Source: a virus
DNA length: 28,819 nucleotides
Direction: 5' to 3' (one strand)
IMG/VR virus record: IMGVR_UViG_3300049432_000206
Coordinates: 1-28,819 of that record
Positions 1 through 28,819 of the stretch are shown here, piece after piece. The number at the start of each line of letters is the position of its first letter. Positions within the stretch are counted from its first letter, which is position 1. The position numbers and the translations under genes were made by a program. Below the pieces are notes generated by a model. The model was not told the DNA's origin and ran no database searches. It saw nothing but the letters and a program-made list of their open reading frames with translations.

Positions 1-1320
1 ATGCCAAAACTCAAAGAAAATCAGATTCCGTCCTACCGACTGCACAAACAGAGTGGCCAAGCGATCGTCACGCTCAACGGCAAGGATCATCTACTCGGGC
101 CGTTCAACAGCGAGGCAAGTAAATCGAAATATAAACGTCTCACATCGGAATGGCTGGGTGGCGGAAGCATCATCAACACGGCGGTCGCCGGCGGCGAAGA
201 TCTCTCGGTCATGGAGTTGATCCGGGATTTTCTCAGGCACGCACGCACGTACTACCGCCGCGCCGACAGATCATCGACGGGCGAAACCGACAACTTCATT
301 GACGCTCTGCGACCGCTGAAGGATCTGTACGGACGCACCGCCGCGCGCGACTTTGACACACCACAGTTGGAGGCGGTGCGCCACGAAATGATCCGGCGAC
401 GCTGGTGTCGCACGAACATCAACCGCCAAGTGAACCGCATCCGCCACGTGTTCAAGTGGGGCGCGAAGAAGAAGCTGGTCCCCGCGAGCATCTACCACGA
501 GTTGCAAACCTTGAGCGCCCTCGAGGTCGGGCGCAGTGATGCCAAGGAGTCGGTGCCGGTGAAACCGGTCTCTGACGGCATGGTGGACGCGATCAAGACG
601 TTCGTCTCGCGGCAGGTGTGGGCGATGATCGAGTTGCAGCGTCTAACAGGAATGAGGCCGGGCGAGATCGTCAGTCTTCGCTGCAGATACCTGAACCGTG
701 ATGGCAACATCTGGCTCTATACCCCCGCGCAGCACAAGACGGCGCACCGCGGCCACAAACGCATCATCTACCTCGGGCCGCAGGCTCAGGAAATCGTCAA
801 GCCGTTCCTTAAGCTCAACCCGGATGCTTTCCTGTTCTCCCCTGCTGAGGCCGAGGAGGAGCGCCGGGCGAAGCTGGCCGAGAACCGAAAGACCCCGCTC
901 AACAGGGGCAACACGTCAGGCACCAACCGACGTCGCAAGCCCCGGAAGTCGCCTGGTCAGGGGTACACGGTCGAAAGCTACGGAAGGGCGATCAAGGACG
1001 CCTGCACCTGGGCGTTCGAAATGCCGGCGGAGATGCGCGAGAAGCGTCGGGACAAGGAAGCCGAAGCGAAACTCAGCGAACAGGAGCGAGCGGAGCTAGC
1101 GAAAACTAGAGCACACCGATCGACGCAGCGTACAGAGTGGCGAAGACAAAATTGCTGGCACCCTCACCAACTCCGGCACAGCGCCGCGACCCGCTGGCGT
1201 GCGACGCACGGGCCGGAGATCACGCTCGTGCTGCTCGGCGACAAGACTACGAGCATGGTCGACGTGTACGCGGAGAAGGACCACGTGGCGGCACAGCAGG
1301 TTGCGATGAAGATCGGGTAG
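1..1320 (+). CDS. int: Tyrosine recombinase (phage integrase)
   Basis: A 439-aa site-specific tyrosine recombinase that would integrate and excise the phage. The N-terminal part (about 70-160) looks like the core-binding SAM-like domain. The catalytic domain starts near 190. Visible active-site residues are R219 in LTGMRPGE, K246 in HKT, H389 and R392 in HPHQLRH, and the nucleophile Y423 in DVYAEKD. The position normally held by the second His or Trp (LGH) reads LLGD, so it is Asp414. A charged insert of about 100 residues (282-380) separates the K246 region from the HxxR box; from memory, long inserts here are common in planctomycete integrases. It converges on the excisionase-like gene with only 3 bases between stop codons. 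The ATG is the first base of the window, so upstream signals cannot be seen. Confidence 0.95.
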   Translation: MPKLKENQIPSYRLHKQSGQAIVTLNGKDHLLGPFNSEASKSKYKRLTSEWLGGGSIINTAVAGGEDLSVMELIRDFLRHARTYYRRADRSSTGETDNFIDALRPLKDLYGRTAARDFDTPQLEAVRHEMIRRRWCRTNINRQVNRIRHVFKWGAKKKLVPASIYHELQTLSALEVGRSDAKESVPVKPVSDGMVDAIKTFVSRQVWAMIELQRLTGMRPGEIVSLRCRYLNRDGNIWLYTPAQHKTAHRGHKRIIYLGPQAQEIVKPFLKLNPDAFLFSPAEAEEERRAKLAENRKTPLNRGNTSGTNRRRKPRKSPGQGYTVESYGRAIKDACTWAFEMPAEMREKRRDKEAEAKLSEQERAELAKTRAHRSTQRTEWRRQNCWHPHQLRHSAATRWRATHGPEITLVLLGDKTTSMVDVYAEKDHVAAQQVAMKIG

Positions 1321-1323
1321 CGA

Positions 1324-1506
1324 CTACTTCTTTGTTTTCGGCCGCCCGGGCTTGCGTACTCTCACCCTCGCGAGGTCCGCCGGCTCGATCATGTAGTCGC
1401 GACCGAACTTCACCGCGGGCAACCGCTTTGCGGCGATGAGCGCGCGAACTCTTCCAGGAGAAATCTTCAGCTTGGCAGCAGCTTGGGCAGTATTCAGAGG
1501 CGGCAT
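1324..1506 (-). CDS. Excisionase-like HTH protein (MerR/HTH_17 type)
   Basis: A 60-aa protein with a single DNA-binding helix-turn-helix of the excisionase/MerR kind. The core is LNTAQAAAKLKISPGRVRAL followed by the wing IAAKRLPAVKFGRDYMI and a basic tail (RKPGRPKTKK). Such proteins bind attachment sites or promoters and steer the integrase toward excision, or act as small repressors. It is convergent with int, so the two transcripts would meet or overlap at their 3' ends. No Shine-Dalgarno sequence precedes the ATG, but a good promoter sits almost directly on it, which suggests leaderless translation. It could equally be the lysogeny repressor or a transcription regulator; no other repressor candidate lies beside int. 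Confidence 0.75.
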   Translation of the reverse strand: MPPLNTAQAAAKLKISPGRVRALIAAKRLPAVKFGRDYMIEPADLARVRVRKPGRPKTKK

Positions 1507-1514
1507 GGCTGAAA

Positions 1515-1542
1515 ACTATATCGCGTGAGTCGCGCAAGACAA
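1515..1542 (-). promoter_or_regulatory. Leftward promoter for the excisionase-like gene
   Basis: On the minus strand TTGTCT (1537-1542) and TATAGT (1515-1520) are separated by 16 bases. The -10 box ends 8 bases before the ATG at 1506, so the transcript would start 1-2 bases ahead of the start codon. This is read from the sequence only; the start site is inferred. Confidence 0.5.
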
Positions 1543-1562
1543 AATCATTTCACCAGATTGCC

Positions 1563-1591
1563 TTGACATAATAAAGCTCTTACGTCATAGT
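1563..1591 (+). promoter_or_regulatory. Rightward early promoter
   Basis: A perfect TTGACA at 1563-1568 is followed after 17 bases by CATAGT at 1586-1591 (4 of 6 matches to TATAAT). It points into the early operon that starts at 1686 and is back-to-back with the leftward promoter, an arrangement expected of a lysis/lysogeny or early control region. Confidence 0.6.
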
Positions 1592-1600
1592 TTCGTTACC

Positions 1601-1655
1601 GCTTCGCCAATGTGACGAAGCAAAGTGTCCCCGCGTGGCTGTCACCACCGGGGAC
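1601..1655 (+). promoter_or_regulatory. Two inverted repeats in the early leader
   Basis: GCTTCG (1601-1606) pairs with CGAAGC (1616-1621), and GTCCCCG (1627-1633) pairs with CGGGGAC (1649-1655). Both lie between the rightward promoter and the first early gene. They could be operators or leader RNA hairpins; nothing in the sequence decides between these. Confidence 0.35.
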
Positions 1656-1685
1656 GCGGCAACACCTACCAGGAGCAGGTGCTAC

Positions 1686-2372
1686 ATGGGCAAATCTACC
1701 ACATCTCAACGCGCGAAGAGAAAACGTAAGGTTCCGAGCCTCGTTCGCTGGCCGAAGCGACCGAGTAAGCAGGAAGTCGGAAGCGGGCCAAAGGAGATGC
1801 TGAGGCCTTCGCTTCGACGTTTCACTCGCATCGACATCGGGTTCGATCCCCAGATGGACGATCACGTCTCCTACATCGTTCGCCGCACGCATGAATGGAC
1901 CGACATTGGTGGTGCCACGCTGCTCATTCCGAGAAGTGCTAATCGTCGAGACATGCTCCTGATCCTCGATCGGCTTCGAACCATCATCGAAGACGCATGG
2001 CGTGGCGTGAAGTATGCGCCCGAGGGCCTTACCGCGATCGCGTACGCCGTTCGAAAAAAGGTTGTAGCCGAGCGGCGCGAGGCGATTGCCGTGTGCAAGC
2101 GAGAGGGTCGGTCGCCGAATGATGATCCCAACTGCTGGACCGGCAGGCGACACATGATCGCCCGGGCGAATCTGCGCGAGGTTCAGTCCATGTTTTTCAT
2201 TAAGGCCAAGCGAAAGGAGGTCGAGGGGGTCGCCGCCCTTGTGTGTCGCCCGCGGGTGGCCGCCGACGTCGTCGCGCTAGCAGAGAAGGATATCCGAGCG
2301 TTTGTCGTTGGTCTCAAGAAAGAACGCGCCGCCGCTGCCGCCGCCAACGCCCCCGCGGAGGTGGTGCAATGA
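1686..2372 (+). CDS. Early phage protein of unknown function
   Basis: A 228-aa basic protein. I do not recognise the family. The first 40 residues are rich in Lys and Arg (AKRKRKVPSLVRWPKR), followed by a mixed alpha/beta region (about 45-190) and an Ala-rich, charged C-terminal tail (KKERAAAAAA). An in-frame ATG exists at 1635, but the one at 1686 is preferred because AGGAGCAGG lies about 10 bases before it and the upstream extension overlaps the leader inverted repeats. Its stop overlaps the next start (ATGA at 2369), which indicates translational coupling in an early operon driven by the promoter at 1563. The basic N-terminus hints at nucleic-acid binding, which is only an inference. Confidence 0.65.
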   Translation: MGKSTTSQRAKRKRKVPSLVRWPKRPSKQEVGSGPKEMLRPSLRRFTRIDIGFDPQMDDHVSYIVRRTHEWTDIGGATLLIPRSANRRDMLLILDRLRTIIEDAWRGVKYAPEGLTAIAYAVRKKVVAERREAIAVCKREGRSPNDDPNCWTGRRHMIARANLREVQSMFFIKAKRKEVEGVAALVCRPRVAADVVALAEKDIRAFVVGLKKERAAAAAANAPAEVVQ

Positions 2373-3070
2373 CCAACACGCAAGACTCCGGCTGGTACGA
2401 GGTGCCGATCACCATCGGCGGCGTCGAAACCTGCCTCCGGTTCAAACATCCCGAGCCCCACGATTTCGACAACGACACCGGGTACACCTGCCCCGCGGCA
2501 TGGCGAAACCTCAAGCAGAGCCTCGGACGCGATTACGATATCGCAGAGTCAATGCTTGCCTTGGAAACGCTCGCCGGCAACGGCTGCGTCCGGCTCATCA
2601 TGAGCGTGGCGTTGGATTGGTTCGTCTGGCTGCGCGACGAACGTGATGTTGCTCTCGCAAATTTCCAGCCGACCCTCGCGCGGCTCGCCAGCGACTGCAT
2701 CCGCCGTCCCCACGAACCGTATCCGGACGACTTCGGGAATGATCGGCGCTACGCGCGCCCGGCAAGCTGGCGAAGGATCGGTCCGGGGATCTTCGGCCGT
2801 TGCTTCGATCAGACCGTCGCCGAGCTTGAGGGTATCGCACGCGAGAGCGAGCAGTGCCCGCGAGTGCTTTTCGCCGCCGCCCTCCACACGTTCGTTCGGA
2901 TGCCCGAGCTTGATCACACGATCGCGTGGCAGGTGCATTGGCTGCGCGCCGAGGAGGGGAATGGGCGCGAGCACTACGCGATCAGGTGCCGTCAAAGAAT
3001 TGAACAACTGATGCTCGTGAGGGCGACCGCTCTCTACGGAGGCGGCCGTGTGCGAGCGGGCGGGCCTTAG
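2369..3070 (+). CDS. Unknown early protein with an internal tandem duplication
   Basis: A 233-aa protein of unknown family built from two related modules. Residues about 30-88 and about 119-178 align over their whole length. Each starts with a P-x-DF-x-ND-x-x-Y-x-x-PA-x-W-R motif and continues into a helical stretch ending in a hydrophobic segment (IMSVALDWFVWL and LFAAALHTFVRM). In the first 17 aligned residues 10 are identical. A further helical tail follows (RQRIEQLMLVRATALYGGGR). The ATG at 2369 overlaps the stop of the previous gene (ATGA), so it is translationally coupled. No catalytic motif is visible. The duplication suggests a protein that binds two equivalent partners or acts as a pseudo-dimer, which is inference. 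Confidence 0.7.
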   Translation: MTNTQDSGWYEVPITIGGVETCLRFKHPEPHDFDNDTGYTCPAAWRNLKQSLGRDYDIAESMLALETLAGNGCVRLIMSVALDWFVWLRDERDVALANFQPTLARLASDCIRRPHEPYPDDFGNDRRYARPASWRRIGPGIFGRCFDQTVAELEGIARESEQCPRVLFAAALHTFVRMPELDHTIAWQVHWLRAEEGNGREHYAIRCRQRIEQLMLVRATALYGGGRVRAGGP

Positions 3071-3216
3071 TGGAGAACCGAAAGCGCGACAAGCTCGCGG
3101 TGCATGGTCGGTGGAGAACCCGTCAATTGGGTGCCAAGCTTAGCGGCGACGACGATTGCGCGGTAAAATTTGGGCTTGGGCTCCACGGCGCTGGCCAGCG
3201 CTGCGGTTCATCGGCT

Positions 3217-3254
3217 CGGCGAGACGATCGTTGCACCTTCAGATCGTCTCGCCG
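3217..3254. repeat. 13-bp perfect inverted repeat (hairpin)
   Basis: CGGCGAGACGATC (3217-3229) and GATCGTCTCGCCG (3242-3254) are perfectly complementary across a 12-base loop. No T-run follows, so it is not a standard intrinsic terminator. It could be an operator for a dimeric regulator, a replication hairpin, or a Rho-type 3' end hairpin for the preceding operon. Confidence 0.7.
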
Positions 3255-3303
3255 GACCGGCCCATCAAGGGTGCAAATGCCACTGCAATCAGATTATTCC
3301 ATT

Positions 3304-3460
3304 CCGGGTATGCGCGTGTGCGCACATCCGGTACACGCGACCGCGCACACCCGGCCGTGCGCCTTGGCGTGTATCGGGTATGCGCGTAGCCGTGCACCTG
3401 TTCATCCGCACACCGGGTCTGCGCGTAAGCGCACGCCGGGTGTTCGCCTTCGCGCACACC
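3304..3460. repeat. Cluster of GGGTATGCGCGT-type repeats in both orientations
   Basis: Forward copies are GGGTATGCGCGT at 3306 and again identically at 3376, GGGTCTGCGCGT at 3415 and a diverged GGGTGTTCGCCT at 3438. Reverse copies include GTGCGCACATCC (3318), CGCGCACACCC (3342), CGCACACCGGG (3408), GCGCACGCC (3429) and CGCGCACACC (3451). The first forward and reverse copies abut to form a 28-bp imperfect palindrome. The last two forward copies are 23 bases apart, the same period as the iterons at 6842-6930, with which they share GGGTAYGCGC. Confidence 0.7.
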
Positions 3461-3482
3461 GTTCAAACAATCGGGAGCACCT

Positions 3483-5174
3483 ATGAACGACGATGGAAAC
3501 GATGAGATTGTCGGGTACGAGATTGTCGGGTTTAAGGATCACGTGCCGCCCTCGACTGAGGACAACCTCGAGGAAGAAGAGTCGCCGGAAGCGATCGAGC
3601 CTCCGGACAAGACTGTTCTGTACACGCACGGCTGGCTGAAGAAGTTCGGACCACTTCTCAATGAGTCTGAGCGGCGGGTGTACGACGTTTTTGCGATCAA
3701 CTATGAGACTAAATTCGATGGGCTGGTCTGGATGGACCAGGGGAAGCTGGCTGAGAGCGCGGGTTATCAACGTCGCCAAACGGTCGGCGAAGCAATCCGC
3801 GGATTGAAGGCAAAGGGGCTGATCGACATCATCGACTGGCCGATCACCGTGATGGATCACGACGCCGGTGAACGGTTCCGCAATGTTGGCGGCGGGCGCG
3901 GCTCAGGCACTCATAACGTATTCATCCTTCTTCACGTCGACGACAGCGGCTATCACCGAGAAAAACGGGTTCGTCCAAACGTGCAAGAACTTCGACGAAC
4001 GCACGAAGAGTCGGCCGATCTTCCGGGGATTCTTACGCAAATGGTGCTGCAGGGGAAAAGTTATAAGTCCGTGCGCGAGTACGTCATTTCGAAATACCCG
4101 TTCGCGACGAACATTCCCATCTGGTGTGTGCCGGACGACATTGTGCTTGATGATCTCATGCAGCCCGAGAATTTCGGATTCGATTCGATGTTGATGGCCG
4201 GAGTGCTTTTGCCGATCAACGCGCTGAGGGGGAAGTATCCAGACGTTGGAAAGCCAGACATGGGGCTGATCCTCCAACACCCGACGCACGGCGACCCGTC
4301 GCTGATCGGTGAACGAGCGTTCGGACCTTACAGGCAGGCCGCGCAGGCGCTCGAAGAGTCGGGCAAAGCGGAGCAGATTCTTCGCGAGGCATCGGATAAC
4401 CGCGGCAAGTTTGATTTGCCGGCGATGTATCACGGCCGACCGCCGGGCTTAAAGGAGGTGGCGCCAGCAATGTTCGAAATGTCCGAGAAACTCAATGTCG
4501 CGCCCGCGCATCTCGTGCCGATGGCGCGCGATATTGCCATCAAAAGTGGGATGGTAATTATGATGATGAATGAAGATGGCGAAGGCGTCGCTATCGATTG
4601 CAAGGATCCGGATGAGTTTGTCGACGACGCCACGAAGCGCCTTGCGCTTCTCAGCGAGCAGGACCTAACCGAGCATGAAGCTCAAAATCGCGAGGAGACG
4701 GACCAGTTAATCAGGGCCGCGCAGCAGCGTGTCCGAGAAACTTTTTTTCATCATCTGCTGCGGGGGTCCGAGCCAGACGAAGCTGACAAAGATCTGCGAA
4801 CCTTGTTCACTGTCAACAATTTTAATGACTGGGTTCAGCAGGTGAACGGTCGCACCTACGCCGCACCGTTAATCCCGTTGATCCCCACTGATGCGAATGA
4901 GGCTCGCGCGCTCGCGTGCGCGGTTGCCGAGAGGAAAGGTGAAGCCTGTCGGTGCGAAGCGCCCAAGGAGCTCGCCTTCACTCCGGCACTGAATGAGACA
5001 GATCGGAAGATTGCCGACTACATCCGCGCTCACCCGGGCGAAAAGGGTTTGGTGATCGCTGCAGCGGTCGTCGTGACGCAGGAACATTTCAGACGGGTCT
5101 TCTCGACGAAGCTGGCGGCGCACGGTTTTACCAATCCCGGCAACGGCGACGGGTATTTCCCGCCGCCGGCGTAG
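3483..5174 (+). CDS. Large winged-helix DNA-binding protein, possible replication or early regulator
   Basis: A 563-aa acidic protein. After an acidic N-terminus (about 24-42) residues about 58-125 form a winged-helix-like domain (LNESERRVYDVFAINYETKF, then LAESAGYQRRQTVGEAIRGL, then KAKGLIDII), of the kind found in phage and plasmid replication initiators. A second short HTH-like segment lies near the C-terminus (about 500-560: LNETDRKIADYIRAHPGEKG then a recognition-like helix QEHFRRVFSTKLAAHGF). The middle is unassigned. A GGGAG Shine-Dalgarno sits 5 bases before the ATG. The repeat array ends only about 20 bases upstream, so it may bind that array and control itself or start replication. 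A 15-bp coding repeat gives EIVGYEIVG at residues 8-16. Function is inferred from fold and context. Confidence 0.75.
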   Translation: MNDDGNDEIVGYEIVGFKDHVPPSTEDNLEEEESPEAIEPPDKTVLYTHGWLKKFGPLLNESERRVYDVFAINYETKFDGLVWMDQGKLAESAGYQRRQTVGEAIRGLKAKGLIDIIDWPITVMDHDAGERFRNVGGGRGSGTHNVFILLHVDDSGYHREKRVRPNVQELRRTHEESADLPGILTQMVLQGKSYKSVREYVISKYPFATNIPIWCVPDDIVLDDLMQPENFGFDSMLMAGVLLPINALRGKYPDVGKPDMGLILQHPTHGDPSLIGERAFGPYRQAAQALEESGKAEQILREASDNRGKFDLPAMYHGRPPGLKEVAPAMFEMSEKLNVAPAHLVPMARDIAIKSGMVIMMMNEDGEGVAIDCKDPDEFVDDATKRLALLSEQDLTEHEAQNREETDQLIRAAQQRVRETFFHHLLRGSEPDEADKDLRTLFTVNNFNDWVQQVNGRTYAAPLIPLIPTDANEARALACAVAERKGEACRCEAPKELAFTPALNETDRKIADYIRAHPGEKGLVIAAAVVVTQEHFRRVFSTKLAAHGFTNPGNGDGYFPPPA

Positions 5175-5186
5175 CGCGTTCATGGC

Positions 5187-5214
5187 GCTACAAGGATGCT
5201 ACAAGAGCGCTACA
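5187..5214 (+). repeat. Three GCTACA repeats at an exact 11-bp period
   Basis: GCTACA occurs at 5187, 5198 and 5209, one helical turn apart, just after the 563-aa gene and before the RBS hairpin. Repeats phased on one face of the helix are typical of cooperative binding sites. Confidence 0.55.
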
Positions 5215-5237
5215 TATTTCCCGCCAGCAGCCAGCAT

Positions 5238-5288
5238 AAAACCTCCGGCCTCGATGACGTTCACCATCATCATCGAGCCGGAGGTTTT
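5238..5288 (+). promoter_or_regulatory. Long hairpin that buries the RBS of the next gene
   Basis: The left arm (5238-5257, beginning AAAACCTCCGG) pairs with the right arm (5270-5288, ending CCGGAGGTTTT) over about 19 bp with a single bulged C and a 12-base loop. The A-run/T-run ends make it look like an intrinsic terminator for the 563-aa gene, and its right arm contains GGAGG (5280-5284), the Shine-Dalgarno of the ATG at 5291. It therefore could act both as terminator and as a translation switch. Confidence 0.75.
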
Positions 5289-5290
5289 AC

Positions 5291-5509
5291 ATGGCAGAAC
5301 ACATCACCGTCAGCGAGGCGGCTCGAGAACTCGCTGTCGCCCCCAGGTTAATTAGCGACCTTTTCTACCGCAGGCTTCTCGACGATGCCGCTGCGCCGAT
5401 CGTGGGCGGCCGAAGAATCATTCCGCGGACCTACCTCGACAACATTCGCGCGGTCTTGAGCCAGGCTGGACATCTGCCGGAAGCGGAGGCGGTGGCTCAT
5501 GCAAGCTAA
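5291..5509 (+). CDS. Small HTH DNA-binding protein
   Basis: A 72-aa protein with a helix-turn-helix of the excisionase/MerR type: ITVSEAARELAVAPRLISDL, then a wing FYRRLLDDAAAPIVGGRRII. It may be a transcription regulator of the early or replication genes, or a second excisionase-like factor. Its GGAGG ribosome binding site is within the stem at 5238-5288, so its translation is probably low unless the hairpin is opened. Its stop overlaps the start of the next gene by 11 bases, which points to co-translation of two DNA-binding proteins. Confidence 0.75.
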   Translation: MAEHITVSEAARELAVAPRLISDLFYRRLLDDAAAPIVGGRRIIPRTYLDNIRAVLSQAGHLPEAEAVAHAS

Positions 5510-5876
5510 AGCTCCACCGAAAAGAACCACCGCGCCGGCCGGCGGTGATCAAGACGCAAACGTTCTGGCAGATCTCGAAGCTGGCGAAGATGCGATCCCG
5601 CTGGCCGAGGTGCGCGATCAAACCTTCTGTCCGAAACGGCGAGGGAAAAAGCTCGACCGCAGCGTCGTTTTCAGATGGGCGAGCCGAGGGGTGAGGGGGA
5701 TCAAGCTTGAGACTACCTCCGCCGGCGGCCTGAGGATCACAACGAAGAGCGCGGTGCTGAGATTCTTCCACGGACTGAACGGCGGCGCCGCGTCCTCGCC
5801 GATACCAACGACGAAATCGAAAACCGCCAACGTTGACCGCGCTGCGCGCGAGCTGGCCACGATGGGGATGAAATGA
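5499..5876 (+). CDS. DUF1580-like DNA-binding protein
   Basis: A 125-aa protein whose middle (about 33-90) matches the pattern I know for DUF1580, a family seen mainly in planctomycetes. The pattern is a start with IPLAEVRDQTFCPKRRGKK, then VVFRWASRGVRGIKLET, then GGLRITTKSAVLRFFHGL. It resembles an HTH-17-like domain that picks a sequence with its RWA-x-RGVRG helix. N- and C-terminal tails are low complexity. It overlaps the preceding HTH gene by 11 bases. The role is probably transcription control or genome maintenance; no direct evidence shows which. The family resemblance is from memory and should be confirmed by profile search. Confidence 0.7.
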   Translation: MQAKAPPKRTTAPAGGDQDANVLADLEAGEDAIPLAEVRDQTFCPKRRGKKLDRSVVFRWASRGVRGIKLETTSAGGLRITTKSAVLRFFHGLNGGAASSPIPTTKSKTANVDRAARELATMGMK

Positions 5877-5933
5877 GCGGATTCTCCTCAAGGACTTCAT
5901 GCAGCGGCCGAATAGTCGGTGGGGGAACCACTG

Positions 5934-6356
5934 ATGAAAAGTAATTCGTGGCCGGACGGTCCTGCAGCACGCTCCACGCCCGCGCGCGGCCAGGGCGATC
6001 AACCCAATCTCTTCGAGGTTCCACCGGCGCCGCGCCGGCAGCCGTATGGGGGAGAGCCACCCGTGCACGCGCACGCCACCGACACCGAGATCGCCGCCGC
6101 GGAGAAGATCGCGCCCGTGGCAGGCACGCTCCGCGCGCTCGTTCTTCAGTGGATCACCGAAGCCGGGGACGAAGGGCTGACCGGACGAGAAGCGGGCTCG
6201 CGATACGCGTTGTCGATTGGCAAGGACGAGAACGATGGATCCGCGAGATATTCGATCATGCCTCGCGCGACGGAATTGAAAGGCGCTGGCCTGATCAAAG
6301 ACAGCGGCCGGCGTCGACAAGGTTCCATCGTTTGGATTCGGTCACCTCAAAGCTGA
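5934..6356 (+). CDS. Winged-helix protein, phage early regulator
   Basis: A 140-aa protein. A Pro/Ala-rich N-terminal half is followed by a winged-helix domain (about 65-135): GTLRALVLQWITEAGDEGLT, then REAGSRYAL, then RATELKGAGLIKDSGRRRQG. The RxxELxxAGLIxDSGxRR ending is typical of small winged-helix proteins encoded near phage replication genes. The ATG at 5934 is chosen over a GTG at 5919 because GGTGGGGGA lies 8-10 bases before it. It precedes the O-like initiator by 22 bases and probably belongs to the same operon. Confidence 0.7.
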   Translation: MKSNSWPDGPAARSTPARGQGDQPNLFEVPPAPRRQPYGGEPPVHAHATDTEIAAAEKIAPVAGTLRALVLQWITEAGDEGLTGREAGSRYALSIGKDENDGSARYSIMPRATELKGAGLIKDSGRRRQGSIVWIRSPQS

Positions 6357-6378
6357 AGCGAGATGGGCGCGCTGATCT

Positions 6379-7401
6379 ATGTCGAAACGATCCCCAAACC
6401 CCGACGCCCGCACTCTGTTCGAAGATCGATCGAACAAGGTCGCGAAATGGATCAAAGCCGTCGTTGATCAAGGACTTCTCCATTCCATGACTGAGCTCGA
6501 CACCAAGGTCGCCATGGCGCTTGCATCACACGCCGATTACACGGATCTGACCCTGTATCCCTCGGTACGCGCTCTAGCAGTGAAAATTGGCACGAAAGTT
6601 CCCCAACGCGTCAGAAAATCAATGGAGCGATTGGAGGCGATTGGTCTAATGCGAACGATAGAGCCTGGCGGCCGCGAGAGCCGGGACAGCCGGGGCCGCG
6701 CCACGCTTCGCCAACTCATAATCCCTGCCGAAACCGTTGCGGATCGGGGCTCATCGATAGGTACGCCCAGCGTACCCATCACAAAGCCGCCGACGGGTGC
6801 CCTCGGAGCACCCGTTGGATCACTTCCGACTGGGGCTGGATGGGTGCCCCCAGCGACATCCGATGGGTGCTCTGCGCGACATCCGATGGGTACGCGCAGC
6901 GACGATGAAGGGGTACGCGCAGAGTACCCCCAACCTCTTATAACTACCCAACTGAACTCTTCAGGAACCTTTCTGCCGCTGGCGCGGGTGCCGGAACCGA
7001 CCGGAAAGCCCCCGGTTAAGGCTCCCGCCAGAACGCCCGCCAGGAAGCAGCCCCAGCCGCCCACGGGCCATCAAGAACTCACCCGCTATTGGGTCAATCA
7101 GTGGAGTGAAAAATACAAGAGACCCTTTCCCTTCGGCGCTGGCGGGAATGGGTCGCGCCACGGGAAGTGCATCAAGTTCATCCTCGAATCGTGTGGCGGC
7201 GCGCTCGAAGACGCGAAAGCAGTCATCGACCGTTTTCTGTCCTGCGGAGACGGATTCTTCAACGGGCATCCGCTCGCGATGCTCGCCACCCCAACCCAAC
7301 TTCCGAAATTTCTCGTTGAACAAGTCAGCACCACGAAAGGCCGAATCAATGGACACCGATCAAGCAAAACAAGCGGACGCGAAGAGCACATCGAGTTCTA
7401 G
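6379..7401 (+). CDS. O-like replication initiator with an internal origin
   Basis: A 340-aa protein that fits a phage replication initiator (lambda O/DnaD-like organisation). Residues about 38-95 are a winged helix (MTELDTKVAMALASHADYTD, LYPSVRALAVKIGTK, VRKSMERLEAIGLMRTI). Residues about 100-225 are a Pro/Gly-rich linker. Residues about 228-300 form a second helical domain (TRYWVNQWSEKYKRPFPFGA ... AKAVIDRFLS) that in such proteins contacts the helicase loader or single-stranded DNA. The helicase loader follows directly, overlapping by 53 bases. The linker DNA contains a 23-bp iteron array (6842-6930), as lambda O contains ori. No strong Shine-Dalgarno precedes the ATG. The assignment rests on domain order, origin and neighbour, not on close sequence identity. 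Confidence 0.8.
   Translation: MSKRSPNPDARTLFEDRSNKVAKWIKAVVDQGLLHSMTELDTKVAMALASHADYTDLTLYPSVRALAVKIGTKVPQRVRKSMERLEAIGLMRTIEPGGRESRDSRGRATLRQLIIPAETVADRGSSIGTPSVPITKPPTGALGAPVGSLPTGAGWVPPATSDGCSARHPMGTRSDDEGVRAEYPQPLITTQLNSSGTFLPLARVPEPTGKPPVKAPARTPARKQPQPPTGHQELTRYWVNQWSEKYKRPFPFGAGGNGSRHGKCIKFILESCGGALEDAKAVIDRFLSCGDGFFNGHPLAMLATPTQLPKFLVEQVSTTKGRINGHRSSKTSGREEHIEF
6759..6813. repeat. Two palindromic outlying iterons
   Basis: GGTACGCCCAGCGTACC (6760-6776) and GGGTGCCCTCGGAGCACCC (6795-6813) are inverted-repeat versions of the iteron seen downstream. The second begins 47 bases before the regular array, close to two periods. Confidence 0.65.
6842..6930 (+). repeat. Four iterons at exact 23-bp spacing: candidate replication origin
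   Basis: Copies start at 6842 (GGGTGCCCCCAGCGACATCC), 6865 (GGGTGCTCTGCGCGACATCC), 6888 (GGGTACGCGCAGCGACGATG) and 6911 (GGGTACGCGCAGAGTACCCC). The period of 23 is not a multiple of three, so the repeat is read in three different frames and gives unrelated peptides. Selection must therefore be on DNA. A stretch of about 57% A+T (6931-6965, with CTCTTATAACTA) follows and could be the unwinding element. Confidence 0.85.
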
Positions 7402-8389
7402 CGACGACGGCGGCGACGTGATGCTCATGTCGATCACGCTGAATCGCGCGAACATTGCGACAGCCGGCATGACGTCACAGCAGATCCGCGATCGCTATCA
7501 GCAGCATCGCGCTGAAGCAGATCGATCGGCGGAAGAGCGGGATCGAGCCGCCACGGAAGATCGGCTCAAGAGACTCCGCCGCGCGCACGAGGAAAACATG
7601 CGCGAGGCCTTGGAGCGTCGAAAAATCGACGCGACGGGAATGTCGATCGAGCAGATGGAGACCAAGCTCGCGTACCTGCAGGCCGCGGATAGGGAGCGCG
7701 AAGCAGAATCACGGCGCCGACGGGAAGTAGATCAACGAAAGCAACGCGCGGCCGCACTGTTCGCCCTGGCTCAGTGCCCGGAGCGTCACGTAGCAAATAT
7801 GGCGATGGCTGAGGCGACGGATAATCCACGCTGGAAAGCGGTTCGTGATCAGCTCGTCGATCGGATTCAGTACGCCGACGGATTCCTCGTCGCGCTGCTC
7901 GGCATCCGGGGCCCGGGCAAAACTCAAATTGCGGTGAGCGTAATTCATCGCGCGACGGCGCAGATGTGCACCGCCAGATACGTAAAAGCGATGGATCTGT
8001 TCAGACTGATTCGTCGCGCCTTTGCTTCTCGCGAGCGTGGTGAAGCCAGCGAGATGGAAGACGACATCGTCGAAGAGTTGGTCGCGTTCGACCTGCTGGT
8101 GATCGATGAGCTCGACCAGCGAGGCCAGACGGACTGGGAGCAAAACGTGTTGGTCAACCTGATCGATCGGCGATACGACGCGCGCAAGTGCACGCTGCTG
8201 ATATCGAACGCCGAGAAACCGAACTTTGCTGCGATGATGGGCGCCAGCGTCGCCAGCCGCATCGCCGAGACCGGAGAATCGATCGAATGTGAGTGGCCGT
8301 CATACCGCCGGCCTGGATCGTGGAAGACCCGCGGCGACGAGCCCCGAAAGCCATCCGGCCAGGTGAATGAATCACGGGAGGATTTATGA
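7349..8389 (+). CDS. DnaC/IstB-like AAA+ helicase loader
   Basis: A 346-aa protein that would load the replicative helicase at the phage origin. Residues about 40-135 are a highly charged, coiled-coil-like region. The AAA+ part holds Walker A GIRGPGKT (185-192), Walker B LLVIDE (249-254), a sensor-1-like LLISN (283-287) and a candidate arginine finger in SVASRIAE (R304). This is the DnaC/IstB family order. It sits straight after the O-like initiator as lambda P follows O. The ATG at 7349 has GAAAGG 8 bases upstream and overlaps the previous gene by 53 bases; ATGs at 7421 and 7427 are alternatives but lack a clear ribosome binding site and would remove only a Ser/Asp-rich tail. Confidence 0.88.
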   Translation: MDTDQAKQADAKSTSSSSDDGGDVMLMSITLNRANIATAGMTSQQIRDRYQQHRAEADRSAEERDRAATEDRLKRLRRAHEENMREALERRKIDATGMSIEQMETKLAYLQAADREREAESRRRREVDQRKQRAAALFALAQCPERHVANMAMAEATDNPRWKAVRDQLVDRIQYADGFLVALLGIRGPGKTQIAVSVIHRATAQMCTARYVKAMDLFRLIRRAFASRERGEASEMEDDIVEELVAFDLLVIDELDQRGQTDWEQNVLVNLIDRRYDARKCTLLISNAEKPNFAAMMGASVASRIAETGESIECEWPSYRRPGSWKTRGDEPRKPSGQVNESREDL

Positions 8390-8454
8390 GCGAGTCAGCA
8401 GCGAAGGACCGCCCGCAGCAGCAAGCCGCGCAACAAACGAGGGAGCGACGATGA
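8386..8454 (+). CDS. 22-codon micro-ORF coupled on both sides
   Basis: The ORF encodes MSESAAKDRPQQQAAQQTRE-RR, a hydrophilic Gln-rich peptide with no known relative. A very strong Shine-Dalgarno (GGGAGGA, 8376-8382) sits 3-9 bases before its ATG. That ATG overlaps the loader's stop (ATGA at 8386) and its own stop overlaps the next start (ATGA at 8451). It may be a translated coupler that passes ribosomes to the zinc-ribbon gene, or a true small protein. Confidence 0.5.
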   Translation: MSESAAKDRPQQQAAQQTRERR

Positions 8455-8681
8455 CAAAATCACCCATCCGATTCGGACACGGACGTCCCGCCACGGTCCC
8501 GCGCGACGACTCCAACAAGCGGTACGTTTTCGTGAAAAAGGCGCGCTGCCCCGAGTGTCAAAGCCCGGATTTGAAGGTGTACGGAGCGCCGCGCGGCGCG
8601 ATCGCATCGACCGACGGCACCCAGTCGCGTTACGTGCGCTGCCGGCCGTGCGGGTGCCGCTTCATCCTCGTCGCCGAGTAA
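8451..8681 (+). CDS. Zinc-ribbon protein
   Basis: A 76-aa protein with a four-cysteine zinc ribbon: C33 and C36 in ARCPECQSPD, C64 and C67 in RCRPCGCRF (an extra Cys at 69). A basic, extended N-terminus precedes it. Small zinc ribbons like this (Ogr/Delta- or TFIIS-like) often contact RNA polymerase or DNA, and in phages may switch on late genes. Here it is the last gene before the promoter-like element at 8682, so a role as late activator is attractive but inferred. The ATG at 8451 has GAGGGAG 5-12 bases upstream; a longer frame from 8367 has no such support. Confidence 0.75.
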   Translation: MTKSPIRFGHGRPATVPRDDSNKRYVFVKKARCPECQSPDLKVYGAPRGAIASTDGTQSRYVRCRPCGCRFILVAE

Positions 8682-8727
8682 CCGCGTTCAACCCAATAGA
8701 ACGAAGCCGCGCACGCGTTCATAGCAT
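8682..8727 (+). promoter_or_regulatory. Promoter-like element, copy 1 (leaderless)
   Basis: GTTCAACCCAATAGAACGA (8686-8704) is followed after exactly 17 bases by TAGCAT (8722-8727). The GTG start is 7 bases further on, so transcription would begin at or next to the start codon. The same upstream block with the same spacing occurs at 16842-16887. It contains an inverted GTTC...GAAC pair. Confidence 0.65.
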
Positions 8728-8734
8728 TGGCGCG

Positions 8735-9334
8735 GTGAAGTACTCCAAACTGCTGCCAATCGTCATTCTCGCCGCACTCGCCGCGAGCTGCGCGCCCAAG
8801 AAATCGCCGCCTTCCAGCAACAACAGTCTGACCGGCGAAGGCATCGCCCGGGCCGACGCGAGCTTGATCAGCATCAAATGGAGCGCGGATCAACTGCTGA
8901 TCAAGGTGCCGGCGCCGCTCCGGCCGTACGTCGAATCGATCATCAACGACGTCAAGAATCTCGGCGTCGCGCTCTTCCAGGCTTCCGTCTCCAATGCGCA
9001 ACAGTCGATCGACCAGGAAATCCAGCTCGACGCGTACAGAAAGCTCCAAACGAAATTCGAGATCGATCACGCGGCGAATCGGATCACGGGCTGGCAGTTC
9101 CGCCACTACCGCAATCTGATCATCGGTGGCTTGGTCGCGCTATGGGCCGCCATCGGCACCGCGTCTGTAATTCTCGGCGTCATGGGCAACTGGACGTGGT
9201 CGCTGCGCCTGATGCGTTTCATCCCGTGGGCCAACCCCTTTAGCATGATCCGCAAGCGACTCACCGGCGTTGACGTGTCCGACGCCGCGAAGGCCATGGA
9301 TGCGCGGCCAGCCGCGAGCCCGACCGCAAACTAG
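8735..9334 (+). CDS. Lipoprotein with C-terminal membrane segment; candidate unimolecular spanin
   Basis: A 199-aa envelope protein. A signal peptide (1-18) ends in a lipobox LAASC, giving lipidated Cys19, followed by a Pro/Ser-rich linker and a helical domain (about 35-120). A strong membrane segment (about 127-150: NLIIGGLVALWAAIGTASVI) comes next, then a basic 49-residue tail. An outer-membrane lipid anchor plus an inner-membrane segment in one chain is the plan of u-spanins such as T1 gp11, though those end soon after the membrane helix. The next gene is a holin-like membrane protein. The GTG start is chosen because the lipoprotein signal begins there and it sits at the right distance from the promoter element; no Shine-Dalgarno is present. 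A moron-type surface protein is the alternative. Confidence 0.7.
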   Translation: MKYSKLLPIVILAALAASCAPKKSPPSSNNSLTGEGIARADASLISIKWSADQLLIKVPAPLRPYVESIINDVKNLGVALFQASVSNAQQSIDQEIQLDAYRKLQTKFEIDHAANRITGWQFRHYRNLIIGGLVALWAAIGTASVILGVMGNWTWSLRLMRFIPWANPFSMIRKRLTGVDVSDAAKAMDARPAASPTAN

Positions 9335-9398
9335 GGGAATCGTCATCCTCATTCACCGATTCATTTTCTTTTGCGCTCAACAATGCTGGGAGCTCGGT

Positions 9399-9797
9399 AT
9401 GCCGTTCAGCAGAGAGAACGTCAAATTCACCGTCCTCACCGCCGGCTTTGTGATGCTCGTCATCACCGCCGTCGCCGGCATCGTCGCCATCAGCTATTCG
9501 CAAAACCCGAACAGCACGCCGCTCTACACCGCCGTCGTTTCGTTCGTGACCATCCAAGCCGGCCAGCTCCTGCTCATGCTGCGCACGGAGCAGGCGCACG
9601 CGGAGATCACGAAGACGAGACACGACCTGAGCGACAAAATGCAGCCGATTGTCAGCAACACCGAAGCCGCGGCCGTCGCAGCCGTGCAGGCCAAGGAAAA
9701 GCTTGAAGAGAAAGAAACGAACGGCGCCTTTACCCCGCACGAGGAACGATTGATCGCGGAGATCGTGCGCCGATCGTGCGCGAAACCCCCAACCTAA
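9399..9797 (+). CDS. Small membrane protein, holin-like
   Basis: A 132-aa protein with two predicted membrane helices (about 10-33 and 43-61) joined by a short NPNSTP turn, followed by a charged coiled-coil tail (about 63-122). This topology occurs in some phage holins, and the position after a lipoprotein and before the packaging genes would suit a lysis cassette. No recognisable endolysin is adjacent, so the call stays tentative. The ATG at 9399 is chosen because the sequence upstream in frame is not membrane-like and GGGAG lies about 7 bases before it. Confidence 0.55.
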   Translation: MPFSRENVKFTVLTAGFVMLVITAVAGIVAISYSQNPNSTPLYTAVVSFVTIQAGQLLLMLRTEQAHAEITKTRHDLSDKMQPIVSNTEAAAVAAVQAKEKLEEKETNGAFTPHEERLIAEIVRRSCAKPPT

Positions 9798-9808
9798 CCG
9801 GAGGCGTC

Positions 9809-10951
9809 ATGACCCGACTCATGTACCTGATGCACCTGGCCCTGATCGCCTGGATCGCCTGCACGATGACCGGCCTCGCTTACCACGAACGGAGCGCTGC
9901 AATGACGTATGCCAACACCACCCGAATCGGATCGGCCGAGACGATCAAGTCGATTGACGCCGCACGCGCCAAGGTCGCGGGGAAGACTCAATTGCTGCTC
10001 GCCGCCGGCCAGCGGTTCAACTGTCCGACGATTCAGCCATCAAGCGAGACCTACATCGGGAGGTTCGGTGTCTCGACGGCCCCGGCTCCGATCATCGCCA
10101 CGTCCGGCCAGGGTGTGCTGATCAAGCCCGGGGTGAAGAGCGTCACCGTCATCGGCATCACCTTCGACACCGCGCAAGAAATCTACTCCGCTGTCGACGT
10201 CGCCGGCATTGATTGCAGGGTGTCAGACATCAGCCAGATCGGCGCCGGCCGACTGCTCACCATCAGCGGCGCGCAGGGCCTACTCGCCGAGCGGATCACG
10301 TGCACGAACGGCGAACTGCTCGACAAGGGCTTTTACTCCGGCGGCGCGGTCGCGAATCGAGGATGCCAGATCCGGCTTTTCAAAGTCGTCTGCGCCAAGG
10401 GCGAGCATGGCGGGCGCTTCCACAACGCGGAAGGTCTGACGCTCGGCGACGAAAAGCTATCGCTGCAGGGGATGCCCGGTGTCGCCGGCTACATCCGCCA
10501 CACGTCGGCGTATCAAGGCGCGGCGCTGATCATGAAGAGCGGCGCGGGGAACAAACTCATTCGCCTCACCATCGACGGCCCGCTCGGCTTCGGCCCCACC
10601 GTGGCGCCGGACTCCATGAAGCAAAGCGGATGGGAAAAGACTGCGCTGCTCGACCAGCAGGTGCTGAGCTGCGACATCACCACGCCGCGTTACGTGGAGA
10701 TCGGTGCTGCGGTGCGCAACATCAAATTCAAAGGCGGGGTGATCCGCGCGACGAAGCTGGCGTGCCTGGACCTGAAGAGCGCATGGGGACCGAGCAACCA
10801 ATGGGCCGCGCCGACGGGATCATTCGAGGGCGTGACCTTCCGCGGGCCGACGCTCTACAGCGCGACGAGCCGCGGGCAACTCAGGAACTTCGAGTTCACG
10901 AGCTGCACCTTTGAAGGGCGCCCGATCGGCATCAATGGCGAGGTCAAGTAA
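9809..10951 (+). CDS. Secreted right-handed beta-helix protein
   Basis: A 380-aa protein. The N-terminus (about 3-25: MYLMHLALIAWIACTMTGLA) is a signal peptide or membrane anchor. The rest is a chain of short beta strands with regular V/I-x-x-I-x-I and turn motifs (VKSVTVIGITF, RLLTISGAQGLLAERITCTN, GCQIRLFKVVCAKG, VRNIKFKGGVIRAT, LRNFEFTSCTF) typical of right-handed parallel beta-helix folds. These occur in pectate-lyase-like enzymes and phage tail spikes. A GGAGG ribosome binding site is 5 bases before the ATG at 9809. A secretion signal is odd for a tail spike, so it might be an envelope- or polysaccharide-acting protein, or a lysogenic-conversion gene. An ATG at 9902 would remove the signal. 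Confidence 0.6.
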   Translation: MTRLMYLMHLALIAWIACTMTGLAYHERSAAMTYANTTRIGSAETIKSIDAARAKVAGKTQLLLAAGQRFNCPTIQPSSETYIGRFGVSTAPAPIIATSGQGVLIKPGVKSVTVIGITFDTAQEIYSAVDVAGIDCRVSDISQIGAGRLLTISGAQGLLAERITCTNGELLDKGFYSGGAVANRGCQIRLFKVVCAKGEHGGRFHNAEGLTLGDEKLSLQGMPGVAGYIRHTSAYQGAALIMKSGAGNKLIRLTIDGPLGFGPTVAPDSMKQSGWEKTALLDQQVLSCDITTPRYVEIGAAVRNIKFKGGVIRATKLACLDLKSAWGPSNQWAAPTGSFEGVTFRGPTLYSATSRGQLRNFEFTSCTFEGRPIGINGEVK

Positions 10952-10961
10952 GAACGAGGAA

Positions 10962-10986
10962 GGGGGAGGGTTAGGGTGAGGGGGGG
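10962..10986 (+). other. G-quadruplex-type G-run cluster
   Basis: Four G-runs of 5, 3, 3 and 7 bases are separated by A, TTA and TGA. This fits the consensus for an intramolecular G-quadruplex on the + strand. It lies in the 110-base gap after the beta-helix gene. Strings of this kind also occur as dispersed intergenic repeats in bacterial chromosomes. Confidence 0.6.
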
Positions 10987-11064
10987 ACGCCACAGGAAAA
11001 AACGCCGTCGAAAATCCAGACCGAACGACACTATCTCCAATTTTTTGTCACGAGTTTTTGACCC

Positions 11065-11787
11065 ATGCCACCCCCAACGATGAAACCCGACTGGAGCGCG
11101 AAGCTGCCGACGCTGGACGTCGGCGCGCTCAAAATGATGCCAGTCGGATCGCTGAAGCAGCCGTGGGATGGGAAAATCGAGGTCGAATTTGGTGACGGTG
11201 AATCCGACGTCACCCCCGATCACGGATATCACTCGCCGGTTCTGAAGCGCAGCACACACGACCTGCGCGCGGTCAACAATCACGCGCTCGAGCACATGAT
11301 GAACCTGCCCGGGCCCGGCGAGGCGTATCACTTTCTCGTCGGGGACAAGCTGAGCCTGTGGGATATCGTCCCCGCGCTGATCGAACGGATCGCGCCCCGA
11401 CCGATTCGTGCGCTGCACGTTTCGACGCTGTCATTCGGTGCCGCCACCGCCGCCGATATCCTCGCACTGCTCGACGCCGGCAAGATCCAGCGCATCAGCT
11501 TTCTCGTTTCGGTGATGTTCAGCGCGAAGAACCGCCACCTGTACGACCAGCTCGTGCCGCACCTGCTGAAGCGCGGCCATCGCGCCGGCGCCATGCGGAC
11601 GCACGCCAAGATTCTCGCGATCGACCTGGGCAAGGGTGAGCGTTACGTCGTCGAGTCGTCGAGCAATCTGCGCACGTGCCATTGTTGCGAACAGACGACC
11701 ATCATCCGCGACGATGGACTCTTCCACTTTCATCGGGAATGGATGGATCGGGCGCTTGGGATAGGAGAAGCAAAGGCCGCACGGTAG
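11065..11787 (+). CDS. PLD-like (HKD-type) protein
   Basis: A 240-aa protein related to phospholipase-D-superfamily nucleases encoded near phage packaging genes. The C-terminal half carries HAKILAIDL (H180, K182), then the strand YVVESSSNL (S198-N201) and E209, resembling a single HKD motif, HxK followed by GSxN-E. Such proteins work as dimers with one motif each; whether this one cleaves DNA is not shown. The N-terminal 60 residues are extended. The terminase small subunit follows within 6 bases, so it belongs to the packaging operon. The sequence CHCCEQ may add a metal site. Confidence 0.65.
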   Translation: MPPPTMKPDWSAKLPTLDVGALKMMPVGSLKQPWDGKIEVEFGDGESDVTPDHGYHSPVLKRSTHDLRAVNNHALEHMMNLPGPGEAYHFLVGDKLSLWDIVPALIERIAPRPIRALHVSTLSFGAATAADILALLDAGKIQRISFLVSVMFSAKNRHLYDQLVPHLLKRGHRAGAMRTHAKILAIDLGKGERYVVESSSNLRTCHCCEQTTIIRDDGLFHFHREWMDRALGIGEAKAAR

Positions 11788-11792
11788 TACCC

Positions 11793-12245
11793 ATGGGAAA
11801 ACGCGGACCGGCTCCGACGCCCACAGCCATCCTCGCAGCGCGCGGCTCATGGCGAGGGAAGCTGAACAAAAACGAAATGCGGCCCGAGCCCGGCGCACCG
11901 GATCCGCCCGAGGTGCTGGAAGGCGAAGCGCTGCTCGAATGGCACCGGGTTATCGCTGAGATTGAACCGACGCGAGTGCTGTCAAAGGCCGATCGCGCGG
12001 CGCTCACCCTGTACTGCCAGACGTGGGCGATCGCACAAGATGCCGCGCGCAACATCCAAGCGACCGGCACCATCATCAAGCTGCCGAACGGTTATCCCGG
12101 CGCGACGCCGTATCTGAAGGTTTACAACGAGGCGACCCGAATCTGTATGCGACTGCTGGCGGAGTTCGGATTGACACCCAGCGCGAGGGCGCGAATACCC
12201 GCCGGCAAAGCGGACAAAGACGCGAACGGCGAGCTGGATTTCTAG
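11793..12245 (+). CDS. terS: Terminase small subunit, P27 family
   Basis: A 150-aa DNA-recognition subunit of the packaging motor. It begins MGKRGPAPTPTAILAARGSW, the P27-family hallmark, followed by the PEPGAPDPP and LLEWHRVIAEI segments and the helical AALTLYCQTWAIAQDAARNI ... GTIIKLPNGYPGATPYL region that ends in EFGLTPSARARI. Length and motif order match the family. The matching large subunit is at 13735, separated by three genes, whereas the two are usually adjacent or split only by an HNH gene. The ATG at 11793 is chosen because the family signature begins there. Confidence 0.93.
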   Translation: MGKRGPAPTPTAILAARGSWRGKLNKNEMRPEPGAPDPPEVLEGEALLEWHRVIAEIEPTRVLSKADRAALTLYCQTWAIAQDAARNIQATGTIIKLPNGYPGATPYLKVYNEATRICMRLLAEFGLTPSARARIPAGKADKDANGELDF

Positions 12246-12257
12246 GGAGGATTGGGA

Positions 12258-12392
12258 ATGAAGATGCTCAAGATGCTCAACCCGCTAATCGAGCTGTGGA
12301 ACTTCTTTAAGTACATGGCTCATCTGCACATGTTCGAGGGAATGTCATTCTATGAGCCCTACGACTTCACGCAGGACACCAAGAAGTTTTAG
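12258..12392 (+). CDS. 44-aa small protein of unknown function
   Basis: The ORF starts MKMLKMLNPLIELWNFFKYM and ends DFTQDTKKF. It has a strong Shine-Dalgarno GGGAGG (12245-12250) 7 bases upstream and lies snugly between terS and the HNH gene. The first half is an amphipathic, Met/Leu/Phe-rich helix; the second is acidic. I do not recognise it. Its tight placement and good ribosome binding site make it likely to be translated. Confidence 0.6.
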   Translation: MKMLKMLNPLIELWNFFKYMAHLHMFEGMSFYEPYDFTQDTKKF

Positions 12393-12404
12393 AGAAATGA
12401 CAAC

Positions 12405-12776
12405 GTGCCATCCTATCCATGCCGCCACCCGACCTGCACCACGTACGTCAAACGACGCGGCGAATACTGCATTGAACACGAGCAGCAGGGGAGGGATGAG
12501 CGCGCGAAGCGCGGCCAGTTCTACGACCAGCACCAGCGCGACGCTGAAGCAAAAGCGTTCTACAACTCCGCGGCCTGGCAGCGGGCCCGCGCGGACAAGC
12601 TCGCGGCCGATCCTGTTTGCGAGCGGTGCCGGCGCGTGTTCGCGCAGCACGTGCACCACCGGATCCCGCTCGCGCGATGCACGCCGGAGCAGAAACTCGA
12701 CCGGGCAAATCTGATGAGCGCGTGCCAGCCCTGTCACAACATCATCGAAGCGGAGGCGCGATGTACGTCAAGATGA
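12405..12776 (+). CDS. HNH endonuclease
   Basis: A 123-aa HNH nuclease. HNH proteins next to terminase genes help cut concatemeric DNA at cos sites during packaging in HK97-like phages. The core motif is VHHRIP (H84, H85), N102 in RANLMSACQPCHN, and H111. A structural zinc site is formed by C72/C75 and C107/C110. A second small Cys/His cluster (C6, H8, C11, C22, H25) marks the N-terminus. The start is GTG at 12405 with a poor ribosome binding site; translation may be coupled to the small ORF ending 12 bases before. It overlaps the start of the glycosyltransferase-like gene by 16 bases. Confidence 0.9.
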   Translation: MPSYPCRHPTCTTYVKRRGEYCIEHEQQGRDERAKRGQFYDQHQRDAEAKAFYNSAAWQRARADKLAADPVCERCRRVFAQHVHHRIPLARCTPEQKLDRANLMSACQPCHNIIEAEARCTSR

Positions 12777-13735
12777 AGCAGACGCTGCACACCGCCACCG
12801 GCGCCTATCTCTACAAGCGGATTTACGAGGTTGATGACGTGATCGGCGAAGAGTGGGACCGAAAAAAGGTCGCGGCGCGATCCACCGAGCCGCCGCCGCA
12901 CATCGCCGAGCTGCTGGCGCGGCTGGAGGATGGCGCCGGCGAGAGCTGCCTTTTTCTGCCGTTCGTGGGGGAGTTCGGCCACGAAATCCTCACTCACATC
13001 CGCATCGTTCACTTCCACCGCGCCGCCGCCAAGGTTGTTTGCTGCCGGCCGGGGTCGGAGATCCTGTATCCGTCAGCATCGGCGCACGTGACCGACTGGA
13101 AAGACCCGATCCCCGACGAGCGGCGGGCGGGAACGATTCGCGAGGGCGAAATCTTCTGGCCGGAGATCGTCAATCGCTTCCCATCGCTTCACCAGGTGCC
13201 CGCCGGCGGCCTGACCTACCAGCAGGAAATGTACGCCATTGAGCCAGACGCGCGGATTCCGTTCCGACCAAAGCGGCGAGGACTGCGGGTCGATGTTGTT
13301 TTCGGGGTGCGCCGCCGCGCGTTTGCCCCGGAAAAGAACTGGCAGCACTGGCAGAAAGTGGCCGACGCGATCGCCCGCGCGGGCTACAGCTTCGCCGTGA
13401 TCGGCGCGCGAGAGACAAGCGACGACCTGCGCGGCCAGCGATGCCACAGCGGCGACCTCGACACCGATGCGGCCATCGAGCTTTTGCAGAATTGCCGGCT
13501 GTACGTCGGGTCCGACTCAGGCAACTCACACCTCGCCAGCACCGTCGGCGCGTCGATGCTGATCTTCCGGGAACCGCGAAACGGGATGCGCGATTTCGTC
13601 CCGCGCATGAAGCTCGTCAACCCCGATCGCATCGAGTTCGACGCCGAGGGATGGGACAATCCCGAATCCGTCATCGTCCGCACGCTCGAAACGCTGCGCG
13701 CTTCCGAAGTGCCGCGGGAGGTAGCCGTCGCGTGA
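12761..13735 (+). CDS. Glycosyltransferase-like protein (GT9 type) with a phage N-terminal module
   Basis: A 324-aa protein resembling heptosyltransferase-family (GT9, GT-B fold) enzymes. The C-terminal half has VFGVRRRAFAPEKNWQHW (180s) where the acceptor-linker begins, the strand YSFAVIGARE, a GDLDTDAAIELLQNCRLYVG segment, and the nucleotide-sugar motif SDSGNSHLAS (251-260). The N-terminal part also has a GEFGHEILTHIRIVHFHR region. The first 35 residues (KQTLHTATGAYLYKRIYEVD) resemble the start of the small head protein at 19022. GGAGG sits 5 bases before the ATG at 12761. It lies between HNH and terL with overlaps on both sides, so it is a stable part of the packaging operon. Its target (phage DNA, capsid or host glycan) is unknown. 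Confidence 0.7.
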   Translation: MYVKMKQTLHTATGAYLYKRIYEVDDVIGEEWDRKKVAARSTEPPPHIAELLARLEDGAGESCLFLPFVGEFGHEILTHIRIVHFHRAAAKVVCCRPGSEILYPSASAHVTDWKDPIPDERRAGTIREGEIFWPEIVNRFPSLHQVPAGGLTYQQEMYAIEPDARIPFRPKRRGLRVDVVFGVRRRAFAPEKNWQHWQKVADAIARAGYSFAVIGARETSDDLRGQRCHSGDLDTDAAIELLQNCRLYVGSDSGNSHLASTVGASMLIFREPRNGMRDFVPRMKLVNPDRIEFDAEGWDNPESVIVRTLETLRASEVPREVAVA

Positions 13736-15324
13736 TGATGCTGAAGCTCAAACCCACCGCAGATTTCTACTTCGACCGCGAGGCAGCCGACCGGCCGGTG
13801 CGCTTTGTGCAAAAGTTCTGCATCCACTACGAGGGCAAGCACGCCGGCAAGCCCTTTATTCTCCACCCGATTCAAAAGCGGATCGTTCGCGACCTGTACG
13901 GATGGAAATGGAAGTCGACCGAGCTTCGGCGCTTCACCGACTGCTATTTCGAGGGCGCCGTCGGGTCCGGCAAGTCGCCGCTGCTCGCCGCGCTGGGGTT
14001 GTACGGCCTGATGGCCGATGGGGAGCAGGGTGCGCAGGTCTATTCGCTCGCGTCGAGCTTTGGCCAGGCCCGCGTGGTCTTCGACACCGCCAAACGCTTC
14101 GCCGCGAACAGTTCCGAGCTGTCCAAGCGCCTCGAGATCGTCGACCGCGAGATTCGCCACCCAAAAACCGGCTCATTCTGGCAGGTCGTGAGCGGGAAAG
14201 GGCCGGGCGCGGGGTGCAAACCGTCGCTCATCCTCGGCGACGAGGTTCACCAATGGTCCGGCGCGGGCGCGTATCAAGATTTACGCGATCGAATGTTCAA
14301 GCGCGAGCGGCCGCTGCTCATCGCCGCCACCAACGCCGGCAGGTCGCGCGCGTCATTCTGCTGGCAACTGCGCGAGAAAGCTGTGGCCGCGCTCAAGGGC
14401 AAAGGCGAAAAGACGCTGTATCCGATCATTTGGGCGGCGCCGGAGACCGCACGCACGGACAATCTCGCCGCGCTGCGCGCCGCGAACCCGCTCATCGGCA
14501 CCACCATCCCCAAGGCCGTCGCGATCCGCAACGCGCGCGAAGCGATGGCAGATCCCGCGGACGATGCCAACTTCCGCAGGCTGAATCTGGGGATATGGCC
14601 CAAGGCCGGCGGCGGTCGATGGCTCGACCTGTCCGCATGGGACGCGTGCCAAGGTGAAATAGCGCCGCCCGCCGACGCGCCGCTCTACATCGGCCTAGAC
14701 CTGTCGCAGGGTGACGACCTGTGCGCCGCGACGTTCAACTACGTGACGCCGGCCGAGATGATCGTGGATGCAAAGTTTTGGTTGCCGCTTTCGACGGCCG
14801 CGCACTACGCCGGGAAAGATGGGATCCCGTACCTCGAATGGGGTGAGAGCGGCCATATCGAGCTGCTGGAGGAACTGACCATCAGCCCCGCCGTCAAACA
14901 CCGCATCGCCGCCAACATCATCGCGATCGCCAAGACGCGGAAGGTGAAGGCGGTTTGCTACGACCGCTACAAAGCCGACGAAGTCATCGCCGCGCTCGAG
15001 GCGGCGGGGTTGACGTGCGTGCCGGTGCCACAAGGCTACACCGTTTCGCCGGGATGCAATGAGCTGGAGCGTCGGCTGAAAGAACGGTCAATCATCGTCA
15101 CCACAAACCCGGTGCTGCGCTGGTGCGCGGAAAACACGGAAGTGAAGCAGGACGATCGCGGGAACATTTGGCCGGTGAAGCCCAATGCCCGGGGGAAATA
15201 TGCCGGCAAGCGCGGCCTGAAGATCGATGGAATCACCGCGCTGGTCACGTGTATGACCGAAGCGCGCAAGCACACGTTCCCGGCCGCGAAGAAAAAGTGG
15301 CACGGCAGCGCGACCCTCATTTAA
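13735..15324 (+). CDS. terL: Terminase large subunit
   Basis: A 529-aa ATPase and nuclease that pumps and cuts DNA. Walker A is GAVGSGKS (74-81) and Walker B is SLILGDE (164-170). A coupling-type ATN motif follows near 198-200. The C-terminal RNase H-like nuclease has the metal-binding acids D322 in LYIGLDLSQG, D410 in VCYDRY and D498 in LKIDGI. Sequence and length fit the Terminase_1/HK97 type that pairs with P27-family small subunits. The start is the first of two consecutive ATGs, overlapping the stop of the previous gene by one base, with GGGAGG about 12 bases before. Confidence 0.95.
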   Translation: MMLKLKPTADFYFDREAADRPVRFVQKFCIHYEGKHAGKPFILHPIQKRIVRDLYGWKWKSTELRRFTDCYFEGAVGSGKSPLLAALGLYGLMADGEQGAQVYSLASSFGQARVVFDTAKRFAANSSELSKRLEIVDREIRHPKTGSFWQVVSGKGPGAGCKPSLILGDEVHQWSGAGAYQDLRDRMFKRERPLLIAATNAGRSRASFCWQLREKAVAALKGKGEKTLYPIIWAAPETARTDNLAALRAANPLIGTTIPKAVAIRNAREAMADPADDANFRRLNLGIWPKAGGGRWLDLSAWDACQGEIAPPADAPLYIGLDLSQGDDLCAATFNYVTPAEMIVDAKFWLPLSTAAHYAGKDGIPYLEWGESGHIELLEELTISPAVKHRIAANIIAIAKTRKVKAVCYDRYKADEVIAALEAAGLTCVPVPQGYTVSPGCNELERRLKERSIIVTTNPVLRWCAENTEVKQDDRGNIWPVKPNARGKYAGKRGLKIDGITALVTCMTEARKHTFPAAKKKWHGSATLI

Positions 15325-15337
15325 CAGAGGCACACCT

Positions 15338-16834
15338 ATGCTCGACATGACGCCCAACGGGATCCGTGTGTATGACGCCGTGCCCGGCGTTGCGATCGAT
15401 CCGATCGTGATCAACCCCTACAGCACGCTTACGGTCCCCGCGTACTGGCGCGCGATCAACTTTCTCGCCAACAACATGGCCAGCTTCCCGCGGTCGGTTC
15501 ACCGCGAGGGATCGCCGGTCGGTCAGCCGCATCCGCTCACGCGATTGCTGAGCCGCCGCGGCCGGCCGAACGCGCTGCAAAATGCCTTTGTGTTCTGGCG
15601 AACGCTGTTCTATCACACCGCGCATCACGGCAATGGCTACGCGCGCATCGAGCGCGACAGCTTCGCGTCGGCGCCAACCGGCCTTCAGAACCTGCTGCCC
15701 GACGATATCTGCCCGTTCCGCTATGACCACTTAGACGGCCGCGGCCTGGTGCAGTATTACCTCGACCGATCGGCCAAGCGCGTGATGTTCGGCGCGGACG
15801 TCATCCACCTGCAGGCGCTGAGTCACGACGGCATGTGCGCCATCGATCCGATCGCGCTGCACGCCACAACTTTCCAACGCGCCGCGACGCTGGATCGATT
15901 CCAGACGCGGTATCTGCAGAAAGGCACGGTTGTGCGCGGCGCAATTGAGATCCCCACCGGCGTCACGCCCGAGCAGGTGAACGATGTCATCGCGCTGCTC
16001 AAGCAGTTTCAGGGCGCGAGCGCCGAGCGCGACGTCCTGGTGCTGTCTGACGGCGCGAAACTAAACAACGCGACGCTGTCGCCCCAGGAAAGCCAGCTCG
16101 TCGAGCAGGGCGGCTACACGACCAAGCAAATCGCGCAGATTACCGGCGTGCCGCCGCAATTCCTGTTTGAGTTCAGCGAGTCGAAGTACAACAACAGCAT
16201 CGAGCAGATGGGCCAGGACGTCGTCCGCTACACGCTCCGGCCGTGGATCGAGCAGACCGAAGCCGAGCTGTCGATGAAGCTGCTGACCGATGACGAGCAG
16301 CAGAGCGGGTTTGTCGTCGCGCTCAACCCCGATGCGCTGCTGCGCGGCGATACAAAAACGCAGGTCGATACGATCGCGACGACCGTCAGCGCGGGAATCC
16401 GAACGCCAAACGAAGGTCGCGCGCTGCTCAATCTCCCCGAGGATCAGGATCCCGACTCCAACCGGCTCAAGCGGTCCGGCGACACCGCGCCAGCAAAGAC
16501 CCCGCCCGCCGCGACCGGCGCGAGCGCGTACGCCGCCCTCGCGCCGGTGATCAAGGCCGCTTGCGCGCGGGTCGATCGCAAATCGGACAAGGCGTTTGAG
16601 AACAATGCCGGGAAAACGGGTCAGGAGCGAACAATCTGGGGCAACGTCTTCGCGGAAGAGCAGCGCGACTACGCCGCGGAATCGCTTCACCCCGTCGCCG
16701 AGGCCCTGGAATCACTGGGCGCGACACGGCCGGATGTGGAGAAGTTGAGCGAGCAATACGCCGCCGCCGTGCGCCGCCGCGCCTCGACCGGCGAGAAAAC
16801 AGCGCTCGAGCAGATCGTCGCCGCGATCCTGTGA
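15338..16834 (+). CDS. Portal protein, HK97 type
   Basis: A 498-aa subunit of the dodecameric ring through which DNA enters the capsid. The N-terminal YSTLTVPAYWRAINFLANNM (28-47) and the later QGGYTTKQIAQITGVPPQFL (257-276) are characteristic of HK97-type portals. After the core (to about 380) a Pro/Ala linker leads to an extra helical domain of about 100 residues (395-498), longer than the usual roughly 420-aa portals. AGAGG lies 8 bases before the ATG. It directly follows terL. Confidence 0.95.
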   Translation: MLDMTPNGIRVYDAVPGVAIDPIVINPYSTLTVPAYWRAINFLANNMASFPRSVHREGSPVGQPHPLTRLLSRRGRPNALQNAFVFWRTLFYHTAHHGNGYARIERDSFASAPTGLQNLLPDDICPFRYDHLDGRGLVQYYLDRSAKRVMFGADVIHLQALSHDGMCAIDPIALHATTFQRAATLDRFQTRYLQKGTVVRGAIEIPTGVTPEQVNDVIALLKQFQGASAERDVLVLSDGAKLNNATLSPQESQLVEQGGYTTKQIAQITGVPPQFLFEFSESKYNNSIEQMGQDVVRYTLRPWIEQTEAELSMKLLTDDEQQSGFVVALNPDALLRGDTKTQVDTIATTVSAGIRTPNEGRALLNLPEDQDPDSNRLKRSGDTAPAKTPPAATGASAYAALAPVIKAACARVDRKSDKAFENNAGKTGQERTIWGNVFAEEQRDYAAESLHPVAEALESLGATRPDVEKLSEQYAAAVRRRASTGEKTALEQIVAAIL

Positions 16835-16841
16835 GCGGGGC

Positions 16842-16887
16842 CCGCGTTCAACGCAATAGAACGACGGCATAACGCATTTCCTACACT
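16842..16887 (+). promoter_or_regulatory. Promoter-like element, copy 2 (leaderless)
   Basis: GTTCAACGCAATAGAACGA (16846-16864) differs from copy 1 by one base. After exactly 17 bases comes TACACT (16882-16887), 6 bases before the ATG of the protease gene. No usable Shine-Dalgarno is present (CCGGA ends only 1 base before ATG). The conserved spacing to the -10-like box and to the start codon supports a real promoter. Confidence 0.65.
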
Positions 16888-16893
16888 CCGGAA

Positions 16894-17502
16894 ATGCAAT
16901 CGGCGAAGCGACGCACGATTTACACGCTCGATGCCCGGATCGCACTCGCGCCACCGATCGAAGGCCGCCCCGTCACGCTGAGCGGTTACGCGATCGTCTG
17001 GAATGTCCTGTCGGTCGACCGCGGCGGCTACAAGGTCCGGCTGTTGCCGGGCAGCGCGACGTTTGCCACGCCCACCCACGCGATTTTTCACCATGACTTC
17101 AGCCAGGTCCTCGGCAGCACAGCGAACAACACGCTGCGGATCACGCCCGACGGCTACGGGGTAAAGGTCGAAATCGACCTGCCGAACACGACGCACGGCC
17201 GCGACACCGCCGAGCTGGTACGCCGCGGCGACGTGAACGGGATGTCGTTTGCGATGGTCGACGATCCGGAAGCGACAGAGACGACCGAAAACGGCATCGT
17301 CATCGTCAACGCGAAATCTTTTGTGGTGGACGAAGTCACCGTCACCGCAATTCCCGCCTTCCCGCAAGCGAAGGTGGACGTACGCCAGCCACTTAACCCG
17401 CCGGCGAGCTATGCCGCGCGGAACAGCCAATCGCTGCAGCTTGAGCGCCTCAACCTCGACATGATCGGCCAACCGGGGCAGAGATCCCGCACCGCCGTCT
17501 GA
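16894..17502 (+). CDS. Prohead protease, HK97/S78 family
   Basis: A 202-aa serine protease that cleaves the scaffold-like part of the capsid protein during head maturation. Motifs in order are LSGYAIVWN (29-37), the catalytic His in FHHDFSQVLG (H66 or H67), the catalytic Ser in NGMSFAM (S118), and VVDEVTVTAIPAFPQA (144-159), matching the family's EVS-V-PAYP signature with E147. It sits between portal and capsid as in HK97. Translation seems to be leaderless (see the element just upstream). Confidence 0.93.
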   Translation: MQSAKRRTIYTLDARIALAPPIEGRPVTLSGYAIVWNVLSVDRGGYKVRLLPGSATFATPTHAIFHHDFSQVLGSTANNTLRITPDGYGVKVEIDLPNTTHGRDTAELVRRGDVNGMSFAMVDDPEATETTENGIVIVNAKSFVVDEVTVTAIPAFPQAKVDVRQPLNPPASYAARNSQSLQLERLNLDMIGQPGQRSRTAV

Positions 17503-17545
17503 CCGTGTGCAACTTTGCCAAGGGCTTCTAACTCTGGGAATCACC

Positions 17546-18931
17546 ATGTTGAAAAATCGAACCCGCCGGAACCGCCGATCGCTCTTCTCTGCCGCCTTCC
17601 TCCCCATGCTTGCGCTGGGGATGCACTTCGATAAGGAGGAAGGGGAGGATCCGGAGAAGAAAGGCGCCGGCGCCGGCGGCGGCAAGGCCGAAAACGTCGA
17701 GCCGGCCACGAAGCTGCGCGAGGAGTTTTCGCGCTTGCACGGCGAGGCCAAGACGCTGATCGACGGCGCCATCGCCGGCGGCCGCGAGCTGACCGCCGAT
17801 GAAAAAACCGCGAACGAAAATCGCTTCAAGCGTCTGAAGACCATCAAGGACACGCTCGACGAGCAGCTCCGCTTTGCCAATCTCGCGATCGCCGATGCTC
17901 CCACCAACGGCGGCGGCGGAGTAACCCGCGGTCGCGAGCCGCAGGGCCGCGATGAGTTCGATCGTTCCGATCCGGATCGCCAGCAGTTCGCCCAGCGCGA
18001 AGGCGAGACCGACGCGGGATTTCTCCAGCGTCACCGCAAGCTGGTCAATGACTTCATCCGCACCGGCGCCATCCCCGCGAAACTGCAGTTCACCCTCACC
18101 ACCGGCAGCGGGTCCGGCGTGTTGCTGCCCACGTCGGTGGGTAAGCCGGTCGTGATCAAAGCGATCCGCAACACGGTTCGCGCCGCGCTCATGGCCCGCG
18201 GGCTGAAGGTGATCGAGACCGATGGCATGGAAGCGATGAGCGTCCCCGTGTTTGACGACACCGCCAACACCGCCGACGCCATCGCCGAGAACAGCACGTC
18301 GGAGAACAACAAAGACCCGTCAGTCGGCGGGCTGGACCTGGGCGCGACGCTGTACGACAGCGGCACCGTCTGGGCGAGCAACACGCTGCTGAACAGCCAG
18401 ACCTTCGACCTGCTGGCGTACCTGGAGCCGATGCTCGACGCGCGCATCGAAGCTGCGGAGCTGGCGGCGTGGATGGTGCTGCTCGCCGCCGCGACTGTCG
18501 GCAAGACCACCTCGACGACGACCGGCGTCACGTACGGCGAGCTGCTCGACTGGCAGCACTCGATTCCGCTCGCGCGGCGGGCGGATGGCGTTTTCTTCGT
18601 GTCGGATGGCCTCTTCCGCACCCTGCGCGGCATGGTCGACGACAACGACCGGCCGATTTACCAGGAATCGCTGCGCGACGACGCGCCCGACCGCCTGCTC
18701 GGCTGGCCGCTCTTCCCGACCACCGGACTTGCCGCGCCCGCGGCCGGCGCCGTGTCCGGCGTTGCGGCATCGGCCGAGGCGCTTGTGGTCCGCGACGTCA
18801 AGAATCGTCGCATCGCCCGCTACCAGAACATTCCGACGCATCCCGACCAGTTTGGCATCCGGGAGTTCAGCAACGGCGATTTCAAGTTCGTCACCAGCGC
18901 GGTCCGCACGCTGAAGCACGCCGCGTCGTAA
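17546..18931 (+). CDS. Major capsid protein, HK97 fold
   Basis: A 461-aa capsid subunit. Residues about 52-115 form the helical delta/scaffold region (KLREEFSRLHGEAKTLIDGA ... FKRLKTIKDTLDEQLRF), a Gly/Arg-rich linker follows (120-155), and the shell domain begins near 160, with TTGSGSGVLLPTSVGK, the usual start of the HK97-type N-arm. SVPVFDDTAN, EAAELAAWMVL and a GWPLFPTTG segment follow in the expected order. The N-terminus is unusual: RTRRNRRSLFSAAFLPMLAL looks like a signal peptide. It is probably removed by the protease. ATG at 17546 is used (GGGA 6 bases before); starts at 17608 or 17623 would remove the hydrophobic part. Confidence 0.92.
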   Translation: MLKNRTRRNRRSLFSAAFLPMLALGMHFDKEEGEDPEKKGAGAGGGKAENVEPATKLREEFSRLHGEAKTLIDGAIAGGRELTADEKTANENRFKRLKTIKDTLDEQLRFANLAIADAPTNGGGGVTRGREPQGRDEFDRSDPDRQQFAQREGETDAGFLQRHRKLVNDFIRTGAIPAKLQFTLTTGSGSGVLLPTSVGKPVVIKAIRNTVRAALMARGLKVIETDGMEAMSVPVFDDTANTADAIAENSTSENNKDPSVGGLDLGATLYDSGTVWASNTLLNSQTFDLLAYLEPMLDARIEAAELAAWMVLLAAATVGKTTSTTTGVTYGELLDWQHSIPLARRADGVFFVSDGLFRTLRGMVDDNDRPIYQESLRDDAPDRLLGWPLFPTTGLAAPAAGAVSGVAASAEALVVRDVKNRRIARYQNIPTHPDQFGIREFSNGDFKFVTSAVRTLKHAAS

Positions 18932-18953
18932 GGGAGCCGCGACGTCCGATGAA

Positions 18954-18976
18954 CCCGCCTCCGCGAAGGGGGCGGG
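18954..18976 (+). terminator. Possible terminator hairpin after the capsid gene
   Basis: CCCGCCTCC and GGGGGCGGG can form a 9-bp stem (one G-T pair) with the loop GCGAA just downstream of the capsid stop. No T-run follows at once; TTTTT occurs about 25 bases later. It might reduce, rather than stop, transcription so that capsid is made in excess. Confidence 0.45.
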
Positions 18977-19021
18977 CTATCGGTCGATCGAGTTGGATCC
19001 TTTTTCGAAAAGAGGTTTGCC

Positions 19022-19453
19022 GTGAAGAAGATTCGCATTACCGAAACGATTTCGACCCCTCATATCAACTTCATGAAGGGGAAGGTCTACGAGTTCGAGG
19101 ACAGCGAGGCCGATCGCATCATCGCCGCCGGCCAGGGCACCGCCGATTTGAGCGAGACCGGCGCAGTCAACGTCACCAAGGTCCGCAACCGCCAGAAGCT
19201 CGACGCCCCGATCGGCAACCCCGTCGAAAACCTGCAGCCGGGCGCGCTGCGGGGTGCCGGTGGCGCGACGACGCAGCCGAGCCAGACCGCGGCCGGAGTG
19301 GAGAGCCAGGCCGGCGCCGAGGTCGATCGACACACCGACGCCGACGGCGCACCCGCTGTCGTTTCAAAAACGAACGTGACGACCAGCGAACCCGCCGTCC
19401 CGGCGACGCAGAAGCCGGGAAAAGGGAGCAAGGCCGCACGCGCCAAGAAGTAG
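19022..19453 (+). CDS. Small head-associated protein
   Basis: A 143-aa protein. The first 45 residues (KIRITETISTPHINFMKGKV-YEFEDSEADRIIAAG) form a small beta-type module common after phage capsid genes, in which a KG-x-VY-x-F/V-[DE] turn is followed by a short helix ending in A-x-G. The remainder is a low-complexity Ala/Thr/Pro/Gly tail ending in Lys (KGSKAARAKK). It may decorate or connect the head. GTG start with AGAGG about 7 bases upstream. It is the first gene after the capsid hairpin. Confidence 0.7.
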   Translation: MKKIRITETISTPHINFMKGKVYEFEDSEADRIIAAGQGTADLSETGAVNVTKVRNRQKLDAPIGNPVENLQPGALRGAGGATTQPSQTAAGVESQAGAEVDRHTDADGAPAVVSKTNVTTSEPAVPATQKPGKGSKAARAKK

Positions 19454-19471
19454 GAGCGCACAGCGCACGAA

Positions 19472-20809
19472 ATGTCCGCCATCGCTCTACCCATTTCCAG
19501 CGAGATTGAGGACGTGCAGGGGCTTTCGACGGCGCTCGCCGGGAAAGCCTCTGTTGCCGCGCTTGGCCTCAAGGCCAACACCGCCGACCTCGGAACGGCG
19601 GCGGCGCTAAATGTCGGCATCGCCGTCGGCGACGTGGTCCAGGTCGAAGCCGGCGGGACGATCAATGAAGCCATTCTCCCGGCGCTGGCGATCGGCGACA
19701 CGTTCGAAGTCGCCACCACCGCGGACCTCACCGGCGCCGGGACCGTCGGCGCTGCAAAGGGCGACATCGGCATCGTCACCACGCCGCCGGCGACATATCG
19801 GCTCGTCGGCGCTCGCACGGTCCTCGGCAATTGGAAGCTGCTCAAAACGCCGACGGACGTGGTCCAGTCATGGAACGGACTCGCCGGCACCATCAGCGCG
19901 ACCACGTCGAACCTGCCCGAGGGCTCGAACCTCTACTACACCAACACCCGCGCCGACGCGCGAGCGGATACGCGGATCGCAGCGGCGCGCGGAGCGGTGA
20001 ACGGCGTCGCTTCACTCGACGGCGACGGATTGATTCCCGTCGGGCAGATCGTCCTCACGGCGCAAACCGACTTCGCAAATCACGTGAACGACGTCGCGGC
20101 GCATGGCGCGACCGCCAGTCTGGTATTCGGCACCATTCCGATTCGCGACGGCAACGGCACTCTGTTCGCGGCTGGCATCCAAAACGACGGCGGCAACTTC
20201 GACATCTGGGCCGATGGAAATGTCGTCATCGGCAGCGGCAACGCGACCATCGACGCGTCGGGCCAAGAGTTCTACGCGTACTACATCGAGGCCGACACCA
20301 TCGTCGGCACCCACAGTGGCGACGGTTCAGCACTCACGGGGATTACGGCGGCGCAGGTCGGGGCGCTGGCCACAAACGCTGCCATCTATCCTAAGAAGGC
20401 CGCGCTGTTTCACGACGACATGATCGTGCTGACCGGCGCGGCGCGGTTGATTTCCTATGACTCGAACAGCGCCTACGGCCAGCGCACAGACCAGGGCGGC
20501 GGCGGCGCGAACGGCGACAGTTGGACGAATGGATTCGTCGCGGAAGCGGGGACGTACAGCATCCGTTTTGTATTCCTGATGCTGACCTCGAATGGGAAGC
20601 TGGACATTTACATCGACAACGTTTTGAAAGTGTCTGGCGTGGATTTCTACGGCGGGACCAATCAAAACCAAGTGGTGACGACGGGAACCTTCACCATCGC
20701 CACGTCGGGCTACCACGTGCTCAAAGGCGTGGTGAATGGCAAGAACGCCAGCAGCTCCGGCTATCGCATCCCGCTCACCAAATACACCCTCAGCCAAGCC
20801 GCGGACTAG
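19472..20809 (+). CDS. Fibre-like phage structural protein
   Basis: A 445-aa protein with the marks of a trimeric phage fibre. The N-terminus has short helical repeats (LSTALAGKASVAALGLKANT). The middle has the widespread fibre motif LPEGSNLYYTNTRADARADT (about 150-169) and VNGVASLDGDGLIPVGQIVL, then beta-repeat segments (GNFDIWADGNVVIGSGNATI). The C-terminal 120 residues form a likely beta-sandwich (AGTYSIRFVFLML ... LDIYIDNVLKVSG ... SGYHVLKGVVNG), suggestive of a carbohydrate-binding tip. It lies among head and connector genes rather than at the tail tip, so it may be a head fibre or decoration. Confidence 0.7.
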   Translation: MSAIALPISSEIEDVQGLSTALAGKASVAALGLKANTADLGTAAALNVGIAVGDVVQVEAGGTINEAILPALAIGDTFEVATTADLTGAGTVGAAKGDIGIVTTPPATYRLVGARTVLGNWKLLKTPTDVVQSWNGLAGTISATTSNLPEGSNLYYTNTRADARADTRIAAARGAVNGVASLDGDGLIPVGQIVLTAQTDFANHVNDVAAHGATASLVFGTIPIRDGNGTLFAAGIQNDGGNFDIWADGNVVIGSGNATIDASGQEFYAYYIEADTIVGTHSGDGSALTGITAAQVGALATNAAIYPKKAALFHDDMIVLTGAARLISYDSNSAYGQRTDQGGGGANGDSWTNGFVAEAGTYSIRFVFLMLTSNGKLDIYIDNVLKVSGVDFYGGTNQNQVVTTGTFTIATSGYHVLKGVVNGKNASSSGYRIPLTKYTLSQAAD

Positions 20810-20811
20810 GC

Positions 20812-21363
20812 ATGTACAAGAGCATCGTCCAAATCTCCGCAGGCTCCGCGAACGCGTCAGAGACGTGGACAGCGACCGTCAAGGACGAGAGCGGGACCAA
20901 CGTCACCGGCCAGGTGGCGCTCACCAGCGGCTTCGCCAACCTCGCCGGCGGGCACTACACATGGGTGTTCGACCAATTCGCGGACGCCTTCTACGGCAGC
21001 GTGCGGTTTGTCTCATCGCCGGCGGGGATCGTGCGCGTTGCCGCGATCTCGCCGCCACCGCCAACACCCGAGACCGCCGGCACGGGCACCGGTGACATCG
21101 CGGTCAACCACAACTACGGCGGGACCGACGCGCGGCGCGTACTGGAATCAGACGGCACTACCCCCGTCGACGCCGCGATCATCCGCGCGTACCTCACGAG
21201 CGAATACAACGCCGGCAACATCGACCCGAACCCGCCCGTAACCGTCACCGGCGCGAACGGCCGATGGCTCGCGCCGCTCATGCTCGACGCCGGCGCGTAC
21301 ACGCTCACCGTCTGGAATCCCGTGAGCAAGCGCAGCAAACCCTTCACTGTGACGGTGGCCTGA
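20812..21363 (+). CDS. Ig-like/beta-sandwich structural protein
   Basis: A 183-aa protein of two beta-rich domains separated by a Pro-rich linker (PPPPTPETAGTGTG). The first (about 1-78) reads like an immunoglobulin-like fold (ETWTATVKDESGTNVTGQVA). The second (about 95-183) resembles a carboxypeptidase-regulatory or transthyretin-type domain, with VLESDGTTPVDAAIIRAYL, GANGRWLAPLMLDAGAYTLT and ending KPFTVTVA. Such domains often decorate phage surfaces. It begins 2 bases after the fibre gene's stop and overlaps the connector start, so it is co-translated with both. Confidence 0.65.
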   Translation: MYKSIVQISAGSANASETWTATVKDESGTNVTGQVALTSGFANLAGGHYTWVFDQFADAFYGSVRFVSSPAGIVRVAAISPPPPTPETAGTGTGDIAVNHNYGGTDARRVLESDGTTPVDAAIIRAYLTSEYNAGNIDPNPPVTVTGANGRWLAPLMLDAGAYTLTVWNPVSKRSKPFTVTVA

Positions 21364-21896
21364 TGCCCTTACTGCTCGACCCGCCCATCAGCAGCGAACG
21401 CCCGGTCACATGGGCGCAGGCAAAGGCTCACCTGCGACTCGATACCGATGACCAGCAGGCGTACGTCGAAAGTCTCATCGACGCCGCGGTCGACTACGCA
21501 CAGACCCGCCTGCACTCGACGCTGCTCGCGACCACGCTCACCCAGGCGTTCTACGAAAACGAATCTCTGCTCATCCTGCCGCGCGGGCCGGTCATCAGCG
21601 TGACCAGCGTGACCGACGCCAACGGCGCCGCGCTGGAATACACCCAAAGCCGCGTCGGGAGCTCCGACCGGTTAACGCTCACGTCATCGACCGGCGCGGC
21701 GCCGGTCACTGTCGTCTATCAGGCCGGCTACCCAACGGCCGCCGACATCCCAAAGAGCATCATTCACGCGATTTTGTGCCACGTCGGAACGCTCTTCGAA
21801 AACCGCGAGAGCGCGAGCGACAAGAACAAGATGCCCGTGCCGCACAGCCTCGACGCGTTCTACCGCCTCAAATCCCGATTCGCGGGGGTGGGCTGA
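21363..21896 (+). CDS. Head-tail connector protein (HK97 gp6 type)
   Basis: A 177-aa protein forming the ring below the portal. The helical start RPVTWAQAKAHLRLDTDDQQ, the AAVDYAQTRLHSTL helix, and the closing segments VTVVYQAGY, DIPKSIIHAILCHVGTLFEN match gp6-like connectors. Its ATG overlaps the previous stop by one base, and it overlaps the next gene by one base. Confidence 0.9.
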   Translation: MPLLLDPPISSERPVTWAQAKAHLRLDTDDQQAYVESLIDAAVDYAQTRLHSTLLATTLTQAFYENESLLILPRGPVISVTSVTDANGAALEYTQSRVGSSDRLTLTSSTGAAPVTVVYQAGYPTAADIPKSIIHAILCHVGTLFENRESASDKNKMPVPHSLDAFYRLKSRFAGVG

Positions 21897-22225
21897 TGGA
21901 AGCCGGAGAGCTGAGACATCGCGTCACGCTACTGCAGCCGTCGCGCACCACGAACGGCGCGGGCGAAACCAACGTCACCCGCACCGAGTTCCGGACCGTC
22001 TGGGCGAGCGTGGAGCCGTTGAAGGGCTGGCAGCTCGAGCGCGCGCGGCAGATCGGCATCAACACGAGCCACCGCGTGCGGATCCGCTACGTCGCCGAGG
22101 TCGCCGGCGATTGGCAGATCGGGTGGGATGGCCAGGTGCTCAACATCACCGGCATCGTCAACCCCGAAGGCCGCAACATCGAGCTGGAGCTGTCCTGCGA
22201 GCAGGAAGGGGTGTTAACCCCATGA
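21896..22225 (+). CDS. Head-tail adaptor (phage head closure protein, SPP1 gp16-like)
   Basis: A 109-aa head closure protein. The start GELRHRVTLLQPSRTTNGAG, FRTVWASVEPLKGWQLERAR, HRVRIRYVAEV and the closing NITGIVNPEGRNIELELSCE follow the family in order. Stop and start overlap with both neighbours. Confidence 0.92.
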   Translation: MEAGELRHRVTLLQPSRTTNGAGETNVTRTEFRTVWASVEPLKGWQLERARQIGINTSHRVRIRYVAEVAGDWQIGWDGQVLNITGIVNPEGRNIELELSCEQEGVLTP

Positions 22226-22653
22226 GCATGAAGATGAAGGGCTTCGATTCGCTGCTGAAAAAGCTGTACGGGCTCGAGAAGAAGGGCGCGGGGTCGGCCA
22301 TGCGCAAGGCGATGCGTGCGGGTACCAGCGTGCTGCTCAAAGCGGTGAAGGCCGCGACGCCAAAGGACGAGGGACTTCTGCGGAAGATGCAGGCCAGCAA
22401 GGTCTACGGCCGCGGCCTGTCGCTCGCCGGGCTCGTCGGCGCCGACGTGGACAAGCTGGAGGCCGCCGGCGCCGCCGGAACCCGCCCGAGCAACATCGAT
22501 TGGCTTGTTGAGCAGGGCCACGTCACCCCGGGCGGTAAGTTCGTCCCGCCGTCGGGATACATGCGTCGCGCCGCCGACACCGCCATGCCCGCCGCCGAGG
22601 CGGCGTACATCAATCGGCTCCGCGCGGAGATCGATCGGGAGGCGGCGCGATGA
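22222..22653 (+). CDS. HK97 gp10-like head-tail joining protein
   Basis: A 143-aa tail-neck component. MKMKGFDSLLKKLYGLEKKG, the helix AMRKAMRAGTSVLLKAVKAA with TPKDEGLLRKM, and the later DWLVEQGHV and MRRAADTAMPAAEAAYINRL are the conserved parts of the family. ATGA overlap with the adaptor stop. Confidence 0.9.
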   Translation: MSMKMKGFDSLLKKLYGLEKKGAGSAMRKAMRAGTSVLLKAVKAATPKDEGLLRKMQASKVYGRGLSLAGLVGADVDKLEAAGAAGTRPSNIDWLVEQGHVTPGGKFVPPSGYMRRAADTAMPAAEAAYINRLRAEIDREAAR

Positions 22654-23060
22654 TCGATACCGCGATCACCACACTGCTCAAGGCAAATGCCGGCGTCGGC
22701 GATCGCGTCTATTCCGGCGGCGAGGTGGTCGAAGTCACGCGCGACCTGCCAAAAGTCGTTTACACGTTCATCCCCGCCGGCTCGCGGCTCTACACCGACG
22801 ATGGCAACGCGGGGCTCGTCAAAGGGCGCTATCAGCTCGACGTCTTCGCCGCTCGACCCAGCGCAGCGCGTGCGATCGCGGACACGATCCGCGTCGCGCT
22901 CGACGGCTACAGCGGGACCAGCGACGGAACCAAAATAGACCGCATCTACTTCCCAGACGGTGAGCAGATGCAGAAGGCAGAGCAGCCCGTGGGCCAGAGC
23001 GCCACCGCGGCCCGCTACACGCAGGACATGCTCGTCGATTATCGCGAGCGAATTACCTAG
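22650..23060 (+). CDS. Tail terminator/completion protein (DUF3168-like)
   Basis: A 136-aa protein that caps the tail at the head-proximal end. It has the expected short helix IDTAITTLLKANAGVGDRVY, the strand PKVVYTFI, GRYQLDVFAARPSAARAIAD, VALDGYSG and the final RYTQDMLVDYRERI. It overlaps the gp10-like gene by ATGA and is followed by the tail tube gene. Confidence 0.88.
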   Translation: MIDTAITTLLKANAGVGDRVYSGGEVVEVTRDLPKVVYTFIPAGSRLYTDDGNAGLVKGRYQLDVFAARPSAARAIADTIRVALDGYSGTSDGTKIDRIYFPDGEQMQKAEQPVGQSATAARYTQDMLVDYRERIT

Positions 23061-23069
23061 GAGATCACC

Positions 23070-23525
23070 ATGGCGTTCAATCGCGACGAAGTCATCATCA
23101 GCCACGGCAAGCGGCTCGCGTACTGCGACACGATCAACGGCACGTACGTCAACGTGTTCGGCACCATCGACGTGAGCCTGCCCGAGCGCGAGCTTGGCGC
23201 GGCGGAAATCACCAACGACGACAGCGCCGACTTCCACAAGGACTACAACCCGGGGATGTACGATCCGGGCACCGCGCCCTTCAGCTACCGCTACACCAGA
23301 AGCCAATTCACCGCGCTGGAGACGATCTACCAGCTCGCCACCGTCGCCGCGACACGCGCGAACGCGACGAAGTTCTGGAAAGTGACCATCCCCGACGGCA
23401 GCACCGCAATCTTCAAAGGCTTCATCACGGCGCACAACCTGCCCATGGAAGGCAGCGAAGACAGCCCTGTCGTGGAAGGTGAACTGCAGGTGTGCGGGAA
23501 GATCGCGTGGGTCGCCGCGTCGTAG
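23070..23525 (+). CDS. Major tail (tube) protein
   Basis: A 151-aa tube subunit. A beta-rich sequence with GTIDVSLPERELGAAEITND, the segment PFSYRYTRSQFTALETIYQL, KFWKVTIPDGSTAIFKGFIT and VVEGELQVCGKIAW fits the tail tube fold of long non-contractile tails. The position after the tail terminator and before the assembly chaperones agrees. TAGGAG lies 6 bases before the ATG. No sheath gene is found nearby, so the tail is probably non-contractile. Confidence 0.9.
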   Translation: MAFNRDEVIISHGKRLAYCDTINGTYVNVFGTIDVSLPERELGAAEITNDDSADFHKDYNPGMYDPGTAPFSYRYTRSQFTALETIYQLATVAATRANATKFWKVTIPDGSTAIFKGFITAHNLPMEGSEDSPVVEGELQVCGKIAWVAAS

Positions 23526-23541
23526 GCATGGGAATCGTGTC

Positions 23542-23814
23542 ATGCAGCAAGAGTCAGAGCAGATCGAAGCCGTTTCGCGCCGAGCAGACCTGGAGCTCAC
23601 GGCCGTGGCACAGACCGCCGCGCTCGAGCAGTTCCGCGTCAGATTTCTCGGCGCAAATGGCGAGATCAAGCGTCTGCTGAATCTGCTGAGCAACGTGCCG
23701 CGCGACCAGAAGTCGCGGCTCGCCGGAATGATCAACGCAGTCAGAAATCAGGTGTCCAGCGCGTTCGAAGCCAAAAAACGAACGCTCAATTCGTCCCCGA
23801 ACCCCATCAGATGA
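23542..23814 (+). CDS. Stand-alone PheS N-terminal arm-like protein
   Basis: A 90-aa protein that strongly resembles the N-terminal coiled-coil tRNA-binding arm of the phenylalanyl-tRNA synthetase alpha chain (Phe_tRNA-synt_N). The signature runs ALEQFRVRFLGANGEIKRLL (27-46), NVPRDQKSR (51-59) and INAVRNQVSSAFEAKKRTL (64-82). E. coli PheS (recalled) reads ALDNVRVEYLGKKG, LPPEERPAAG, INEAKEQVQQALNARKAEL at the same places. The catalytic domain is absent. In PheS this arm contacts tRNA(Phe). Here it sits between the tail tube and tail chaperone genes. It may bind tRNA or simply be a recruited coiled coil. The ATG has only a weak upstream ribosome site. Confidence 0.75.
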   Translation: MQQESEQIEAVSRRADLELTAVAQTAALEQFRVRFLGANGEIKRLLNLLSNVPRDQKSRLAGMINAVRNQVSSAFEAKKRTLNSSPNPIR

Positions 23815-23824
23815 AAGGTACGCC

Positions 23825-24061
23825 ATGAACTGGAAAGTGACAGGAAAACGGCCAAGCAAGCGAGACGCCAACGCCACCGCCGGCGGAGAGCTCACCATCG
23901 TCGGCGGGCCCGATACGGAAGAAGAGCTGCGCGAGCTGGTGAAGGGCTCGCACCCGGACTTTCAAATCGAGAAGGTCACGCCGCTCGCGCCGGAACTGAA
24001 GGCGCCACCGGCGACCGCAGCGGCGCAGGCGAACCGCGCCGAACGCGCTGCCAGCAAATAG
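23825..24061 (+). CDS. Small tail-region protein, unknown
   Basis: A 78-aa protein beginning MNWKVTGKRPSKRDANATAG, with GGELTIVGGPDTEEELREL and HPDFQIEKVTPLAPELK, then an Ala-rich tail. A short beta-alpha-beta unit, perhaps 10-52, is visible but no family is recognised. GAAAGG lies 6 bases before the ATG. It is in the tail operon. Confidence 0.65.
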   Translation: MNWKVTGKRPSKRDANATAGGELTIVGGPDTEEELRELVKGSHPDFQIEKVTPLAPELKAPPATAAAQANRAERAASK

Positions 24062-24121
24062 CAGCGCTGGCTTACTTGGCTCAGCAAGCGAACAAACTCT
24101 CAGCACTGAAAGGAAAGCGTT

Positions 24122-24367
24122 ATGCACTATCGAAACGGACGTGAAGCGAAAAACGGGGACAAGATCGTGAAGCTGGATGGAAACGGGAACGTGGTTGCCG
24201 TTGGCGTCCTCCACAGCGCGGTCCCCGGCAACGACTACTGCAACGGCGGCATCGCGCCCATTCAGTCGCCGACAGACTACGCCTGCATGGTCGATTGCCT
24301 CCACGTTGAGGACGTCGCCGCAGTGCTCGCGGAAAAGGGCCTCGAAAAACGCCCGGCCGGGAAATGA
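24122..24367 (+). CDS. Small tail-region protein, unknown
   Basis: An 81-aa protein: MHYRNGREAKNGDKIVKLDG, then NVVAVGVLHSAVPGNDYCNG, CMVDCLHVEDVAAVLAEKGL. The start reads like a small SH3-like barrel (NGREAKNGDKIV), a type seen in several phage-encoded short proteins. Three cysteines (39, 54, 58) are present. GGAAAG lies 5 bases before the ATG. Function is not known. Confidence 0.65.
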   Translation: MHYRNGREAKNGDKIVKLDGNGNVVAVGVLHSAVPGNDYCNGGIAPIQSPTDYACMVDCLHVEDVAAVLAEKGLEKRPAGK

Positions 24368-24451
24368 AACCAGCACGCGCGATCGGCCAAGTAGGCCGGT
24401 GACTAGATCAACGCGGCTGGGACGACACCGCCGCTAGAACAAGGAAAGCAT

Positions 24452-24772
24452 ATGGACCGCGAATCATTTCTGGCCAAGCCGGAGACGCCCAAGACGATCG
24501 CCATCACGCTCGACGACGGCCGCACTGTGACGGCTCGCAAGCTGACCCAGGCGGAGGTCGAGACGATCAAGCGAAAGTACGCCACTGAAGCGGCCGCGCT
24601 CGAGGGCTTCCGGTTCATCGTCTCGCGCTGTGTGGTCAATGACGAGGGCCAACGCGTGTTCAAGGACGAGGACCACGCCAAGCTGCTGGAGGTCGACTTC
24701 GACGTGGTTCAGCAGATCGCGTCCGAAGTGGTCGAGTTTTCCGGGCTGAATCGCAACGCAAAAAAAGCTTAG
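24452..24772 (+). CDS. Tail assembly chaperone (gpG-like)
   Basis: A 106-aa chaperone product that coats the tape measure during tail assembly. It begins MDRESFLAKPETPKTIAITL and has a TARKLTQAEVETIKRKYATE helix. Between the tail tube and tape measure genes, it is the upstream half of the usual pair. It ends ...NAKKA with the codons GCA AAA AAA GCT TAG, giving a slippery stretch of seven A just before the stop. A -1 shift there produces the longer partner listed separately. AAGGAAAG lies 4-9 bases before the ATG. Confidence 0.88.
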   Translation: MDRESFLAKPETPKTIAITLDDGRTVTARKLTQAEVETIKRKYATEAAALEGFRFIVSRCVVNDEGQRVFKDEDHAKLLEVDFDVVQQIASEVVEFSGLNRNAKKA

Positions 24773-25119
24773 CGCGGCTGCGCACCGACGCCGGCCGAAG
24801 GGAGGCCCTACGCGTCGCGCTGGCTTTTCGGCGTCCGGATGTTGAGCAGTTTCTGGGGGAGATCGACCACGAGCAGTACTGCGAATGGTGCGATTTCTTG
24901 GCGCTGGAGCCTGAGGGATGGCAGGCGCTGCGGATCGTTACGACGCGACTCAGCTACATCATCGCGCAGTCACAGCGAAAGAAGCGCCTGCGCGAGCGCG
25001 ATTTTGACGTGCGAATCGGCGGCAACATCCAGAGCCCGGAAACGGAAAAAGCCCAGTGGGAAGCGTTGAGCGTGCGACAAGAGATCGCCGCCGACCTCGA
25101 GGAACAATCACATGGCTAA
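24452..25119 (+). CDS. Tail assembly chaperone fusion by -1 frameshift (gpGT-like)
   Basis: The -1 frame stays open from the slippery heptamer A AAA AAA (24760-24766) to the stop at 25117-25119. The inferred product joins 24452-24766 to 24766-25119 and has 222 residues. The -1 part reads SLARLRTDAGRREAL, then FRRPDVEQFLGEIDHEQYCE, WCDFLALEPEGW and RLSYIIAQSQRKKR, the pattern I know for the T domain of G-T proteins (a PDV-x-x-[FM]L-x-EI-x-x-E-Q-[FY]-x-EW motif). A GC-rich stretch with short stems follows the heptamer (24773-24805). The stop overlaps the tape measure start. The frame has no ATG or good start of its own, which supports frameshifting. Confidence 0.85.
24760..24766 (+). promoter_or_regulatory. 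-1 frameshift slippery site AAAAAAA
   Basis: A AAA AAA lies in the correct register (X XXY YYZ) three bases before the 0-frame stop (TAG 24770-24772). Poly-A heptamers are among the efficient bacterial -1 shift sites. Confidence 0.85.
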
Positions 25120-27223
25120 GAGAATCTCCAGTCTGTCGGTAGTGCTGGGCGCGACGGTGAAGCCGTTCGTCTCCGCGTTCAGTGGCGCCAAAGCCACCAT
25201 CACCGGCTTTGTCGGCACCCTGAAATCCGCCGGTGCATCGATCCTGAAGTTCACCGGCATCGCCGGCGGGCTTGGCGCCGTGTTTGGCGCGCTCAAGGGC
25301 GCCGCCAGCGGCATTACCCTCGCCGCGGAGCTGGAGCAGGTGGGCGTCGCGTTCGAGACGATGCTCGGCTCAGCCAGTGCCGCGAAGGCGTTGATGGATG
25401 AGCTCACGACGTTCAGCGCCGCCACGCCGTTTGAGTTCCCCGAGATTGCCGCCAGCGCGAAGAAGCTGCTCGCGTTCGGCGTCGGCGCGAAGGATATGAC
25501 CGGCAAGCTCACGATGCTGGGCGACATCGCGGCCGGCATCGGTGCGCCGCTGGAAGACATCGCCGCCATCTACGGCAAGATTAAGAGCCGCGGCCAGCTC
25601 ACCGGCGAAACCCTGAACCAAATGGCGGAGCGCGGCATCCCGATCTATCGCGCCCTTGCGAAGCAAATGGGGGTCGCCGAAACGGAAGTCGCCGGGCTGG
25701 TGACGAAGGGCGCGATCGGATTCAAGGACGTCGACGCCGCGCTGGCGGGGCTCAGCGGAACCGGCGGGCAATTCGCCGGCATGATGGCGAAGCAGTCGCA
25801 AACGATGGCAGGGCTGTGGTCGACGCTCACGGACACCATCGGGCTCACCATGGCCGGGCTGGTGACGACGCTGGTTGAAGCGTTCGGCCTGCGCGACGCG
25901 ATGAAGGCGCTCACCGCGGGGCTCGGCAGAATCGGCAGCACGCTCACCGGCGCCGTGAAGAGTTATGCGCCGATCGTGGTCGGATGGATGAAATCCGCAT
26001 GGTCGGTGATCACGAGCACCTGGACCAACATCGTCGCGTTCGTGGCGCCGATCATCACTTCGCTCGTCAACATTGTCGCCAAAACATGGCAATCGAACGT
26101 GTCGACCACCGCGGCGCTGCTGTCCGGTCTCTGGAGCATCGTCAAAGGGGTGTTCACGTTCGTACGCGACATCGTCGTCAGTGTCGCCACGGGGCTCGTC
26201 ACAGCGTGGAACTGGGCGATGAACGCGTTGGGGCTGGAAAGCCTCACCACCGCATCAACTGTCGGCGGCGCTTTTCAAGGGCTGGTGGAGTGGGCGCATT
26301 GGCTGCAGCGCGGCATCGCCACCGCGTTCGCCGTCATGGGCTACACGCTGCAAAACTGGCGGCTCGCGCTCGACATCGCGGTCACGCAAGCCACGCTCGG
26401 CATCGTCACGTTTGCCAACCAGGTGACGTACTTTTTCGGGGAGGTCATCCCCGCGATCGTGCGATGGCTCGCGCAGAACTGGCAGAAAATCCTCGTCGAC
26501 ATGGCGATGCTCACCGGGACGATCTTCAAGAACATCGCGACCAACATCGTTTCGATCGTCTCAAACATCCCCGGCCTCATCAGCGGATCCGTCAGCTTCT
26601 CCGATCTATGGACGCCGCTGACCGATGGCTTTGAAGCGACGCTGTCAGAACTTCCGCAGATCATCGATCGCCAGGCCGGCCCGATGGAAGCCGCGCTCGC
26701 GCAGAATTTGGCGGGCTTAAAGAGCGAATACGCCACGGGCCTGAGTGACATGCTCAAGGCGCAGGACAAGACCGCGAAGGACGCGGTAAACACCGTCGCC
26801 GGCATGTTCAGCACAATCTCAGGCGCGATCGTCCCCCCGGTCATCCCGACGCCAGAAATGCCGCCCGTCCAAATGGTCGTCGAAGCCGACACCAGCGCCG
26901 TGAAAGCTGTCGGCGACGCCGCCAAGGAATCGTCTGACCAGCTCAAGGCCATGTTCGCGGGATCGGCCGAGGCTCAGCAGGCCAAATACGCCGCGAAATT
27001 CGCGTCGATGGTGATGCCAATGAACCGCGGCGCCGCCAGCGTCAGCGGCGCGGCGGCAACGCCCGTCGCCGCATCCGCATCAAGGGGGATGCGCGACACC
27101 GGTGGCGAAAAGCAACTGCTGGAGCAGATCGCGGCCGAGAGCAAAGAGCAAAACAACGTCCTGCGCGACATCCTCGAAGCCACCGAGAATCAAGCCAACG
27201 GCCTCGAAGAGGCGGAGCTGTAG
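25112..27223 (+). CDS. Tape measure protein
   Basis: A 703-aa protein that sets tail length. The N-terminal part has the tape-measure signature: AAELEQVGVAFETMLGSASA, FSAATPFEFPEIAASAKKLL, GKIKSRGQLTGETLNQMAER, GIPIYRAL. Several hydrophobic segments (about 295-350 and 400-480) match the membrane-inserting part of such proteins. The end is helical (LLEQIAAESKEQNNVLRDIL). At about 1.5 angstroms per residue a tail of roughly 105 nm would be expected (a rule of thumb, not measured here). GAGGA lies 8 bases before the ATG, which overlaps the chaperone stop. Confidence 0.95.
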   Translation: MAKRISSLSVVLGATVKPFVSAFSGAKATITGFVGTLKSAGASILKFTGIAGGLGAVFGALKGAASGITLAAELEQVGVAFETMLGSASAAKALMDELTTFSAATPFEFPEIAASAKKLLAFGVGAKDMTGKLTMLGDIAAGIGAPLEDIAAIYGKIKSRGQLTGETLNQMAERGIPIYRALAKQMGVAETEVAGLVTKGAIGFKDVDAALAGLSGTGGQFAGMMAKQSQTMAGLWSTLTDTIGLTMAGLVTTLVEAFGLRDAMKALTAGLGRIGSTLTGAVKSYAPIVVGWMKSAWSVITSTWTNIVAFVAPIITSLVNIVAKTWQSNVSTTAALLSGLWSIVKGVFTFVRDIVVSVATGLVTAWNWAMNALGLESLTTASTVGGAFQGLVEWAHWLQRGIATAFAVMGYTLQNWRLALDIAVTQATLGIVTFANQVTYFFGEVIPAIVRWLAQNWQKILVDMAMLTGTIFKNIATNIVSIVSNIPGLISGSVSFSDLWTPLTDGFEATLSELPQIIDRQAGPMEAALAQNLAGLKSEYATGLSDMLKAQDKTAKDAVNTVAGMFSTISGAIVPPVIPTPEMPPVQMVVEADTSAVKAVGDAAKESSDQLKAMFAGSAEAQQAKYAAKFASMVMPMNRGAASVSGAAATPVAASASRGMRDTGGEKQLLEQIAAESKEQNNVLRDILEATENQANGLEEAEL

Positions 27224-27226
27224 CCA

Positions 27227-28126
27227 ATGGGTCTTCTCGTCAAGGAAATCACCAAGCGCGGCGGCGGGAGCAGCAGCCGCTCGACCACGGGCCGCAAAGC
27301 CAAACGCAAGTTCCGCGCCACCTACGACGCCACCACGCCGCCCGCGAGCCTGGCAGCGGTCGAGACGGCAAACGACGGCACCACCGCCATCCCAGCGCTG
27401 TACGCTGAGCTGCCCGCCGACCCGTCGCGAGTCGTCACCGACATAAGCGTCGACCCGGAGGGCAACACCGGTCTGGTTTTCATCGTCGAAGTCACCTACA
27501 CCACGCTCGACCCCAGCGAGTTCAATAACGACAACCCGCTCACCGATCCGGTCGATTACGACTGGGATTTTTCGGCCAGCTCACAGCCGTATTTCATAGA
27601 CGAGACGCCGACGACACCGCTTCTGGGCACCAACTCCGCCGGCGAGCCGTATGAGAATTTCCTCGAGCGCGAGGTTGGCGAAATCAGCGTCACCGTCGCC
27701 GACAACATCGTGCCCAGCGCGTGGGATCCGAGCGTTGCCGCGGTGTACATGGCCGACCCCTCGACCGCGCTCAACAACGCATCAATGACCATCGACGGAA
27801 AAAGCATCAGCGCCGGGCAAGCTCGAATGGGCGGCATCAAGTGCAGCGGCATCAAGGAGCGCAACGGTGTCGACTATCGCACCCGAACCATCGTCCTGAA
27901 GCTGCGCGCGAACTGGGATCAAGTGGTCGAAGATCGCGGCTATCACTTCAAGCTGGCGTCGGGGAAGTTGTCGGAGATCGTAAAAGGAAAACCACCGGTG
28001 AAGCCGGATAAGCCGTGGCCCCTCGACGGCGCCGGCAACGCGATGTTTGCCGCGACGAGCACACCCGCGACCCGGACACACAAGCCGTACCCCCGCAAGG
28101 ATTTCGGCATCTGGGGTATCACGTAA
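27227..28126 (+). CDS. Distal tail or baseplate protein, unknown family
   Basis: A 299-aa beta-rich protein. It begins with a basic segment (GRKAKRKFRATYDATTPPAS), then VVTDISVDPEGNTGLVFIVE, YDWDFSASSQPYFIDETPTT, VGEISVTVADNIVPSAWDPS, and ends in a Pro/Lys tail (PPVKPDKPWPLDGAGNAMFA). Its position right after the tape measure is that of distal tail proteins in siphoviruses, but no motif names the family. It starts 3 bases after the tape measure stop and ends directly at the next ATG. Confidence 0.75.
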   Translation: MGLLVKEITKRGGGSSSRSTTGRKAKRKFRATYDATTPPASLAAVETANDGTTAIPALYAELPADPSRVVTDISVDPEGNTGLVFIVEVTYTTLDPSEFNNDNPLTDPVDYDWDFSASSQPYFIDETPTTPLLGTNSAGEPYENFLEREVGEISVTVADNIVPSAWDPSVAAVYMADPSTALNNASMTIDGKSISAGQARMGGIKCSGIKERNGVDYRTRTIVLKLRANWDQVVEDRGYHFKLASGKLSEIVKGKPPVKPDKPWPLDGAGNAMFAATSTPATRTHKPYPRKDFGIWGIT

Positions 28127-28819
28127 ATGGCAAAGCGACTCTTCGGACTCACCGCTAATCAGGCGCAGCGCGTCGGGCGGGTAGTCGACGACTTCGAGCA
28201 CAATCTGCCGCCGGCGGGAGCCCAGACCAGCGGCACGAGCAAGCCATCGCCGTCGTTTTGGGCGCAGCTCACAGGCGGAGCCCCCGCCAATGCAGGTCGG
28301 TATAGCTGGAAGAAGCAAATCTTCGACGGCTTCGCATTTATCGACCCCGATCCTGTCGAAGTGGAGACGGCCTTCACCGCGATTGAGGTCAACGCCCTCA
28401 ACGGATTGACCGATAGATATGTTCGCCTCACGTTCAACGGCTATGACGGAAGCGACCCGCCCAAGCCCCTGTACACCTTCAGCGCAACGCCATCGCCCGT
28501 ACTGTTTGCCGTGAAGGTCGCGCAAGTAGGTGGCGCCAACGGCACCGGGACGACAGCGGCGACTTATACCTACGACCTCAGGGACGTTCGCACGAACAAC
28601 GTCATCGGAAGCGCCGTCGCCCTGGCCCGTCCCCGTGCGAATGGAGCCGTGACCGTTGGCTCGACCTATGGCACCGCGTTCTACGATGGATTGACGATCA
28701 AGCTGTGGGACGCGGGCGAAATCCCCGCGACGGGCGATCTTGGCAGCAACACGTACGAGGTGAAGCAGATGACCAGCTCGTCTGCCGCCGCGTGGGACTT
28801 GATCAGGGCGGGGCCGTGA
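28127..28819 (+). CDS. Tail-tip structural protein, unknown family
   Basis: A 230-aa protein ending at the last base of the window. The N-terminal helix (NQAQRVGRVVDDFEHNLPPA) is followed by small beta domains. FWAQLTGGAPANAGRYSWKK with FAFIDPDPVEVE and AIEVNALNGLT occurs commonly in small phage tail proteins, as does the later YEVKQMTSSSAAAWDLIRAG. It follows the previous gene without a gap (TAA-ATG). More tail genes presumably lie to the right. Confidence 0.75.
   Translation: MAKRLFGLTANQAQRVGRVVDDFEHNLPPAGAQTSGTSKPSPSFWAQLTGGAPANAGRYSWKKQIFDGFAFIDPDPVEVETAFTAIEVNALNGLTDRYVRLTFNGYDGSDPPKPLYTFSATPSPVLFAVKVAQVGGANGTGTTAATYTYDLRDVRTNNVIGSAVALARPRANGAVTVGSTYGTAFYDGLTIKLWDAGEIPATGDLGSNTYEVKQMTSSSAAAWDLIRAGP

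Follow-up and report, generated by a model that had tools for sequence, protein, structure and literature searches.

The window analysed here is the whole virus record IMGVR_UViG_3300049432_000206, 28,819 bases in length and with a GC content of 63%. The first codon of the record is that of an integrase gene and its end is a stop codon, suggesting that it is a provirus trimmed at gene boundaries. Structural genes for terminase, portal, protease, capsid and tape measure confirm that it is a tailed phage, and the integrase places it in a temperate-phage context. The features relevant to this analysis are the following:

1324-1506, minus strand: gene for an HTH_17 excisionase-like protein (PF12728, E=5.5e-10), adjoining the integrase gene
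3212-3259, no strand: inverted repeat of 18 bp with a 12-nt spacer, 89% complementary, just upstream of the AT-rich patch and array 1
3264-3303, no strand: AT-rich 40-mer (60% AT), directly abutting array 1
3304-3461, no strand: array 1, 158 bp of alternating inverted half-sites with the consensus CCGGGTRTGCGC and a 23-bp period
3304, 3328 (weak), 3351, 3374, 3413 and 3436: plus-strand half-sites of array 1
3320, 3343, 3366 (weak), 3389 (weak), 3406, 3429 and 3452: minus-strand half-sites of array 1
3483-5174, plus strand: gene for P563, a 563-aa orphan protein with weak HTH-like segments (residues 84-127 and 503-520), directly downstream of array 1
6379-7401, plus strand: gene for a 340-aa candidate replication initiator with an N-terminal HTH_36, array 2 lying in its linker region
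6755-6931, no strand: array 2, candidate origin with up to six imperfect dyads GATGGGTRC-N7-GYACCCATC
Near 6768, 6804, 6851, 6874, 6897 and 6920: dyad centres of array 2, with a 23-bp period in the last four
6932-6975, no strand: AT-rich patch that directly follows array 2, a candidate unwinding element
7349-8389, plus strand: gene for a DnaC-like helicase loader (phrog_50, E=2.6e-28), the next gene after the 340-aa ORF

Beside the HTH_17 gene, divergent sigma-70-like promoters lie at 1510-1607, inside the most AT-rich patch of the record, and the two together (1324-1506 and 1510-1607) likely constitute an early or lysogeny control region. Further, a DUF1580 protein is encoded at 5499-5876 (E=6.8e-9), and the terminase relative L030 carries two genes similar to this one. 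The DUF1580 family is known from Planctomycetes, hinting at a host in this group.

Array 1 occupies the gap between the preceding ORF, which ends at 3070, and the P563 gene, which starts at 3483. It consists of 13 half-sites with alternating strands, 10 of which are good; same-strand neighbours are mostly spaced by 23 bp, and the dyad spacing is 24 bp. There is a single register break near 3398-3405, and one plus-strand half-site is absent near 3397. The self-similarity of the array at 23 bp is 0.53, a value matched by none of 1000 dinucleotide shuffles and the highest among all scanned stretches of the window. When array 1 was compared to its own reverse complement, its self-match was attained in 3 of 500 shuffles, while the number of individual dyad centres by itself lacked significance. 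Tandem Repeats Finder (TRF) returned period 23 for arrays 1 and 2 as its two best-scoring rows. Finally, up to 11 hits of the array 1 matrix are clustered in the array, and any other cluster in the record contains at most four. Array 1 is a real, regular and unusually long array at the DNA level.

The initial annotation had described this region as two identical GGGTATGCGCGT copies accompanied by variants in both directions, with copies 23 bp apart. Indeed, the two copies are present at 3306-3317 and 3376-3387, the variants correspond to the half-sites on both strands of a regular lattice, and the 23-bp distance recurs at 3413/3436, 3351/3374, 3320/3343 and 3406/3429/3452. The array is, however, more aptly seen as half-sites in alternating, inverted orientation than as a set of copies plus variants.

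An ORF at 3070-3486 spans array 1 and fits neatly between its neighbours, overlapping both by a few bases. Its codon score of -0.32 is at the level of wrong frames, compared with 0.25-0.29 for the genes of the integrase, P563 and the loader, all three of which were in the training set, and the coding reading of array 1 was rejected because the codon usage of the ORF is non-coding. The earlier statement that neither array is explained by coding therefore holds for array 1. Array 2, in contrast, is located inside the gene 6379-7401, but its units fall in different reading frames of this ORF, and thus repetition at the protein level is no explanation of array 2. Upstream of array 1, the AT-rich 40-mer at 3264-3303 is one of 16 comparable patches in the record and might serve in unwinding or contain a promoter. 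A search for sigma-70-like promoters found none at 3000-3600, the nearest good one being at 1563-1591, so array 1 may sit inside a longer transcription unit.

The gene behind the array had been called a winged-helix gene. Array 1 does precede the P563 gene, but for the winged-helix identity the domain searches gave sub-threshold hits only (HTH_Crp_2, E=0.034, 14.6 bits with a cut-off of 27). Pfam, PHROGs and NCBIfam contained no Rep family match for P563, and no relatives were detected by tblastn or pattern scans of viral contigs, genome contigs, phages and plasmids. The predicted structure model had a pLDDT of 34 and was unusable.

Relatives of the phage were found through its terminase, with up to 69% identity. 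In the ten terminase-relative records searched there was no match to P563, and tblastn with the loader and the 340-aa protein gave no hit in the fetched terminase-relative loci, some of which are so short that absence there means little. The closest terminase relative (L108 of the pair L030/L108) has different genes in its replication region. DNA patterns of array 1 units occurred in viral contigs as single matches in unrelated sequence and not as arrays. Clusters of 7-9 weak matrix hits were present in GC-rich relatives, and none of the best six, which we inspected, was an array like array 1. Repeats of other kinds were noticed as well: a related phage contig (L031, 583-777) contains 4.3 copies of a 45-bp repeat with 95% matches, unlike array 1 in sequence and period, and an unrelated viral contig (L008, ~6100-6380) contains a short-repeat array (GGACCCGGCTAG, TAGCATCTCGTGCTAA) that surrounds a chance hit of the array 1 pattern.

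Array 2 had been proposed as the origin at 6.9 kb, and its anatomy agrees with this proposal: the repeats lie inside a putative initiator gene, an AT-rich region of ~40 bp is adjacent, and a gene for a DnaC-like helicase loader is the neighbour. Array 2 thus looks like a lambda-type origin. The lambda origin in gene O likewise has repeats inside the initiator gene, an AT-rich patch and a helicase-loader gene, and the imperfect dyads of array 2 may correspond to its ~19-bp inverted repeats (its anatomy is reviewed in PMC5043065). It differs in that the candidate initiator here is an HTH_36 protein without detected relatives, that the loader is DnaC-like and not lambda P, and that only three of the six dyads of array 2 are clear (6756-6780, 6792-6818 and 6911-6929), the other three having one poor arm. 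The core dyad, GGGTRC-N7-GYACCC, is ~19 bp long. Across the whole array the inverted self-match was attained in 43 of 500 shuffles and the 23-bp periodicity in 1 of 1000. The HTH_36 match of the 340-aa protein (E=9.5e-5, 22.6 bits) is just below the curated cut-off of 25, and the cumulative GC skew has its peak near 8.4 kb. For the 340-aa protein, tblastn or pattern scans of viral contigs and phages revealed no relatives, and for the loader they gave distant DnaC-like hits only.

Our preferred explanation, which is a tentative one, is that array 1 is an operator array bound by P563 and distinct from the origin in array 2. It would be a cis-acting array at the DNA level, with about 13 alternating half-sites acting as an assembly platform for a phage-encoded DNA-binding protein. 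This protein would most likely be P563, since the product of an adjacent gene is normally considered first; the 340-aa protein, the HTH_17 protein (1324-1506) or a host protein would be further candidates. As an operator, array 1 would probably serve the autoregulation of the P563 gene and of what follows it, and because an AT-rich patch abuts the array, an additional role similar to that of an iteron origin is conceivable. The lambda-type origin inside the 340-aa HTH_36 gene would be separate from it; its probable binder would be the 340-aa protein, and it would operate together with the DnaC-like loader. Protein binding at array 1, the identity of the binder and the regulatory outcome are what we infer here. 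Several observations speak against this explanation. P563 has neither a confident DNA-binding domain nor a usable structure model, the module was not seen in any of the relatives searched, and a 23-bp period and a 10-mer core are common to both arrays, which a common binder would explain. The lack of a sigma-70-like promoter at 3000-3600 and the RNA folding of the array region, which exceeds that of shuffles, likewise count against it.

A likely analogue for such autoregulation is that of RepE of the F plasmid, where a repeated array and inverted repeats are also situated just upstream of a gene near the replication region (PMC13028717). The F sites (iterons, inverted operator repeats and incC) serve one initiator and its own gene, whereas here array 1 precedes P563, the 340-aa gene contains the origin-like repeats, and there is no support for motif sharing. 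The earlier idea of a control site upstream of the gene is supported insofar as array 1 has the look of a cis-acting array of protein-binding sites that precedes a gene; the shared initiator that was part of this idea found no support.

The shared initiator had been proposed because of a core, GGGTAYGCGC, common to the two arrays, with array 1 as a control or handcuffing site. In the record this exact motif is confined to the arrays, with four occurrences, two per array. As a 10-mer string the core is indeed shared, but a common motif was not established by cross-matrix and shuffle tests. With a matrix built from all array 1 half-sites, the best array 2 site has rank 358 of ~57,000 places; the rank is 87 when only the strong half-sites are used and 18 for the 10-bp core alone. 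Conversely, the best array 1 site has rank 44 with the array 2 matrix. Matches as good as the best ungapped one between the arrays were seen in 47 of 300 shuffles and with 19 of 158 other segments of the window. The similarity of the whole profiles is borderline (133 of 2000 column shuffles and 35 of 1948 same-layout controls reach the value), and it occurs in a register and orientation different from those of GGGTAYGCGC. Furthermore, the core is present in only two of the six array 2 units, and the dyad spacing is 24 bp in array 1 and 19 bp in array 2. The presence of one motif at both origin and array 1, which would mark a control locus, is borderline at best, and the two arrays lack good motif sharing.

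Could the 340-aa protein nevertheless be a single initiator for both arrays, with array 2 as the origin and array 1, 3.5 kb away, as a locus for control or handcuffing in the manner of F incC or P4 crr? We consider this unlikely. The confinement of the exact core to the arrays, their common 23-bp period and the borderline profile similarity are in line with it, as is the ability of some initiators to bind more than one type of site: F RepE recognises inverted operator repeats in addition to its iterons and a second iteron locus (PMC13028717), and RctB of Vibrio cholerae chromosome 2 binds 12-mers as well as 39-mers, two unlike site types (PMC5395669). The example of RctB means that weak similarity alone does not rule out a shared binder. 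However, RctB binds its sites, whereas arrays 1 and 2 are putative binding sites recognised from their sequence. Moreover, neither array's matrix singles out the other array, the best local match is no better than in shuffles, and core distribution and dyad geometry differ between the arrays. Neither one initiator for both arrays nor handcuffing at array 1 gained support from the tests that were run, and a shared binder appears unsupported. The common 23-bp period is the one remaining feature that it would explain and, together with initiators such as F RepE and RctB, which bind differently arranged sites, it keeps this possibility alive.

It is comparably improbable that array 1 is the operator of another regulator, either a host protein, a lysogeny repressor or the excisionase-like HTH_17 protein (1324-1506). 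In favour of this explanation we counted that lysogeny control commonly involves arrays of several operators, along with the temperate-phage context given by the integrase and the genuine HTH_17 protein encoded in the record. On the other hand, a repressor gene was not identified in the record, and the HTH_17 gene is served by a separate, divergent promoter region, 1.7 kb from array 1, at which there is no cluster of array 1 sites.

In the operator reading with P563 as the binder, an iteron-like role would be an extra one. Alternatively, array 1 could itself be a second, iteron-type origin with P563 as its initiator, giving a phage with two origins, to which we assign an equally low probability. 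The order of elements, from the AT-rich patch (3264-3303) through the array (3304-3461) to the gene start (3483), would suit an iteron replicon, in that repeats and an AT-rich element are found in non-coding DNA upstream of a gene; this gene is, however, not a recognised Rep initiator gene. RepA_N replicons, among them the phage satellite PLE, have semi-palindromic iterons beside their initiator gene, and these direct repeats are likewise found in non-coding DNA (PMC7145576); in prophages, the origin can be placed within repA or just upstream of it (PMC7157519). Unlike the initiators of these replicons, P563 matches neither RepA_N nor any other Rep family in Pfam, PHROGs or NCBIfam. In addition, the record encodes an integrase, so plasmid maintenance would be unnecessary; AT-rich patches are not rare, and the GC skew peak is away from array 1. 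A more elaborate version is slightly less probable still: two distinct origin-like modules 3.5 kb apart, a lambda-type intragenic one with its loader and an iteron-plasmid-type array with an own P563 initiator family, which would be used at different stages or be jointly regulated.

The least likely explanation is that array 1 acts as RNA, as a leader of tandem hairpins controlling P563 expression: the array is located upstream of the ribosome-binding site in a plausible transcript and the RNA folding energy of the region beats that of shuffles (z -2.8; 1 of 200 equally good), but such scores are expected from palindromic DNA sites alone, the minimum-energy fold ignores the repeat units, the arms show no compensatory pairing across units, and an Rfam search of the region gave no match. 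RNA hairpins as the main reading were rejected by the arm re-pairing test, in which a fraction of 0.967 of the re-pairings was at least as good as the own partners. Since the own partner of an arm is no better than the arms of other units, the arms look like independent half-sites for a protein, which probably fit array 1 better than RNA hairpins do.

At present, one initiator shared by the two arrays should not be passed on as an established claim. Should the two-origin reading hold, an iteron-type and a lambda-type origin would coexist in one temperate phage. Under the preferred operator reading, if correct, P563 would represent a family of DNA-binding proteins that has no known relatives, and its natural binding array, unusually long and regular, would serve to identify it.

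What the first reader, a model, noticed from the sequence alone, without database searches (positions are those of the whole stretch)
6842..6930. A lambda-like origin inside the O-like initiator gene: four iterons at exactly 23 bp
Four GGGT(A/G)C-GCGCAGCGAC-type repeats begin at 6842, 6865, 6888 and 6911. The period is not a multiple of three, so they encode unrelated peptides in the linker of the protein. DNA-level selection is the simplest explanation. Two palindromic relatives lie upstream (6760, 6795) and an AT-richer stretch downstream (6931-6965), and a helicase loader gene follows. This is the arrangement of lambda oriλ in gene O, but with a different repeat and in a phage of a probably planctomycete host.
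Basis: partly seen in the sequence, partly recalled or inferred. Interest (0 to 1): 0.85.

Follow-up and report, generated by a model that had tools for sequence, protein, structure and literature searches.

The report
Lambda-type replication origin inside initiator gene
This virus carries its probable DNA-replication start site inside the gene for the protein that recognises it, as phage lambda does; the repeats look like a diverged version of a recognition code shared by many other phages, so it is a well-supported new example of a known design.

Summary
Four 23-bp iterons start at 6842, 6865, 6888 and 6911, in the linker of a 340-aa winged-helix protein. They are the strongest repeat in the window and far beyond chance (0 of 2000 synonymous-codon shuffles). 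They are read in all three codon phases, so selection acts on DNA. The basic unit is a 19-bp dyad, GGGTRC-N7-GYACCC. Its three best matches in 28.8 kb (6759, 6795, 6911) all lie in this gene. An AT-rich, easily melted stretch (6931-6965) and a DnaC-type helicase loader gene follow.

Comparison supports the interpretation. A search with the protein's wHTH domain alone found an IMG/VR initiator with the same layout: two palindromes, tandem half-dyads, a final palindrome, then a loader gene. A DNA-pattern scan found about 37 more O-like genes with GGGTGC iterons at 21-23 bp, with various helicase-loading partners. In 61 of 79 genes upstream of DnaC-like loaders there are tandem repeats, 22 times denser than elsewhere.

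Best reading: an in-gene iteron origin that works like ori-lambda. The window protein is too diverged to meet the PF04492 or PHROG O-like models. Host and binding are untested. A second dyad array (3305-3462) is unexplained. New member of a known kind.

The parts
6379..7401 (+). Initiator gene, 340 aa: wHTH DNA-binding domain (aa 10-95), disordered linker (aa 123-224) that carries the origin, helical C-terminal domain (aa 231-323)
   Evidence: HTH_36 E=9.5e-5, below the curated cut-off; family profile 21.5 bits against at most 3.6 for 500 shuffles; AlphaFold2 model
6759..6777 (.). Upstream palindromic site 1, AGGTACGCCCAGCGTACCC (extends to 6756-6780)
   Evidence: third-best match to GGGTRC-N7-GYACCC in the whole window, 11/12
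6795..6813 (.). Upstream palindromic site 2, GGGTGCCCTCGGAGCACCC (extends to 6790-6818)
   Evidence: perfect 12/12 match
6842..6860 (+). Iteron 1, GGGTGCCCCCAGCGACATC (left half-site only)
6865..6883 (+). Iteron 2, GGGTGCTCTGCGCGACATC (left half-site only)
6888..6906 (+). Iteron 3, GGGTACGCGCAGCGACGAT (left half-site only)
6911..6929 (.). Iteron 4, full palindrome GGGTACGCGCAGAGTACCC
   Evidence: perfect 12/12 dyad match
6931..6965 (.). AT-richer stretch, candidate duplex-unwinding element
   Evidence: 57% AT, 98th percentile; stability percentile 99.7
7349..8389 (+). DnaC-like AAA+ helicase loader gene, overlapping the initiator's 3' end (start codon at 7349 read from the sequence)
   Evidence: IstB_IS21 E=2.9e-11; phrog_50 DnaC-like helicase loader E=2.6e-28

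Best explanation
The stretch 6756-6965 is the phage's theta-type replication origin, built into the disordered linker of its own initiator gene. Proposed mechanism: the N-terminal winged helix, probably as a dimer, binds the GGGTRC half-sites of six sites (two outer palindromes and four at 23 bp, the last a palindrome). Stacked on one face of the helix, these complexes strain the adjacent AT-rich stretch (6931-6965), which melts. The C-terminal domain recruits the DnaC-like loader encoded next door, which places the host replicative helicase. Shown: the DNA array, its DNA-level conservation in relatives, the domain layout, the weak wHTH homology and the loader gene. Inferred from the lambda precedent: binding, dimerisation, melting and helicase loading.
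For: The array is far beyond chance and read in all three codon phases. The top three dyad sites of the window all lie in this gene. The array falls in the linker predicted disordered (aa 123-224) between a wHTH and a C-terminal domain. A loader gene follows. A protein-only search found L219/L220 (31% identity, E=1e-6): two 19-bp GGGTGC palindromes, two half-dyads, a terminal palindrome, then a DnaC-like loader. A DNA-pattern scan found 39 stretches, about 37 in O-like wHTH genes, with terminal palindrome and 21-23 bp spacing in mixed reading phases. Survey: 61 of 79 genes upstream of DnaC-like loaders hold tandem repeats, 91 arrays in 67 kb against 29 in 483 kb of flanks. Lambda's annotated iterons start 20, 24 and 23 bp apart, in mixed codon phases; O binds a 19-bp imperfect inverted repeat next to an AT-rich tract (PMC7466680; PMC3349717).
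Against: No binding or replication data exist. The window protein hits no PHROG family at E<=1 and HTH_36 only below the curated cut-off. Its iterons differ from the relatives' consensus: +7 is A in 94 of 95 distinct family units but C, T, G, G here, and +5 is A in two copies. A profile of unselected family units does not single out the window units. GC skew gives no clear switch. A second dyad array exists at 3305-3462.
Confidence: 0.88

Rival explanations
1. The repeats are operators: the wHTH protein is a transcription factor that binds inside its own gene to control itself or the downstream loader, and replication starts elsewhere.
For: The best PDB fold matches are MarR/Fur-type wHTH repressors, though weak (E at least 0.019). 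Palindromic tandem sites are also typical of operators.
Against: The array is mid-gene in a disordered linker, beside an AT-rich stretch. The same position and layout recur in genes classed as replication initiation O-like, next to P-, DnaC-, DnaB- or primase-like genes. An initiator may also autoregulate, so the two are not exclusive.
Confidence: 0.06
2. The active origin is the second dyad array at 3305-3462, upstream of the 563-aa ORF, with the in-gene array auxiliary or a relic.
For: That array is intergenic, with eight CGGGTRTGCGCG-like half-sites and partly a 23-bp period, next to an ORF with weak HTH matches.
Against: The 563-aa ORF has no family match above threshold, no relative was found, its model is unusable, and no loader or helicase gene was recognised beside it. 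The in-gene array meets every sequence feature of the known design.
Confidence: 0.04
3. The repeats reflect a repetitive, low-complexity linker peptide or chance in GC-rich DNA.
For: Linkers of such proteins are often Pro/Gly/Ala-rich; the window is 60-65% GC.
Against: The period 23 gives different peptides in each copy; 0 of 2000 synonymous-codon or codon-order shuffles reach the observed self-match.
Confidence: 0.01

Closest known systems
Phage lambda ori-lambda in gene O (NC_001416, 39034-39118 plus AT-rich tract), and the six-iteron Stx phage origins
   Same: Origin in the linker of the wHTH initiator gene, 19-bp imperfect dyads about 20-24 bp apart in mixed codon phases, adjacent AT-rich stretch, overlapping helicase-loader gene. 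Stx phages have six iterons, four bound strongly; the window has four regular sites and two upstream.
   Different: Different iteron sequence (GGGTRC, not the lambda type ATCCCTCAAAACGAGGGA), milder AT-rich stretch, DnaC-type loader instead of P, no sequence match to Phage_rep_O PF04492.
GGGTGC-iteron O-like initiators of IMG/VR phages and Bordetella phage vB_BbrS_PHB09 (annotated DNA replication protein O; phrog_678, phrog_1032)
   Same: wHTH (HTH_36) N-terminus, GGGTGC half-sites every 21-23 bp in the linker, last copy a full palindrome, AT-richer sequence after it; L219/L220 also share two upstream palindromes and a DnaC-like loader.
   Different: Their half-site is GGGTGCA in nearly all units; the window has GGGTRC without the A. 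C-terminal domains differ, and several have a lambda-P-like partner.
Pseudomonas phage Skulduggery (SKUL_49/50) and Alcaligenes phage Piluca (gp025/026)
   Same: Repeats spaced 20-23 bp in the ORF upstream of a DnaC-like loader.
   Different: Other iteron sequences (CCCCTTCGGAAAAC; AGTTCAGTTAGTGAACC).

Membership tests
Lambda-type in-gene iteron origin (functional class) | Tandem dyad iterons within the initiator coding sequence | tested here: met
Lambda-type in-gene iteron origin (functional class) | Iterons selected as DNA, in several codon phases | tested here: met
   phases 1,0,2,1 in the window; 0,2,2,1 in lambda
Lambda-type in-gene iteron origin (functional class) | AT-rich unwinding stretch next to the last iteron | tested here: met
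   57% AT in a GC-rich genome, 98th percentile; stability percentile 99.7; milder than in lambda
Lambda-type in-gene iteron origin (functional class) | Helicase loader encoded immediately downstream | tested here: met
   DnaC-like, phrog_50 E=2.6e-28
Lambda-type in-gene iteron origin (functional class) | Initiator binds the iterons and starts replication there | not testable with these tools
   needs gel shift or footprint and a plasmid replication assay
Lambda O protein family (PF04492 Phage_rep_O / PHROG O-like) | Sequence match to the family model | tested here: not met
   no PF04492 or PHROG hit at E<=1; only indirect kinship through the HTH_36 O-like family
GGGTGC-iteron O-like family | wHTH homology of the initiator | tested here: met
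   profile 21.5 bits, E=4.4e-6; L219 tblastn E=1e-6; BLASTP E=2e-7
GGGTGC-iteron O-like family | Half-site GGGTGCA | tested here: not met
   window has GGGTRC followed by C, T or G
GGGTGC-iteron O-like family | Layout: half-dyads at 21-23 bp, terminal palindrome, AT-richer flank | tested here: met

The most novel reading that the evidence does not exclude
A winged-helix domain and its iteron code travel together as one cassette between phages of distantly related hosts, while the C-terminal domain and helicase-loading partner (P-, DnaC-, DnaB- or primase-like) are exchanged. The window would be the most diverged member, possibly in a planctomycete phage, with a shifted half-site (GGGTRC) that tracks its diverged wHTH.
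Probability: 0.45. Interest if true: 0.5.

Novelty: new member of a known kind. Interest (0 to 1): 0.36.

Why it matters
It gives a well-delimited candidate origin and initiator for a phage group without a known replication system, useful for building replicons if the host is indeed a planctomycete. It also shows that in-gene iterons can be read by eye or by script to find phage origins: most genes upstream of DnaC-like loaders surveyed here carry tandem repeats, and one half-site class recurs with different helicase-loading partners.

Tried and rejected
Direct searches with the full initiator found no relative in IMG/VR, INPHARED phages, plasmids or GTDB genomes, nor in the records of the terminase relatives. 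The loader alone and the 563-aa ORF found none in IMG/VR. Searches in planctomycete genomes were not possible (virus record). Terminase relatives mostly carry other replication genes: L013 has a 1054-aa ORF of other type, L014 a 519-aa HTH ORF with four 45-bp in-frame repeats. DNA patterns with two variable gaps got no answer. GC skew showed only a broad plateau. Chance and peptide-repeat explanations were rejected by shuffles. A profile of unselected family iterons did not single out the window units, so identity of the iteron code is not claimed. Note: TRF does not detect lambda's own iterons at score 40, so the survey undercounts.

Full report
OBSERVATION. They form the strongest tandem repeat of the window (TRF score 81) and the best self-match at any lag from 10 to 60. 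Shuffling synonymous codons within the gene, which keeps the protein and codon usage, never reproduced it (0 of 2000; best 41 against 47 matches in 69). The copies lie in codon phases 1, 0, 2, 1, so they encode different peptides.

ANATOMY. A scan for GGGTRC-N7-GYACCC, a 19-bp dyad, puts its three best matches of the whole window in this gene: 6911 and 6795 (perfect) and 6759 (one mismatch). Copies 1-3 keep only the left half-site. There are thus six sites: two outer palindromes, three half-dyads and a terminal palindrome. Right after the last lies 6931-6965, 57% AT (98th percentile) and among the least stable 0.3% of 35-bp stretches. The gene encodes a wHTH (pLDDT 75-94), a linker predicted disordered at aa 123-224 (the sites cover aa 127-184) and a helical C-terminal domain. 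The next gene overlaps it and encodes a DnaC-like loader (phrog_50 E=2.6e-28).

RELATIVES FOUND BY THE LOADER. An alignment of DnaC-like loaders fetched 80 IMG/VR loci. With five phage comparanda, 79 had an ORF just upstream of the loader. Of these, 61 contain tandem repeats: 91 arrays in 67 kb against 29 in 483 kb of flanking DNA, a 22-fold density. Among 61 non-redundant genes, 44 have arrays, mostly mid-gene, with periods peaking at 21-24 bp, including 22 and 23, which are not multiples of three. Some rows are simple or peptide repeats, so this describes a trend and not proven origins. One gene, L122, had GGGTGC iterons, with GGGTRC-N5-RCGACAT shared with the window and absent from the other loci.

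RELATIVES FOUND BY DNA PATTERN. A pattern made from the window and L122 hit 39 IMG/VR stretches. About 37 lie in O-like wHTH genes with GGGTGC arrays, a terminal palindrome and often GCATATAACC after it; several are near-duplicates. Spacings are 21 (41), 22 (49) and 23 (5), in mixed phases. The pattern was made after seeing L122, so it shows how common that family is and not, by itself, that the window belongs to it.

INDEPENDENT EVIDENCE. A profile of that family matches the window protein at 21.5 bits, against at most 3.6 for 500 shuffled copies. A protein-only search with the wHTH domain found L219/L220 (31% identity, E=1e-6). Their gene, not selected by any DNA pattern, has two 19-bp GGGTGC palindromes, two half-dyads and a terminal palindrome, followed by an AT-richer stretch and a DnaC-like loader. 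That is the window's layout.

LIMITS. In the family the half-site is GGGTGCA (A at +7 in 94 of 95 distinct units); the window has GGGTRC then C, T or G, and a profile of unselected family units does not pick out its iterons. The window is therefore a diverged relative, or in part a convergent one. Its protein matches neither PF04492 nor any PHROG. The relatives do match PHROG O-like families that lambda O also matches, so kinship to lambda O is indirect.

COMPARISON WITH LAMBDA. Lambda's annotated iterons start at 39034, 39054, 39078 and 39101, in phases 0, 2, 2, 1. O binds a 19-bp imperfect inverted repeat; Stx phages have six iterons of which four are bound strongly (PMC7466680). Four 18-bp iterons adjoin a 38-bp AT-rich stretch (PMC3349717). 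The window matches this in every sequence feature, with a different code and another loader type. In the GGGTGC family the downstream gene is lambda-P-like in PHB09, DnaC-like in L186, L214 and L219, and by inspection DnaB- or primase-like in L207 and L212.

HOST. DUF1580 occurs in the window and in L013. That points to a planctomycete from general knowledge of the family, but it was not tested.

VERDICT. An in-gene iteron origin that works like ori-lambda: a well-supported new member of a known kind. Binding, melting and loading remain inferred.

Noticed in passing
3305-3462: A second array in the intergenic region before the 563-aa ORF (3483-5174): about eight CGGGTRTGCGCG-like half-sites in both orientations, partly at 23 bp. 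The half-site resembles iterons 3-4 (GGGTACGCGC). Function unexplained.
   Followed up: partly
L014:583-807: In a phage with a 55% identical terminase, a 519-aa HTH ORF carries four 45-bp in-frame repeats with an imperfect palindrome TTGGAGTCTCGAACTCCAA in its linker, but no DnaC-like loader was seen directly after it.
   Followed up: partly
5499-5876: DUF1580 gene (Pfam E=6.8e-9); two similar genes in L013, a phage with a 69% identical terminase.
   Followed up: partly
12617-13735: An ORF between an HNH-like gene and the large terminase, with similar ORFs near the terminase in L002 and L014 (glycosyltransferase-like by eye); unusual in a packaging module.
   Followed up: no
L219:5024-5415: 26 copies of a 15-bp repeat downstream of the L219 replication genes.
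   Followed up: no
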